Positions 1-55,163 of a DNA stretch of 55,163 nucleotides are shown here, one piece after another. The position numbers were made by a program, and so were the translations under genes. The DNA is from Hassallia byssoidea VB512170 (GTDB taxonomy: Bacteria > Cyanobacteriota > Cyanobacteriia > Cyanobacteriales > Nostocaceae). Below the pieces are notes generated by a model. That model did not search any database and was not told where the DNA came from. It saw nothing but the letters and a program-made list of their open reading frames with translations. The stretch is taken from contig NZ_JTCM02000040.1 in the NCBI RefSeq assembly GCF_000817785.2, positions 1 to 55,163 on the forward strand, read 5' to 3'. Numbering within the stretch: position 1 is the stretch's first letter; each line of letters starts with the position of its first letter.

Positions 1-93
1 TCCACTTGGGGAAACCCCAAGACCGCACTGGCTCCCCTGCCACGCCAGATGCTCCACTTGGGGAAACCCCAAGACCGCACTGGCTCCCCTGCC
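1..93. repeat. 52-bp direct repeat with internal palindrome
   Basis: Two copies of a ~52-bp unit lie head to tail, the second cut short at about base 93. Each contains the palindrome CTTGGGGAAACCCCAAG, framed by GCCAG and CTGGC arms. A diverged relative with the same frame but a different core (CGGAGGGAACCTCCG) sits at 16595-16643. This marks it as a dispersed palindromic repeat family with a variable inner stem. It lies directly 3' of fabG. No coding role is seen. Confidence 0.75.
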
Positions 94-106
94 CCCTCTT
101 CTTCAA

Positions 107-904
<798 letters not shown>

Positions 905-960
905 CTAATTATCTTATGGCGATTCGTGCCTGGGACTGACAGCAAATGTAATTTAAATTC

Positions 961-986
961 GTAGTAAGCACTTAAGTGCTTACTAC
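961..986. repeat. Dispersed palindrome, GTAGTAAGC family
   Basis: A perfect 26-bp palindrome beginning GTAGTAAGC and ending GCTTACTAC. It lies three bases beyond the stop codon of the minus-strand gene at 990-1598. Relatives with the same outer arms and different inner bases occur at 15296-15346, 16120-16141 and 19813-19836. Confidence 0.7.
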
Positions 987-989
987 AAG

Positions 990-1598
990 TTAACCAATCG
1001 GACGATTACCCGGATTGACTGCGTGAATGTACTCACTACCAGAATGGGGTCTTCCTCGTTTATAACTGGCTTCTTCTGGTTTACCCCATCCCAACTGCAA
1101 AATTATTTCCAAAAAGTTAGAATTTTCAAACACACATAAACTTGCCCATTCTGTTCTTTGAGCAATTCTCTCTACATCAGCTTTGAGAATGTTTTGGTAT
1201 TGTTTGCTATTATTAAAACTCAAGTATAAATCCATTTCATCTGTTACTTCATCCCAAAAATTCAAAAGAGAACTTTTAGCATTTTTTAATATTTCCACAT
1301 CGCCGGGTAAAGCAATTAATTGAGAATCTACTTCTGGATATCGCAAAATTTTAGTTTTAATAGTTACCTTGCGCCAGACAATTCCGGAAACTTCATATTT
1401 TTTTTGATAGTCGTGAATGGCGGCTTTAAAATCTTCATATGCCGTGAATTTTTGTAGCCCATCACTTTTGATAAACTGGTCAATTAAAGGATTGCCAGAG
1501 ACAGTGACCTCTAACTTTAAACGCTCACCCTTGAGACAGGCTTGGCGTTCAGAACGTAAAATTTGGATTAGTTCCTCGGTAGTATAAACCTTTGACAT
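990..1598 (-). CDS. Conserved hypothetical protein
   Basis: A 202-residue soluble protein that I do not assign to a named family. It has no signal peptide or membrane segment. It is charged and lysine/glutamate-rich, with an alpha/beta character in the middle (residues ~75-125) and a short basic tail with RPHSGSEY near residue 185. The start ATG is preceded by a short A-rich stretch containing GAAC. The neighbours (fabG and a thylakoid thioredoxin-fold gene) give no functional clue. Codon use is like the neighbours. A palindrome lies immediately after the stop and a tandem-repeat block immediately upstream. Confidence 0.7.
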   Translation of the reverse strand: MSKVYTTEELIQILRSERQACLKGERLKLEVTVSGNPLIDQFIKSDGLQKFTAYEDFKAAIHDYQKKYEVSGIVWRKVTIKTKILRYPEVDSQLIALPGDVEILKNAKSSLLNFWDEVTDEMDLYLSFNNSKQYQNILKADVERIAQRTEWASLCVFENSNFLEIILQLGWGKPEEASYKRGRPHSGSEYIHAVNPGNRPIG

Positions 1599-1954
1599 AA
1601 GAACACACTCTATTAGTCATTGGTAATTGGGAATTGAAAATTGGGAATTGGGAATTGGTAATTGAGAATTGGGAATTGGGAATTGGGAATTGGGCAGGAG
1701 GAAGGGGAAAGGGGAAAGGGTAAGAAAAACTTCTTTTCTTCCTTTTCCCTTTACCCTTTAACCTTTGACCCAAATTAAAAAAGCCCATTACCCATTACCC
1801 ATTCCCCAATCCCCAGTCCCTAGTTATTGATTTTGTGCTTATTGCCTCATTATTCCAGAAGGAATATTTAGATATTATCCCCTGATTTCAACTACTATGT
1901 CGTATCTGATTTCACAAAAAAATTAGGACAGACGAATTAAGTCTGCCCCATAAG
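1599..1954. repeat. Gene-free stretch with short tandem repeats
   Basis: About 1616-1697 is a run of imperfect GGAATTG / GGTAATT heptamers. 1699-1760 is a purine/pyrimidine-biased tract built on AAGGGGAA and CCTTTACC. 1780-1815 contains ATTACCC repeats. These are the short tandemly repeated sequences typical of Nostocales intergenic DNA. The remaining ~140 bases are AT-rich without a recognisable element. A 79-codon open frame across the repeats is a by-product of the repeat and is not annotated as a gene. Confidence 0.7.
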
Positions 1955-2545
1955 TTATTCAGTTATTTCACTATTTAACTCGTTGAAGGAACGCCGTTTT
2001 AATTCTACTGATTTATCACGAGGTAATAAATCAAACACTTCGCGCAACCTATCGTCTATTTCTTCATACCGCACTTGACCGTTTTTATTCAAAACTACAT
2101 TACCCGACTGATTAAACACCACGATTTGGGGAACAGCCCCAGAGTAGTAATAACCTGGTTCTGTGGTAGCATAAGTTTCTTTGGGTAAGATAGAATCCAC
2201 ACTTACAGGTATAATCTCTGCGGCGCGACCATAGAATTCTTGTATTCGTGAAACTATAAGGGCATATTGCTTGCAATCGCTGCTGTCCTCCACATAAAAC
2301 GCTAATACTGCGGGTTTATGTTCTGCTAAAGTTTGTGCGAGGGTCTGTTTTGGAGGAACCAGTGAACCATTGCCAGCATAGACTACAAAAATATTGCCAT
2401 CATACGTATCATTATTGATACTTGCAAATGCTGACTGAATCCCAATGATGAACAGGCAAGCTATCAGCAACAGGCATTTAGAGAAAAAATGCCACCAGGA
2501 AAAAATAATTTTGGGTGAAAAATTTAACTTTATACCAGTCATCAA
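1955..2545 (-). CDS. Thylakoid thioredoxin-fold protein, PSI accumulation factor-like
   Basis: A 196-residue protein with an N-terminal hydrophobic segment (residues ~15-40, ending SAFASIN) that could be a signal peptide or membrane anchor. A thioredoxin-like domain follows: AVLAFYVEDSSDCKQYA corresponds to the active-site strand, and VPQIVVFNQSGNVV to the cis-proline strand and turn. The CxxC motif is reduced to a single Cys, so a disulfide reductase activity is not expected. This layout matches cyanobacterial proteins annotated as thylakoid membrane photosystem I accumulation factor. The family name is recalled, not verified. What is seen is the fold, the N-terminal hydrophobic segment and the lost second cysteine. 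Confidence 0.7.
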   Translation of the reverse strand: MMTGIKLNFSPKIIFSWWHFFSKCLLLIACLFIIGIQSAFASINNDTYDGNIFVVYAGNGSLVPPKQTLAQTLAEHKPAVLAFYVEDSSDCKQYALIVSRIQEFYGRAAEIIPVSVDSILPKETYATTEPGYYYSGAVPQIVVFNQSGNVVLNKNGQVRYEEIDDRLREVFDLLPRDKSVELKRRSFNELNSEITE

Positions 2546-2653
2546 AAGAAACCTTTTAACCTCAATTTTGTTCGGCTACTGCGTGAGTTTGTACTGAATA
2601 AAGCGAATTAAGCCGGATATATAATTACGCCGAAGTACCAAGTTTTAAGATAA

Positions 2654-2797
2654 CGCTTGGAGGGGGGATGAGGGGAGAGGGGGAGGGGGGGGGAGATGGG
2701 GAGACAAGGAGACAAGGAGACAAAGGAGACAAGGAGACAAGGGAGACGAGGAGACAAACTCCCCCTGCCCCCTGCCCCCTGCCCCCTTGTCCCCTTG
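2654..2797. repeat. G-rich short tandem repeat (GGAGACAA) and CCCCCTG run
   Basis: Strand-biased low-complexity DNA: GGGGGAG runs, then about eight copies of GGAGACAA, then CCCCCTG copies. It lies between the divergent promoters of the thioredoxin-fold gene and murT. It is likely a slippage-generated repeat. Confidence 0.7.
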
Positions 2798-2838
2798 TGG
2801 CTATAAGCTAGTAACCGCGAGAAAATTAGGATACAGAT

Positions 2839-4176
2839 GTGGGAAAAATTAAATTTATAGATAGACTGAGACTAGGCTTTGCGGTGTCGGTAGCGAAAAG
2901 TGTAACTTTTGGAGTGCGATCGCTTCGTCTGGGTGCTGCTAGTGTATTACCAGGCTCAATTGCTCGTCGCATTGAACCTCAATTATTGCAGTTATTGAGT
3001 CAGCAAGTTAAAAACGGTGTAATTTTAATTGCTGGTACTAACGGGAAAACTACAACATCGCTACTTTTATGTGAGATACTGCAACGTCAAGGCTACCGCG
3101 TAGCGCATAATTCTACAGGTGCAAACCTGGAAAATGGCTTGATGACGGCGTTGATGGAAAACTCCAACTTGCTAGGTAAGCTGGATGTTGATTACGCCAT
3201 TTTAGAAGTGGATGAGAATATTGTGCCTCTTGTTTTGGCACCAATTCAACCAAAGCTGATTCTTTGTTTAAATTTGTTCCGCGACCAACTTGACAGATAT
3301 GGGGAAGTTGATACTATTAGTAAGCGTTGGACGAAAGCGATCGCTACTTTACCTTCTCAAACTATCGTCGTCGCTAACGCTGACGATCCAACCATCTGTT
3401 ATCTTGGTCAGCAATTATCTCAGCAAAAAGTCTCATTCTTCGGTTTGAATGAACCAGAAAACTATCTCGAAGCAATTCCCCATGCTGTTGATTCTATTTA
3501 TTGTCCCAAATGCGGACATGCTTTAAACTACAAAGGAGTTTATTTATCCCATATGGGTGAATATTCCTGTCCTAGTTGCGGCTTTAGTAGAAGTCAACCG
3601 ACGCTTGATAGCAGCGAATGGCAGCAAATTCTCGTCGGGTTGTATAACAAATATAATACTCTAGCTGCTGCTACTGCGGCTAAAGAATTAGGTGTTGATG
3701 AAGTAATTATCCGCGATGCAATTCCTAATTTTCAAGCTGCTTTTGGTCGTGCCGAAGAATTAAAAATTAATGGCAAAAATGTCAGAATTCTGTTATCAAA
3801 AAATCCTGTAGGCACAAATGAAACTATTAGAGTAGTAACTCAAAGCAGTGATACAACAACTTTGCTGGTGTTGAATGATAAAATTCAAGATGGCGAAGAT
3901 GTTTCTTGGATTTGGGATGTCGATACAGAGAAATTGGTAGAACGTGGAGGTACTTTGGTAGTTAGTGGCGATCGCGCTTATGATATGGCGTTGCGTCTTC
4001 GCTACAGCGAATCTTCTCCCCAAAGCAATTTTAATCTGATTGTGCAAGAAAATTTGCGTCAAGCTATCAATACTGCTTTAGAACGCACGCCACTTAACGA
4101 AACTTTACATATCTTACCTACTTATACAGCCATGCTAGATGTGCGAGAAGCATTGACGGGTAGGAAGATTAGATAA
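2839..4176 (+). CDS. murT: Lipid II isoglutaminyl synthase, MurT subunit
   Basis: Mur-ligase-type ATPase that with the GatD amidotransferase amidates the D-Glu of lipid II. The 445-residue protein has the P-loop GTNGKT at residues 66-71. An inserted zinc ribbon has Cys222, Cys225, Cys244 and Cys247 (CPKCG and CPSCG), typical of MurT and not of MurC-F. A DUF1727-type C-terminal domain follows, containing YTAMLDVREAL. Translation starts at GTG 2839, with TTAGGA upstream as a likely ribosome site. The partner gatD lies downstream on the same strand at 5103, but a minus-strand gene sits between them, so they are unlikely to be tightly translationally coupled. Confidence 0.9.
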   Translation: MGKIKFIDRLRLGFAVSVAKSVTFGVRSLRLGAASVLPGSIARRIEPQLLQLLSQQVKNGVILIAGTNGKTTTSLLLCEILQRQGYRVAHNSTGANLENGLMTALMENSNLLGKLDVDYAILEVDENIVPLVLAPIQPKLILCLNLFRDQLDRYGEVDTISKRWTKAIATLPSQTIVVANADDPTICYLGQQLSQQKVSFFGLNEPENYLEAIPHAVDSIYCPKCGHALNYKGVYLSHMGEYSCPSCGFSRSQPTLDSSEWQQILVGLYNKYNTLAAATAAKELGVDEVIIRDAIPNFQAAFGRAEELKINGKNVRILLSKNPVGTNETIRVVTQSSDTTTLLVLNDKIQDGEDVSWIWDVDTEKLVERGGTLVVSGDRAYDMALRLRYSESSPQSNFNLIVQENLRQAINTALERTPLNETLHILPTYTAMLDVREALTGRKIR

Positions 4177-4182
4177 TTTGGT

Positions 4183-4308
4183 AATGGGTAATGGGTAATG
4201 GGTAATGGGTAATGGGTAATGGGTAATAACTTTTCTCATTCCCAGTTTTCTATTAGCAATTACCAATTCCCTATTACCAATTCCCTATTACCAATTCCCC
4301 ATTACCCA
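4183..4308. repeat. Short tandem repeats (TAATGGG and ACCAATTCCC)
   Basis: About seven TAATGGG heptamers followed by an inverted-sense run of ACCAATTCCC copies, located between murT and the convergent gene at 4310. The two halves are partly complementary and could form a long hairpin. That would suit a bidirectional terminator, which is inference. Confidence 0.65.
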
Positions 4309-4309
4309 A

Positions 4310-4711
4310 TTATTGCAACTTCACAGCTGCACGTTGTAAAGGTAGAACTTCTTCCAAAGTTAATTCGTGGTCGGTTGTCAAGTGACTGTTACAACAAATT
4401 GTGCTGAAAAATACTTGCTGACCAACTACTTGCGAAAAATGCTTTTCTAGTAGTAAACGCGATGTAATATCTCCTAATAAGTCGGAAAGGTCTTTTGTGA
4501 GTTGGTCTCTATCATCGCGGTGAACCATTCTAAATTTGAAAGGTTTTTCACCTACCAAATTTCTAATATCGGAGTCAAACTTGTCATATGTGCCTTGAAC
4601 ATACGCAAAAGATACTTCCTCTAAAAATTTCCAAGCTTCGGGAAATATTTCCCTAATTTTTTCGAGATGGTTCTCAGTTTGGTAGACCAAAGTAGCCGTT
4701 TTACAATCCAT
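4310..4711 (-). CDS. Conserved hypothetical protein between murT and gatD
   Basis: A 133-residue soluble protein with no recognised family. It is mixed helical, with acidic and basic residues interleaved, a KFRMVHRDDRDQL segment near residue 80 and a CCNSH motif near residue 108. There is no signal or membrane segment. It is encoded antisense to its flanking genes and converges on murT. Nothing visible links it to cell-wall amidation, so its placement between the pair may be an insertion. Confidence 0.65.
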   Translation of the reverse strand: MDCKTATLVYQTENHLEKIREIFPEAWKFLEEVSFAYVQGTYDKFDSDIRNLVGEKPFKFRMVHRDDRDQLTKDLSDLLGDITSRLLLEKHFSQVVGQQVFFSTICCNSHLTTDHELTLEEVLPLQRAAVKLQ

Positions 4712-5102
4712 ATGGTAATTTTGACGGTGTTTAAATCAACCGAATGCACCCTGTAATCTTACGGCTTAATGCCCATAATTCTACCAATAATGTTATATAT
4801 TTTCAAATTTAAAAACGACACGTTGTCAAACTAGAAAAACTGTGACTTCAAATACAAAAATAAATTAAAAAGTAAGTATTTTAAATGTGAATTTATTCGG
4901 CAACAGTTCAATCAAAATAAAATTTACACCAACCGATTTACCTGATGATGGCAATTTTTTTAGTAGCAAATACACCATTGAGGACAAATTCACGATATGC
5001 TTACCCAAACCGAAATTACTTCACCATCTCGCTTATATGCACCGGATTAGCCGACCATAGTTAGAAAAAGAAAGTTATGAATTATTAGTTAAGAGAGGAT
5101 TT
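4712..5102 (+). other. Gene-free stretch upstream of gatD
   Basis: AT-rich intergenic DNA between the divergent genes at 4711 and 5103. It should hold both promoters. A 17-codon open frame at 4997-5050 begins ATGCTTACC behind GAGGAC and ends before gatD; it could be a leader peptide but has no other support. A purine-rich AAGAGAGGAT just before 5103 is a good ribosome site for gatD. No RNA gene or repeat family was recognised. Confidence 0.5.
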
Positions 5103-5909
5103 ATGAGTTTTGAATTAACAATAGGTTGGTTATATCCGACGTTGATGAGTACTTATGGCGATCGCGGTAACGTTATCACCATACAACGCCGCGCCCAATG
5201 GCGGGGATATAATGTGAGGGTCTTACCCCTGGATCAGAACGCTACCGCAGATGATATAAAGTCTGTAGATTTGATTGTTGGTGGTGGCGCACAAGACCGT
5301 CAGCAAGAAATTGTCATGCGCGATTTGCAAGGTGCGAAAGCGGGCGCAATGCGCGAGAAAATCGAAAATGGTACTCCGGGAGTGTTTACTTGTGGTTCAC
5401 CGCAATTGTTGGGACATTATTATGAACCAGGTTTGGGACAGCGGATTGAAGGTTTGAGAATACTTGATTTAGTTTCGGTACATCCTGGTGAAAATACTAA
5501 GCGCTGTATTGGGAACTTGGTGATAGAAGTTACAGCAAATCGTTTGGCGCGGGATTTGGAAGAGATGACGGGTGGTAAAGCCTATTTAGTTGGCTTTGAA
5601 AATCACGGCGGACGCACTAAGCTGGGTAAGGTGGAAGCTTTGGGAAAAGTAGTGTACGGTTTGGGTAATAATGGTGAAGATGGGACAGAAGGAGCATTTT
5701 ATCAAAATGCGATCGCCACTTATTCCCACGGTCCCTTGTTACCAAAAAATCCCTTTGTCGCAGATTGGTTAATTCAAACAGCGTTGCGGCTAAAATATCA
5801 ACAACCGATTTCTTTGAAGCCTTTAGATGATACTTTGGCAATGCAAGCGCGAGAAGCAATGTTTAAGCGGTTGAAAGTCAATCCACAAACGAACGCACTA
5901 CAACACTAA
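5103..5909 (+). CDS. gatD: Lipid II isoglutaminyl synthase, GatD glutamine amidotransferase subunit
   Basis: CobB/CobQ-like class I glutamine amidotransferase that hydrolyses glutamine and passes ammonia to MurT. The 268-residue protein has nucleophile Cys97 in FTCGSPQLLG and the partner His209 in YSHGPLLPKNP. The usual CGGYQ elbow is CGSPQ here. ENHGGRT at residues 167-172 is also typical of the family. The start is supported by AGAGAGGAT seven bases upstream. The partner murT is at 2839-4176. Cobyric acid synthase paralogues are larger and carry an N-terminal dethiobiotin-synthetase domain that is absent here. Confidence 0.9.
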   Translation: MSFELTIGWLYPTLMSTYGDRGNVITIQRRAQWRGYNVRVLPLDQNATADDIKSVDLIVGGGAQDRQQEIVMRDLQGAKAGAMREKIENGTPGVFTCGSPQLLGHYYEPGLGQRIEGLRILDLVSVHPGENTKRCIGNLVIEVTANRLARDLEEMTGGKAYLVGFENHGGRTKLGKVEALGKVVYGLGNNGEDGTEGAFYQNAIATYSHGPLLPKNPFVADWLIQTALRLKYQQPISLKPLDDTLAMQAREAMFKRLKVNPQTNALQH

Positions 5910-5989
5910 ATGAAATACGCACAGGAGTATTTCTCTGCGTCCCTCTGCGATAACCTTTGCGTCTCTGGTGCGTTTAATTCCTAACTTTC

Positions 5990-6814
5990 CTAAGCACGCC
6001 AATGGTAACGTGGTATCCAGCCAAGAATTTGTTGTGCTTGAGTAGTATCGATAAGTGCTTTATAAGGGGCACGATCAAATTCTAAACCTCCTCGCCAACT
6101 AACGCCAGGTAATAGAGAACTTGCTAATTCCCGGCTTGTTTTCTGTGCCGATGAAATGTCATCAGCGCACAGTAACAGTGCAACATGTCCAGGATTGGGA
6201 CATTTTAGCGCACATATTGTAGCGTTTGCCAAGTCGCGGACATCGATAAATGCCCCGTACTCCCAAAACGGCTTCCACTCAAATTCTGGTTCAGCTTGAC
6301 GACGCGATCGAATATACTTGTAAACGTCTTCGTTGAATACACCTGGCGGTCTAAGGCAGATCGTTGATATACCAGTACTATTGGTAAATAATCGGCACAT
6401 TTCTTCAGCAAGATATTTTGAAATGCCGTAAGTAGTCTTCGGATAACAGGGGTGGTTATCGTCAAGTGGGAGATAGTCTGGGGTTCTCTCACCCTTAAAA
6501 ATGCCTAAAACGTCAACGCTGCTAAAGAAGATGATACGCTTAACTTTTGCCTCGGCTGCTGCCAAAAGTACGTGCCAAGTACCAAGAAGATTAGTGTCCA
6601 TGATATCTTCAGCAGTCTCATCGCTGTAACCCAGCAAAGCTGCAAGATGCACAATGAAATCACATCCACTTGCTGCATCGCGCACTGAATCTAAGTTGCG
6701 GATATCGTCACCATTTGCTAAGTCAAAGCCAATCACCTCAAATCCTTCACTTTTTAAGGTGGCTTCTATAACTGAACCAATCATGCCTTGATTTCCGGTG
6801 ACTAACACTTTCAT
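5990..6814 (-). CDS. NAD-dependent epimerase/dehydratase family protein
   Basis: Extended short-chain dehydrogenase of 274 residues. The N-terminal Rossmann motif VTGNQGMIGS binds NAD(P), and the YGISK motif near residue 150 gives the catalytic Tyr and Lys. The sequence LRPPGVF after it is typical of nucleotide-sugar epimerases and their relatives. The substrate cannot be read from sequence. It could act on a sugar nucleotide or be a uronate dehydrogenase-like enzyme. It stands alone on the minus strand; the next gene (hicB) diverges. Confidence 0.85.
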   Translation of the reverse strand: MKVLVTGNQGMIGSVIEATLKSEGFEVIGFDLANGDDIRNLDSVRDAASGCDFIVHLAALLGYSDETAEDIMDTNLLGTWHVLLAAAEAKVKRIIFFSSVDVLGIFKGERTPDYLPLDDNHPCYPKTTYGISKYLAEEMCRLFTNSTGISTICLRPPGVFNEDVYKYIRSRRQAEPEFEWKPFWEYGAFIDVRDLANATICALKCPNPGHVALLLCADDISSAQKTSRELASSLLPGVSWRGGLEFDRAPYKALIDTTQAQQILGWIPRYHWRA

Positions 6815-6924
6815 GAGTTAGAATTTCTAGGGATAACTTATTATCCTAATCAAGGGCGATCGCTGCTGATAACTCATTCGACTAAAGTGTTAGCATCCAG
6901 ATAAAGTAACTAAGTAATCAAGTA

Positions 6925-7155
6925 ATGACTGTGGCAAAGCCTCAAGCCAAACCAAAGCGCAAAGTACTGCTGTACCCTGGCGAAGACGGCTATTTTGTTG
7001 TCGAAGTGCCGAGTTTACCCGGTTGCATTAGCCAGGGAAAAACTCGTCAAGAGGCTGTGGCAAACATCTGTGAAGCGATTACTCTTTACATTGAAGTTCT
7101 TCAAGATCGAGGTGAACCCGTACCCGACGATACAGTTGAGATCGTACTGGTATGA
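6925..7155 (+). CDS. hicB: HicB-family antitoxin
   Basis: A 76-residue protein with the degraded RNase-H-like HicB fold: YPGEDGYFVVEVPSLPGCISQGKTRQEAVANICEAI is the diagnostic region (residues ~18-53). HicB neutralises HicA, an mRNA interferase. There is no separate C-terminal DNA-binding domain, as in the short HicB forms. Its stop overlaps the start of the following hicA remnant by four bases (ATGA), the normal operon arrangement. The toxin reading frame downstream is broken, so this antitoxin may now be orphaned. Confidence 0.9.
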   Translation: MTVAKPQAKPKRKVLLYPGEDGYFVVEVPSLPGCISQGKTRQEAVANICEAITLYIEVLQDRGEPVPDDTVEIVLV

Positions 7156-7340
7156 GTAAATTGCCTGTTATTTCAGGTGCAGAGTGTGTCAAAGCACTGA
7201 AAAAAATCGGCTTTGTTGTAGATCGTCAGCGTGGGAGTCACATCATTTTAGTTCGTGAAGAACAGTACAACGACCATTGCACTTGTAGCTGAGATTAAAC
7301 CGTGTTACAGAACAATAGGGCGATTCATTTGTTTAATAAT
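7152..7340 (+). pseudogene. hicA: Decayed HicA toxin gene
   Basis: The frame opens at ATG 7152, overlapping hicB, and encodes a clear HicA start: KLPVISGAECVKALKKIGF, then RQRGSHIIL with the catalytic His. It ends at TGA 7290-7292 after 46 residues. A shifted frame from about 7261 continues with TTTIALVAEIKP, which matches the expected next strand of HicA, and then loses similarity around the GTLRSIIRQAGL region. This shows a frameshift near 7258-7262 plus further decay. The end coordinate is approximate. Confidence 0.75.
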
Positions 7341-7379
7341 AGGAGAAAATGCACTTCTTTGCGATGTGGAGTTTAAACC

Positions 7380-8342
7380 ATGCCTTGTGATGAAGCTACC
7401 CAGCCTAAACCACTAACACCTACCGACGCTACTAAACAAAGCCAACATCGAATTCTCTCTAGGCAAGAAATAAATGTTTTGAACGAACGGTCTAACTATT
7501 TAGGCATGGTACAACTTGGTGTGCATCTGGCAATTACTGGATGCAGTGGCTATTTATATGCCTCGAATTTTGGTAATTGGTGGGTGGCAATACCAGCACT
7601 TTTCATCTATGGGTTTAGTATTGCTGCAATGTTTGCACCAATGCATGAAGCCGTTCACAGAACAGCTTTTGCCAACAATCGCTTGAATGATATTGTCGGT
7701 TGGTTTGCCGGACTGCTTTCGTATTACAACAGTACTTATTTTCGTTACTTTCACAAGTGGCATCATCTTTATAGCCGCATTCCGGGTAAAGACCCAGAAC
7801 TAACCGAAATAACGCCGAAAAATTGGGCTGAATACCTACTGGTGATAAGTGGCTTGCCTTGGTGGTATGCTCATATTAACGGACATTTTCGGGTTGCATT
7901 CGGTTTACTTGACGATTGTCCGTTTATTCCTTTATCGGCGCGATCGCAAGTTATTCGCTCAACTCGTTTGCACTTAGGTGTTTATGCAGGAGCGATCGCA
8001 GTTTCTCTAATATGCGGTCAACCTTGGTTTTTCCTTTATTGGCTACTGCCGCTGATGGTTGGTCAGCCAATTCTGCGCTTCATTTTACTGGCAGAGCATA
8101 CAGGTTGTACTTTAGACAATAATCTTACCACAAATACACGCACAACGCTGACACTTCTACCTGTGCGCTTGCTCATGTGGAATATGCCATTTCATGCCGA
8201 GCATCATTTATACCCGTCACTCCCTTTCCACGCACTGCCTAAAGCCCATCAACAGTTGAGTTCACACTTTACCCACGTCGATCCGGGATACATCAAAGTC
8301 AACCGCGATATTATAGGTAAATTGGGACAATTAGAGCCATGA
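7380..8342 (+). CDS. Membrane fatty acid desaturase-like di-iron enzyme
   Basis: A 320-residue integral membrane protein with three histidine boxes: HEAVH (89-93), HKWHH (125-129) and HAEHH (near 275). These bind the di-iron centre of the desaturase/hydroxylase superfamily. Hydrophobic segments at ~45-85, ~150-165 and ~200-230 frame the boxes. The substrate is unknown; the family also contains carotenoid ketolases and hydroxylases. Its stop codon overlaps the start of the next gene (ATGA at 8339), and a ligase-like gene follows ten bases after that, so it is best read as the first gene of a three-gene operon. It is unrelated in box sequence to desC at 19838. Confidence 0.85.
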   Translation: MPCDEATQPKPLTPTDATKQSQHRILSRQEINVLNERSNYLGMVQLGVHLAITGCSGYLYASNFGNWWVAIPALFIYGFSIAAMFAPMHEAVHRTAFANNRLNDIVGWFAGLLSYYNSTYFRYFHKWHHLYSRIPGKDPELTEITPKNWAEYLLVISGLPWWYAHINGHFRVAFGLLDDCPFIPLSARSQVIRSTRLHLGVYAGAIAVSLICGQPWFFLYWLLPLMVGQPILRFILLAEHTGCTLDNNLTTNTRTTLTLLPVRLLMWNMPFHAEHHLYPSLPFHALPKAHQQLSSHFTHVDPGYIKVNRDIIGKLGQLEP

Positions 8343-9352
8343 CGACTCTTGGTTGTCTAAGGTTAGAGAACTTTCAGCTACAGTGTGGCGCGGTTCTAAG
8401 AGAAGCGCAACTAGTGTACCAAACCTACGGCGAACTTGCGAGCGATCGCAGCAATGCCATCCTCTACCCAACTTCTTACGGAGCGCAACATTACGATATT
8501 GACTGGCTAATTCGTCCCGATAGTATTCTTGACCCCAGTCGCTGGTTCATTATCATTCCCAATATGTTTGGTAATGGACTGTCAAGTTCGCCCAGCAACT
8601 GCAAAGACTGTGAACTAAGCGAACAAGGCTTTTGGTTTAGTCATGTAGATAATGTTCGCGCTCAAGAACAACTGTTGCGGGAAGTATTTGGAATTGAACG
8701 TTTAGCGCTGATTTATGGCTGGTCAATGGGCGCACAGCAGGCGTATCACTGGGGGGCATTGAGGAGCGATCGCGTCGCGAGGATTGCCGCGCTGTGCGGC
8801 ACGGCTCGTACCACTGATCACAATCGTATTTTTCTCCTAAGTCTGCGAACAGCACTGACAGCAGACCCCGCTTGGAATGGCTTCTTCTTTGAAGCTGTCC
8901 CAGAGCGTGGATTGAAAGCTTTTGCGCGGATTTATGCGAGTTGGGCTGCTTCCCAAGCGTTTTACCGCGAGGGCATTTACTACCAACTCGGTTATACATC
9001 CTTGTCAGACTACTTGCTGCGCGGATGGGAATCCAACTACAAAAAGCGAGACCCGCACAATTTGCTGGCAATGATTGATACCTGGCTGCACTGTGATATT
9101 AGCGATAACTCTATTTATCAAGATGATTATAGAGGCGCTCTAGCTGCAATTTCCGCGAAGACCTTGGTAATGCCTGCTACCACAGATTTATATTTTCCGC
9201 CAGAAGATTGTGCTGCCGAGGCTGCTTTGATTCCTAAGGCAAAGTATCTGCCGATTCCTTCAATCTGGGGACACAAAGCAGGGAACCCCTACGAAAATCC
9301 GGAAGATGAAGTTTTCATCCGCACTGCGATTCGAGAATTACTGGAAGATTGA
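8339..9352 (+). CDS. MetX-like alpha/beta hydrolase (homoserine acetyltransferase family)
   Basis: A 337-residue alpha/beta-fold enzyme resembling homoserine O-acyltransferases. The nucleophile elbow is GWSMGA with Ser129, the acid is in ATTDLYFPPED, and the histidine is in WGHKAGNP near the end. The N-terminal YQTYGEL and the NMFGNGLSSSPSN oxyanion-side loop are typical of MetX-related proteins. It may transfer or hydrolyse an acyl group. The genomic link to a desaturase and an ATP-dependent amide ligase favours a dedicated pathway over methionine synthesis. It overlaps the desaturase stop by four bases. Confidence 0.82.
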   Translation: MTTLGCLRLENFQLQCGAVLREAQLVYQTYGELASDRSNAILYPTSYGAQHYDIDWLIRPDSILDPSRWFIIIPNMFGNGLSSSPSNCKDCELSEQGFWFSHVDNVRAQEQLLREVFGIERLALIYGWSMGAQQAYHWGALRSDRVARIAALCGTARTTDHNRIFLLSLRTALTADPAWNGFFFEAVPERGLKAFARIYASWAASQAFYREGIYYQLGYTSLSDYLLRGWESNYKKRDPHNLLAMIDTWLHCDISDNSIYQDDYRGALAAISAKTLVMPATTDLYFPPEDCAAEAALIPKAKYLPIPSIWGHKAGNPYENPEDEVFIRTAIRELLED

Positions 9353-9436
9353 AACTAAGGATTGTGTAGGTTTGAATTGGATGGGATGAGAATCCCTGGT
9401 TATTATATACTATCTAGTTGGTTATTGTGTACAATT

Positions 9437-10747
9437 ATGACCAACCGACTTTCTGAAATTGCCCGCTCCAAGGGTATCCGTTATTTTCTAATTTCGTTCA
9501 CCGATTTGTTCGGGGTGCAGCGGTCAAAACTTGTGCCTGCCGAAAGCATTGATGCTATGGCAGCCAATGGTGCAGGATTTGCCGGATTTGCAACTTGGCT
9601 AGATATGACCCCAGCCGATCCGGATATCTTAGCAATACCCGATTCTGCTAGTTTGTTTCAATTACCCTGGCAGCCGGATGTTGCTTGGATGCCTGCGGAT
9701 CTCTATACTATGAACAGTCAACCTGTGGAGCAGGCTCCCAGGCTCGTACTCAAGCGCGTTCTCAACCAAGCCAAAAAACTGGGTTATAGCATCCGCACGG
9801 GAGTGGAGTGTGAGTATTTTCTGCTTTCACCAGATGGGAATAGTATTTGGGACCTGCGCGATCGCTCTTCTAAACCCTGCTACGATCAACAAGCCTTGAT
9901 GCGCGGCTATGAGCTAATTCGGGAAATCTGTAATGGTATGTTAACACTCGATTGGGGCGCTTACCAAAACGACCATGAGGACGCAAACGGTCAGTTTGAG
10001 ATGAATTGGATGTACGCAGATGCCCTCGTCACCGCAGATCGTCATGCTTTCTTCAAATATATGGTGAAAGCGATCGCCGAAAAGCATGGGTTGCGTGCTA
10101 CCTTTATGCCCAAACCTTTTCCTCATTTGACTGGTAATGGCTGCCACACTCACCTCTCTGTCTGGGACACAGCTCTTAGCACAAATCTCTTCCGCGACGA
10201 GCAGGGAGAATTAGGACTTTCACCTCTAGCTTACCAGTTCATTGCGGGCGTGTTGCATTCTGCCGAGGCACTGTGTGCTTTTTCAAATCCCACTGTCAAT
10301 TCCTACAAACGAATCAACGCTCCCGTTACAACTTCAGGGGCAACTTGGGCACCCAGTACTATTACTTATAGCGGCAATAACCGCACTCACGCAATCCGCA
10401 TTCCTGATGTTGACCGCTTCGAGTTTCGTCTCGCTGATGGTGCGGCTAATCCCTACCTACTACCAGCAGCACTCATCGCTGCGGGACTCGATGGAATTGC
10501 TAACAAGCGCGATCCAGGACCCCGTTATGACAACAACAGCTATACAGATCCACTTCCAAGCGATCGCGTAAAACAGTTACCGTCAAATTTATTGGATGCT
10601 TTACGCAGCTTAAAAGCAAACACAGTTCTACCCCAAGCTTTGGGAGAGCGCTTTGTGGCAGCTTATTTAAAATTGAAACATCAGGAGTGGAATAACTACA
10701 GTAGTTGCATCACCCCTTGGGAATTGGAAAATACTTTAGATTGCTAG
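9437..10747 (+). CDS. Type III glutamine-synthetase-like ligase (GlnT family)
   Basis: ATP-dependent ligase of the glutamine synthetase superfamily, 436 residues from ATG 9437 (MTNRLSEIARSKG). The open frame extends 25 codons further upstream to 9362, but that extension does not resemble the family. Visible motifs are ECEYFLL (metal ligands), NGCHTHLS (ATP/metal), NRTHAIRIP and FEFRLADGAANPYL at the C-terminal active-site face. The family is annotated as type III glutamate-ammonia ligase, and members include gamma-glutamyl amide ligases with amines other than ammonia. It ends a cluster with a desaturase and a MetX-like hydrolase. It is not the main GlnA: the sequence is distinct and it lacks the adenylylation loop. 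Confidence 0.82.
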   Translation: MTNRLSEIARSKGIRYFLISFTDLFGVQRSKLVPAESIDAMAANGAGFAGFATWLDMTPADPDILAIPDSASLFQLPWQPDVAWMPADLYTMNSQPVEQAPRLVLKRVLNQAKKLGYSIRTGVECEYFLLSPDGNSIWDLRDRSSKPCYDQQALMRGYELIREICNGMLTLDWGAYQNDHEDANGQFEMNWMYADALVTADRHAFFKYMVKAIAEKHGLRATFMPKPFPHLTGNGCHTHLSVWDTALSTNLFRDEQGELGLSPLAYQFIAGVLHSAEALCAFSNPTVNSYKRINAPVTTSGATWAPSTITYSGNNRTHAIRIPDVDRFEFRLADGAANPYLLPAALIAAGLDGIANKRDPGPRYDNNSYTDPLPSDRVKQLPSNLLDALRSLKANTVLPQALGERFVAAYLKLKHQEWNNYSSCITPWELENTLDC

Positions 10748-10939
10748 CAACTAACGCTTATGTAAGAACAAAGCAGCGCTCTTGAAAAGCCCACAACAAG
10801 CGCTTCAGGTATTGGAACAATTGGGTGCTAAATGCACCAATAAACTTTTCTAGCGGATCGTCTTAATTCTCGCAATTAATGGTTAAGCTTCTAGAATTAG
10901 GCGATCGCACTCTACAAAATCTCAGCTTATCTGAAAAAA

Positions 10940-11545
10940 CTACGTTGCGTCGGCTGATTCACCCGATGCTACCGCTGCAAACTTCACCTTGTTGTACACA
11001 TGGATAAGAGAAATTTCAAATTGTACAGATGCTAAAGCGATCGCTTCATCTTCAACGTCATATTCACGAAATGACCAACGCTTATTCGCTGTCTTAGAAA
11101 ACTGTTCTACATAAATTTTAGTTTGGTCAATCAACAAATATTCTTCAAAAGAAGGTATCGTGCGGTAAAACTCAAACTTTCCTTTTTTGTCATACCCCTG
11201 AGTTGAATCTGACAGCACCTCTATAATTACTCTCGGATTTGTAATCGTATCTGTACGGTTATTAAAATACTCTAGTTCTCCCGCGACTATCATCACATTA
11301 GGATAAGTGTAGATGCGTCTAGAAGGTATCCACAGACGCACATCACTCATAAAAACTTCGTAGTCCTGGGTTTTGAAAGCAGAATTTAGCTCAGTACTGA
11401 AGTTCAGTGCTATTTGATTATGATTGGTAGATCCACCTGCCATAGGAATAATTTCACCATCGATGTATTCGCTTTTGTAGTCAGCAGCGTCTTCTCGTGC
11501 TAAATATTCCTCTGGCGAATAGTATTGCTTTTCAGTAACTTGCAT
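10940..11545 (-). CDS. Uma2 family endonuclease (DUF820)
   Basis: A 201-residue PD-(D/E)XK-fold protein of the Uma2 family, which is greatly expanded in cyanobacteria. Diagnostic segments are YSPEEYLAREDAADYKSEYIDGEI at the N-terminus, the VRLWIPSRRIYTYPNVMIV strand pair, and VIIEVLSDSTQGYDKKGKFEFYR with the catalytic Glu and Lys. These are predicted nucleases and no partner is visible. It lies downstream of hetF on the same strand, separated by 190 bases that contain dispersed palindromes. Confidence 0.9.
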   Translation of the reverse strand: MQVTEKQYYSPEEYLAREDAADYKSEYIDGEIIPMAGGSTNHNQIALNFSTELNSAFKTQDYEVFMSDVRLWIPSRRIYTYPNVMIVAGELEYFNNRTDTITNPRVIIEVLSDSTQGYDKKGKFEFYRTIPSFEEYLLIDQTKIYVEQFSKTANKRWSFREYDVEDEAIALASVQFEISLIHVYNKVKFAAVASGESADAT

Positions 11546-11639
11546 GATATATAAGCCCCAAAAGCGTTTAATTCTGGCTTGCTTAAAATCCTAACTTGAA
11601 AATAGAAGGCTTAGGATTGGGGACTAGGAGATAGGGAAA

Positions 11640-11716
11640 CTCTCGTACAGACGTGGGAGTGTGGAACGTCTCTACCGCGCTTGCTCGTACAGACGTTCCG
11701 GTGGAACGTCTCTACA
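11640..11716. repeat. Dispersed palindromes, AGACGTTCC/GGAACGTCT family
   Basis: Two partly decayed copies of a palindrome whose intact form is GTAGAGACGTTCC-n-GGAACGTCTCTAC. They lie just 3' of hetF. Other members are at 15265-15292, 16168-16192, 19067-19095 and 19649-19678. The hairpins could act as terminators or RNA processing sites. Confidence 0.7.
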
Positions 11717-11737
11717 ACTCGTAACTCAAACTTAATA

Positions 11738-14179
11738 TTACCCTTCACCTTTAACTTGTAAAAGCGATCGCCAATCTTGGATAGCCTTCTCTGTCCACAG
11801 CCAATTATTACCTAATTTATTTGGTAAAAAATTTACCGGGTCATCTTTTACCACCAATTGTCGCAGCTTGACGGCTTCAGTCATATATTGCGATCGCTTA
11901 TTCTCTGGCTGATTATGTGCAGATTTATACAAACCTAAAGCTAATCCGGCATAGGAAGTCAAAGCCTCCGGTGTCGCTACCCGCGGAGTTGCTGCTGTTG
12001 GCGTATAACCAGAGGGATTTTGCTGTTTGAGAGCCAAATTCAAGGCTTTGAACCAAGAATCATTAGCTTTATTCATATTGCCTTCTGCGTAGTAAGCAAA
12101 TCCTAAAGCGTTTGTATACAAAAGCGAGTCTGGTTTGGCTTTCACAGCAGTTTCCCAATAACGGCGGGCATCATCAACGCTGTATTTTTTGTCACCAGTT
12201 TGCATAGCTTGCCACGCTACTCGTCCTTTAAGAAAATTAACTGCCGGATCGTTAGCTTGCGATGACGGAATCAAATCGAGGGCAGCTTGTGCAGCCAAAA
12301 GTGCATTCCGCGCTGGGCTGAGTAGTTCTTCGACAGCTTGTAGCCCACCTTGCAAGTCACCCTGAACTAATTTCTGAGTAGCGGTAGCGGTGACGATTCC
12401 TGTGGGAGATGTCTTTAAGTCGATTTCTGGGGTATTATTTGGAATTGGTTGAGACTGGTTTGGAATTTCTGGTAGCTCGGAAAAGTTGGGAAATTGTCGT
12501 TGCCACAACGAACTTAAACCGATCGCTAGTGCGATCGCACCAACTCCCGCAACGCCAGCAATCGCCCACAATCGGCGTGTTGCCCGACGTGTAGCTGGTG
12601 TTTCCACTTTTTGGCGAGCTGAAGAAGGCGGGTTATTTGCATTATCCCAATCTCCCCACATCGGAGTTTCGCTATTTAGACTCATATCTCCAGGAATCGG
12701 TCTTCCCAAGATATTATCTTCTTGAGGCTTTGGTATCAATTCGGCAGTGACATAAGGTTGCTCGTTTGCTGCGTTTTGATTATCAATTTGCCGAAACAAA
12801 TCAGAAACGATCGCCGAATCTTCTTCATAGCTTGAGTCATCATACTCAATTTCATCAACCAAATCGCCCCAAGTATCTTCACCTAGCCAGTCCAAGCCAG
12901 AAGGTATCATATCCTCCATTGGTAAAGGCATGGACATATCAACAGCACTACCAGAGTAGATTGAAGTTCCCATCAACCGAGAATTGTACTCACCAAAGGA
13001 CTCGACATTTTCGCCTAAAGTAATTTCCGGTGTTAAATTACCGTTAAATTTCGGATCGAGATATAAAATTGGTAATGCCCAGTACATCTGAAGAGAACCA
13101 TAAGCAGAAATTAAGCCTTGGCGCACTCGACTGACGCACAAATCTACAGGATATCCCTGACTCAAGTTGCGGTAAAATAATTGTGTCAGTGTCAGCGCTA
13201 CTTCATCGGGAATGCGTTCTGACATTGCCAAAACGCTTCTGATACCGCGTTTCACCAAGCTTTCTGCTAAGTTGCGTTCCCCCGTATCAGCAGCCGGATC
13301 GGAGGTAGCAGTGTATGCCCCCAAACACGAGTTAAACACTGCCATTTGAATGTTATTGTTAACTAGCAAGCCTGCCAAATCGTCGCCGCTGAGAGTTTCT
13401 GTTAAACCAGTTCTGTTATTTACAAGATAAATTTCGCCGCCGTTGGGTCCTAAGTTACTATGACCGGAGTAGTGAAGAACGTGATATCGTCCTTGTTCTA
13501 AAGCTTGCGTTAATTCTTCGCGCCCTGGTTGCTCTAATAGGGTAAGTTCGATTTCTGGGAGATAATTGCCAGTTTCCGAAAAGCGTGGTGACTGACGGTG
13601 AAGTTCAGCTTGCAGTTTGACTGCTTCTAGTTTGAGTAAATCCAGACGAACTAAATCTGTAGGAGAAGCGATCGCCATTAATACTTTGATACCACCTTCT
13701 TCTAAAGGTGTTGGTATATTTGTTGATAGCAGGCGAGATGGCAGATGAATTCCGGTTTGAAACCGAGAAAAAGCAATATAAGGTCCTGTTGCCAAAGGGC
13801 GATCGCCTGCGTGCATCACTTCCCAAGGCAAACGCGCTAATCTGATATCTTTTAGTCCTAACCGCAGGCGCAATACCTCTTGCTGATGCTGGGCAATACC
13901 CTGCGCCGTAATCCAACTATCTCTGAGAGTGCCTTGAAACAGTGCGTTATAAAATTGTTGACCCAAAGCCACCAAGTTGACATTAAGAGCGATCGCATCT
14001 CCTTGCAACACCGACTTCAACGGATCATTCATCAAATGCCCCGCAGCCGTCAACCAATCAGCTACAGGCCAAGTTACTAATTCTTCTGCCAATGGCACCC
14101 CAGGCGCGACTTGTTCCGTCCGCACCAAGTAGTCATTTTGCCCTACTGGGGTTACGGAAATATGAAATTCCTGGGTCAC
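11738..14179 (-). CDS. hetF: HetF-like CHAT-domain protease, heterocyst differentiation
   Basis: An 813-residue protein with an N-terminal caspase-like CHAT domain, a cytoplasmic linker, a single membrane segment at residues 538-559 and a C-terminal helical TPR-like region (~600-800). The candidate catalytic dyad is His240 in HYSGHSN and Cys285 in FNSCLGA, spaced as expected for CHAT proteases. In Nostoc sp. PCC 7120 the essential HetF dyad is His246/Cys296, and HetF is needed for heterocyst formation and control of HetR/PatA. The gene name rests on this architecture and on the divergent NsiR1-like array immediately upstream, the same neighbourhood as in PCC 7120. Other cyanobacterial CHAT-TPR proteins exist, but the context makes HetF the best call. 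Confidence 0.88.
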   Translation of the reverse strand: MTQEFHISVTPVGQNDYLVRTEQVAPGVPLAEELVTWPVADWLTAAGHLMNDPLKSVLQGDAIALNVNLVALGQQFYNALFQGTLRDSWITAQGIAQHQQEVLRLRLGLKDIRLARLPWEVMHAGDRPLATGPYIAFSRFQTGIHLPSRLLSTNIPTPLEEGGIKVLMAIASPTDLVRLDLLKLEAVKLQAELHRQSPRFSETGNYLPEIELTLLEQPGREELTQALEQGRYHVLHYSGHSNLGPNGGEIYLVNNRTGLTETLSGDDLAGLLVNNNIQMAVFNSCLGAYTATSDPAADTGERNLAESLVKRGIRSVLAMSERIPDEVALTLTQLFYRNLSQGYPVDLCVSRVRQGLISAYGSLQMYWALPILYLDPKFNGNLTPEITLGENVESFGEYNSRLMGTSIYSGSAVDMSMPLPMEDMIPSGLDWLGEDTWGDLVDEIEYDDSSYEEDSAIVSDLFRQIDNQNAANEQPYVTAELIPKPQEDNILGRPIPGDMSLNSETPMWGDWDNANNPPSSARQKVETPATRRATRRLWAIAGVAGVGAIALAIGLSSLWQRQFPNFSELPEIPNQSQPIPNNTPEIDLKTSPTGIVTATATQKLVQGDLQGGLQAVEELLSPARNALLAAQAALDLIPSSQANDPAVNFLKGRVAWQAMQTGDKKYSVDDARRYWETAVKAKPDSLLYTNALGFAYYAEGNMNKANDSWFKALNLALKQQNPSGYTPTAATPRVATPEALTSYAGLALGLYKSAHNQPENKRSQYMTEAVKLRQLVVKDDPVNFLPNKLGNNWLWTEKAIQDWRSLLQVKGEG

Positions 14180-14330
14180 AACTTCTCCTGTTTGCCTCCT
14201 AAATCTGGTTTGAAACGCTGTTCATTTTCACGCTCTTTTGTTTCGCTTCTTCTGATACCTTAGATGCATCTTGACACTCAATGTTTCTGATTTAAGTTGT
14301 TTTGCACCTGCTCCCCTGTTTACAACTTTA

Positions 14331-14336
14331 TCCGGA
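14331..14336 (+). promoter_or_regulatory. DIF+ motif of RNA copy 1
   Basis: TCCGGA with its last base 27 nt before the conserved start of the RNA unit. The DIF+ class of differentiation-dependent promoters in PCC 7120 has this hexamer near -35. The hexamer is palindromic, so this copy, nearest to hetF, could also be read in the hetF direction. Confidence 0.75.
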
Positions 14337-14362
14337 TTGCAATCATTCCGCCCAGAACACTT

Positions 14363-14428
14363 TATTGGTAGATGCACCTTGATCTTCAATTCCCCCGGTT
14401 GGCTTTACACCCAAGTCGGGGGTTTTTT
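14363..14428 (+). ncRNA. nsiR1: NsiR1-like small RNA, copy 1
   Basis: First unit of the array and the most diverged intact one: TTATTGGTAGATGCACC, then a hairpin with CCCCCGGTTGG and an AGTCGGGGG arm, then six T. Its C/G-rich arms still pair despite several substitutions, indicating selection on the hairpin. The 5' end is inferred from the promoter spacing. It lies 184 nt from the hetF start and on the opposite strand, so a long hetF leader would be antisense to it. Confidence 0.8.
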
Positions 14429-14580
14429 ATGCCTAACCATGAGCGCAACAATTTTTAACAGACTAAATTTAGCTGTGATAATGGCGTCTAAATTTATCTT
14501 ATTTACTAAGTATACCCGGAACTACCACCAAATAAAGTTTTGTTTTACACATACTTTTCATCTCCGATTTTCTGAATTTA

Positions 14581-14586
14581 TCCGGA
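14581..14586 (+). promoter_or_regulatory. DIF+ motif of RNA copy 2
   Basis: TCCGGA, last base 27 nt before the conserved AATTGG start of copy 2. Confidence 0.75.
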
Positions 14587-14612
14587 GCATGATTGTTAAA
14601 CCGAGAACAAAT

Positions 14613-14674
14613 AATTGGTAGATGCACCCTAATAACTCACTTCCCTAGTTGGCTTACACCACTGGGGAATTTTT
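14613..14674 (+). ncRNA. nsiR1: NsiR1-like small RNA, copy 2
   Basis: Unit begins AATTGGTAGATGCACC and ends with a CCCTAGTTGG / ACTGGGG hairpin and a T-run to 14674. It is separated from copy 1 by 250 bp, the second-largest gap of the array, which holds no recognisable unit apart from an isolated CCCGGA near 14514. Confidence 0.85.
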
Positions 14675-14717
14675 GTGTTTAATCAAACAAAAATATATTT
14701 TCATACCAGTAAAATTA

Positions 14718-14723
14718 TTCTGA
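14718..14723 (+). promoter_or_regulatory. Degenerate DIF+ motif of RNA copy 3
   Basis: At the exact position where the other copies have TCCGGA, copy 3 has TTCTGA. The 27-nt spacing is kept, so this is probably a decayed promoter element. Confidence 0.5.
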
Positions 14724-14749
14724 TGCTTATAGTTAATTTTAGAACATTT

Positions 14750-14810
14750 AATTAGTAGATGCACCCTGATAACTCAATTCCCTAGTTGGCGTAAGCCAAT
14801 AGTGGTTTTT
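14750..14810 (+). ncRNA. nsiR1: NsiR1-like small RNA, copy 3 (degenerate promoter and terminator)
   Basis: Body AATTAGTAGATGCACC followed by the conserved CTGATAACTCA. The terminal hairpin is weakened (CCCTAGTTGGC against AATAGTGG), and the -35 hexamer is TTCTGA. Both changes suggest this copy is poorly expressed or not differentiation-controlled. Confidence 0.65.
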
Positions 14811-14849
14811 CTTATTTTATAAAAATAATCACATCTTAGACATATACTA

Positions 14850-14855
14850 TCCGGA
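14850..14855 (+). promoter_or_regulatory. DIF+ motif of RNA copy 4
   Basis: TCCGGA, last base 27 nt before the conserved start of copy 4. Confidence 0.75.
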
Positions 14856-14881
14856 TGATGTTAGTTAGCTATAGAACAACT

Positions 14882-14944
14882 AATTGGTAGATGCACCCTG
14901 ATAACTCACTCCCCTAGTTGGCTTACGCTTACTGGGGGATTTTT
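14882..14944 (+). ncRNA. nsiR1: NsiR1-like small RNA, copy 4
   Basis: Consensus body from AATTGGTAGATGCACC through CTGATAACTCACTCCCC. The hairpin loop reads GTTGGCTTACGCTTA, and the arms CCCCTAG and CTGGGGG are kept, followed by ATTTTT. The T-run ends at 14944. Confidence 0.87.
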
Positions 14945-15027
14945 GTCTTTTTGACACATTTGTTAAAACCGATGTTGATACTAGATACTTGGTAGCAGCA
15001 CAAACTGAGTTGATGTTCTTAATTTTA

Positions 15028-15033
15028 TCCGGA
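15028..15033 (+). promoter_or_regulatory. DIF+ motif of RNA copy 5
   Basis: TCCGGA, last base 27 nt before the conserved start of copy 5. The flanks (TTTATCCGGA and CATACTG) are shared with copies 6 and 7. Confidence 0.75.
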
Positions 15034-15059
15034 ACATACTGCTTTCTCTAAGAACAGTT

Positions 15060-15123
15060 AATTGGTAGATGCACCCTGATAACTCACCCCCCTGGTTGGT
15101 TGCCACCCGCTGGGGGATTTTTT
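15060..15123 (+). ncRNA. nsiR1: NsiR1-like small RNA, copy 5
   Basis: Consensus body. The hairpin reads CCCCCCTGGTTGG against CCCGCTGGGGG, a longer GC arm than its neighbours, followed by ATTTTTT. It precedes the only stretch of the array invaded by unrelated dispersed palindromes. Confidence 0.87.
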
Positions 15124-15264
15124 CTTTGGTATCTTAATTAACATTATTTTCAAGTTGTCAACTTAGTGGCGATAGAAATATTTCTTAGTAATACTTTACG
15201 CGCACAGATTTTTCACTTCTTTAATCAATAGAACAGCCAACAACGCAAATTTTACAAGGAAAAA

Positions 15265-15346
15265 CGTAAAGACGTTGCGGTGAAACGTCTCTACTCGTAG
15301 TAAGCGATTCATCGCTTGTTTGAAGCGATGAATCGCTTACTACGTG
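15265..15346. repeat. Dispersed palindromes inserted inside the small-RNA array
   Basis: A member of the AGACGTT/AACGTCTCTAC family (15265-15292) is followed by a long perfect inverted repeat, GTAGTAAGCGATTCATCGC on one arm (15298-15346), and a T-run. It enlarges the spacing between copies 5 and 6 to 345 bp, so it looks like an insertion into the array. Confidence 0.7.
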
Positions 15347-15372
15347 CTTTTTTTAAAAGTTCCTCAATTTTA

Positions 15373-15378
15373 TCCGGA
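15373..15378 (+). promoter_or_regulatory. DIF+ motif of RNA copy 6
   Basis: TCCGGA, last base 27 nt before the conserved start of copy 6. Confidence 0.75.
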
Positions 15379-15404
15379 GTGTACTGGTTTCTCTTTGAAC
15401 AATT

Positions 15405-15466
15405 AATTGGTAGATGCACCCTGATAACTCACTCCCCTAGTTGGTTTATACCACTGGGGGATTTTT
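15405..15466 (+). ncRNA. nsiR1: NsiR1-like small RNA, copy 6
   Basis: Consensus body and hairpin (CCCCTAGTTGG against CCACTGGGGG) with ATTTTT ending at 15466. It lies just downstream of the inserted palindromes but keeps its own promoter hexamer, so its expression need not be affected. Confidence 0.87.
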
Positions 15467-15528
15467 GTATCTTTAGCAATACACTGAGTGGAGGAGGAAA
15501 ACATTCCTCAACAGTTTCCTCAATTTTT

Positions 15529-15534
15529 TCCGGA
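15529..15534 (+). promoter_or_regulatory. DIF+ motif of RNA copy 7
   Basis: TCCGGA, last base 27 nt before the conserved start of copy 7. Confidence 0.75.
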
Positions 15535-15560
15535 GCATACTGGTTTCTCTAGGAACAAGT

Positions 15561-15621
15561 AATTGGTAGATGCACCCTGATAACTCACCCCCTAGTTGGC
15601 TTACACCACTGGGGGTTTTTT
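15561..15621 (+). ncRNA. nsiR1: NsiR1-like small RNA, copy 7
   Basis: Consensus body, one base shorter in the C-run before the hairpin (ACCCCCTAG). The hairpin ends GGGGG directly followed by six T. Confidence 0.87.
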
Positions 15622-15652
15622 ATGACAAATAACAACTTTATACACAATTTTA

Positions 15653-15658
15653 TCCGGA
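15653..15658 (+). promoter_or_regulatory. DIF+ motif of RNA copy 8
   Basis: TCCGGA, last base 27 nt before the conserved start of copy 8. The sequence between motif and start differs from copies 5-7, but the length does not. Confidence 0.75.
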
Positions 15659-15684
15659 GGACTGTGTATAACTTGAGAACAAGT

Positions 15685-15748
15685 AATTGGTAGATGCACC
15701 CTGATAACTCACTCCCCTAGTTGGTTTATACCTGCTAGGGGGTTTTTT
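15685..15748 (+). ncRNA. nsiR1: NsiR1-like small RNA, copy 8
   Basis: Last unit of the array. The hairpin has compensated arms: CCCCTAG pairs with CTAGGGGG, a longer stem than in other copies, then six T. It is 57 nt upstream of the thioredoxin-like gene on the same strand, so read-through could reach that gene. Confidence 0.87.
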
Positions 15749-15804
15749 ATGGATTTGCTACATGCTAAAATTCCCTTAGGTATGCCAAAATCTTAAGCAA
15801 GTCC

Positions 15805-16122
15805 ATGCAATTAGCTGTAATTAAATTCTCTTCAGAAGACTGCGGCATCTGCCACAAGATGTCTTTTTATGACCAAAAGGTGGCAGAAGAACTAGGTTTG
15901 CAATTTATAGATGTAAAAATGCAAGACACAGCTACTTACCGCAAGTATCGCAAGATTTTGCTAAATCAATATCCCGATAAATCAGAAATGGGATGGCCCA
16001 CCTACATTGTCTGTGATTCACCAGAAGGAGAATTTCAGATTTTGGGCGAGGTTAAAGGTGGTCATCCCAAAGGTGAATTTAGAAGTCGTCTGCAAGCAGT
16101 TTTGAATTCTGAAGAAAAGTAG
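15805..16122 (+). CDS. Thioredoxin-family protein
   Basis: A 105-residue single thioredoxin-fold domain. The active-site motif is CGIC (in EDCGICHKM), and the cis-proline loop is GWPTYIVCDSPEG. There is no signal peptide, so it is cytosolic. The length equals a bare thioredoxin, but the sequence differs from TrxA (no WCGPC). An adjacent small-RNA array with terminators separates it from hetF. Its TAG stop is the start of a GTAGTAAGC-family repeat. Confidence 0.85.
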   Translation: MQLAVIKFSSEDCGICHKMSFYDQKVAEELGLQFIDVKMQDTATYRKYRKILLNQYPDKSEMGWPTYIVCDSPEGEFQILGEVKGGHPKGEFRSRLQAVLNSEEK

Positions 16123-16192
16123 TAAGCGTTTCAACGCTTATATCTAGATACTAAACCCATCAAAATTAATAGAGACGTTCCACCAGAACGTC
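16120..16192. repeat. Dispersed palindromes downstream of the thioredoxin gene
   Basis: TAGTAAGCGTTTCAACGCTTA at 16120-16140 supplies the stop codon of the preceding gene. AGAGACGTTCC-n-GAACGTCTCTAC follows at 16168-16192. Each can fold as a hairpin and may terminate transcription. Confidence 0.65.
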
Positions 16193-16230
16193 TCTACAAT
16201 ATTTGTCATCTGCCGGATATGATATTAAAT

Positions 16231-16458
16231 CTATTTCGTCACTTCAAAAGATTTTACTTCTAAAACCTGACCAATCATGGCAATGGTCATGACATCTTCG
16301 CGCACCTTTCCTGTGACTTTTGCTTTTTGTCCGGCTTTAAGTAAGTTTTTGTCAGCACCCCTAAGGATTTCGTAGGTAACGCCATCGTCTGTAACTAGCG
16401 CCCAAGCGCCTGTGCCAATATCACGGTGTTGGATAGTACCTGTAACTGTAATGCTCAT
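16231..16458 (-). CDS. Small conserved OB-fold-like protein
   Basis: A 75-residue protein with alternating short strands: TVTGTIQHRDIGTGAWALVT, GVTYEIL, QKAKVTGKVRED and GQVLEVKSFE. This is the pattern of a small beta-barrel or OB fold, as seen in proteins that bind metal or nucleic acid. There is no signal peptide and no catalytic motif. I do not recognise a named family. It lies downstream of the subtilase gene on the same strand, but 200 bp of repeat separate the two. Confidence 0.65.
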   Translation of the reverse strand: MSITVTGTIQHRDIGTGAWALVTDDGVTYEILRGADKNLLKAGQKAKVTGKVREDVMTIAMIGQVLEVKSFEVTK

Positions 16459-16469
16459 ATGATTCTAAG

Positions 16470-16668
16470 TCCTAAATGGGGAGTGGGGAATGGGGAATGG
16501 GGGAGTGGGGGAGTGGGGGAGTGGGGGAGTTAGGAGTTAGGAGTTAGGAGTTAGGAGTTTCCCTTGTCCTCCTTGTCCCCCTTGTCCCCTTGTCCACGCC
16601 AGGCGCCTCAACGGAGGGAACCTCCGCACGGCGCTGGCTCCCCTTGTCCCCTTGTCCCCTTGTCTTCT
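16470..16668. repeat. Short tandem repeats plus dispersed palindrome
   Basis: GGGGGAGTG copies, then TTAGGAG copies, then CCCTTGTCC copies. Inside them at 16595-16643 is a palindromic element (GCCAGGCGCC ... GGCGCTGGC) related to the repeat at 1-93. Confidence 0.7.
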
Positions 16669-16674
16669 AATCTC

Positions 16675-18534
16675 CTACACTGCTTGTTCCTGATTTTTCA
16701 GGGCTAACTTAGCAAGTCCGTAACAGAGTAGGGCGTTGATGATGAGGAAAAGACGCGACCAAATAGTGCTTCCTAAGCCCCAAACTGCTGGGTCGAAAAA
16801 TGCGCTGACTCCTAAACATGCGGCTATACCTAGGGTGGAACCGACTGCAAACCATTTCCAGGTAGGATTTCCTAGCAGTAGCGCCATTAAAATAATCGGA
16901 ATCAAGACGCTGGCAAATAGGGGATTAAAAGCATCTGTTCCCTGAAGCGCGTTGCCGAGTTCGGGAATTGAACTGCCCAAGACGCGGAAGGGCCATTGGG
17001 GAAGGTCAAAGATATAAATTCCTTTCAGGAAGAATAAGCCAGAACTGCCGGCGACTAAGCCACTAGCTAAAGACCAACTCCAAGTAAAGGGAAAGTAAAC
17101 CCGTAAAAACCAAGCTAGCAAGTAAGAACCGACTACCATTAAAATTTTAGGCAATAGCGCGATCGCACCGCCATCAATCCAAAAGCCGGGGTTAAGATAG
17201 CCGTTATTCCGCAACCACGCAAAGAAATCTTGGAAAGTGATTTTCCCTTGCACTGCACGTTTAACTGCTGCATCAGCATTCAGTTGTCCGGCGCCGTAGT
17301 AGTTCAAAGCATCTTCTTTAATAGTTCTTGCCGACTCCTGAAGCACAGCCAAAACTTGATCTGGTTCTTTAATTCCAGAAGCTTCAATTAATGCTGCCAC
17401 ACCAGCAACGTGAGGGGCAGCCATGCTTGTACCCTGGAAGCCCATAAACACCCCAACGCCATTGTTATCGGGGTCGATGGTTTCTTGCAAAATCTTACCA
17501 GCATCACTACCACCTGGGGCGGAAATATCTACGCCAGCACCAAAGTTAGAATAAGGCGCTTTTTCGCCGTCTGCGCCCAAGGCAGAAACGCCGATAACAT
17601 GAGGATAACGAGCTGGATAAGAAGCACCATTACTACCTTCGTTTCCGGCTGCGGCAATGATGACTACGCCTTTTCTGTGGGCATAATCAATCGCGTCTTT
17701 CATCAACTGACTTTCACCACCACCACCCAAGCTCATATTAATTACATTTGCGCCTTTATCAGCGGCAAATTTAATTGCTTCGGCAATATCCGCAACGGTT
17801 CCACCACCGTATGCACTCAGTACCTTTAAAGGCATTAACTTGGCTTCGTAAGCAATTCCAGCGACACCATATTTATTATTAGTCGCTTGGGCGATAGTAC
17901 CAGCAACGTGGGTGCCGTGTCCGTTATCGTCTGTGGCTTCTTCTGTGTCATTCACAAAGTCGTAACCTGGGACAAATTTTGTCTCTTTCAAGTCACGCAC
18001 GCGAGTAATACCAGTGTCAATTACTGCAACCGTGATGCCGCTACCTTTGGTTTGCAGCCATGCACCTTCAACGTTGATGTTGTGTAGGTTCCACTGTTTG
18101 CTGTAATATTCATCGTTGGGACCAGTAAGACTAGGCGAAACTTTTACATCGTTATCGTCTTGGGGTAGCAAAAATTCTGCCAACCTAGCAGCTTGACCGG
18201 GATTGGGAATTTTGTAGATGTAATTCGGCTCAATGAATTCTGTAACTTTGGCAAATGAAGATTTTCTTAAAGCTTTCAGCTGTTGCCGATCGCCTTTGAT
18301 AACATACACGCGATCCTTTTCGGAAAATTTATTATCGAGTTTGGGTGTAACGTTGTATTGAAGGGCGATCGCTTGCAGATTTTTCTCCACCTCAGCAACG
18401 GGAATATCTTCGCGAAAATCCAGCACAATCGTCTCAAAATCACCTTTGGCTGCCATCGAGTGAAAATTCAGGAAACCAAATACCGCAGCACTCAGCCCGA
18501 TGACAAACAAGCACAATAATATAAGCCTTCGCAT
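16675..18534 (-). CDS. S8 family (subtilisin-like) serine protease with membrane-anchored C-terminus
   Basis: A 619-residue secreted or periplasmic protease. The N-terminal hydrophobic segment (residues ~3-23) is a signal/anchor, followed by a pro-region to ~140. The catalytic triad is Asp173 (VIDTGI), His206 (NGHGTH) and Ser370 (GTSMAAPHVAG), with oxyanion Asn in AAAGNEG at ~298. After residue ~430 there are several hydrophobic helices (~455-475, ~485-505, ~540-560, ~570-620), so the protein is anchored with the protease domain outside. The C-terminal multi-helix extension is unusual for subtilases. Substrate unknown. Confidence 0.9.
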   Translation of the reverse strand: MRRLILLCLFVIGLSAAVFGFLNFHSMAAKGDFETIVLDFREDIPVAEVEKNLQAIALQYNVTPKLDNKFSEKDRVYVIKGDRQQLKALRKSSFAKVTEFIEPNYIYKIPNPGQAARLAEFLLPQDDNDVKVSPSLTGPNDEYYSKQWNLHNINVEGAWLQTKGSGITVAVIDTGITRVRDLKETKFVPGYDFVNDTEEATDDNGHGTHVAGTIAQATNNKYGVAGIAYEAKLMPLKVLSAYGGGTVADIAEAIKFAADKGANVINMSLGGGGESQLMKDAIDYAHRKGVVIIAAAGNEGSNGASYPARYPHVIGVSALGADGEKAPYSNFGAGVDISAPGGSDAGKILQETIDPDNNGVGVFMGFQGTSMAAPHVAGVAALIEASGIKEPDQVLAVLQESARTIKEDALNYYGAGQLNADAAVKRAVQGKITFQDFFAWLRNNGYLNPGFWIDGGAIALLPKILMVVGSYLLAWFLRVYFPFTWSWSLASGLVAGSSGLFFLKGIYIFDLPQWPFRVLGSSIPELGNALQGTDAFNPLFASVLIPIILMALLLGNPTWKWFAVGSTLGIAACLGVSAFFDPAVWGLGSTIWSRLFLIINALLCYGLAKLALKNQEQAV

Positions 18535-18653
18535 ATTAACTCATCACCGATGAATCCCAGTTTGCTCAACGATAACTTATCTGTGCCCTTTAGTTGATGT
18601 ATTTTGCACTTTAGTTACATATATTTCACTCAAGACTTAGGACTTTTTCAACG

Positions 18654-19070
18654 ATGGAACGCGGTCTTTTATGGTTGCCTTTATTATTCATATTTTTCTG
18701 GTTGGCTTGGCAAGGCTCAAGGGAGTATCAAAAAGTTGAGGCTTATCGGATTTGGGCAGAGCAATTTGACCGAGCCAAGTATGATATTTACTCGGTGTTG
18801 GGTCAAAAAGGCGTTTGTTTGACTTGGGGAAAACCCACGCCAAAAGGTTTAATTAAGCTGGAAACTTTTTCTTTGCTAGATGTTCAAAAAATCCGCCTTT
18901 TGGTAGATGACAAAGAAGTAGATACAGAAGCGCCACCAGAAAAAGGTCGGTCTATTGAGTTGGAGTTTGTTTTTTCCCCTGAGAACTCGGTGCGGGTTCC
19001 CTTTACAGAAGTTCCTTTAGCTGCACAGTGGGGTAAGCATCTTCAACAGGAATTGCAACGATTATCGTAG
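18654..19070 (+). CDS. Hypothetical membrane-anchored protein
   Basis: A 138-residue protein with one N-terminal membrane helix (LLWLPLLFIFFWLAWQ, residues ~4-19) and a soluble domain rich in beta strands (KVEAYRIWAEQF, CLTWGKP, IELEFVFSPENSVRVPF). The family was not recognised. The start ATG at 18654 is chosen because the hydrophobic helix follows at once; an overlapping frame from 18604 is discarded. Its stop codon TAG is the beginning of a GTAGAGACG palindrome. Divergent from the subtilase, so the two share a promoter region. Confidence 0.7.
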   Translation: MERGLLWLPLLFIFFWLAWQGSREYQKVEAYRIWAEQFDRAKYDIYSVLGQKGVCLTWGKPTPKGLIKLETFSLLDVQKIRLLVDDKEVDTEAPPEKGRSIELEFVFSPENSVRVPFTEVPLAAQWGKHLQQELQRLS

Positions 19071-19095
19071 AGACGTTCCGACGGAACGTCTCTAC
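19067..19095. repeat. Dispersed palindrome GTAGAGACGTTCC/GGAACGTCTCTAC
   Basis: A near-perfect 29-bp palindrome overlapping the stop codon of the gene at 18654-19070. A copy with a different spacer is at 19649-19678. Confidence 0.8.
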
Positions 19096-19189
19096 GGGAG
19101 GCGCGGAATTAAAAGTTCAAAAAGTGCATCCACCAGCTTTAAGCAACACCAACGAAGTTTACCAGATGCAATTAACACTTGCATCATAC

Positions 19190-19606
19190 TCAATTTGCAG
19201 TGGGTATAATACGCCACTCTTGCAATATGACACTAGACCATACCAAGAAACTTATTAATGTCAGCCCAGCAACTCCATCCAGCCAAATCAGACTATGCAT
19301 TTTTAAAGACATGGGAGCAATTATTGGCAACAAATAGTGTCCCGGACTAGAGATACTAGTTATGGAGTACAAGCCGAGTGTCAGGTATGTTAACCGAAAC
19401 ATTCCTTTGGTGTATAACCAATATCCTAATAACCCCAATGGAGTCATGACAATCACAGTACCAATTACTCCAGCTGGTGTGAACCACTCAAAACCAGAAT
19501 ACTGATTTAGAAATAACGCATTGTCTATGTAATGTAGCCAGGTAGAAATAATATTGACTGTGATGATGGCTAGCAAAATTTTTTGACGAAATTTTGGAGA
19601 ATTCAT
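19190..19606 (-). CDS. Small integral membrane protein, unknown function
   Basis: A 138-residue protein with four predicted membrane helices: ILLAIITVNIISTWLHY, GVIGTVIVMTPLGLLGYWLY, LTYLTLGLYSITSI and LTLISFLVWSSVIL. No catalytic motif is evident apart from SPGHYLLP between helices 3 and 4. I do not recognise the family. It is flanked by dispersed palindromes on both sides. Confidence 0.65.
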   Translation of the reverse strand: MNSPKFRQKILLAIITVNIISTWLHYIDNALFLNQYSGFEWFTPAGVIGTVIVMTPLGLLGYWLYTKGMFRLTYLTLGLYSITSISSPGHYLLPIIAPMSLKMHSLIWLDGVAGLTLISFLVWSSVILQEWRIIPTAN

Positions 19607-19648
19607 CTTTTACGCTGTTTGCAGGACTGTAAGAAGACAGCAACCGTC

Positions 19649-19836
19649 GTAGAGACGTTCCACACCGAACGTCTCTACAATAATATGTGTGGTTTAGTTT
19701 TGCGGGTAGGCAAATAAGCTATGAATGAGCGCAAAACATCACAACAGTAGCGATAATTCATGAATTATCGCTACTCTAGAATCAGGTTATCAAGGTATTG
19801 TTGCGTAAGTCCTATAAGCGTTGAAACGCTTACTAC
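19649..19836. repeat. Cluster of three dispersed palindromes
   Basis: 19649-19678 belongs to the GTAGAGACGTTCC family. 19747-19774 is GTAGCGATAATTCATG and its complement. 19813-19836 is of the GTAGTAAGCGTT family, directly adjoining the desC stop. Three different palindromes lie within 190 bp. Confidence 0.75.
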
Positions 19837-19837
19837 T

Positions 19838-20734
19838 TTAAGAGGGTAAGTTAACTTTTTTGGCTAAACCCAGAGTCTTCAATACTTTGATGCTCCACCA
19901 TGTAACATCGACTTCCCACCAATAAAAACCAGATTTTGCCATTTGGGGAAAGGTGTGATGGTTGTTGTGCCAGCCTTCGCCGTAAGTGACAATGGATACC
20001 CACCAAAGGTTACGCGCACCGTCGTTTGCTTCAAAGTTGCGGTAGCCCCAAGCGTGTGTGGCGGAGTTGACAAACCAAGTTGAGTGCCAAAGCAAGACTG
20101 CTCTTAAGAAAATTCCGTAGATGACAAATGACCAGCCGCCGATAAGATACAGCAGGATACCGAAGGGAATTTGCAAAAGTATAAAGTAGCGATCTAGCCA
20201 GCGATAATATGGTTGTCGTGCGAGGTCGGGCGCATATTTTGCATAGATTTCATAATCAAAGAACTCTGAACGAGGATAAAAAATCCAGAGCATGTGACTC
20301 CACCAAAATCCTCGTTGAGCAGAGTACGGGTCTAAATCGACATGTTCAGTATGAGCATGATGTTGCCGGTGTCCACCAATCCAAAAAATTGGACCTCCTT
20401 GCAAAGCTAGCGCTCCGATCAGAGCGATCGCATACTCCAACCACTTCGGTACTTGGAAACTTCGATGACTCAACAGTCGATGATACCCCAAACATATACC
20501 AATACTCCCAAATAGCCAGTGGAGAAATATCACTAGAGCTAATGCAGACCACGAGAAAAACCAGGGAGCAAGTAAAGCTATGCCATGAAATGTAGTAAAA
20601 AATACCACATTCGTCCAATTGAGCGCCGGAGAATTTCCGCCCTCAGAAGTGCTGGCAAAAAATTTTGCAGTCATAAAAATTCCTGTCGATGGTTGAGGAA
20701 GCGATTTGCTTTTGTCGGGAGTTGCACCTGGCAT
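19838..20734 (-). CDS. desC: Acyl-lipid delta-9 desaturase DesC-type
   Basis: Membrane di-iron desaturase introducing the first double bond into glycerolipid fatty acids. Histidine boxes are HRLLSH (85-90), HRQHH (122-126) and HNNHH in EGWHNNHHTFP near residue 263, all typical of the acyl-lipid/acyl-CoA delta-9 type. Membrane segments flank them. The frame is 298 residues, but Met21 (ATG at 20674) follows AGGAATTTTT and gives 278 residues, closer to the usual length, so the upstream start is uncertain. A TetR-like regulator is divergently transcribed from 20969 and may control it. Nostocales often have two DesC paralogues, and I cannot say which this is. Confidence 0.88.
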   Translation of the reverse strand: MPGATPDKSKSLPQPSTGIFMTAKFFASTSEGGNSPALNWTNVVFFTTFHGIALLAPWFFSWSALALVIFLHWLFGSIGICLGYHRLLSHRSFQVPKWLEYAIALIGALALQGGPIFWIGGHRQHHAHTEHVDLDPYSAQRGFWWSHMLWIFYPRSEFFDYEIYAKYAPDLARQPYYRWLDRYFILLQIPFGILLYLIGGWSFVIYGIFLRAVLLWHSTWFVNSATHAWGYRNFEANDGARNLWWVSIVTYGEGWHNNHHTFPQMAKSGFYWWEVDVTWWSIKVLKTLGLAKKVNLPS

Positions 20735-20968
20735 AATTTCACATCTAAAGCGATCTTAGGCTCCAAATTAACTCCTGAAAGAATTGAGGCTAGATGCCTC
20801 ACTCCACAAGAGTCATATGCTTGTTTCGTGCGTTACCATGAGCGCTAACACGCCTGAAAAAGGTAAACCCGATCCGCTCAGATATTTATAAAGCAATCGG
20901 TTACAGTTGAGCAAGTACCACTTACATTTTTTATGCTAACAGTTCTGCGAATTCTCTGCAAGTAGCAC

Positions 20969-22222
20969 TTGCATTTTTCTTTTATGCGGTCTCAATCCAA
21001 TTCAGCTCGTCAACGTCTGATTCAAGCAGCGCTTGAATTATTTACCGCTCAGGGAGTCAGCGGCACTACAACCCGCCAAATTGCAGAAAAAGCAGAAGTC
21101 AATGAAGTGACGCTATTCCGGCATTTTGGCAATAAGCATGGACTACTTTTAGCTGTCTTAGAAGAATCCGCAGCCTTTAAAAATTTAGGTGAGTCTTTAG
21201 TTAGCCGAGCAATTCCACCTGGTAATGTGTATCAAGCTCTGAAAGATTATGCAAGTGAAAGCTTACACGCATTAGAACAGGTTCCAGAGTTTGTTAGGTC
21301 TGTGGTAGGTGAAGCCGACCAATACCCAGCAGAAAATCGCCGTGCTTTGGGACGGGGGTTAACGGAAGCTAACCGTTATGTAGCAGAGTACTTAGCCACT
21401 GTAATTGAACAGGGACACTTAAATACCTATCTCCCGGCAGAAAAATTAGCGAGTTTGTTAAATGGGATGTTGCTAGGATATGCGGTGATTGAGTTCACTA
21501 GCGAATTTCACGAACTTTGGGAAGATAGAGATGATTTTCTGGAGAATCTGGTGCAGTTGTTTTTACAAGGAGCAATGTCACCGGTAGTTGAAGCAAGTCA
21601 ATATTCCTCAAGTTTGGTTGTAATAGATTCTAGTATTAGGGAAGTAGCTGATTTGCCGGCTTCTTTAGTCCATCAAATTCTCCAACAAGCAAGAAAATTG
21701 GGAGTGCAAGATTATGCATTAGCGTATGTGTTATTTGCTGCTGGGTTATCTGTTCTGGAAGTAGTTGGCTTGCAGCGATCGCATCAATTCTACGATACTC
21801 AAGGACACTTTCTGCAAATTGCCAATAACAGCGGATTTCGCCAAGTACCTGTCAATCAGTGGATAATGGGTAATCGCTATGGTTCTTACACCAACAATCC
21901 ATTAACTAAATGGCTGAAAAGTCGTAAAGATAATCAATCTGCCATGTTTATTCATGAATCTGGGGAGCCAATGTCAGAATCACAAATTGACGTACACTGG
22001 CACATGTGGACACAGGGACTGTTAACACCAGAAGGACAACCCCCAGCAATTATTCAAACACAACAAACTTGGCGTGTAGAAATGTTGATGCGCGGCATGA
22101 GCTTAGAGAATCTTAGCATTTTAACAGGATGCGATCGCACTCAATTACAACCTTACGCCAAAAGAGCCAGAGAAAAAGCCGCTTTAGAGCAAGCAACTCG
22201 TTTAGATCAAAAACCTGGATAA
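20969..22222 (+). CDS. TetR-family regulator fused to a tyrosine-recombinase-like domain
   Basis: A 417-residue protein. Residues ~12-55 are a TetR helix-turn-helix (ALELFTAQGVSGTTTRQIAEKA...VTLFRHFGNKHGLL), followed by a helical TetR ligand domain to ~205. Residues ~220-405 resemble the catalytic domain of phage integrase/XerCD: LAYVLFAAGLSVLEVVGLQRS matches the first helix pair but has Ser where the catalytic Arg is expected. RGMSLENLSILTGCDRTQLQPYAKRA matches the last helices, whereas the HxxRH box is replaced by Gln-rich residues. It is probably a DNA-binding, non-cutting domain. Met6 is an alternative start. Divergent from desC, which it may regulate. Confidence 0.82.
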   Translation: MHFSFMRSQSNSARQRLIQAALELFTAQGVSGTTTRQIAEKAEVNEVTLFRHFGNKHGLLLAVLEESAAFKNLGESLVSRAIPPGNVYQALKDYASESLHALEQVPEFVRSVVGEADQYPAENRRALGRGLTEANRYVAEYLATVIEQGHLNTYLPAEKLASLLNGMLLGYAVIEFTSEFHELWEDRDDFLENLVQLFLQGAMSPVVEASQYSSSLVVIDSSIREVADLPASLVHQILQQARKLGVQDYALAYVLFAAGLSVLEVVGLQRSHQFYDTQGHFLQIANNSGFRQVPVNQWIMGNRYGSYTNNPLTKWLKSRKDNQSAMFIHESGEPMSESQIDVHWHMWTQGLLTPEGQPPAIIQTQQTWRVEMLMRGMSLENLSILTGCDRTQLQPYAKRAREKAALEQATRLDQKPG

Positions 22223-22279
22223 TTGTTGTTTGGAGCGTTGGAGCGTTGATAGTTGTTGAGTGAATGACAGCGCGATCGC

Positions 22280-22612
22280 ATGATTGAAAATAAACAACCC
22301 AGGTGTGTAATCTTGGTTTCACCGTTCATAACCACAGCTTCTGTGGTGGTAACGACAACTTCTTCATTCATAACGACAGCTTCTGTGGTGGTAACGACAA
22401 CTTCTTCATTCATAACGACAGCTTGTGTTGTGGTAACAACAACTAAAGCATTTATAACCTGTGCTTATGTTGTTATCAAGACAGCTTTTGCGTTCCTGAT
22501 GAAAGCTTCTGTTGTGGTAACGACAGCTTCTGCGTTCATAACGACAGCCTTTGACATATTGACAAATACTAAAAATGAGATATCAGTTTGTTTAAAATTC
22601 GTGAAAAAATAA
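22280..22612 (+). CDS. Doubtful 14-residue-repeat ORF over a minisatellite
   Basis: A 110-codon frame whose central part is six 14-residue repeats of the form FITTASVVVTTTSS, encoded by the 42-bp minisatellite. The minus strand is also open across the repeat (VVVTTTEAVVMNEE), so the open frame may simply follow from the period being a multiple of three without stops. No good ribosome site precedes the ATG. A real product would be Thr/Val-rich and beta-prone. Low confidence that it is a gene. Confidence 0.25.
   Translation: MIENKQPRCVILVSPFITTASVVVTTTSSFITTASVVVTTTSSFITTACVVVTTTKAFITCAYVVIKTAFAFLMKASVVVTTASAFITTAFDILTNTKNEISVCLKFVKK
22325..22563. repeat. 42-bp tandem repeat (minisatellite), about six units
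   Basis: Units start at 22325, 22367, 22409, 22451, 22493 and 22535. The first two are almost identical, and the later ones drift (TTCATAACGACAGCTTCTG in the best copies). The period of 42 keeps both strands open. Confidence 0.85.
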
Positions 22613-22645
22613 GATCCCCGACTTCGCATAAGTTGTCGGGGATCT
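22612..22645. repeat. Palindrome bracketing the GNAT gene, left copy
   Basis: AGATCCCCGACTT, a short CGCAT loop, then AAGTTGTCGGGGATCT: a strong hairpin 33 bases before the GNAT start. An inverted copy is at 23114-23141 after the gene. It could serve as terminator for upstream transcription. Confidence 0.75.
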
Positions 22646-22677
22646 GAATAAAGTCTAAGCCATTAACCAAAAAATCT

Positions 22678-23088
22678 ATGAATATTACATACAAACGCGA
22701 CTTAGTTGATGTTGATTGGGAGGCAATGAAGGCAACATTAATCAAAGATAACTTTCATAACGGACGAAGTACAGAGCAATTGAAAACATCTTTTGCCAAT
22801 AGTTTTTCGACATGCATTGCTTATGCCGATAAAAAAATTGTAGGTACAGCCAGAGTGTTATCTGATGGAGTGTGTAATGCTTACATTGTCGATGTTTGGA
22901 CTTATTCAGAATACCGTCATCAAGGTATTGCGCGAAAAATGATGGAGATTATTACAGAAGAATTGCCAGGACAACACGTTTACTTGTTTACCGATGACTC
23001 TGTTGATTTTTACAAGAAATTGGGATTTGTAGAACAGCCTACAGGATTAAGTAAAGTCATCGGAAAATGGTTAGTGAATGATTATTAA
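22678..23088 (+). CDS. GNAT-family N-acetyltransferase
   Basis: A 136-residue single-domain acetyltransferase. The acetyl-CoA pyrophosphate-binding motif is RHQGIARKMMEII (R/Q-x-x-G-x-A), near residue 80. The strand before it, VCNAYIVDVWTYSEYR, and the terminal DSVDFYKKLGFVEQP (the usual beta6-alpha4 signature) are present. The substrate is unknown. The gene stands alone between two inverted palindromes. Confidence 0.9.
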   Translation: MNITYKRDLVDVDWEAMKATLIKDNFHNGRSTEQLKTSFANSFSTCIAYADKKIVGTARVLSDGVCNAYIVDVWTYSEYRHQGIARKMMEIITEELPGQHVYLFTDDSVDFYKKLGFVEQPTGLSKVIGKWLVNDY

Positions 23089-23113
23089 GTTAACTTTTGC
23101 CGAAAATAGATTA

Positions 23114-23141
23114 CCGACAACTTATGCGAAGTTGGGGATCT
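23114..23141. repeat. Palindrome bracketing the GNAT gene, right copy
   Basis: CCGACAACTTATGCGAAGTTGG followed by GGATCT, the reverse complement of the core at 22612-22645 with one mismatch. The pair frames the GNAT gene as inverted repeats about 500 bp apart. Confidence 0.7.
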
Positions 23142-23286
23142 GAACTTCGGATTTGAGATTTTTATGCGACGAAAGTGACAGAATTCGCTTAAGCAAGTAA
23201 AGCGTCTCCGACAAAAGAAGAAAAGGAAAGATTTGTCAGTTCGCTAAACTAGAAAATATACTCATCAACTGCACGCACTAACTACT

Positions 23287-24111
23287 TTGAAAACCGACAG
23301 CATCTTTTATCGCATCTTCCAAAGCTTACCCAGCACGTTCTTTGAACTGATTAACCAACCAGCATCACTTGCTGACGTTTACCAATTTTCCTCAGTAGAA
23401 GTCAAACAACTCGCTTTCAGAATTGAGGGTGTATTTTTACCCAATACTTCAGAACTACCCATTTATTTTGCTGAGGTGCAATTTCAACCAGATAAAAAAT
23501 TTTACTCGCGGTTATTCGCAGAAATATTTAACTATCTGGATAAAACCGAATTAACTAACAATTGGCGTGGTGTTGTTCTCTTTCCTAACCGCAGCGTTGA
23601 TACTGGAGATACGGAGAGATATGCAGAATTACTCAACTCACCACGAGTGACTCGTATCTATCTTGACGAATTAACAGCGATTGAGGCATCATCTATCGGG
23701 ATTGAGACAGTTAAATTAATCATCGAACCAGAATCAACTGCGATCGCAAAAGCTGTAGAGATAGTAAACAACACTCGACAACAAATCATCGATGCCGCCC
23801 AACAGCGAGAAATTATACAATTAATAGAGACGATATTAATCTACAAATTGCCGCGCTTAAGCCGGGAGGAAATGGAAAAAATGTTTGGATTAAATGAGTT
23901 AAAGCAAACTAGATTCTATCAAGAAGTTTTTGCTGAAGGCAAAGAAGAAGGTAAGCTTGAAGGCAAGGAAGAAGGTAAGCTTGAAGGCAAGGAAGAAGGT
24001 AAGCTTGAAACTATACCTCAGTTATTGGCGTTAGGTTTGAGTATTGAACAGATAGCTCAAGCGTTGGGTTTGGATGAACAAGTTGTTAGGCAAGCCGCAT
24101 CGAAATTATAA
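23287..24111 (+). CDS. DUF2887 / Rpn-like PD-(D/E)XK protein
   Basis: A 274-residue protein of the large cyanobacterial DUF2887 group, related to the Rpn recombination-promoting nucleases. The N-terminal DSIFYRIFQSLPSTFFEL and IYFAEVQFQPDKKFYSRLFAEIFNYL (likely catalytic E-x-Q) are diagnostic. The C-terminal section has three tandem EGKEEGKL octapeptides encoded by a 24-bp repeat, then a small helical LGLSIEQIAQALGLDEQVVRQ module. The start is TTG at 23287. Neighbours suggest no partner. Confidence 0.88.
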   Translation: MKTDSIFYRIFQSLPSTFFELINQPASLADVYQFSSVEVKQLAFRIEGVFLPNTSELPIYFAEVQFQPDKKFYSRLFAEIFNYLDKTELTNNWRGVVLFPNRSVDTGDTERYAELLNSPRVTRIYLDELTAIEASSIGIETVKLIIEPESTAIAKAVEIVNNTRQQIIDAAQQREIIQLIETILIYKLPRLSREEMEKMFGLNELKQTRFYQEVFAEGKEEGKLEGKEEGKLEGKEEGKLETIPQLLALGLSIEQIAQALGLDEQVVRQAASKL

Positions 24112-24139
24112 AGCGGTCTTCGAGTGCGATCGCTCTTGA

Positions 24140-24584
24140 ATGTACCTACTTGACACAAATCACTGTAGTGCTATCATCTTGGGCGAACTAAATGTTGTTC
24201 GTCAAGTGATTGAAGTTCGAGAATTAAACATCGCCACTTGTGTAATTGTGCAAGGATAACTTACATATATGATGGAAAATTCTGCACAAAGAGAAATTAA
24301 TCTCGTTCGTTTGGCAGAGTTTATCAAAGATATTCGTATCTATCGAGTAACAGAGGATATAGCTACGATTTACGGTCAACTCAAAGCCACTTTGATGAAA
24401 CAATTTGGTCCCAAAGAGAAAACCAAGCGAAGAAAAACTAAAATTACTGAACTAGGATTCGATGAGAACGACCTTTGGATTGCTGCTTTTCGCTTTGCAA
24501 CACAATCTGACCATTGTCTCGGCAGACAGTGACTTTGAGCGAATTCAACAAGCCAAAGCATTATTGGTTGAATCCTGGCTTTGA
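24140..24584 (+). pseudogene. vapC: VapC-family PIN-domain toxin, inactivated
   Basis: The reading frame starts MYLLDTNHCSAIILG (the first catalytic Asp of a PIN domain is in LLDTN) and runs 39 codons to TAA at 24257-24259. The same frame then resumes with the middle of the domain, to LGFDENDLWIAA. A one-base insertion near 24487-24491 moves the end, TIVSADSDFERIQQAKALL, into another frame, ending at TGA 24582-24584. One nonsense and one frameshift mutation therefore separate it from a normal ~147-residue VapC. No cognate vapB is visible upstream. Confidence 0.88.
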
Positions 24585-24728
24585 AACCCTTAGAACTATA
24601 GAATAGAAACTCAGCCTTTGTATTGCTTCAACTACTAGAAGAAAGAATTTAGTAGTAAATTTGACAGAAATAGATCGACAAAAGTCTGTACGAAGCTTGT
24701 AGCATCGATAACGTTTGTGATATTTCCT

Positions 24729-26840
24729 ATGGATTCCCGGATTCGTTTTTTAATGTGCGCCCCTGACCACTATGATGTGGACTATGTGATTAACCCCTGG
24801 ATGGAAGGCAACATTCACAAGTCATCGCGCGATCGCGCTGTGGAACAGTGGCAAAAACTTCACCTTCTCCTGAAAGAACACGCTATTGTAGACTTAGTTG
24901 CACCTCACAAAGGTGTACCGGATATGGTATTTACCGCCAACGCCGGCTTAGTGTTGGGTAAGAACGTTGTTCTCAGTCGCTTTTTACACAAAGAACGTCA
25001 GGGAGAAGAACCTTACTTTAAACAATGGTTTGAAGAAAACGGCTACACAGTCAACGAACTACCGAAAGATTTGCCCTTTGAAGGTGCGGGAGACGCACTT
25101 CTAGATCGAGAAGGACGCTGGTTATGGGCAGGATACGGTTTTCGTTCAGAATTAGATTCTCACCCATATTTAGCGAAGTGGCTGGATATCGAGGTAGTCT
25201 CTTTACGTTTGATAGATGAGCGCTTTTATCACCTTGATACTTGCTTCTGTCCCCTTGCGAATGGCTATTTGCTGTACTATCCAGGTGCTTTTGATTCTTA
25301 CTCCAACCGCATGATTGAAATGCGCGTTGCCCCAGAAAAGCGGATTGCAATTGAAGAAGCGGACGCGGTAAACTTTGCCTGCAATACGGTGAATGTAGAC
25401 CATATCGTGATTATGAACAAGGCTTCGTCAGCTTTAAAAGCAAGCCTTAACGATGCGGGTTTCCAAGTGATGGAAACACCGTTAACAGAATTTCTCAAAG
25501 CAGGTGGTGCGGCAAAATGTCTCACACTGCGGGTAACGGAACCAGTACGCGCAGAAGTTCACGCGAATGTTTCGGTAGAAAGTCGGATTATTCGCCTTGA
25601 AGGACACTTGCTCGATTCTGGCTTGATTAACCGCGCTTTGGATATGATTATCGATAGCGGCGGTAGTTTCCAAGTGCTAAATTTCAACTTGGGAGAACAG
25701 CGACAAAGTACTTCAGCGGCTGAGGTGAAGGTATCAGCACCTTCCCATGAAGTGATGGAGCAAATTATATCTCACTTAATTGATTTGGGTGCGGTAGATT
25801 TGCCTCAAGATGAGCGCGATGCCAAACTTGAGCCTGTGTTGCAACCAGGAGTTGCACCAGATGATTTTTATGTAAGTACGATTTATCCTACCGAAGTACG
25901 GATTAACGGTCAATGGGTCAAGGTGCTTTCGCAGCGGATGGATGGTGCGATCGCTCTTATCGAAACTCCTAATGGTTGGCAGGCGCGGTGTAAACTTTTA
26001 CGCGATTTAGAAATAGGCGAACACGTAGTAGTCGATGTGCAAGGTATCCGCACCATTCGCAAACCAGAATCGCGAGAACAACGCAATGCTCAAGAATTCA
26101 GCTTTATGTCGGCGGGTGTTTCCAGCGAACGCCGCGTAGAATTAGTTGTGGAGCAGGTGGCGTGGGAGTTACGTAAAATTCGCGATGCGGGCGGTAAAGT
26201 AGTTGTCACGGCGGGTCCTGTGGTGATTCACACCGGCGGGGGCGAACATTTGGCGCGACTGATTCGAGAAGGATATGTACAAGCTCTGTTGGGTGGAAAT
26301 GCGATCGCTGTCCACGATATGGAGCAAAATATGATGGGGACTTCTCTCGGTGTGGATATGAAGCGGGGTGTCGCTGTGCGCGGCGGACATCGCCACCATT
26401 TGAAGGTAATTAATACTGTCCGCCGTCATGGTAGCATTGCTGCGGCTGTGTCAGCTGGAGAGTTTAAGGGTGGTGTAATGTATGAGTGCGTCCGCGCTGG
26501 TGTACCTTTCAGCCTCGCGGGTTCGATTCGCGATGATGGTCCTTTACCGGATACGCAGATGAATTTGATTCAGGCTCAGGAGGAATATGCGAAACTGCTT
26601 AAAGGTGCGGATATGATTTTGATGTTATCATCAATGCTGCACTCTATTGGCGTGGGGAATATGACTCCGGCTGGGGTGAAGATGGTTTGTGTGGATATTA
26701 ATCCAGCGGTGGTGACGAAGTTAAGTGACAGAGGTTCGATTGAATCGGTTGGTGTGGTGACGGATGTCGGGTTGTTTTTGAGTTTGTTGGTGCAGCAGTT
26801 GGATAAGTTGACTAGTCCTTATCGAGCGGTGGTAGGATAA
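24729..26840 (+). CDS. agrE: Bifunctional arginine dihydrolase/ornithine cyclodeaminase AgrE (ArgZ)
   Basis: Converts arginine to ornithine, CO2 and ammonia with the N-terminal guanidine-group-modifying domain, and ornithine to proline with the C-terminal ornithine-cyclodeaminase-like domain. It thereby releases nitrogen from arginine and cyanophycin. ATG 24729 gives 703 residues, the length of Nostoc AgrE; the open frame extends four codons further to a GTG. With this start the catalytic residues fall at His168 and Cys264 (GGAAKCLTLR), as reported for the family, and Asn71 (FTANAG) is in place. The C-terminal part contains the NAD-binding VVTAGPVVIHTGGG region. Confidence 0.95.
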   Translation: MDSRIRFLMCAPDHYDVDYVINPWMEGNIHKSSRDRAVEQWQKLHLLLKEHAIVDLVAPHKGVPDMVFTANAGLVLGKNVVLSRFLHKERQGEEPYFKQWFEENGYTVNELPKDLPFEGAGDALLDREGRWLWAGYGFRSELDSHPYLAKWLDIEVVSLRLIDERFYHLDTCFCPLANGYLLYYPGAFDSYSNRMIEMRVAPEKRIAIEEADAVNFACNTVNVDHIVIMNKASSALKASLNDAGFQVMETPLTEFLKAGGAAKCLTLRVTEPVRAEVHANVSVESRIIRLEGHLLDSGLINRALDMIIDSGGSFQVLNFNLGEQRQSTSAAEVKVSAPSHEVMEQIISHLIDLGAVDLPQDERDAKLEPVLQPGVAPDDFYVSTIYPTEVRINGQWVKVLSQRMDGAIALIETPNGWQARCKLLRDLEIGEHVVVDVQGIRTIRKPESREQRNAQEFSFMSAGVSSERRVELVVEQVAWELRKIRDAGGKVVVTAGPVVIHTGGGEHLARLIREGYVQALLGGNAIAVHDMEQNMMGTSLGVDMKRGVAVRGGHRHHLKVINTVRRHGSIAAAVSAGEFKGGVMYECVRAGVPFSLAGSIRDDGPLPDTQMNLIQAQEEYAKLLKGADMILMLSSMLHSIGVGNMTPAGVKMVCVDINPAVVTKLSDRGSIESVGVVTDVGLFLSLLVQQLDKLTSPYRAVVG

Positions 26841-26881
26841 GCAAATCGCACTCGTAGCAAAGGCGCAAAGGTAAGAAGGGG

Positions 26882-27382
26882 ATGGAAGGGGTAGCTTTTA
26901 AGAGAGGGTTACAGGTTGGTTGGGTCAGTTTTATTGCTGACTTTCTGCTGGTGGGGATGGTTGTCGGACCGCTGGCGGCTCCTTTTCTTGCTGCGTCTGG
27001 GTTGCCAATGTTAGGTTTGATTGCGGACATCATTTATTTCATGGGAAATCATGTATGTCCGCAACCTAATATGGGGTTAGATTTGGCACCGCCGTTTATT
27101 ATGGCTGTGTGTATGCGCTGTTACGGTACGGTAACGGGTTTGCTGTTTACTCGGTTGCTGTATGGGGTGAGTGGTGGTAAGGGTTTTTACTGGTTGAGTC
27201 AGTATGGCTGGAGTGGTGCGGCGATCGCTATTGTGTTTATGATGGCTTATCCGTGGGAATTAGCAGCGCAGGTTTTAGGTTGGTGGAGTTTTCATAATTA
27301 TCTGGTTACACCGTTTGGGTTAATTACCGGTTTGGCGTGGGGATTGTTTACTATGCCAATATTGCACCATCCTAAGTCTTAG
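26882..27382 (+). CDS. DUF2085 membrane protein
   Basis: A 166-residue integral membrane protein with four or five hydrophobic segments. The DUF2085 signature is visible: NHVCPQPNMG around residue 56 and the MAVCMRCYG motif around residue 78, with the cysteines proposed to bind a metal. Function unknown. It follows agrE by 41 bases on the same strand, so co-transcription is plausible. Whether the link is functional is not known. Confidence 0.85.
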   Translation: MEGVAFKRGLQVGWVSFIADFLLVGMVVGPLAAPFLAASGLPMLGLIADIIYFMGNHVCPQPNMGLDLAPPFIMAVCMRCYGTVTGLLFTRLLYGVSGGKGFYWLSQYGWSGAAIAIVFMMAYPWELAAQVLGWWSFHNYLVTPFGLITGLAWGLFTMPILHHPKS

Positions 27383-27413
27383 GAGTCAAAAGTCAAAAGG
27401 GCTTTATATCTTG

Positions 27414-27507
27414 TTACCAATTACCAATTCCCCATTCCCCATTCCCCATTCCCCATTCCCCATTCCCCATTCCCCATTCCCCATTCCCCATTCCCCATTC
27501 CCCATTC
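27414..27507. repeat. CCCCATT tandem repeat
   Basis: About eleven copies of the heptamer CCCCATT, preceded by ACCAATT variants. It lies between the converging DUF2085 and flippase genes. Confidence 0.85.
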
Positions 27508-27508
27508 C

Positions 27509-28858
27509 CTAAAGAATCGCTTGAATGGGTAGTCCAAATCCTAAATAATTACGAATCAAGAGAAATAAAACAAGTACTGCGATAAAAAAGGCAGTAGCTT
27601 GAATATCCTGAGTGAAGCTGGAAAATTTTTCTCTTGCTAACCCATACAAATTAACTAAGTATAAAGGCATATCGCTGAGTGCAATGACGATAATTGCTCC
27701 GACGATGCCAAAATGAAAAAATGCGAAAGGTAGCCCCAGAAGAATCATCGCAAAACCAGCTAGATTACTTTGGGCTGAGTAAAAAGGCTTGCCAATTGCC
27801 AACAAAGCAGGGCTGATAGTATGAAATAACATTGAAAACCAAACACCGCAGCACAAAATCGGCATCATCCAAGTTGCTTCGCTATATCTTTTGTCATAAA
27901 GTGTGGCAATAACTAAATCACCAACAGTGACTAAAGCAGCTAAGAAAACTGCAAATCCACCAAGTAGCAATCGACGTTGCCGGAGAATTTTGTCTCGCAA
28001 ACTTGAACGCGGTAAGTCAACATGGTTAGAAATTGTGGGAAAAATAACTCTATAACTAAGATGTTTGATAATTTCTTTGGGTACACATGCCAAAGTATAA
28101 GCAATTGTATATACCCCTAATATTTTAAAAGATAGTAGCTTACCAAGAATCAGGCGATCGGCTTGATCGTTTAAAAACGTTACCGCTGAAGCCATAAACA
28201 TCCATCTACCGAAAGACAGAAGCTCTTTAAATGCATCTGCTTCCCAAGCAAAGCGGTTGGAATATCCTCGTATTAACCAAAAGCTTCCGACTGTTCTATA
28301 TAATGCCCCAGCTAGTACTCCTAAAGCTAGAGCTAAGATGTTTCGAGTTAACCAAGTCCAAATAATAAATGTAGCCAGAGTTAAGATTTGTACGAGCAAA
28401 TCAAACCGAGTTAACTTTCCTAAATCTATGCGACGCTGAAGAGTATGTAAACTAGTGGAAGCGAAGCCGTCAATGACTGAGGAAAATGCCATAATCGGAA
28501 TTAACCAAATCAGGCGATCGTCATTATAGAACTTTGCAATTGGAAACGTAACCAACAAGCAAAATAACCAAATTACGATGCCACGAATTGCTTGTAGTGT
28601 CCAAGCTGTATTCAGAAAAGTCGATTCATCACCTTTTTTATTGTTGACAATACTTTGACCAATTCCTAAGTCTGAAAATAGTTCAATCCCCGCTCTTAAT
28701 GTATTTACTAAAGCCATCAAACCAAAATACTCTGGTATCAACAGCCGAGTCAAAATCAGGTTTCCGCCAAACCGCAATATCTGACTAGTTCCGTAACCAG
28801 CAATTGTCCAAACTGCACCACGGATAGCACGCTTTTTTACAGATGTCATACATTCCAA
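27509..28858 (-). CDS. Polysaccharide flippase (Wzx-like, MOP superfamily)
   Basis: A 449-residue polytopic membrane protein with about 12 hydrophobic helices. The N-terminal KRAIRGAVWTIAGYGTSQILRFGGNLILTRLL and PEYFGLMALVNTL are typical of the oligosaccharide flippase family (RfbX/Wzx/MurJ-like). It exports lipid-linked glycan units across the cytoplasmic membrane. It diverges from an acyltransferase, epimerase and glycosyltransferase, and together they form an exopolysaccharide cluster. Family-level call only; the glycan is unknown. Confidence 0.88.
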   Translation of the reverse strand: MECMTSVKKRAIRGAVWTIAGYGTSQILRFGGNLILTRLLIPEYFGLMALVNTLRAGIELFSDLGIGQSIVNNKKGDESTFLNTAWTLQAIRGIVIWLFCLLVTFPIAKFYNDDRLIWLIPIMAFSSVIDGFASTSLHTLQRRIDLGKLTRFDLLVQILTLATFIIWTWLTRNILALALGVLAGALYRTVGSFWLIRGYSNRFAWEADAFKELLSFGRWMFMASAVTFLNDQADRLILGKLLSFKILGVYTIAYTLACVPKEIIKHLSYRVIFPTISNHVDLPRSSLRDKILRQRRLLLGGFAVFLAALVTVGDLVIATLYDKRYSEATWMMPILCCGVWFSMLFHTISPALLAIGKPFYSAQSNLAGFAMILLGLPFAFFHFGIVGAIIVIALSDMPLYLVNLYGLAREKFSSFTQDIQATAFFIAVLVLFLLIRNYLGFGLPIQAIL

Positions 28859-29577
28859 AGGAAAATTGGGTAAGCAAATGGATCATCAACGAGCTAGTTT
28901 TTTCAGGACATAATATCTCCACAGTCATTAAATTTAGCGGTAAAGAGTTGCGTACAATACATTCAGAGCGCTCTTATTCACCATGAAAGGAGAATTGCTA
29001 TAATTTGGCAAGTTGCTATGAAGCTGAGTTGCTTTTAAGTATAGAAAAGAAGAGTTTTTTATTTTAAATGAATTCAGATTTACACCAGCTAGGAAGTAGA
29101 TGGACATAAATAAAGAAAAGTTTGTAGTCAGGGCTTGAGAGTAAATCTTTGAGATGAGGGCTGAAGCCCTCACTACGAAACATAAGAGTATTTTTACTTT
29201 ATCTTTAAACATTCAACACAATATCATAATATTTGCTGAAAGTAAAATCACTTTCGGTATGTAAATTTCTGATGTAGATATCGGCTTTTTTTAAATTTTT
29301 GATAAAGATTAATATGTGATTGACGATAAAATCACGAAGAAAAGTAGCAAAATTAAGACATCTAGCCGTCTGATTTATGAATTGGTGAGGCAGTAGCTTT
29401 AGTCAAGTAGAAGTGCTTAAATCTTAAATGAGTATCTTTTTAATTAAACCCAAACCAATTTTTGAGTAGGGGGATATACTTTTTCGTCGATAAGTCTGAT
29501 TGAGCAAATAACTGCTTGCGTATTATTGGCATTACAAACCAGGGTAATTGCGTTCATAACATTCTGCATCTACACCG
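28859..29577. other. 719-bp gene-free stretch, AT-rich with a dispersed repeat
   Basis: Divergent intergenic region between flippase and acyltransferase genes. It contains at 29122-29180 a dispersed element, GTAGTCAGGGCTTGAG ... GAGGGCTGAAGCCCTCACTAC. A closely related copy forms the 5' end of the PBP1C gene at 47054-47115. A 92-codon minus-strand frame covers the element and is not believed to be a gene. The remainder is AT-rich and probably holds the two promoters; I see no RNA gene. Confidence 0.6.
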
Positions 29578-30699
29578 ATGACCTCAAAAATCTCATCGAC
29601 AACTTCAGTTGCTAAACCTAAAGTCCATTTTTATTTCATTGATGCGCTACGGGGAATTGCTGCATTATGGGTGGTCTTTTATCATACCGATCCAGATGTG
29701 CGTCTTTTTGAATTAAGCAAGTTATTGCCTAATTGGTTTACAGTTGTAGCGTTCAAATGGGGTAGTCTTGGTGTCAGCATATTCTTTGTCCTCAGTGGCT
29801 TTGTAATTGCATATTCGCTACGTGAGGCAAAAATTGACTTTGGCTATTTTAAACGTTTTAGTCTGCGACGTTTAACTAGGTTAAGTCCACCTTATTATGT
29901 AGCAATTATCGTCGCTTTAGGCTTTGCGTTTATTTCCTCTTATGTCAAGCATGTAGCCTTTGCGCCGATGGGTGAATCTTTATCTTTTGAGAGGTTGCTG
30001 ACACATTTATTTTATTTGCAAGGCATTTTTGGACACAAAAATATTGATGATGTTTACTGGACTTTGTGTTTAGAAGTGCAGTTTTATTTAATTTTCTGTG
30101 CGTTGTTGGCGATCGCTCAATGGCTAGATTTTTCCTGTAATTGGCGTTACGCTAAAGCAGGCGTGTTTGTTCTTGCTGCTACTGTCGCTGCTCTTTTTCC
30201 TCTAGGTGTATTTCCCGATAATGGCAGACCTGTAATATTTTTACCTTTGTGGTACGCTTTTCTTTTAGGTGTCTTTGCTTATTGGTCATGGCGCGATAAG
30301 CTAAAGCCAATCTTTTTTTACTTGTATGCGGGTTTAGTGCTAACCGGAGGAATCGTCAACTCATTAAATTTTGCGATCGCTTCTGCAATTACTGCCATCC
30401 TTATACTAGAAGCCGGTCGAGCAAATCGCATGGAATGGCTAAATTGGCGCTGGCTCCAATTCCTCGGTAAAATTTCTTACAGCCTTTATCTCACCCATGT
30501 TTATCTCTTGGGAATTGTCTTTTTCCTAGGATATAAAATACTTGGTCGTCATCTCTGGAGCGAAATTCTCTGCTTAGTACTGGGAATCGCCATCTGTATT
30601 GGCTTTGCCGCAATTATGTGGCAATTAGTAGAGAAACCGTCGATTAAATTAAGTCAAAAGGTCAAGCTTGTAAAAAACACGGAGGCAATTCGTGTATGA
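29578..30699 (+). CDS. Acyltransferase family 3 (OafA/YrhL-type) membrane protein
   Basis: A 373-residue integral membrane O-acyltransferase. The first helix carries the signature IDALRGIAALWVVFYHT with the conserved Arg and His. The second block FFVLSGFVIAYSL and the cytoplasmic RRLTRLSPPYYVAI are typical, and about ten helices follow. It transfers acetyl or similar groups to extracellular or lipid-linked sugars. The next gene overlaps its stop by four bases (ATGA at 30696), so both are translated together. Confidence 0.9.
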   Translation: MTSKISSTTSVAKPKVHFYFIDALRGIAALWVVFYHTDPDVRLFELSKLLPNWFTVVAFKWGSLGVSIFFVLSGFVIAYSLREAKIDFGYFKRFSLRRLTRLSPPYYVAIIVALGFAFISSYVKHVAFAPMGESLSFERLLTHLFYLQGIFGHKNIDDVYWTLCLEVQFYLIFCALLAIAQWLDFSCNWRYAKAGVFVLAATVAALFPLGVFPDNGRPVIFLPLWYAFLLGVFAYWSWRDKLKPIFFYLYAGLVLTGGIVNSLNFAIASAITAILILEAGRANRMEWLNWRWLQFLGKISYSLYLTHVYLLGIVFFLGYKILGRHLWSEILCLVLGIAICIGFAAIMWQLVEKPSIKLSQKVKLVKNTEAIRV

Positions 30700-31700
30700 A
30701 GTTACTAGTAACTGGTGCATCCGGATTTTTAGGTCAGTATGTGGTAGTTGAAGCGCTGCGACAGGGATTTGAGGTACGGGCAGTAGTTAGACCAGGCAGT
30801 GATGAAAAACGCCTGTCTTGGTACAATCATCCACAGGTGGAGTTAGCCCAGATTGACTTACGGCAATCAAACATTATCGATGCGTTGGATAATGTAAGTG
30901 CGGTAATTCACCTCGCAGCAACCAAACAAGGCAACTTTGAGACACAGTATAACAGTACTGTTGTCGGAACAGAGAACTTGCTCAAGGCGATGATGTCAGC
31001 GCAAGTGCAGCGATTAGTAGCGATTAGCAGCTTTTCTGTATTTGATTATTTGTACATTGCCTCAGGTGAAATCATCAGTGAAGATTCACCAATTGAGCGC
31101 GAACCAAAGCAGCGGGATGTATACGCGCAAACCAAATTAATTCAAGAAAATCTCGTCCGTGATTTTTCAGAGAAACATAATATAAATGTAACAATTATTC
31201 GACCGGGTGTAGTGTACGGGCGAGATAATTTGTGGAATGCTAGTCTTGGTGTGAAAGTGAGCCAACAGCTGTGGATTCAAATCGGAAAAAATGCCCAAAT
31301 TCCCTTGACTTATGTAGAAAATTGTGCAGAAGCGATTGTAACGGCGGTAAATAGTCAAGAGGCAATTGGTAAAACATTAAATATCGTTGATGACGATTTG
31401 CCGACTCAAAGTATTTACTTTGAAAAATTGATCGAGTTGCAAAAGCGATCGCCCTTCACAATTAAGATCGATTGGACAATGATGCGTTGGCTAGCGCGTA
31501 CAAGTTGGTTATTTAACAAGTTACTAGCAGACAAAGTGAAGCTACCCGGTATTCTTATTCCCGCAAGATTACATGCTCGATTTAAACCGCTACGCTACAG
31601 CAACACTCGCGCTCAACAAGTGTTGAACTGGAAACCAAAATATTCCCTCGATGCAGCCCTAGAACGCAGTAGCAGTGATATTGAATTGTTGAATATGTAG
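30696..31700 (+). CDS. NAD-dependent epimerase/dehydratase
   Basis: A 334-residue extended SDR enzyme with nucleotide-binding GASGFLGQYV at the N-terminus, a YAQTK (YxxxK) catalytic motif at residues ~142-146, and IRPGVVYGRDN as the substrate-side loop. It is probably a nucleotide-sugar epimerase, reductase or dehydratase of the exopolysaccharide cluster. It overlaps the acyltransferase gene. The stop TAG begins AGACGCTTGG repeats. Confidence 0.87.
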   Translation: MKLLVTGASGFLGQYVVVEALRQGFEVRAVVRPGSDEKRLSWYNHPQVELAQIDLRQSNIIDALDNVSAVIHLAATKQGNFETQYNSTVVGTENLLKAMMSAQVQRLVAISSFSVFDYLYIASGEIISEDSPIEREPKQRDVYAQTKLIQENLVRDFSEKHNINVTIIRPGVVYGRDNLWNASLGVKVSQQLWIQIGKNAQIPLTYVENCAEAIVTAVNSQEAIGKTLNIVDDDLPTQSIYFEKLIELQKRSPFTIKIDWTMMRWLARTSWLFNKLLADKVKLPGILIPARLHARFKPLRYSNTRAQQVLNWKPKYSLDAALERSSSDIELLNM

Positions 31701-31701
31701 A

Positions 31702-31815
31702 GACGCTTGGACGCTTGGACGCTTGGACGCTTAAAAAGAATTATTCCCCATTACCCATTACCCATTACCCATTACCCATTCCCCATTACCCATTCCCCAT
31801 TACCCATTCCCCATG
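31702..31815. repeat. GACGCTTGGA and TTACCCA tandem repeats
   Basis: Four copies of the decamer GACGCTTGGA (31702-31735), then about ten heptamers of the TTACCCA/TTCCCCA type (31745-31815), just before the glycosyltransferase start. Confidence 0.85.
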
Positions 31816-31827
31816 CCCATATAAATT

Positions 31828-33105
31828 ATGCGTATTGCCTATTTAACTGGAGAATATCCCAGAGCAACAGACACCTTTATTCAGCGTGAAGTAGCAGCCT
31901 TGCGGGATATGGGTGTAGAAGTACACACATTTTCCGTTCGTCGGACGGGGGATGAACACATGGTAGGACTAGAACAAAAGCGAGAACGCGATCGCACTTT
32001 CTACATCCTGCCCGTCAATATGATAAATTTGCTACTTACACATCTTAGTTTATTAGTAAATTTACCAAGCAGATATTTACGCGCAATTCAGTTAGCATGG
32101 TCTACACGGCAACCTGGATTGCGGGGAAGTTTGTATCAATTATTCTACTTTCTCGAAGCCGGCATTCTTGCCAAAGAAATCAATCAACGGCAGATTCCGC
32201 ATTTGCACAATCATTTTGCCGATTCTAGCTGTAGTGTAGCGATGCTGGCGGCTGAATTGGGGGATTTTACTTTTAGCTTAACTTTGCACGGTCCATACAT
32301 CTTTTTTGAGCCGTATCATTGGCGAATCGACGAAAAAATCAAGCGATCGCTATTTGTTTCTTGTATAAGTCACTACTGCCGCAGTCAAGGAATGATATTT
32401 GCACCTCCAGAAAAATGGAAGCAAATGCACATCATTCATTGTGGAATCGATCCAGCTTTATTCGATGTCGTTTCTCACAACGAATCAGGAAAAAACTTGC
32501 TGTATGTAGGAAGATTAGCCGTAGTGAAAGGGTTGCCGATATTACTCGAAAGCCTGAGTTTTTTAAAGCAAGTGCATCCAGAGATTTTGCTCACAGTCGT
32601 TGGTGACGGTTCAGATCGAGTACACTTGCAACAATTAGCTCACGAATTAGGGCTGAGTGCAAATGTAAAATTTGTTGGTTATCAGTCGCAAGCTGAAGTC
32701 CGCAGATATATGCAGCAAACTGATGTATTCGTTATGTCCAGCTTTGCCGAAGGTGTACCAGTAGTACTGATGGAAGCGATGGCAGCAGGTGTCCCCGTAG
32801 TAGCGACGCAAATTGCTGGAGTCAGCGAGTTAGTAGAAGATGGTGTTAGCGGCTACTTGGTTCCGCCAGGAGATGCCTTTTATTTAGCGTCAAGCCTCGA
32901 AAAATTGCTGAAAAATTATCAATTACGTGTAACATTTGGCATTGCGGGTCGAGCAAAGGTAGAGAAAGATTTTAATATTAACTATGAAGTAGCATGGCTG
33001 CATCGTGTCATGTCCGCTGCCCTGCAAGGAAAAGTAGAATCTATTCGGACGAATAACTCGGAAAAACAAGTTACAATCAGCGAAGAGCCGATTATCAACG
33101 TGTAG
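31828..33105 (+). CDS. Glycosyltransferase family 4 (GT-B)
   Basis: A 425-residue cytoplasmic/peripheral glycosyltransferase with N-terminal AYLTGEYPRATDTFIQREVAAL, the acceptor-domain start seen in colanic-acid-type GT4 enzymes. The donor-domain LLYVGRLAVVKGLPILLESL and SSFAEGVPVVLMEAMAAGVPVVAT contain the family E-x7-E motif. It uses a nucleotide sugar to extend the lipid-linked glycan. Clustered with epimerase, acyltransferase and flippase. Confidence 0.92.
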   Translation: MRIAYLTGEYPRATDTFIQREVAALRDMGVEVHTFSVRRTGDEHMVGLEQKRERDRTFYILPVNMINLLLTHLSLLVNLPSRYLRAIQLAWSTRQPGLRGSLYQLFYFLEAGILAKEINQRQIPHLHNHFADSSCSVAMLAAELGDFTFSLTLHGPYIFFEPYHWRIDEKIKRSLFVSCISHYCRSQGMIFAPPEKWKQMHIIHCGIDPALFDVVSHNESGKNLLYVGRLAVVKGLPILLESLSFLKQVHPEILLTVVGDGSDRVHLQQLAHELGLSANVKFVGYQSQAEVRRYMQQTDVFVMSSFAEGVPVVLMEAMAAGVPVVATQIAGVSELVEDGVSGYLVPPGDAFYLASSLEKLLKNYQLRVTFGIAGRAKVEKDFNINYEVAWLHRVMSAALQGKVESIRTNNSEKQVTISEEPIINV

Positions 33106-33309
33106 AGATAAATTTTGATAACTTCCTTTGGAGTTGAAGCTGGCTCACCTGGTATTTTCGCTATTAGTTTGACATAACAGGTAGTGAACAATCATTATTA
33201 ATTATTCGTCATTAATGACAAAGCACAAATTAACTAATAATGATTGCTGAAAGCTAATAGTAGAATAAGGTACAGACCTTCATCTGCGTTCGTAAGAGAG
33301 GAAGAGACA

Positions 33310-34152
33310 TTGGATGAACTGAGGACGGCGCTAGAGCTAGCAACCGAAGAAGAATTGCAGGATTTAACCGCAATTCTGTTTGGTCGGAAATTTAATCCCA
33401 TAGATTATGTTCACACACCAGAACCGATAGAAGTGCAAAGTAAAGACCACAAAGCTTGGCTAGATGCGCTCGAAGCACGTTTTCGCTTTTTGGCGGCAGA
33501 TGGTATGACGGTATTAAGGGGACGCACAAATCTGGTAACTTACCGAGAAGCTTTGATTCAAGTATGTAAGTATCTGAAAATTCGCTACTGTCATCAACTA
33601 GCAACGGTTGATTTAGAAGCGGAAGTGTTTTTGCATCTTTTAGGGCATGTGTGGAAAAAATTACCCGAAAAGGAAAAGCAAAAATTAACAGTGCAGGTGC
33701 AGCAGCAGCTTGCTAAATCTCAACCGAATCAACCGCTACCACTTTCATTACAGCGTGACCCTTTGGGCTTGCTTTTCAAAGGTGGTAGCGCGATCGCACT
33801 CACCTCGTTCGTACAACCACTGTTGCTCAAACAAATCGCCCGTCAATTTGCCATGCACTTTGCCACCTATCAAATAGCCCAACAAGCAGCGGTTGAAGGT
33901 GGGGTAATAGCAACAACGCAGTTTCAAAACTATGTAGCTTTGCAGATGGCACGACGGGGTATGGCTGTAAGTGCAGCTCGTTATACCGCAGTCAGAAGTG
34001 TATTTGCTATGTTAGGACCAGTCATGTGGGGTTGGTTTTTTGCAGATTTAGGATGGAGAGCGATCGCCACCAACTACGGTAGAATCATACCCACCATCTT
34101 TGCCTTAGCTCAAATTCGCCTCACCCGCACCGAATGTTGGGAACCCGCTTGA
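33310..34152 (+). CDS. YaaW-like (UPF0174) protein
   Basis: A protein of about 280 residues starting at TTG 33310, which follows GAGAGGAAGAG with good spacing. The open frame reaches up to 33244, but the upstream 22 codons look non-coding. LDELRTALELATEEELQDLTAILFGRKFNPIDY at the N-terminus is characteristic of the YaaW/UPF0174 family. Two hydrophobic stretches lie in the second half (around 190-215 and 245-270). Function unknown. It overlaps the following ligase-like frame by 19 bases. Confidence 0.75.
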   Translation: MDELRTALELATEEELQDLTAILFGRKFNPIDYVHTPEPIEVQSKDHKAWLDALEARFRFLAADGMTVLRGRTNLVTYREALIQVCKYLKIRYCHQLATVDLEAEVFLHLLGHVWKKLPEKEKQKLTVQVQQQLAKSQPNQPLPLSLQRDPLGLLFKGGSAIALTSFVQPLLLKQIARQFAMHFATYQIAQQAAVEGGVIATTQFQNYVALQMARRGMAVSAARYTAVRSVFAMLGPVMWGWFFADLGWRAIATNYGRIIPTIFALAQIRLTRTECWEPA

Positions 34153-34844
34153 AAACCGCTTTTCGCCATCCCAATCCTAATTTACAATTTCCTTGGAACT
34201 TGGCTCAAATCGGATTATTTATCTTTCCCTTGAGTCCGTTTTTAGGAGCTGTAACTCTAGGTTTGGCATCATTAAAAACTTGGTTGCGACAACACCGCAC
34301 AATTATTCAGAGTCCCCTTAATTGGGGATTTGCCCTCCTCGGTGTATTGTTAATCATTAGCTCTGCCTTTGCTGAGAATAAAACAGAAGCCTTCCTTGGC
34401 TTGTTTAATTTCTTACCGTTCTTTTTATTTTTCGCCGGCTTTAGCGCTTTAATTCAAACACCCACCCAATTGCGCCAACTAAGTTGGAATTTAGTCATAT
34501 CTTCCATACCTGTAGTCATAATTGGCTTTGGGCAATTGTTTTTCGGCTGGACTTCTAAATTAGAAATTTTGTGGATTGTTTTGGAAATAAACATCCTACC
34601 CCAAGGAGATCCACCAGGTCGCATGGCTTCAATTTTCATGCACGCTAACACCTTAGCTGCTTATCTGGTGATAGTTTTCATCCTGGGGTTAGGGTTGTGG
34701 TTAGAAAGCTATCAGCAGTTAAGAGGCAGGGGGCAGGGGGCAGGGGGCAGGGGGCAGGGGGCAGGGGGCAGGGGGCAGGGGGCAGGGGGCAGGGGGCAGG
34801 GGGCAGGGGGCAGGGGGAAAGAGGATTTGAAGACATTTGCATAA
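34134..34844 (+). pseudogene. Truncated O-antigen ligase/polymerase-like protein
   Basis: A 236-codon frame with five or six membrane helices matching the N-terminal half of Wzy_C/O-antigen ligase proteins (LLIISSAFAENKTEAFLGLFNFLPFFLFF, then PPGRMASIFMHANTLAAYL, where the conserved loop begins). After residue ~198 the frame enters the heptamer repeat, giving Gly/Arg/Gln-rich junk, and stops. The catalytic C-terminal half of the usual ~400-450 residues is absent, and no other frame downstream supplies it. Probably a disrupted gene. Confidence 0.7.
34724..34817. repeat. GGGGGCA heptamer array, about 13 copies
   Basis: Near-perfect GGGGGCA repeats on the plus strand. The regular runs of five G could form G-quadruplexes. 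It breaks the O-antigen-ligase-like gene. Confidence 0.9.
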
Positions 34845-34953
34845 ATGCCCTTTTTTATAACTAATAAGCGCGGACATGATATAAAACTATGTGTAAAGTT
34901 TTGTTGCTAAAGCTTGATTTAATAGCTTCAATTGTCTCGAAGTAACAAATTTA

Positions 34954-37900
34954 TTAACCGATAGATAAATTTTGTGCTTTTTCAATACAGACTCTTAACT
35001 GTTCGGCAAGAACCTGAATATGGGGTTTTCTCAGCATGGTGAGGTGATTGCCAGGAATAGTATGAATTTCTGTTTTTTCAACAGCTAGCCGATCCCAACC
35101 CATACTCAAATCTTGCTCGGCAATGCTTGACTGAACGCTTGTTCTGAAAAGAGTAATTCGCTTCGGGTAAACCTGGGGAACGTAGTTGAGAACTGCTTGG
35201 TTATTAGCATAAAAAACACGAAGCATGGGGCGAATTGTTAACTCGTTTAAAATTCTTAACCTCGACTCTTCAGGCATCGAGTTGACTATAGCAGCTTCTT
35301 TCAAGATAAAGTGTGAAAACAAATTTGTTTCGAGCGATTGAATAAATTTATGAAAATTAGGAAGACGAAAAATTAAACTTTTAATTTTGTTTTTGCTAGG
35401 AGCAGTAATTAAACGCAAATAATCGAAGAAAAATGACCATATATATCGCGCTACTGTAGTAAAAAGAAACTTGAACCCATTGCCAAAAGAAGGTATATTG
35501 CTCTTAATTGGTGCTAAAGTATCAAGCACAGCAAGTAAAGCGACTTCATCTCCAGATTTTTGCAGTTGTTGAGCCATCTCAAAAGCAACCAAACCGCCAA
35601 AAGACCAACCTCCTAAATAATAAGGTCCTTTTGGTTGTACTTTACGCAATGCTTCAATATAGTGGGCAGCCATTTCCTCAATGTGAGTTAGTGGAGTTTC
35701 TCCGTCAATACCAATCGGTTGTATCCCGTAAAATGGTTGATTTGTCCCTAAATGATGAGCTAATTCGTAATAAGGAAAAACAACACCAAAGATTGGATGA
35801 ACGCAAAAGAAAGGCGGATTTGAACCAGCAGGCTGAATCGCAACTAAGGGAGACCAAGACAGAGAATCTGTGTCTGAAGATAGAGAATTTGCGAAACTTT
35901 CAATTGTAGGATTTAAAAATATGGTATATAGTGGCAATTCACGCTCAAATTGCTTGTGTATTTGCTCCAACAAACGTACAGTTAACAGCGAATTTCCTCC
36001 CAAGTCGAAGAAGTTATCGTAAATACCCACACGCTCAATTTGAAGGACTTCAGCCCAGATTTTTGCTAATGTTAACTCGGTTGGATTACGAGGAGCGATA
36101 TAGGTTTTATCTATTGAACGATTAGTTGTGTCGAGTGCTGTGAGTGCTAGGCGATCTAGTTTGCCATTAGGCGTTAGCGGCAAAGAATCCAGCACTACAA
36201 AGGCTGCTGGTATCATGTATTCTGGTAATTTTTCTTTTAGGAATTCACGTAGTTTACTAGTTGTTGCTGGCTGCTTCGTGGGAATAATATAAGCTACCAA
36301 GTAGCGATCGCCTGACATCTTCTCTTTAGCAATTACTACTGCTTTTTCCACGCTTTGATGCATCATCAGCACCGTTTCAATCTCTGATAACTCAATGCGA
36401 AAGCCACGAATTTTAACTTGATTATCGATGCGACCCAAAAATTCAATATTACCATCTACTCGATAACAAGCTAAATCACCGCTCTTGTAAAGTCGCGTTG
36501 GGAGAAACCCGGTTTCTTGAAGAAACCGGGTTTCTGTTAATTCGGGACGATTGAGATAGCCTTCAGCTACACCCTCACCACCGATATATAATTCACCAGT
36601 AATTCCAATTGGTACAGGTTGTAAATACTTATCTAATATATAAATTTGAGTGTTAGCAATAGGACGACCTATAGAGGGTTTTTCATCAAGAGTATTAATT
36701 TCGGCAACGGTTGACCAAACAGTTGCTTCAGTTGGACCGTAAGCGTTAAAAAATCGACGATTAGAACTCCACCAGCGTTTTATAATATCCTGCGAACACA
36801 ATTCTCCTGCACAAATTATAGTTTGCAATGCCGGGAGTGATTCTGGAGGTAGAACTGCCAACACCGCAGGAGGAAGGGTAACATGAGTAATAGCTTTTTC
36901 GCGCAATAGTTGCAGCAAAGCTTTTCCGGGTAGAAGCGATTCTTTCTTTGCTAAATAAAGAGTCGCTCCTGCTGTTAGTGCCATAACAATCTCAAAAATT
37001 GAGGCATCAAAACTCAATGATGCAAATTGCAAAATGCGGTTATTCGGTTGCAAGTTGAAAACTTCAATTTGAGCTGATGCCAAGTTAAAAAGTCCTCGGT
37101 GCTTGATTAAAACTCCTTTCGGCTGTCCTGTTGAGCCAGAGGTGTAAATGACATAAGCTAGGTTATCAGATGTTACGCAACTAGTTGGGTTTTCCTGGCT
37201 ATGTTGTGTAATAGTTGCCCAATTTTCATCTATGCAAATAATTGGATTCGAGAAGTCCTGAAAATGCTTGAGTAACTTTTTCTGTGTTAGCAATACTGAA
37301 ACTTTCGCGTCTTTGAGGATGAAGTTAAAACGCGATTGAGGTAAGCTCGGATCTAAAGGCAGATATGCTCCACCTGCTTTGAGGATAGCCAACAACCCAA
37401 TTATCATTTCGAGCGATCGCTCTACGCAAATGCCCACTAAAACATCTGGGACTACCCCTAATTGTTGCAGATAATGTGCAAGTTGGTTAGCTCGGTTATT
37501 TAGTTCGCGGTAGGTTAATTGCTGGTGTTCAAAAACTAGTGCGATCGCATTGGGACTTTCCGCCACAATTGCTTCAAATAACTGATGAAAACACTGCTCA
37601 ATTTTAGATTTTTGATTTGGAATTTTAAATTTATTCTGATTAAACTCTATTAATAGTTGATGTCTTTCTGCTTTTGTTAAAATTGACAAGTCGCAAAGAC
37701 GCTGTTTTGGATTAACAACAATGCTTTCTAACAGCGTTTGAAAATGTCCCAACATCCGGGTAATAGTGCTGTCATCAAATAAATCGGTGCTGTACACCAC
37801 TTGTCCTTTAAGGCTTTCCAAATCTTGCCACAGATGAAACTCCAAATCTAGCTTTGCGGTTTTGCTGTCAAACTCGAATTGCGAAAGCGTTAACCCAGGT

Positions 37901-39024
37901 AACTCTAGCGCTTCGATTGGAGTATTTTGCAGGCTAAATACAACCTGAAACAACGGATGACAACTTAAATCTCGTTCTTGGTGTAGTTCTTCCACCAGCT
38001 TTTCAAAGGGCAAATCCTGATAAGCATAAGCGCTTAAAGTTACCTTTCGCACTCGATTCAACAGTTCTTGAAACGTTGGATTTCCTGATAAATCGGTACG
38101 CAGTACTAAAGTATTGACAAAAAAGCCAATTAACCCTTCTAACTCGCTGCGGTTGCGATTGGCAATGGGCGAGCCGATCGCAATGTCCTCTTGCTGCGTG
38201 TAGCGATAAAGCAACGTTTGAAACGCTGCCAGCAGAGTCATGAACAAGGTAACGCCTTCTTGGTGGCTAAGTGTCTCTAGCGCCTGAGTTAAATAGGGCG
38301 GTAGTTGTATAAATTGTTTCGCACCTTTGTAAGTTGGAACTGCTGGTCTTAATCGGTCAGTGGGGAGATTTAGTACTGAAATTCCCTCTAAGTGATGATG
38401 CCAGTAAGCTAACTGAGTTTGTAGCACATCTCCTTGCAGCCATTCCCGCTGCCATTCGGCGAAATCTGCATACTGAATGGGTAGTTCCGGCAGGGGCGAT
38501 CGCTTATCCTCTAAAAAGGCTTTATATAGTGTCCCCAGTTCTTTAATCAGCACTCCAATAGACCAACCATCGGCAACAATGTGATGTAGGTTCAGTAGTA
38601 GCACGTATTCTGCTTCATCGAGTTGTAGCAGCGTCAATCGCAGCAAGAGTCCGGTGGTGAGATTGAAAGAACGTTGAGCTTCTTCGCTTGCGAATCGTCG
38701 CGCTTGTATTTCGCGTTCTTGGCTTTCAAATTGATTGCGTAGGTCTATTACTCTAAGAGGTATAATTAAGGTGGGGGCTATTACTTGTACTGGTTGTCCC
38801 TCCACCATGACAAACGTGGTACGTAAAATTTCGTGACGGCGTACCAGCTCGTTGAATGTCTGCGTTAAAGCGGTGAAGTTGAGCCTCCCTGTGAGGCGAA
38901 GTGCTGTTGACACATTGTAAAATGGATTGCGTGGTGCTAAAGAGTCGAGAAACCACAGCCGTTGTTGAGCGAAAGAAGTGGCAAAAACAAAAACCTCTGT
39001 TTCTTCAATAGCAGTGAGATTCAT
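34954..39024 (-). CDS. Single-module NRPS (C-A-PCP-TE)
   Basis: About 1356 residues from ATG 39024 (1372 from an upstream TTG at 39072; residue numbers here use the longer form). Condensation domain with HHIVADGWS at 163-171 (LCL-like). Adenylation domain with YTSGSTGQPKG and NAYGPTEATVW. Carrier domain with DNFFDLGGNSLLT, where Ser carries phosphopantetheine. A thioesterase with GWSFGG follows. The pocket read against GrsA positions is D-A-F-T-I-A-A-V-W, nearest to aromatic (Phe-like) codes; this is inference. A palindromic repeat is inserted in-frame in the adenylation domain (36503-36535). No other NRPS/PKS gene is in the window, so donor and product are unknown. Confidence 0.93.
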   Translation of the reverse strand: MNLTAIEETEVFVFATSFAQQRLWFLDSLAPRNPFYNVSTALRLTGRLNFTALTQTFNELVRRHEILRTTFVMVEGQPVQVIAPTLIIPLRVIDLRNQFESQEREIQARRFASEEAQRSFNLTTGLLLRLTLLQLDEAEYVLLLNLHHIVADGWSIGVLIKELGTLYKAFLEDKRSPLPELPIQYADFAEWQREWLQGDVLQTQLAYWHHHLEGISVLNLPTDRLRPAVPTYKGAKQFIQLPPYLTQALETLSHQEGVTLFMTLLAAFQTLLYRYTQQEDIAIGSPIANRNRSELEGLIGFFVNTLVLRTDLSGNPTFQELLNRVRKVTLSAYAYQDLPFEKLVEELHQERDLSCHPLFQVVFSLQNTPIEALELPGLTLSQFEFDSKTAKLDLEFHLWQDLESLKGQVVYSTDLFDDSTITRMLGHFQTLLESIVVNPKQRLCDLSILTKAERHQLLIEFNQNKFKIPNQKSKIEQCFHQLFEAIVAESPNAIALVFEHQQLTYRELNNRANQLAHYLQQLGVVPDVLVGICVERSLEMIIGLLAILKAGGAYLPLDPSLPQSRFNFILKDAKVSVLLTQKKLLKHFQDFSNPIICIDENWATITQHSQENPTSCVTSDNLAYVIYTSGSTGQPKGVLIKHRGLFNLASAQIEVFNLQPNNRILQFASLSFDASIFEIVMALTAGATLYLAKKESLLPGKALLQLLREKAITHVTLPPAVLAVLPPESLPALQTIICAGELCSQDIIKRWWSSNRRFFNAYGPTEATVWSTVAEINTLDEKPSIGRPIANTQIYILDKYLQPVPIGITGELYIGGEGVAEGYLNRPELTETRFLQETGFLPTRLYKSGDLACYRVDGNIEFLGRIDNQVKIRGFRIELSEIETVLMMHQSVEKAVVIAKEKMSGDRYLVAYIIPTKQPATTSKLREFLKEKLPEYMIPAAFVVLDSLPLTPNGKLDRLALTALDTTNRSIDKTYIAPRNPTELTLAKIWAEVLQIERVGIYDNFFDLGGNSLLTVRLLEQIHKQFERELPLYTIFLNPTIESFANSLSSDTDSLSWSPLVAIQPAGSNPPFFCVHPIFGVVFPYYELAHHLGTNQPFYGIQPIGIDGETPLTHIEEMAAHYIEALRKVQPKGPYYLGGWSFGGLVAFEMAQQLQKSGDEVALLAVLDTLAPIKSNIPSFGNGFKFLFTTVARYIWSFFFDYLRLITAPSKNKIKSLIFRLPNFHKFIQSLETNLFSHFILKEAAIVNSMPEESRLRILNELTIRPMLRVFYANNQAVLNYVPQVYPKRITLFRTSVQSSIAEQDLSMGWDRLAVEKTEIHTIPGNHLTMLRKPHIQVLAEQLRVCIEKAQNLSIG
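36503..36535. repeat. Palindromic repeat inside the NRPS coding sequence
   Basis: AGAAACCCGGTTTCTT followed by GAAGAAACCGGGTTTCT, a near-perfect hairpin. The same family appears after pbpC at 49342-49395 in intergenic DNA. In the NRPS it encodes the residues TETRFLQETGFLP between conserved RPEL and RLYKSGDLA of the A8 region, without breaking the frame. Confidence 0.85.
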
Positions 39025-39327
39025 AAGTGAAGGGCACAGTTGTGCTGCAAAAATTTGTGGTAGAGAGAACAACCGATAAAATCAAATTACCAAATATTAG
39101 TTAGGGGATACCAAAAAATAAATTATTCAATAAGAGTAGGTGGAGAGAAGCGTATTGAAAAAATCAAACAAGCCTTGGGCGATCGCCTGCGGTATTGGTG
39201 CAGTTGGGATACCACCAAGCGATTATCAAAACAGACGGCACCCGTTGCTTGTTTCAAGTTGTTGGGTTGGGAGTGATAGTTTCCTGTTGTTGGGAGATAG
39301 CTCGTTCTACTTCCTCACGAACAATCC

Positions 39328-39630
39328 TTAGCGCAACCGATTCTCAAGGTCACGGTTATGAATATACTCTGCCAACGCCTGATTAATCAGCGCTTGATAC
39401 CCCTGCTCACCTGCATTTGCCTCGAAGTATTCGACGATGAAAGCATCTAGAAGGAGATCGACACGCCGTTGACCTGGTTCAACAGGTTTTCCGCCAACCC
39501 GCAGCACCGCCCGCTTCATCTGTTCTTCAGTCACTTCTGGAATGTCATAAAAATCAATGTCCTTATCTTGCATTGCATCAATCCGCTCCCAATCAGTTTC
39601 AGAGGCTTTGGAAGAAAATGGTTTGTTCAC
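39328..39630 (-). CDS. brnA: BrnA-like antitoxin
   Basis: A 100-residue protein. The middle DIPEVTEEQMKRAVLRVGGKP and VEPGQRRVDLLLDAFIVEYFEANAG regions match BrnA, whose C-terminal ribbon-helix-helix binds its own promoter and sequesters BrnT. The extreme C-terminus GYQALINQALAEYI is the RHH helix pair. It overlaps the upstream brnT by 32 bases. Confidence 0.88.
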   Translation of the reverse strand: MNKPFSSKASETDWERIDAMQDKDIDFYDIPEVTEEQMKRAVLRVGGKPVEPGQRRVDLLLDAFIVEYFEANAGEQGYQALINQALAEYIHNRDLENRLR

Positions 39631-39868
39631 GTTTAGTTCCCTCCCTCATCGAAATAACACGAATTTCATCCCCAATTTCTGTATGGGCAATAACCACTAC
39701 TCGCCCGCGCAACAGTCCTAGTGTAATGAAGCGCTGCTCCCCATAAGCATAGCGATCATCTTCAAACGTGAATGTTGCACCCTCAAAAACCTGCGAAGCA
39801 TCCACAAAATCAAACCCGTGTTTGCCCAAATTTGATTGTCGTTTATTTTCATCCCAAGTGAATCGCAC
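39599..39868 (-). CDS. brnT: BrnT-like ribonuclease toxin
   Basis: An 89-residue toxin with the BrnT core FTWDENKRQSNLGKHGFDF at the start, RFITLGLLRGRVVVIAHTE in the middle and IRVISMREGTKRE at the end (conserved Arg and basic residues of the RelE-like fold). The frame is intact. The operon order toxin then antitoxin is standard for brnTA. Confidence 0.92.
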   Translation of the reverse strand: MRFTWDENKRQSNLGKHGFDFVDASQVFEGATFTFEDDRYAYGEQRFITLGLLRGRVVVIAHTEIGDEIRVISMREGTKREQTIFFQSL

Positions 39869-39921
39869 GACTCTAACTAATAACTAATACCCGATCTTGT
39901 TTTGTGTTACTTACGCCAACA

Positions 39922-40279
39922 AACCTCCTAGGGGACGCGCCAGAGATTCTTCAAAAAGCCGATGCTACTTTACCAGGTGCGGTTACTATTTACATCCGCT
40001 TACCACAAACAAAAGAAGGAGTGTTCCGAATTGGTAAAAAATTGCCTCTACTCTCAAGTTTATCTCGACCAGTATACAGGTGAAGTGGTACAACTGAAAA
40101 ATCGTTTAGAATCATCACGGGCTGAGAGAGTTTTAGACTCTTTTACTCCTTTACATTACGGCACCTTTGGCGGATTGACAACGCGCATACTATATGTACT
40201 CATTGGACTTGCACCCTTAGTTCTATTTATTACTGGCTTTGTGATTAGGAGATTGATGTTAGTGAAGCGATCGCCATAG
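39922..40279 (+). pseudogene. PepSY-domain membrane protein fragment, frameshifted
   Basis: From ~39922 one frame reads LLGDAPEILQKADATLPGAVTIYIRLPQTKEGVFRIGKK. The continuing PepSY sequence (SQVYLDQYTGEVVQLKN ... LHYGTFGGLTTRILYVLIGLAPLVLFITGF) is in another frame ending at 40279. The frameshift lies near 40040-40060. Only the C-terminal part of a PepSY-TM (iron-uptake-associated) protein remains; the N-terminal ~250 residues are missing. The 105-codon frame starting at 39962 is not a real start. Confidence 0.8.
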
Positions 40280-40417
40280 TTTGGTAGGCATAGGCGATAA
40301 TGCGATCGCCTGTTGGGGATAAACTCAAACGATGAAGGCGATCGCTTGCTTACCCAGGAAAAACGTTAGAATTAGCACAAAATCTTCTTACTATCTCTTT
40401 TGCGCTGAGTCTAATTC

Positions 40418-41011
40418 ATGACCAAGCACGCTAATCAACCTTTCTTAGCATTCTTGAAAGTTGCCCTGTTGGGAGTTTCATTTCCCTTGTTCTTGACAAG
40501 TCACAATTGGGCGCAGGCGAACACTAAGCAGGATAATAGTCTGGTATACGCTCAAACACCTGCCAAGTCTACACCCCAAGCGAGTCAACCTGCTGAAGTT
40601 AAAAAGACTACACCGACACAGCAGGAAAAGCAGGAGAAAAAGGAAAAAGATGATTATTCTGATGTGCGTGGTAGTGCCGCTAAGGCGTTGGGCAACTTAG
40701 GTAACACCTCAGAAACGGTACTGCAAGGGCTTTTGGGGTGTCTGAAAGATGATGATTCTGGTGTGCGTGGTAATGCCGCTGGGGCGTTAGGCAAGTTAGG
40801 TAACACCTCAGAAACGGTACTCCAAGGGCTTTTGGGGTGTCTGAAAGATGATGATGATTATGTGCGTTATTTTGCCGCTGAGGCGTTGGGCAAGTTAGGT
40901 AACACCTCAGAAACGGTACTCCAAGGGCTTGTGGGGTGTCTGAAAGATGATGATTCTGGTGTGCGTCTTCGTGCCGCTGAGGCGTTGGGCAAGTTAGGTA
41001 AACCCTTTTAG
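40418..41011 (+). CDS. HEAT-repeat protein with signal peptide
   Basis: A 197-residue protein. It has a hydrophobic N-terminus (LAFLKVALLGVSFPLFLTS, cleaved probably near WAQA) and a Thr/Lys/Gln-rich linker with KEKQEKKEK. Three and a half HEAT-like repeats of 33 residues follow (VR..AA.ALG.LGNTSETVLQGLLGCLKDDD). The DNA repeats (99 bp) are nearly identical, indicating recent amplification or gene conversion. The last repeat stops abruptly at GKLGKPF, so the protein may be the shortened remainder of a longer array. Scaffold or partner binding outside the cytoplasm is likely; no catalytic domain. Confidence 0.8.
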   Translation: MTKHANQPFLAFLKVALLGVSFPLFLTSHNWAQANTKQDNSLVYAQTPAKSTPQASQPAEVKKTTPTQQEKQEKKEKDDYSDVRGSAAKALGNLGNTSETVLQGLLGCLKDDDSGVRGNAAGALGKLGNTSETVLQGLLGCLKDDDDYVRYFAAEALGKLGNTSETVLQGLVGCLKDDDSGVRLRAAEALGKLGKPF

Positions 41012-41081
41012 TAAATTTAGGATTAAATTTACTACTTATTTGGCAGAATAGATTTACCTGTGTCTCATTTGTTTACAATTT

Positions 41082-44000
41082 TTACCTAATTTTCTCCTCC
41101 AAAACTAATGTAGAATCAGCCGATCGCCCAAATTCTTCAGGTGCATATTGCAGGTGTACTTTCGCACCAGGATAAATAAATGTACCCGGTGTCACGGAAC
41201 GCACTAAATAATGCAGGCTATAAACGCCTGGATCTAGATGGTCGGCGTAGGCGATAATGCGATCGCTATAAATTGTTTTAAATCCAAGTTGCCAATTATC
41301 GGCTTTTGCTTTTAACGCAGATGTAGCAGTTTGAAAGCTTTGATCGACAGCTTCAAATCCCGCAGGTAGCGGATCGTTAATCACCACATGCTCTATAGGA
41401 TGATCTACAATAACTTCTAAACCTATATCAAACACTTGTCCTGTTTCTATTGTCAACGGCTTATCTTTAGCATAAAGTCCTATTTTTTGCAAGACTTTTC
41501 CATCACCGACACGGCTAATTTCTCGCGATATTCGCAAACCGTTAAATCTCCCAGGTTGATTTCCTTGCAAGCGATAGCGATAAGCTAGTAGATAGTGTAA
41601 TGTCCCAGAAGCTGATTTTTGCAGAGTTAGATCGTGATGTCCGCGAGGTAAGTTAGCGATCGCCACATTTAGCTGTAAACTAGAATTACGGTATCCTTGA
41701 AATTTACTTTCGCCGATTTTCTTACCAGCTAATTTCACACTCGCAAGAAAATCCGGCGGTGTTGGTTGCAGTTTCGCATATTCCACCAAAGCTGTCAGCG
41801 CTTGGGCATTGTCGTAACTAGTTTGCCATGTCCCATTGCGTCGGAGTGTTAAAAGACTTTGAAATAACTTATCGATAACTTCTGGTTTGACTTTGGCAGC
41901 GATAAACAAACGTAAAGCTTGCGCTTGTGCGGTTGTCGGTGAATTCATCCACCCCCAACTGCTGGGTAAATTTATCACTGCTGTGCGACCAGTTTCATAT
42001 ATATATTGTTGTAACTGCTGTAAAAGTTGTTTAGATTCATCTTGCCATTCGGGAAACTGAGATAGATATCGCGTTAATTTAATTTGCGTGACTAAATCAA
42101 AGTCGTTGCGTTGTTGATAAATATCTGTCAGAAAGCTATTGCTTTTTTCGCCAAATTGTGCAGTAGACATTAAAGCATTAAGTTGCATTTGGCTTTTGCA
42201 AGGTTGCTGTCTACAAAACTCAAATTGTCCGGGGTTGGCGAGGATTTTCTGCAAATATCCCTTGAGGCGTGGTATCATCGTCGAATTGATATTTGCTTTC
42301 GCCAGAGACTCAGCCACATAAAGAGAAATCCAAGGATCTGACTTTTCTTGTCCTGGATAAGCTGCAAAACCACCGTCAGCGAGTTGGAGTTTTTGTAATT
42401 GGGCGATCGCTTGGCTTGATTGTTTGGTAAAATTAAACTCTGGGAAAGTCTGACCGTATTTCTCAGAAAGTGTTTGCAGATTAGCGGCAATTATCAATTG
42501 ACTCGCAGCTGGTTCAGCAAAAGGTAAATCATCATCTTTCATAACCTGCTTTGCAGGTACTTTAATTTCCGGAATCAAATTACTCGCTAATTGAATCTCT
42601 AAACCTCCCGCTTCGGGAAAGACATTTTTATCGACATTCAGCGGAATTTTTACTTGATTCGCAATTTGACTCTTAAAAACTCTGCGATCCTTTGCGTTAC
42701 CCTTTGCGATCCTTTGCGTTTCAAACGGATTTGATATTACACCACTTTCAACAACTTCTTCTGTAACTTCCAACGGTTTAATTTCTAAAGGTACTTCAAA
42801 AGCATCTGCGTTGCGATTTAGTTGAGTGGTGAAGCTGACTTTACTTTCACCAACACTCGAAGCGACGATGGGAAAGCGATAAGCAGAAGTAGCTGATTCA
42901 GCTTGGGTTTGTAAAGAAGCGGCTGTGGGATTTTTGCCTTCAAAGTTGATTGTACCGCTAACTGCACCATTAATTGTCAAAGTACCAGATGAGTTAGTGT
43001 TGTTAGTTATGGATAAACCGGAGAGAATGCGATCGCCTGGACGTGCAAATTGTGGCAATATTGGATTAGTGAGTAGTGGCTTTGTGGTGATAAACGTCGT
43101 TTCACCGTTACCAAAACGTAAATTTCCATCAGTAGCGATCGTCATCACTCGCCATGTAGTTAAATTATCTGGTAATTTAAATGTTATCTGTGCTTGACCA
43201 TCAGCGTCTGTACGTACATTATTATAGTAAGCTAAAGCTTGAAAATCTTTGCGGATGCGGGTATTTGCTGCACCGGCTGAGAAACCACCACCATAACCCC
43301 AACCTTTCGGTTTAGCGATCGCGTTTTGTTCTACCACCACATTTTGACGATTATCGCTAAAGCGGGTAGATATTGATTGTTCAGCATAAACCGTATTTAC
43401 CAAATCTGGGGGACGATAACCAGAAAGTTGTAACACCGCTTCATTCACCACCATAACAGTGAGTTGTCCTTTGGTGGGATTTCCTTGATTGTCTTTGAGT
43501 TCTAATTGTACCGTTTCTGACGCACCAGGTTCTAATGAAGTTTGCAAAGGGGTAACTTGCAGCTTTAAATATTTATCTGACAAATTCACTTTAAAAGGTG
43601 CAAAGCCAATTTTTCCTAAATTATTTAAACTTCCGGGTGACAATTTATTCAGAGGAACACCCTGACGTACTAACACAGCTTCAACTGCTGCATTTGGTAG
43701 CATTTCTGGTGTAACTTTAAATTGAATTTGTGGCGCACCGCCCTTAACTTTGGTAATCTGTTGATAAATAGGTTTATTTTTGACAACAGCAAAGTACAAT
43801 TCTGCTTCTTGATAAGGAGATTGAATCAACGCAGTAGCAGTTTCACCGACTTTAAACTCTTTTTTATCAAGTTTCACCTCCAACTTGTCTTTTTCACCTT
43901 CACCCCAAGCTACCGAATTTTCACCAGTTGCCCAAATTTGCAAATCTGTAGCGCTTAAATCATCTTTCGCATCGCTAAAATTAGCTTGAATTCTGTAAGA

Positions 44001-46829
44001 ACCCGATTCGGGTGGTGTTAAACTTACAGATTGAGGACTGTTACTGGATGTAACTTCTACTTTTCCAACCGTCTTATATTCAACTTGATTTTTCGCAGTT
44101 TGACTACCTTCCACCACTTGAGTTAAACTGCTGTATTTCATCTCTTGTAATTCCAGCTTAATGCGTTGACCTTCCAGCACTTTTCCCGTAAAGTCAGAAA
44201 CGATAACTTGAATCGGAAAAGCTTTACCAGCTTCAGCAACAAAGTTACTTTTTAAACCGATGAGACGATTACTCGGCAAAGCTGTAAAAGTCTGAGAATT
44301 CGCTACAGATAAATTAGAAACATCTGACACTTCAACATCCACCCGATAAATCATCGGATAAGGCAATTTCTCCACATTTACAACTTGACTACTTTTACCA
44401 TTAGCATCTACCTGGGTATCAGTTTGCAAAACATCGCTTGGTAAAGACGGAGATTCTTCCGGGAAAAGCCATTGTCTACCAAAACTGAATTCTTCCCAAC
44501 CTTTAGGAATAAAATTCGTTTGGTTTCTCGTGACAAAATATTTTGCCTTTCCTGCTGACACAGGTGAACCGAACAGATAATTACTTGCAGTTTTCGCTGC
44601 AATCTTATCACCAATAGAAGCAAATTGCTTATCTAAAGCTAATTCTACTTTAAAATTTGGCGGTTTAAACTCAGCTACGCGAAATTCTCCAGAAATTTCG
44701 TGTCCGTTTTTCCCTTTCGCTTGAATTGTATAATAACCTAACTTTTGATTGTTCTTAATAGCGACTTCCAGAGAAAACGTACCAAACTCATTCGTTGTTC
44801 GCGTACCTAAATCTGTCTTTTGCCCATCTGGATTTATAATAGTTAATTGGTAAACAGCATTTTTATCTTGCTGAATCGTACCATTTTGCAAATAATCAGC
44901 AAAGCCAGTAAAATAAGCTTTTTCATTTGGTTGATACAACTGTCTATCAGAGAAAATTACTCCCCGTGATTCTGGTTTATCATTTTCCCAACCTGCATCA
45001 ATACCATAACCATAAGCACCACTATACTCATCAGTGCGTGTAAATGCCCAATCTTGATTTTCACGCGCTACTACTAATAGTTCTGGTGATTTTTTCAAGC
45101 TTTTACTTGTAGCATAACATGACTGCAAATCTGAGCGATTCAACTTTAAGTTTCCATTTTCATCAGTTTTACTCGATGCACAAGCTACGGGTTGCGGACG
45201 AGATTTGGCATTCAATTTTGATTCATAAATTTCTACAGCAGCACCTTTTACAGGTGAACCATCAGCAAGATGATGAACCCGAATCAAACTCGATTCCGGA
45301 AACCACTGCGAAAATACACCCAAATTCGTTAATTGAACTAACCCATAACTCGTAGATTCTCTCCAAAGTTGTTTATTATTCTCTTTATATTTATTAGTGC
45401 GTCCCTGTACCCCATAAGCTAGCATTCCTGTAGACGTACCCAGCTTTTCTCGTAAAGGAATACTCACATCAACTGATTGATTCTTCTTCGTCGCTAATTT
45501 AAAGCTTTGCCATTCAGATGATTTAGGCAATAAATCATTCCCACTGTTGAAATAAACTAAATCTGTTGGTTGAAGTACTTTATAAGCAGCTTTGTATTTT
45601 GATTCCGGCAAGTTGACTGTATTAATATTGAGTTGTAAATTCTTACCCGCAGGGAAAATATTTAATCCATCAGGAACCCAGATATCCCCGGCTAAATCTC
45701 CTGTATGATAATTCACGGTAACAGGTTTACCTAAAGTCTGTCCAAACTTATCTTTGAGATTTGCACCAATCGTAATTGTATAACGAGTAGCAGGTTTTAA
45801 AGCATAAGGATTGATGCTGACAAGTTTATCTTGGTCATTCACTTGAAGAATCCGAGAAATGTCTTGCGGTGCCGGATTAATTTTAATGTTTTCAATAGCC
45901 GATGCTACTAAGACGTTATTAAATTCTAGCTGTGGACTACCTTGAATAAATCTCCCGTATGTTCCACCTGCATCAGGTTGCCCGTAAAACTTAATTCCTT
46001 GAAATGTCAGCGGAGAATAAGTTGTTACCTTACTGACAAACTCTTTCTCACTTAATAGATTACCATTAGCCGGACGCACACCGGGAGAAAATTGCAAGCG
46101 ATAGCGAGTTGCTTTTTCAAGATTTTGCTGCGGAATCAGGTTATAAACCCAATTGCGTGTTGAAGGGTCAAACTTTTCCAGCGGTTCTTCATTTTCTTCT
46201 TTCGCTAAATCAACTTTAAAGCGTACACCCTGCTTTTTACCTTCCGGAATAAGTTGCAAATGCTTTTCCACTGAAGCTAGATTCAATTCTACATTTGATG
46301 TAAATTGCAATTTCTCTTTTAAATCAATCGACTCTTCAGTCTTGTCTATGGGGTTCCCACCTGGTAAATTACTTAAATTGATGAGTTCTGTATTGAAAGT
46401 CCAAGCTAAATCTTTATCAAGACGGTGTTTTTGTAAGTCAGCTAAACCAGCTTTGAGAGTAACTTGAAACCGCGTTGCTTTTGGTAGTGCTTTCTCAGCT
46501 TGAAATCCTACCATACGCGGTGTCAAAAATCGAAAATGACCGGGTAAATTTGGCGTAAGTTCAAATTTTTGTAACAAACTTTCTTGTTCTGGGTTATCAA
46601 GACTTTCAAGAGGAATTAAAGCTTCTTTAAACCGAATGCGAATTTGCTGAAGAGGTTTAGCGTCTCCTAGTGGACTAATTTGTTCAATCCAATCTGGTAA
46701 AATCGGGGGAGTTAGTGCAGAAACTTCTGGAAGTTGTTCTTTACCTGGAGCGATACCAATTAAATTACACCCTGTTATTCCTACTACAAATGTTAGGATA
46801 AGCAGGGACTGCATTATTCTTATGAGCAT
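41082..46829 (-). CDS. Bacterial alpha-2-macroglobulin lipoprotein (YfhM-like)
   Basis: A 1915-residue lipoprotein with lipobox ITGC and lipidated Cys21. A series of Ig-like macroglobulin domains follows (MG1 with ALIPLESL; bait region; YRPPDLVNTVY and the complement-type domain LTTWRVMTIATDGNLRFG). Periplasmic bacterial A2Ms trap invading proteases and work with PBP1C, whose gene is divergent here. The CxEQ thioester expected in the complement-like domain is not present: the corresponding segment reads DDLPFAEPAASQLI. It therefore belongs to the thioester-free subclass. Larger than E. coli YfhM (~1650). Confidence 0.9.
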   Translation of the reverse strand: MLIRIMQSLLILTFVVGITGCNLIGIAPGKEQLPEVSALTPPILPDWIEQISPLGDAKPLQQIRIRFKEALIPLESLDNPEQESLLQKFELTPNLPGHFRFLTPRMVGFQAEKALPKATRFQVTLKAGLADLQKHRLDKDLAWTFNTELINLSNLPGGNPIDKTEESIDLKEKLQFTSNVELNLASVEKHLQLIPEGKKQGVRFKVDLAKEENEEPLEKFDPSTRNWVYNLIPQQNLEKATRYRLQFSPGVRPANGNLLSEKEFVSKVTTYSPLTFQGIKFYGQPDAGGTYGRFIQGSPQLEFNNVLVASAIENIKINPAPQDISRILQVNDQDKLVSINPYALKPATRYTITIGANLKDKFGQTLGKPVTVNYHTGDLAGDIWVPDGLNIFPAGKNLQLNINTVNLPESKYKAAYKVLQPTDLVYFNSGNDLLPKSSEWQSFKLATKKNQSVDVSIPLREKLGTSTGMLAYGVQGRTNKYKENNKQLWRESTSYGLVQLTNLGVFSQWFPESSLIRVHHLADGSPVKGAAVEIYESKLNAKSRPQPVACASSKTDENGNLKLNRSDLQSCYATSKSLKKSPELLVVARENQDWAFTRTDEYSGAYGYGIDAGWENDKPESRGVIFSDRQLYQPNEKAYFTGFADYLQNGTIQQDKNAVYQLTIINPDGQKTDLGTRTTNEFGTFSLEVAIKNNQKLGYYTIQAKGKNGHEISGEFRVAEFKPPNFKVELALDKQFASIGDKIAAKTASNYLFGSPVSAGKAKYFVTRNQTNFIPKGWEEFSFGRQWLFPEESPSLPSDVLQTDTQVDANGKSSQVVNVEKLPYPMIYRVDVEVSDVSNLSVANSQTFTALPSNRLIGLKSNFVAEAGKAFPIQVIVSDFTGKVLEGQRIKLELQEMKYSSLTQVVEGSQTAKNQVEYKTVGKVEVTSSNSPQSVSLTPPESGSYRIQANFSDAKDDLSATDLQIWATGENSVAWGEGEKDKLEVKLDKKEFKVGETATALIQSPYQEAELYFAVVKNKPIYQQITKVKGGAPQIQFKVTPEMLPNAAVEAVLVRQGVPLNKLSPGSLNNLGKIGFAPFKVNLSDKYLKLQVTPLQTSLEPGASETVQLELKDNQGNPTKGQLTVMVVNEAVLQLSGYRPPDLVNTVYAEQSISTRFSDNRQNVVVEQNAIAKPKGWGYGGGFSAGAANTRIRKDFQALAYYNNVRTDADGQAQITFKLPDNLTTWRVMTIATDGNLRFGNGETTFITTKPLLTNPILPQFARPGDRILSGLSITNNTNSSGTLTINGAVSGTINFEGKNPTAASLQTQAESATSAYRFPIVASSVGESKVSFTTQLNRNADAFEVPLEIKPLEVTEEVVESGVISNPFETQRIAKGNAKDRRVFKSQIANQVKIPLNVDKNVFPEAGGLEIQLASNLIPEIKVPAKQVMKDDDLPFAEPAASQLIIAANLQTLSEKYGQTFPEFNFTKQSSQAIAQLQKLQLADGGFAAYPGQEKSDPWISLYVAESLAKANINSTMIPRLKGYLQKILANPGQFEFCRQQPCKSQMQLNALMSTAQFGEKSNSFLTDIYQQRNDFDLVTQIKLTRYLSQFPEWQDESKQLLQQLQQYIYETGRTAVINLPSSWGWMNSPTTAQAQALRLFIAAKVKPEVIDKLFQSLLTLRRNGTWQTSYDNAQALTALVEYAKLQPTPPDFLASVKLAGKKIGESKFQGYRNSSLQLNVAIANLPRGHHDLTLQKSASGTLHYLLAYRYRLQGNQPGRFNGLRISREISRVGDGKVLQKIGLYAKDKPLTIETGQVFDIGLEVIVDHPIEHVVINDPLPAGFEAVDQSFQTATSALKAKADNWQLGFKTIYSDRIIAYADHLDPGVYSLHYLVRSVTPGTFIYPGAKVHLQYAPEEFGRSADSTLVLEEKIR

Positions 46830-47039
46830 GTTAAAAAAAATAAAATAAGGTAACGTGACAATCGTATAAGTGCTATAACAATCCTAAATAAAAACGTAAA
46901 ATCTCTATTTTCTTACCTCTGTTTACTCTGTGTCTCTGCGGTTTGTTAACTCAAGTAGTTGTGACAAAAAGAATATGGATTTTATAGATAACAAATTAAA
47001 TCTAATTGTGTCCGAAAAACATTACAAATCTTAATATAG
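46830..47039. promoter_or_regulatory. Shared divergent promoter region of A2M and pbpC
   Basis: About 210 AT-rich bases between two divergent genes that are functionally paired in other bacteria. No operator was recognised. Confidence 0.45.
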
Positions 47040-49343
47040 ATGAGTAAAAAGAAGTTTGTAGTCAGGGCTGAAGCCCTTAAATCTATTATGATGAGGGCTA
47101 AAGCCCTCACTACGGTTATCGTAATCCTACTATTATGCGTGACAGTACGCTTATTGCCGTACTTGACGCCAATTCGTACCGCAGATATTGCCCAAGATAA
47201 ACAAGCGATCGCCTTTACAGATCGCAATCAGCTATTATTAGGAACACTACTCACACGCGATCGCGAACATACCGCAGTCGTACCACTAAATCAAGTTTCC
47301 CCCCAATTTATCCACGCTATCTTAGCAGCAGAAGACGGTACGTTTTATCACCACGGCGCACTAGACCTGAAAGCGATCGCCCGCGCTATCAAAGACGCAA
47401 TTCACGCCAAACGAATACTTTCCGGTGCTTCTACCATCACCATGCAACTAGCCCGCATGTTGGATTCACTGCCCCGCACTGTATCAGGCAAAACTCAGGA
47501 AATTTGGTTATCTTGGCGATTAACAGCCGGAATGAATAAAGATGATATCCTGAGTGCATACATCAATCGTTTGCCAATGGGAGGAAATATCTACGGTGTA
47601 GAAGCTGCATCTCGAATCTATTTTTCCATACCTGCAAGCGATTTGAATCTAGCACAAGCAAGTTTCTTAGCTGCTATCCCCAATAATCCGACTTACTTTA
47701 ATCCCTACGAACATTATCAACGCTTGAAACAGCGGCAAAAATACGTCCTTAATCGAATGATACAGGATGGATATATTACGAACGCGATCGCACAACGAGC
47801 ATACACCGAAAAAGTTATATTTCAGTCTCGTCAACCGGGAATCATTGCCGCACCACACTTTTTATTTTGGCTATCAAGTCAAATCCTACCAACTTCGCTT
47901 AACAAATCTTCATCTCCCATCCGCACCACCATCAATCGTCCTTTACAGCAGTTTGTGGAAGCACAAGTACAGCAAATACTTACCAATCTTGCTGCTAACA
48001 ACGTTCATGACGCAGCTGCTTTAGTAATTGACAACCACACCGGGGAAGTTTTGGCTTATGTCGGTTCCCCTGATTATTTTAACGAAGCCAAACTCGGACG
48101 TAATGATGGAGTTCAGGCGTTGCGTCAACCAGGATCTACACTCAAGCCGTTTTTATATGAGTTAGCTTTAGAAAAATCTGTAATTCGTCCCAATACTATT
48201 TTAGCAGATGTGCCGGCAAACTACGCGATTCCGGGGGCAAAACTTTACAGTCCTACAGATTATACGCGAAGCTTTAATGGACCTGTGCGGGTGCGCGTCG
48301 CTTTGGCGAATTCGCTGAATGTACCAGCAGTCAGGGTGTTAGAAAAGGTTGGCGTGCAGACTTTTCTAAATCGTCTGCGTGACTTGGGGTTTGCACACTT
48401 AACTCAGCCGGCAGAATATTATGGGTTGGGCTTGACTTTGGGTAGTGGCGAAGTCAGTTTGTGGGAATTAGCTCAAGCTTATGTAAGTATAGCACGATTT
48501 GGCGAAGTTATACCAATGGTTAGTATGTTTCCTTTAGTTGGTAGTTTGGACGCGATGAATCGCGTCACTACAACGACGACGTGGGAATTGATTGTTGATA
48601 TGTTGAGCGATCGCTATGCGCGTGCGACAGCTTTTGGTGTAGACTCGGTACTAAATTTACCATTTGCCACTGCGGTGAAAACGGGCACATCCTCTAATTT
48701 TCGCGATACATGGACTGTCGGCTTTTCTAGCGATTACACAGTGGCTACCTGGGTAGGTAATTTCGACGGCGAACCGATGCGCCAAGTCTCCGGAGTTACA
48801 GGCGCAGCGCCTTTGTGGAATCGAATTATGTTACATTTGCACTCCTCACAAGAACCAGCTAATTTCCCCCCTCCATCAGGGATGGTGAAACTACCTATGT
48901 GTGCGATTTCTGGGTTAAAACCTACACCAAATTGCACCTCGGTTGTGGAAGAATTTTTCTACCCAGAAGACAAAAGCAACTATGAACGTCTTCAGTTGAA
49001 TTTACCCGGTGAGTATGATGAATGGTTAGCAAGACAAAATCAATTCAATTTAGCTTCTAACAATTTCAAGATTTTATCGCCTCACAATCGCGATTTATTC
49101 TTATTATATCCAGGTGAAGAAGGAAAGCAAAAATTAGAATTTAAGCTAGCGGGAATATCATCTGAGCCTGTAGAGTGGTGGTTGAATGGTGAAAAGTTAG
49201 ATACATCAGCGAATGCTTTGTTTTGGACATTACGTCCCGGTAACTGGACTTTATCAGCAAAAAGTGGTGAAATCAGCGATAAAGTAACTTTTCAAGTACA
49301 GTTAGCAAATATCAAACCCACACGTCGCGGCTTTTCTTATTAG
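47040..49343 (+). CDS. pbpC: Penicillin-binding protein 1C (PbpC)
   Basis: Class A PBP of up to 767 residues: membrane anchor near residues 22-40, glycosyltransferase (AAEDGTFYHHGALDLKAIARA with the catalytic Glu; GASTITMQLAR), then transpeptidase with SxxK in RQPGSTLKPF, SLN (LANSLNVPAV) and KTG (AVKTGTSSNF). The C-terminal BiPBP_C domain is diagnostic for PBP1C. The first ~25 codons lie inside a dispersed repeat. In-frame ATGs at 47088 and 47091 start immediately before the anchor and may be the real starts. Partner of the divergent A2M. Confidence 0.92.
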   Translation: MSKKKFVVRAEALKSIMMRAKALTTVIVILLLCVTVRLLPYLTPIRTADIAQDKQAIAFTDRNQLLLGTLLTRDREHTAVVPLNQVSPQFIHAILAAEDGTFYHHGALDLKAIARAIKDAIHAKRILSGASTITMQLARMLDSLPRTVSGKTQEIWLSWRLTAGMNKDDILSAYINRLPMGGNIYGVEAASRIYFSIPASDLNLAQASFLAAIPNNPTYFNPYEHYQRLKQRQKYVLNRMIQDGYITNAIAQRAYTEKVIFQSRQPGIIAAPHFLFWLSSQILPTSLNKSSSPIRTTINRPLQQFVEAQVQQILTNLAANNVHDAAALVIDNHTGEVLAYVGSPDYFNEAKLGRNDGVQALRQPGSTLKPFLYELALEKSVIRPNTILADVPANYAIPGAKLYSPTDYTRSFNGPVRVRVALANSLNVPAVRVLEKVGVQTFLNRLRDLGFAHLTQPAEYYGLGLTLGSGEVSLWELAQAYVSIARFGEVIPMVSMFPLVGSLDAMNRVTTTTTWELIVDMLSDRYARATAFGVDSVLNLPFATAVKTGTSSNFRDTWTVGFSSDYTVATWVGNFDGEPMRQVSGVTGAAPLWNRIMLHLHSSQEPANFPPPSGMVKLPMCAISGLKPTPNCTSVVEEFFYPEDKSNYERLQLNLPGEYDEWLARQNQFNLASNNFKILSPHNRDLFLLYPGEEGKQKLEFKLAGISSEPVEWWLNGEKLDTSANALFWTLRPGNWTLSAKSGEISDKVTFQVQLANIKPTRRGFSY
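47054..47115. repeat. Dispersed repeat forming the 5' end of pbpC
   Basis: TTTGTAGTCAGGGCTGAAGC ... GAGGGCTAAAGCCCTCACTAC. A close copy is intergenic at 29122-29180. Both ends carry GTAGT / ACTAC and internal GGGCT / AGCCC inverted repeats. Confidence 0.8.
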
Positions 49344-49395
49344 AAACCCGACTTCTTAAATTAGAAACCCGACTTCTTAAAGAAGTCGGGTTTCT
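49342..49395. repeat. Palindromic repeat after pbpC, possible terminator
   Basis: AGAAACCCGACTTCTT occurs twice and the second copy (49363) pairs with AAGAAGTCGGGTTTCT ending 49395. The pbpC stop TAG is the first bases of this element. Same family as the insertion at 36503-36535. Confidence 0.75.
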
Positions 49396-49573
49396 GGGCA
49401 GCATCAAGGTTTGACAAGCCGAAAATTTATTTTCTTTTTTTCAGGAAAGAACTATCTAAAGAGTGAAGAAATAAATAAAGCCTATGGCTTTAATTGTAAA
49501 TTAAGGGATGCGCCACTGTGATTTTTCCGGTAAGAGTAACTAAAATCTCAGTGGCAGCATAAAGGTAAATAAA

Positions 49574-49735
49574 ATGACAACCACACAAACTAGCTCAAAG
49601 AAAACAGAAAACAAATCAGCCAAGAAGAAACAATCTTCTCATCAGACAGATATCGGTACTCCTAAAGTACCAGTTCGTCAACGCAAAACGAACCAGCAAC
49701 ATGAAGTCTTAAGTGACTGGAACCACGCAAGTTAG
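49574..49735 (+). CDS. Small basic protein, 53 residues
   Basis: ATG 49574 to TAG 49733-49735. The product is rich in Thr, Lys, Gln and Ser, with KKTENKSAKKKQSS and VPVRQRKTNQQ, and no hydrophobic segment. It is short and has a purine-rich AAAGGTAAAT just upstream as a likely ribosome site. It might be a nucleic-acid-binding small protein. Family not recognised; could also be a chance frame. Confidence 0.5.
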   Translation: MTTTQTSSKKTENKSAKKKQSSHQTDIGTPKVPVRQRKTNQQHEVLSDWNHAS

Positions 49736-49805
49736 TATCAGGAAAACATGGTGTTTGCTGGTTATAAGCTGGATAATTTATGGAACCTAGCTTTTTGTGT
49801 TGTCA

Positions 49806-51656
49806 CTATCTAATATTCACCTCTTGCATGTAATTTCCTGGCTGAAAATTGTCCAGCTTAGTAGTGGTTTTGCTGTGGATGAATGAATTAGTCCACATAG
49901 CTTTGGCTATAGGTGATGTAGCTACCTTTTCATCTTGTGGAAGTTGCGATCGCCTGCTATCATCATTAGGAGTTTTGTCAGCTTGCAGACGCTGCTTTTG
50001 CGTATACTCAATTAGTTTAGCTTGAGCCTGCGCGTAAATCGGAGTATCTTGAGGAACTTGTTGGAGAAACTCCACAGCACCATCAAAGTCACCCTCTGCT
50101 GCTTTGTTGTAAGCTTTTTGGACAAAGTAAGCTGCTCTAATTTGCTGCTTTTGATTGTACTCAGTCAACTTTTGTTGAACTATAGTTTTAGAAGAGCTTT
50201 CTTGGGGAATTTGCTGCAAGTAGTTTAAAGCAGTGGAGAAATCTTTTTCACCTGCTCTTTGGTAAGCCTTGGCTAATAAGTCTTTTGACTGGACTTCGAG
50301 GTTAGCGCGTGCAGATTTAGCTAGTTTATCAGTTTTCGATTGCCAATATAAAATATCCGGAACTTGAGCAGCAGTACGAAGTACATCTACCCAACGATTT
50401 TCGCTATTAGCTTTTTCCACAGCTTGATAGCGTTGTGCTGCGAGTTGCCATTGCTGACGCCATTCGCCAATTGTAGCTTGAGCTTCTGAATAAACGCTGC
50501 TGTTTGGCTTAATCGATCGCGCTAAAGCGATCGCTCCTTCTAAATTTCCCGCTTGATATTGTTCGGTTGCTTTATATAAAGCTTCTGTTTCTGAATATGC
50601 CGGCGAATTATTAGCTAAAGAATATACTCCTAATCCCATCACCAAAGAATTAGCCGCTAATCCTACTCTCATTCCTGTCACTAGAGAGGGTGATTTTATA
50701 AACTTAAACCGTCCTTGGGAGTTATCACCTGCGGACACAGTATATTCTGCATCTAATACTTGCGACTCTTTCAAAGGCATTTGCTTGAGCACTTGCAACA
50801 CCTCAACCGCTGACCCAAAGCGGTTTTCGTGGTCGTAACGAATCATTTGGCTGAGGACAGCAGCTAGATAATCATTAACTGGCGTATCATTCAAACGCCA
50901 AAAAATGTCATTTGTATAAGGATCTATTTTTAATTGTAACGGTGCTAATCCTGTTAAACCTTGGATAGCAATCATGCCCAAAGAATAAATATCACTATTG
51001 GGCTGCGCTTGACTAATAAATTGCTCTGGGGGTATATATCCCAAAGAGGTGACGGGAAGTCGATAAATCGGCAATGCTGCATCTACACCAAAATCAACCG
51101 GCTGAATTGAACCAAAGTCGATCAAAACTAACTTGCGATCGCAAGCGCGTCTGATCAAGTTTTCCGGTTTAATGTCGCAATGGATAACTCCTTGCGAGTG
51201 AACAAATTGGAGAATTTCCAGAACATCATTGAGAAATTGGATAACTTCGCTTTCACTCCAAAGACTCCCCCATTGTTGACCCATCGGCAATTCAGCCGTC
51301 AACGCATGTCCTTCAATAAACTCTTGTACTAGATAGAATCTTTCATCTTCTTCAAAACAAGCAAGAAGTTCGGGAATCTGGTTATGATGTCCCAACTGCT
51401 TGAGGGTTTCGGTTTCCGTAAGAAAGCGCAACCTGAGAGTATCCAAGTAACTTGGTTGAGAACCAGTCACCTTTAGCTGTTTAACTACGCATTTTGGGTT
51501 CTCAGGGTGATCTATATCTACGGCGATGTATGTTTGTCCAAATACGCCCGCACCGAGGTTTTGAACGATTTGGTACCGTCCTTGTAGTACTTTACCGATC
51601 ATGTATTGAGTCATGAGTTGGTTGCTGAGTAAGTCGCTATTTAGGTTTTCTGACAT
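49806..51656 (-). CDS. Serine/threonine protein kinase with membrane segment
   Basis: A 616-residue Hanks-type kinase: Gly loop LGAGVFGQTY (34-43), ATP-binding Lys59 (CVVKQLKV), catalytic HCDIKPEN (Asp161, Asn166) and DFG at 180-182. HCD replaces the usual HRD, which is frequent in cyanobacterial kinases. A membrane helix lies near residues 330-350 (GLAANSLVMGLGVYSLA). The C-terminal ~250 residues are TPR/coil-like, with repeats around YLQQIPQESS and FLQQVPQDTP. It probably senses through the extracytoplasmic part. Confidence 0.92.
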   Translation of the reverse strand: MSENLNSDLLSNQLMTQYMIGKVLQGRYQIVQNLGAGVFGQTYIAVDIDHPENPKCVVKQLKVTGSQPSYLDTLRLRFLTETETLKQLGHHNQIPELLACFEEDERFYLVQEFIEGHALTAELPMGQQWGSLWSESEVIQFLNDVLEILQFVHSQGVIHCDIKPENLIRRACDRKLVLIDFGSIQPVDFGVDAALPIYRLPVTSLGYIPPEQFISQAQPNSDIYSLGMIAIQGLTGLAPLQLKIDPYTNDIFWRLNDTPVNDYLAAVLSQMIRYDHENRFGSAVEVLQVLKQMPLKESQVLDAEYTVSAGDNSQGRFKFIKSPSLVTGMRVGLAANSLVMGLGVYSLANNSPAYSETEALYKATEQYQAGNLEGAIALARSIKPNSSVYSEAQATIGEWRQQWQLAAQRYQAVEKANSENRWVDVLRTAAQVPDILYWQSKTDKLAKSARANLEVQSKDLLAKAYQRAGEKDFSTALNYLQQIPQESSSKTIVQQKLTEYNQKQQIRAAYFVQKAYNKAAEGDFDGAVEFLQQVPQDTPIYAQAQAKLIEYTQKQRLQADKTPNDDSRRSQLPQDEKVATSPIAKAMWTNSFIHSKTTTKLDNFQPGNYMQEVNIR

Positions 51657-51902
51657 CGCCCGGTTTTTCCGGAAACCCTTACGAATTCTTCAATATAGCG
51701 CTGATTTATTCAATAAACTTTTATGAAGTTACCAGTGCTAACACCTAAGGCTTTACAATAAATTTATAAAATTAATCACAAAAAAAATAAACGCACGTCA
51801 GGTATGAAATATTGCCCCTATTGTCGAATATCGACATTATTCTTCACATATCTAGTATGCCAGTTTGGGTATCTGGTTGAGTAAGTATTTTAGTGCGATC
51901 GC

Positions 51903-52100
51903 TTAAAAAGCTTTAGGCAATCCTGCCTGCTTCAAAACTGCATTTGCTGTATGGCGCGACTTAATAAAGCTATCTACTACAAATCGTCGATTTGTAATTG
52001 GACTATACCAAATTTCATGATCCCCTTTACCTTGCCGTTCAAAGTAGCAGCCTCCCTCCTGAAGAATATTTTTCAAATTGGGAGTAAATGACGAACTCAT
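51903..52100 (-). CDS. hicA: HicA-family toxin
   Basis: A 65-residue mRNA-interferase-type protein with a dsRBD-like fold: ILQEGGCYFERQGKGDHEIWYSP contains the conserved Gly and the catalytic His, and RHTANAVLKQAGLPKAF is the C-terminal helix. The sequence is intact. It overlaps the upstream DUF1902 antitoxin by four bases (ATGA). Confidence 0.88.
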   Translation of the reverse strand: MSSSFTPNLKNILQEGGCYFERQGKGDHEIWYSPITNRRFVVDSFIKSRHTANAVLKQAGLPKAF

Positions 52101-52351
52101 TTAGAAGTCACCTCTATCAATTCCTGTCGATGACTAGTTAACTCAAAGGTGATTTCACCCACATAGTCAGGAGGAACAATTTCATTCATTTCGATGAGTT
52201 CTGGAATCATCACCCTTAGCTTCTGCATCAAAGCCTCAATTGTAGAAGCTTCTGTTACCAATCCCGGCACATCTTCACTAGTTGCAACCCAGATTTCGGC
52301 TTCACAATCCCAAAATGCTTCAACTTTGCATGTGATTTGTGTCATTATCAA
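52097..52351 (-). CDS. DUF1902 / HicB-like antitoxin
   Basis: An 84-residue protein of the DUF1902 type: ITCKVEAFWDCEAEIWVATSEDVPGLVTEASTIEALMQKL is the partial RNase-H-like HicB fold. Partner of the HicA toxin downstream. This is the second HicAB-type locus of the window and, unlike that at 6925, both genes are intact. Confidence 0.87.
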   Translation of the reverse strand: MIMTQITCKVEAFWDCEAEIWVATSEDVPGLVTEASTIEALMQKLRVMIPELIEMNEIVPPDYVGEITFELTSHRQELIEVTSK

Positions 52352-52408
52352 GCGTGTCGATTTGACAAGGATAGTTTTAGTTTAAAATGAGTACCATCTT
52401 ATAAACCG

Positions 52409-53974
52409 TTAATCTCCAGTCTTTAGTTCCTCGTTTTCTTCGAGTGCCTCAACTTTATCTTGCAACGGTTTGACGACTCGTGCGATCGCTTGTTGAATAA
52501 AAGCCTTAACAAATTCATCGCGCCGGTTAATTTGAAACTGTCGCTGTACTACTTCCGTCATCCCCCCATCACCCCAATCTTGATCGTGACGGAAATACTC
52601 AATAAAACTCTTACCAGCAATTCGAGTTAAATAAGCCGCTGTAACCCCTTGAATTGCCCGACCAACAATAAATGTGGCAACATTAAGTTGCAATGCGGTT
52701 GAAAGTAATTGAATCGCTCCTTTAACAATACCCAAACTCGCAAGAGTTTTCGCTAAAGACAACGCTAATTCTCGTCCGCGCTCCAAATTCAACTCACAGC
52801 CGTAAATTTTACCAATTTCTACAACCATTTGCGCGTTGACGGCGGCTGTAGCCAGCAAATCGACCATCGGTAAAGGCGTTACCGAAACTACACCAGCACC
52901 AATCCACTGAAAGCGATCTACTATTTTATCAGCTTGACGGCGACGTTGAGCGTCGATGAGTTTCCGGGCTTCTTCTCCCAATCGCATTGATTGCAGCAAA
53001 ATATTATCTGCAACTAAATCTTCACCTTCTGCCCGCAATATTGCCGCCATCCGCCGCAATAATGGTAAAATATCTGGTTCAGGTTGATAAATTTCGCCAT
53101 TTTCTAATTGTGCAGCTTCAGGATTAGCAGCGATCGCCACAACATCACTTGCGGCAATAAATCCGCGCACACGTTGGCGCAAGCGTGCGAGAATGGCTTC
53201 TTTATCTTCTTCGGTGTACATATCGATTTTGTTGAGAACTAGAAGCGATCGCTTACCAATTTCCGCCAAAGTCCGCAACGGTTCATATTCAGAGCGCCGT
53301 AAATCATTATCCACCACAAACAACAGCAAATCTGCTTCAGTCGCCAGTTCTCGCGCTAACTGTTCGCGTTCGGTTCCCGCTACCCCCGCTTCTAAAATCC
53401 CCGGCGTATCCGTTATTAAAATTTTACGTTCTAATCCCTTCAACCGCAAACAATAAGTTTCCCCTACCTGAGTAGTTCCCATCGGCGCATCGACACGTCC
53501 GACCATGCGTCCCATCACCCCATTTACCAAAGAAGTTTTACCAGCACTTCCCGTGCCAAATACTACTACTTGAATTTCACCGCGTGCTAAATTTGCCTCA
53601 ATCTCACGCGATCGACTCAGTAACGCTTGCCTTTGCACTTCATCTTGAATTTGTGATACTTGTTGCCGCACAGCTTGTAATGTAGAAGAAGCCGCTTCAG
53701 ATTTCACGGCAGGAATTTCCGCCGCAGTCACACGACGTTTGCGTTGCGATCGCTTCTCACTTTTTTGAATTACCAACACATAGTAGACAAAAGCGGCAAT
53801 TAATGCTCCAATCAAAACAACCAGCAGCATTAACAGCAAATTGCCCAAAAGCGGCGAATAAGACAACTGCCAATAAAGGCGTGATAGCGAATCAATCAGC
53901 CACAGGCTTAGTCCTAAAATAAGGATGAGACCAACAATCAACGTTACTATGCGCGACAAAGGCATGGATGGCAA
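52409..53974 (-). CDS. Membrane-anchored dynamin-like/YcjF-type GTPase (DUF697)
   Basis: A 521-residue protein with two N-terminal membrane helices (residues ~8-30 and ~43-68). The GTPase domain has G1 GTGSAGKT (140-147), G3 DTPG (189-192) and G4 NKID (248-251). The C-terminal DUF697-like region (VSVTPLPMVDLLATAAVNAQMVVEIGKIYG) has hydrophobic helices. Such proteins are common in cyanobacteria, with an unresolved role in membrane remodelling. Single gene, minus strand. Confidence 0.88.
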   Translation of the reverse strand: MPSMPLSRIVTLIVGLILILGLSLWLIDSLSRLYWQLSYSPLLGNLLLMLLVVLIGALIAAFVYYVLVIQKSEKRSQRKRRVTAAEIPAVKSEAASSTLQAVRQQVSQIQDEVQRQALLSRSREIEANLARGEIQVVVFGTGSAGKTSLVNGVMGRMVGRVDAPMGTTQVGETYCLRLKGLERKILITDTPGILEAGVAGTEREQLARELATEADLLLFVVDNDLRRSEYEPLRTLAEIGKRSLLVLNKIDMYTEEDKEAILARLRQRVRGFIAASDVVAIAANPEAAQLENGEIYQPEPDILPLLRRMAAILRAEGEDLVADNILLQSMRLGEEARKLIDAQRRRQADKIVDRFQWIGAGVVSVTPLPMVDLLATAAVNAQMVVEIGKIYGCELNLERGRELALSLAKTLASLGIVKGAIQLLSTALQLNVATFIVGRAIQGVTAAYLTRIAGKSFIEYFRHDQDWGDGGMTEVVQRQFQINRRDEFVKAFIQQAIARVVKPLQDKVEALEENEELKTGD

Positions 53975-54030
53975 AGATTAATGGGTAAAGCAGTTGATGC
54001 TTTTTATCTTAATGGTTTGGTGTTGTAGGT

Positions 54031-54085
54031 GGGGGAGTGGGGAGTGGGGAGTGGGGAGTGGGGAGTGGGGAGTGGGGAGTGGGGA
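54031..54085. repeat. GGGGAGT heptamer array
   Basis: About eight GGGGAGT copies upstream of the GTPase gene and before the DUF937 gene. Same type as the other G-rich heptamer runs in the window. Confidence 0.85.
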
Positions 54086-54266
54086 TTTTTGCACCGAAGA
54101 GTTTTTATGCAAACGATGTCTAACGACAAGACGATGCAGCGTCTACATGCAGCGTCTTAATATCAAGGTGATTAAAAGCTAATTTCAACACACTTGCAAA
54201 TTTAGTTGCACTCAACATGTAAAAATTTGCATTTGGTAGGCTGAAAACAAAAGGAGAAAAAAGCTT

Positions 54267-54791
54267 ATGGGACTTTTTGATCAAATTATTGGTGCTGTTG
54301 CCAATCCCAATCAACAAGGCAACATCGGACAAATAGGTAATATCATCAACACCGTGCAGCAACTGAGTAATAGCACTGGGGCAGATTCTAACACCATGCA
54401 GTCGGTTTTCTCAATTGTCGGCGGACAAGTACGTTCTGCTTTACAACACAAGCGAGATACAGAGGGTAATGAAGCAGCAGAAGCTGTAGTAAATCAATTT
54501 GGTGGTACTTCTCCCAATCCTTCAGCCGTTGCTTCGCTGTTCTCATCTGGGATGCAGCAACAAGTAGCTGAAATGGTTGCTCAACGTACTGGGTTAAATG
54601 CAAATATGATTCAACAATTGCTACCGATGCTAGTTCCGGTAGTGTTGAATGTGTTGAAATCTGGAGCAAATACTCGAAATCCCCAAGGGGGAGGGAATCC
54701 GGTGCTGAATTCTTTCTTGGATGCTGACAACGATGGCGATGTTGATATTGCTGACGCGATGCAAATGGCTACTCGCTATATGGGAAGATGA
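54267..54791 (+). CDS. DUF937 protein with EF-hand-like loop
   Basis: A 174-residue protein. GLFDQIIGAVANPNQQGNIGQIGNIINTVQQL and ALQHKRDTEGNEAAEAVVNQFGG are the DUF937 helical core, which binds nothing known. The C-terminal DADNDGDVDIADAMQMA is an EF-hand/dockerin-type calcium loop (D-x-D-x-D-G-D-x-x-x-x-D). Preceded by AAAGGAGAAAA, a strong ribosome site. Cytosolic. Confidence 0.87.
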   Translation: MGLFDQIIGAVANPNQQGNIGQIGNIINTVQQLSNSTGADSNTMQSVFSIVGGQVRSALQHKRDTEGNEAAEAVVNQFGGTSPNPSAVASLFSSGMQQQVAEMVAQRTGLNANMIQQLLPMLVPVVLNVLKSGANTRNPQGGGNPVLNSFLDADNDGDVDIADAMQMATRYMGR

Positions 54792-54796
54792 AAAAG

Positions 54797-54830
54797 AGGG
54801 GGAAAGGGTAAAGGGTAAAGGGTAAAGGGG
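54797..54830. repeat. GGGTAAA tandem repeat
   Basis: Four or five heptamers GGGTAAA downstream of the DUF937 gene. Confidence 0.75.
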
Positions 54831-54900
54831 GGAAGAAGTGATTTGAAACATCTGTGTGAATTTTAAATAACTCATTCCCTTTCCCCTGTCTTGAAAAAGT

Positions 54901-54930
54901 CTGAGCGGAGGAAACCTCCGCTCAGATTTT
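54901..54930 (+). terminator. Rho-independent terminator-like hairpin
   Basis: CTGAGCGGAGG, loop AAA, CCTCCGCTCAG, then ATTTT: an 11-bp perfect stem followed by a T-run, about 110 bases after the DUF937 gene stop. Confidence 0.65.
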
Positions 54931-55064
54931 CCGCTTTTTTCCTTTCCCCTTTTCCCCTACGCTAAAGCGCCGACATTACGGGACAGCCTTGTTTAATAGA
55001 TCCAAGGACACAAGAGCGACTATCAAAGGATGAAGGAAGCGTCTCCGTTTTGTCTGATTTTTTG

Positions 55065-55163
55065 TCACCCCTGCAACAACTCACGACAAATGTGGACAGG
55101 CAAGTTAGGTAGATCCGCAACCACCCACGAATATTTTTGATGTTCGCGCTTCGCGTCTCCCCG
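55065..55163 (-). CDS. 3' end of an unidentified gene running off the window
   Basis: Open on the minus strand from the right edge to a TGA at 55065-55067, 32 codons. The product ends KYSWVVADLPNLPVHICRELLQG, which has the composition of a normal soluble protein. The 5' part of the visible frame overlaps a GGAGACGCGAAGCGCG sequence of repeat-like character, so the coding assignment is tentative. Confidence 0.4.
   Translation of the reverse strand, partial: RGDAKREHQKYSWVVADLPNLPVHICRELLQG

Follow-up and report, generated by a model that had tools for sequence, protein, structure and literature searches.

Background

The small RNA NsiR1 is known from Nostoc PCC 7120, for which the array, its promoters and its antisense layout with hetF are described in excerpts of PMC9045159 and PMC8406250. 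Its function has been established in that strain, where the trans target alr3234 encodes a HetP homologue (PMC9045159). The DIF1 element is located at −35 according to an excerpt of PMC6133370. Other small RNAs of interest include RNA162 from Limnospira indica PCC 8005 (57 nt), which is said to resemble NsiR1 (excerpt of PMC8400943), and the predicted sRNA 4547237r from PCC 7120 (51 nt), for which 12 of 27 heterocystous genomes have a homolog (excerpt of PMC4734099).

Identity and layout of the array

The window analyzed here, a stretch of 55,163 nucleotides from Hassallia byssoidea VB512170 (contig NZ_JTCM02000040.1), carries beside hetF an array of eight NsiR1 small-RNA genes, which nitrogen-fixing cyanobacteria use when building heterocysts (Table 1). 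This kind of array is already known, since its promoters and antisense layout with hetF have been published for PCC 7120, and the present locus is another case. All eight units are direct copies on the plus strand, upstream of and divergent from hetF on the minus strand. The irregular spacing of 124-345 bp given in the original prediction holds, with start-to-start distances from copy 1 to copy 8 of 250, 137, 132, 178, 345, 156, and 124. In the covariance search proposed there, all eight units exceed the gathering score of the Rfam NsiR1 model RF02399 (42.9-68.9 bits vs 39). Together with the flanking HetF equivalog (profile NF045509, 1388 bits, cut-off 1200) and the layout published for Nostoc PCC 7120, this supports the proposed NsiR1 identity. 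On the side away from hetF, the array is bordered by the gene of a 105-aa protein, as it also is in several relatives; for this protein no family scores above its cut-off.

Table 1. Features of the NsiR1-hetF region (positions in the window)
Feature	Position	Strand	Remarks
hetF (CHAT-domain, cell division protein HetF)	11738..14179	-	GTG start at 14179; NF045509 equivalog
Conserved hetF-leader element	14252..14280	-	plus strand CTGATACCTTAGATGCATCTTGACACTCA; recurs in relatives' hetF leaders
DIF1 hexamer TCCGGA, copy 1	14331..14336	+	
NsiR1 copy 1	14366..14430	+	RF02399 48.6 bits; conserved first-copy variant (CACCTTGATCTTCAA), predicted antisense to hetF leader
DIF1 hexamer, copy 2	14581..14586	+	
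NsiR1 copy 2	14616..14676	+	RF02399 62.6 bits
Degenerate hexamer TTCTGA, copy 3	14718..14723	+	
NsiR1 copy 3, probably decaying	14753..14813	+	RF02399 42.9 bits; AGTAGATG, weak hairpin
DIF1 hexamer, copy 4	14850..14855	+	
NsiR1 copy 4	14885..14946	+	RF02399 67.0 bits
DIF1 hexamer, copy 5	15028..15033	+	
NsiR1 copy 5	15063..15124	+	RF02399 65.5 bits
DIF1 hexamer, copy 6	15373..15378	+	
NsiR1 copy 6	15408..15468	+	RF02399 66.6 bits
DIF1 hexamer, copy 7	15529..15534	+	
NsiR1 copy 7	15564..15623	+	RF02399 68.9 bits
DIF1 hexamer, copy 8	15653..15658	+	
NsiR1 copy 8	15688..15749	+	RF02399 67.0 bits
105-aa protein, thioredoxin-like by eye	15805..16122	+	far-side flank of array

Promoters, RNA start and hairpins

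Each copy has its own hexamer near −35, TCCGGA in seven copies and TTCTGA in copy 3, as originally claimed; the claimed constant spacing is likewise found in all eight, the hexamer ending 27 positions before the start base first assigned (26 bases between). That start base itself has to be revised: the likelier RNA start lies 3 nt further downstream, as the Rfam model begins at the U of UGGUAG, 3 nt after AATT. A start at this U places the hexamer at −35 to −30, which fits the published place of DIF1. On the −10 side, GAACA is present in all eight copies (read off the copies). The arrangement TCCGGA-N(27-32)-GGTAGATGCACC occurs seven times in the window and never in 100 shuffles. In the relatives, the hexamer lies 29-31 nt before GGTAG in 429 of 433 copies and is exactly TCCGGA in 372 of them, the set being limited to copies with a hexamer at most two mismatches from TCCGGA, with all others dropped beforehand. 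For hetF, 157 loci were found; of the best 80, 78 contain an upstream seed copy and 77 a seed copy with hexamer.

The units close at about 60 nt with a terminator hairpin and T-run. The predicted fold is strong in seven copies (−16.1 to −20.6 kcal/mol) and weaker in copy 3 (−10.9 kcal/mol); compared with shuffles, the folds are unremarkable (z of −3.0 in one copy, −1.4 to −2.4 in four, and above −1 in three). A C4-G5 hairpin, at first ascribed to every unit, is missing from copies 2 and 3. A simple terminator scan listed only the hairpin of copy 3 among the eight RNAs; the other stems are bulged, which such a scan does not accept, and this is the probable reason. Two motifs described as common to all units are each exact in six: AATTGGTAGATGCACC is replaced by TATTGG in copy 1 and AATTAG in copy 3, and CTGATAACTCA by TTGATCTTCAA in copy 1 and CTAATAACTCA in copy 2.

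Proposed action

Sequence anatomy, family matches, conservation and synteny are observed here, while expression, RNA start, pairing in cis and in trans, and the effect on translation are inferred. With high probability, each copy is a separate sRNA gene of about 60 nt that has a terminator hairpin and a heterocyst-type (DIF1) promoter to itself, and the copies would be switched on together at the onset of heterocyst formation, as judged from PCC 7120. Copy 1, transcribed against the hetF leader, would block hetF translation in cis, while the remaining copies, with their common 5' seed UGGUAGAUGCACCCUGAUAAC, would act in trans on mRNAs containing its complement in their leaders. Within a larger group of same-seed sRNA-like genes at separate conserved loci (lgt/cobM, exoD, and gatB/argJ), the array would be the multi-copy member.

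The hetF leader

The distinct first-copy variant next to hetF is present in the window, and its antisense overlap with the leader is putative; in PCC 7120, hetF transcription starts at −256 (excerpt of PMC8406250). When the −10 box of nsiR1.1 was replaced or removed in that strain, a hetF promoter-gfp fusion changed little (same excerpt). This counts against a cis effect of copy 1 but is compatible with translational control.

The hetF leader also holds a conserved element (Table 1) whose mRNA contains TGCATCTA, the complement of the NsiR1 seed. It is a candidate second NsiR1 site, or the remnant of a lost copy. The exact TAGATGCA is found in 69 of the 80 named hetF leaders (best 80 of 157 loci) and absent in 11, of which L116 and L118 are without a normal array, L063 and L097 have a displaced one, L047 is cut short, and six combine a normal array with an altered leader site (L067, L086, L100, L108, L117, and L122). 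Seven further hetF starts were compared with TAGATGCATC: one matches exactly, one differs by one mismatch and one by two, and four have at least three mismatches. Of 78 loci, only 22 have a predicted duplex at the site that beats shuffled leaders at p<=0.05. The stretch TTAGATGCATCTTGACACTCA at 14260-14280 was considered as a ninth NsiR1 copy and rejected, because by eye it has no correctly spaced hexamer or terminator and because it falls in the conserved leader element; its origin as a remnant is possible.

Possibly, though with less than even chances, the element is not an sRNA site, being instead either a short upstream ORF with its end in the hetF start or a DNA element belonging to the hetF promoter. 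A 29-codon frame beginning ATGCATCTA runs into the hetF start in 39 leaders, and conservation reaches tens of bases to either side of the element, in a profile anchored on TAGATG and hence biased in the frequencies of those letters. The ORF version, unlike that of a DNA element, was rejected, since the coding signature is absent: pN/pS of the frame is 0.72 (32 distinct sequences), within the range of the five remaining frames (0.54-0.96), whereas the first 29 codons of hetF give 0.20. Moreover, the element is off its commonest position in 23 leaders, with a shift by a multiple of three in 10 of the 23, and the frame stops after 13 codons in the window.

Other loci with the same seed

The seed GUAGAUGCACCCU is present at more loci of the Hassallia genome under two kinds of predicted promoters. 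The lgt/cobM and exoD copies are solitary, have DIF1-type promoters like the hetF array, and pass the RF02399 gathering score (51.5 and 45.5 bits, respectively). The gatB-argJ interval contains three seed copies without DIF1 and below the Rfam cut-off; no gatB/argJ match was obtained at the gathering score in L211 (Hassallia's own region) or in Fischerella L162. This second kind has a −10-like box and, in most copies, a GGGGTGACACCCC-like block: in counts made without a control, all 41 of 41 copies have a TATAAT-like box (4 or more of 6 letters) a short way before the seed, and 27 of 41 have a GGGG..CCCC block. The lgt and gatB types recur in synteny across families, with counts taken from the top model hits instead of a random sample. 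The gatB-type model matches 101 of 147 genomes; model R2 matches 98 of 147, a number that does not count the lgt class, since R2 cross-hits ordinary NsiR1 copies. The E. coli control also gives hits below the RF02399 cut-off, so weak genome-search hits can be chance. Around the 11 solitary copies checked (700 nt on the upstream side, 400 nt on the downstream side) there is no further TCCGGA, so the PCC 7120 pair NsiR8/4547237r is not matched.

Judging by these sequences, NsiR1 may be, and we lean slightly towards this, one branch, specific to heterocysts, of an older sRNA family that has the 5' seed GUAGAUGCACCCUGAU and at least four conserved loci. The gatB/argJ branch, outside Rfam NsiR1, also exists in genomes that have no match to NsiR1, where a different block lies upstream; the regulon of the seed (hetF, invertase, RecQ-family helicase, and others) would therefore be older than heterocysts, and the array would raise the dose in proheterocysts. 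It is unlikely that the extra loci are unrelated RNAs with a common 5' protein-binding or processing motif and no shared target set. Only the first ~16 nt are common, the hairpins differ, and a sigma70 consensus scan of the Hassallia gatB/argJ region (L211 6430-7110) gives no promoters (shuffle mean 1.4). In every class, however, the seed stands at the predicted 5' end and is followed by a hairpin and T-run, and seed complements occur in 14 of 29 invertase leaders and 6 of 29 RecQ-family helicase leaders, against shuffled-leader means of 0.24 and 0.14.

Candidate targets

Seed-complementary sites recur in the hetF, invertase and RecQ-family leaders, with clear exceptions. The invB and recQ genes were picked because the Hassallia genome matches there, and the relatives are not independent; from the 30 genomes, G372 (weak hit) was left out of the invB set and G333 (fragments) out of the recQ set. 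At invB, one permuted control seed reached 11/29, and in G303, a genome of the same genus, the site is degraded. Through its leader site, the invertase would connect NsiR1 to sucrose use in heterocysts. A 325-aa gene at Hassallia's own C13 was dropped as evidence although most of the 30 relatives have the seed complement there: by eye, the complement is part of the final codons of the gene upstream, so its conservation can be protein-driven.

A single HetP-family gene was detected in the Hassallia genome, next to a peptidase-C39 ABC exporter, as expected for hetC-hetP. As the sole family member sits in this setting, a second HetP-family gene of the alr3234 kind was not found in the genome. CATCTACC is located ~139 nt upstream of the HetP-family gene start, beyond the 110-nt leader span counted. 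HetP-family genes were rejected as targets, since a seed-complement 8-mer is present in none of 30 such leaders of 110 nt (one per genome, from 66 matches listed, with paralogues outside the set).

Divergent copies

Copies 1 and 3 were originally taken as diverged, perhaps with other roles. This applies to copy 1, a variant conserved across genera, whereas copy 3 is more probably decaying, as its changed seed, TTCTGA hexamer and weak hairpin suggest. A pure dosage array, with equivalent copies diverging by drift and multiplicity merely speeding RNA output, would agree with GGTAGATGCACC and TCCGGA in seven of eight copies and with CCCTGATAAC at nt 11-20 in 303 of 342 non-first copies of relatives, but is improbable, since drift would not produce a variant (CCTTGAT) that 68 of 74 first copies have and only 2 of 342 others, and since the effects of NsiR1.1 and NsiR1.4 on alr3234 differ in PCC 7120 (PMC9045159).

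Comparison with known systems

The Hassallia array is a further well-conserved case of a known regulator, and the wider seed pattern matters more than the array itself. If the seed is common to heterocyst-specific and other sRNA genes, knock-down or overexpression of NsiR1 would disturb a regulon common to these genes, and one could test directly how a cell-type-specific regulator arose from a general one. 4547237r of PCC 7120 (excerpt of PMC4734099) is near the lgt/cobM class in size, the only property compared. RNA162, likened by description only, is an NsiR1-like RNA in a cyanobacterium reported to form no heterocysts (excerpt of PMC8400943). As in PCC 7120, an array of ~60-nt sRNAs with individual DIF1 promoters diverges from hetF, the divergent first copy is (here by prediction) antisense to the hetF leader, and the central copies are similar. 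Unlike PCC 7120, with its 12 copies, Hassallia has eight, one of them with TTCTGA and a weak hairpin, and its genome contains one HetP-family gene.

The NsiR1 array and its first and third copies

Eight plus-strand units, flanked by hetF and the gene for a 105-aa protein, form the NsiR1 array of the window. The original prediction of eight NsiR1 units beside hetF is borne out by the covariance search that it had called for: all eight match the Rfam NsiR1 model (RF02399) over its full length at 42.9 to 68.9 bits (gathering score, 39), and an NCBI equivalog model identifies the divergently encoded protein as HetF (1388 bits; cut-off, 1200). GAACA is found with 8/8 copies. The DIF1 hexamer TCCGGA, followed after 27-32 nt by GGTAGATGCACC, occurs seven times in the window versus none in 100 shuffles. 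The invariant hexamer-to-RNA distance proposed earlier is identical in 8/8 copies, while the start base named with it is probably 3 nt too early: since the Rfam model starts at UGGUAG, the hexamer occupies -35 to -30, in agreement with the region reported for DIF1 (PMC6133370). With such small corrections, both the observation and its interpretation stand. Within its group, the array is unremarkable; NsiR1 is already known, and the window adds another member. Between copies 5 and 6 (15267-15343) lie two short palindromic repeats, the first a 20-bp stem with AAGCGATGAATCGCTT and the second a GTAGAGACGTTT stem, words of which also occur near 11665, 16172, 19067, and 19650.

Among 80 named hetF loci (the best 80 of 157), 78 carry at least one copy of the seed, the shared 5' part of NsiR1 RNAs, in the available upstream DNA, and 77 carry it with the hexamer; one of the two loci without a copy has merely 186 nt of upstream DNA. 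Together with the window, these loci yield 433 copies whose hexamer has at most two mismatches; its distance to GGTAG is most often 30 nt (359 copies), otherwise 29 (45), 31 (25), or another value (4). Across 388 genomes of the order, RF02399 matched at E<=0.001 in 280 and above its cut-off in 256. One genome (G330; L218, L219) has a split array, one part adjoining hetF and the second, about 2.95 Mb away, adjoining the 105-aa gene.

Copies 1 and 3 had been singled out as diverged and possibly different in role, which holds for copy 1. The comparison covered 74 loci (window included) with a first copy lying 150-400 nt upstream of hetF: CCTTGAT occupies nucleotides 11-17 in 68/74 first copies versus 2/342 other copies. 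The variant is also present, by eye, in 5/5 further hetF loci (L215-L218 and L223) and absent from L171 and L176, the most distant of the further loci. Judged by sequence comparison, it is position-specific and conserved. For copy 3, decay fits better than a new role because of its AGTAGATG, hexamer TTCTGA, and hairpin of -10.9 kcal/mol.

Seed-sharing loci outside the array

RF02399 gives 10 matches in the same genome: the array, one at contig C115, and one at C79. Both solitary copies contain TGGTAGATGCACCCT and a hairpin with a T-run, preceded by TCCGGA at 28 nt or TCCTGA at 29 nt. In two relatives, the exoD place holds two or three tandem seed copies, compared with one at C79. A pattern search of the genome found three additional exact or near-exact seeds, all at C194; with up to three mismatches, the seed pattern occurs at 49 places versus 9 for the reversed pattern. 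The C194 units lack DIF1 and have a TATTAT or TATACT box, two of the three include a GGGG..CCCC block, and a sigma70 consensus scan of them found no promoter. They score below the Rfam threshold and hence are not NsiR1 by Rfam. Of all the results, it is these loci, with one shared seed and two promoter types, that merit follow-up.

Features of the hetF leader and of further seed loci in Hassallia byssoidea VB512170
Feature	Position	Description
hetF leader element	14252-14280	between hetF and copy 1; plus strand reads CTGATACCTTAGATGCATCTTGACACTCA
Solitary seed RNA gene	C115:65533-65583 (L011:7534-7584)	DIF1 hexamer; between lgt and cobM
Solitary seed RNA gene	C79:19383-19440 (L012:7384-7441)	beside exoD homologue
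Three tandem sRNA-like seed units	C194:42560-42991 (L211:6561-6992)	between gatB and argJ

The C115 type adjoins lgt and/or cobM in genomes of five families, including that of Hassallia, and G003 has four tandem copies of it; Fischerella PCC 9431 is among the other genomes in which the gatB type again lies between gatB and argJ. Separate models were built for the gatB type (R1) and the lgt/cobM type (R2). The 28 best-hit R2 loci have lgt or cobM in 26 cases (both in 18), with the DIF1 hexamer at 35/36 copies. R1 matched 101/147 genomes at E<=0.001. Its 30 best-hit loci have gatB or argJ in reach in 25 cases (both in 16), the other five comprising three with full flanks and two on short contigs; the DIF1 hexamer (at most one mismatch) was found at 0/41 of their seed copies. 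Six R1-positive genomes (G017, G067, G085, G102, G119, and G134) fall outside the 280 with an NsiR1 match, a list made with strict filters, and carry their copies between gatB and argJ with a different upstream block.

The gatB-type hairpin (56 aligned matches, 48 distinct) has 95.8% standard pairs and 18 two-sided changes. For these two measures and the covariation score, the observed values lie above those of 500 shuffles and of every slid version; for two other measures, 29 and 91 of the 500 shuffles reach the observed value. The alignment had been fitted to the model, which biases it towards the structure. Since gatB-linked and lgt/cobM-linked seed RNAs lie close together in G021 (L324, about 2.4 kb) and G048 (L326, about 1.2 kb), there is a hint that they arose by local duplication.

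Candidate targets of the seed

As mRNA, the hetF leader element is complementary to the NsiR1 seed, as is the neighbouring GTTATCAG to CUGAUAAC in many Nostoc hetF leaders. At the position of the element, TAGATGCA is exact in 69/80 named loci, and in 63/78 the best predicted pairing of NsiR1 with the leader, leaving aside the antisense overlap, falls on the element. At p<=0.05, duplexes were better than those of shuffled leaders in 22/78 loci and of shuffled sRNAs in 15/78. Coding constraint was not found in the reading frame starting at the element. Against a required role count the exact 10-mer in only 1/7 further hetF starts and six named loci with a normal array yet an altered leader site. 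The element is likely a second site for NsiR1 in some members of the family.

Seed-complement 8-mers also occur in leaders of neutral invertase (Glyco_hydro_100, here invB without implying an isoform) and a RecQ-family helicase (TIGR00614, 342 bits; cut-off, 220), in 14/29 and 6/29 loci, respectively, counts weakened by ascertainment and shared ancestry. For invertase, shuffled leaders gave a mean of 0.24 (largest 2 in 300) and permuted seeds a mean of 0.06 (largest 11; 0/2000 reach 14); for the helicase, shuffled leaders gave a mean of 0.14 (largest 2) and permuted seeds at most 4. The invertase site, where present, lies about 45-60 nt 5' of the start codon; the C163 leader of Hassallia (upstream of 9214) has 16 predicted pairs with NsiR1, with two central mismatches (-26.3 kcal/mol). 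At C218:39642-39653, GGGTGCATCTACC, a 13-nt exact seed complement, lies 11 nt before the helicase start codon. Both leaders are offered as predicted targets. According to study titles, one invertase of PCC 7120 is heterocyst-specific, and an isoform is essential for diazotrophic growth.

The genome shows one HetP-family gene, adjoining a peptidase-C39 ABC exporter, as expected of hetC-hetP; therefore, the published commitment target (of the alr3234 kind) may be missing. Among 30 family genomes searched, 13 (Hassallia included) show a single HetP-family match, and the remaining genomes have two to four.

Comparison with known systems

In the literature passages available, the extra seed loci are unmentioned except for RNA162 of Limnospira (PMC8400943), and earlier notice of solitary copies is possible. 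Nodularia is reported to have 12 repeats arrayed upstream of hetF (PMC3610870). For Nostoc PCC 7120, the description is of a tandem set of 12 copies that lies upstream of hetF; every copy has a DIF1 promoter, and the seven central ones are identical (PMC9045159). Transcription of hetF starts at -256 in that strain, within nsiR1.2 (PMC8406250). Its hetF leader has NsiR1.1 in antisense, which inhibits hetF translation, while NsiR1.4 targets alr3234, which encodes a HetP homologue, in its start region (PMC9045159). This NsiR1.1/NsiR1.4 split parallels the distinct first copy seen across the loci.
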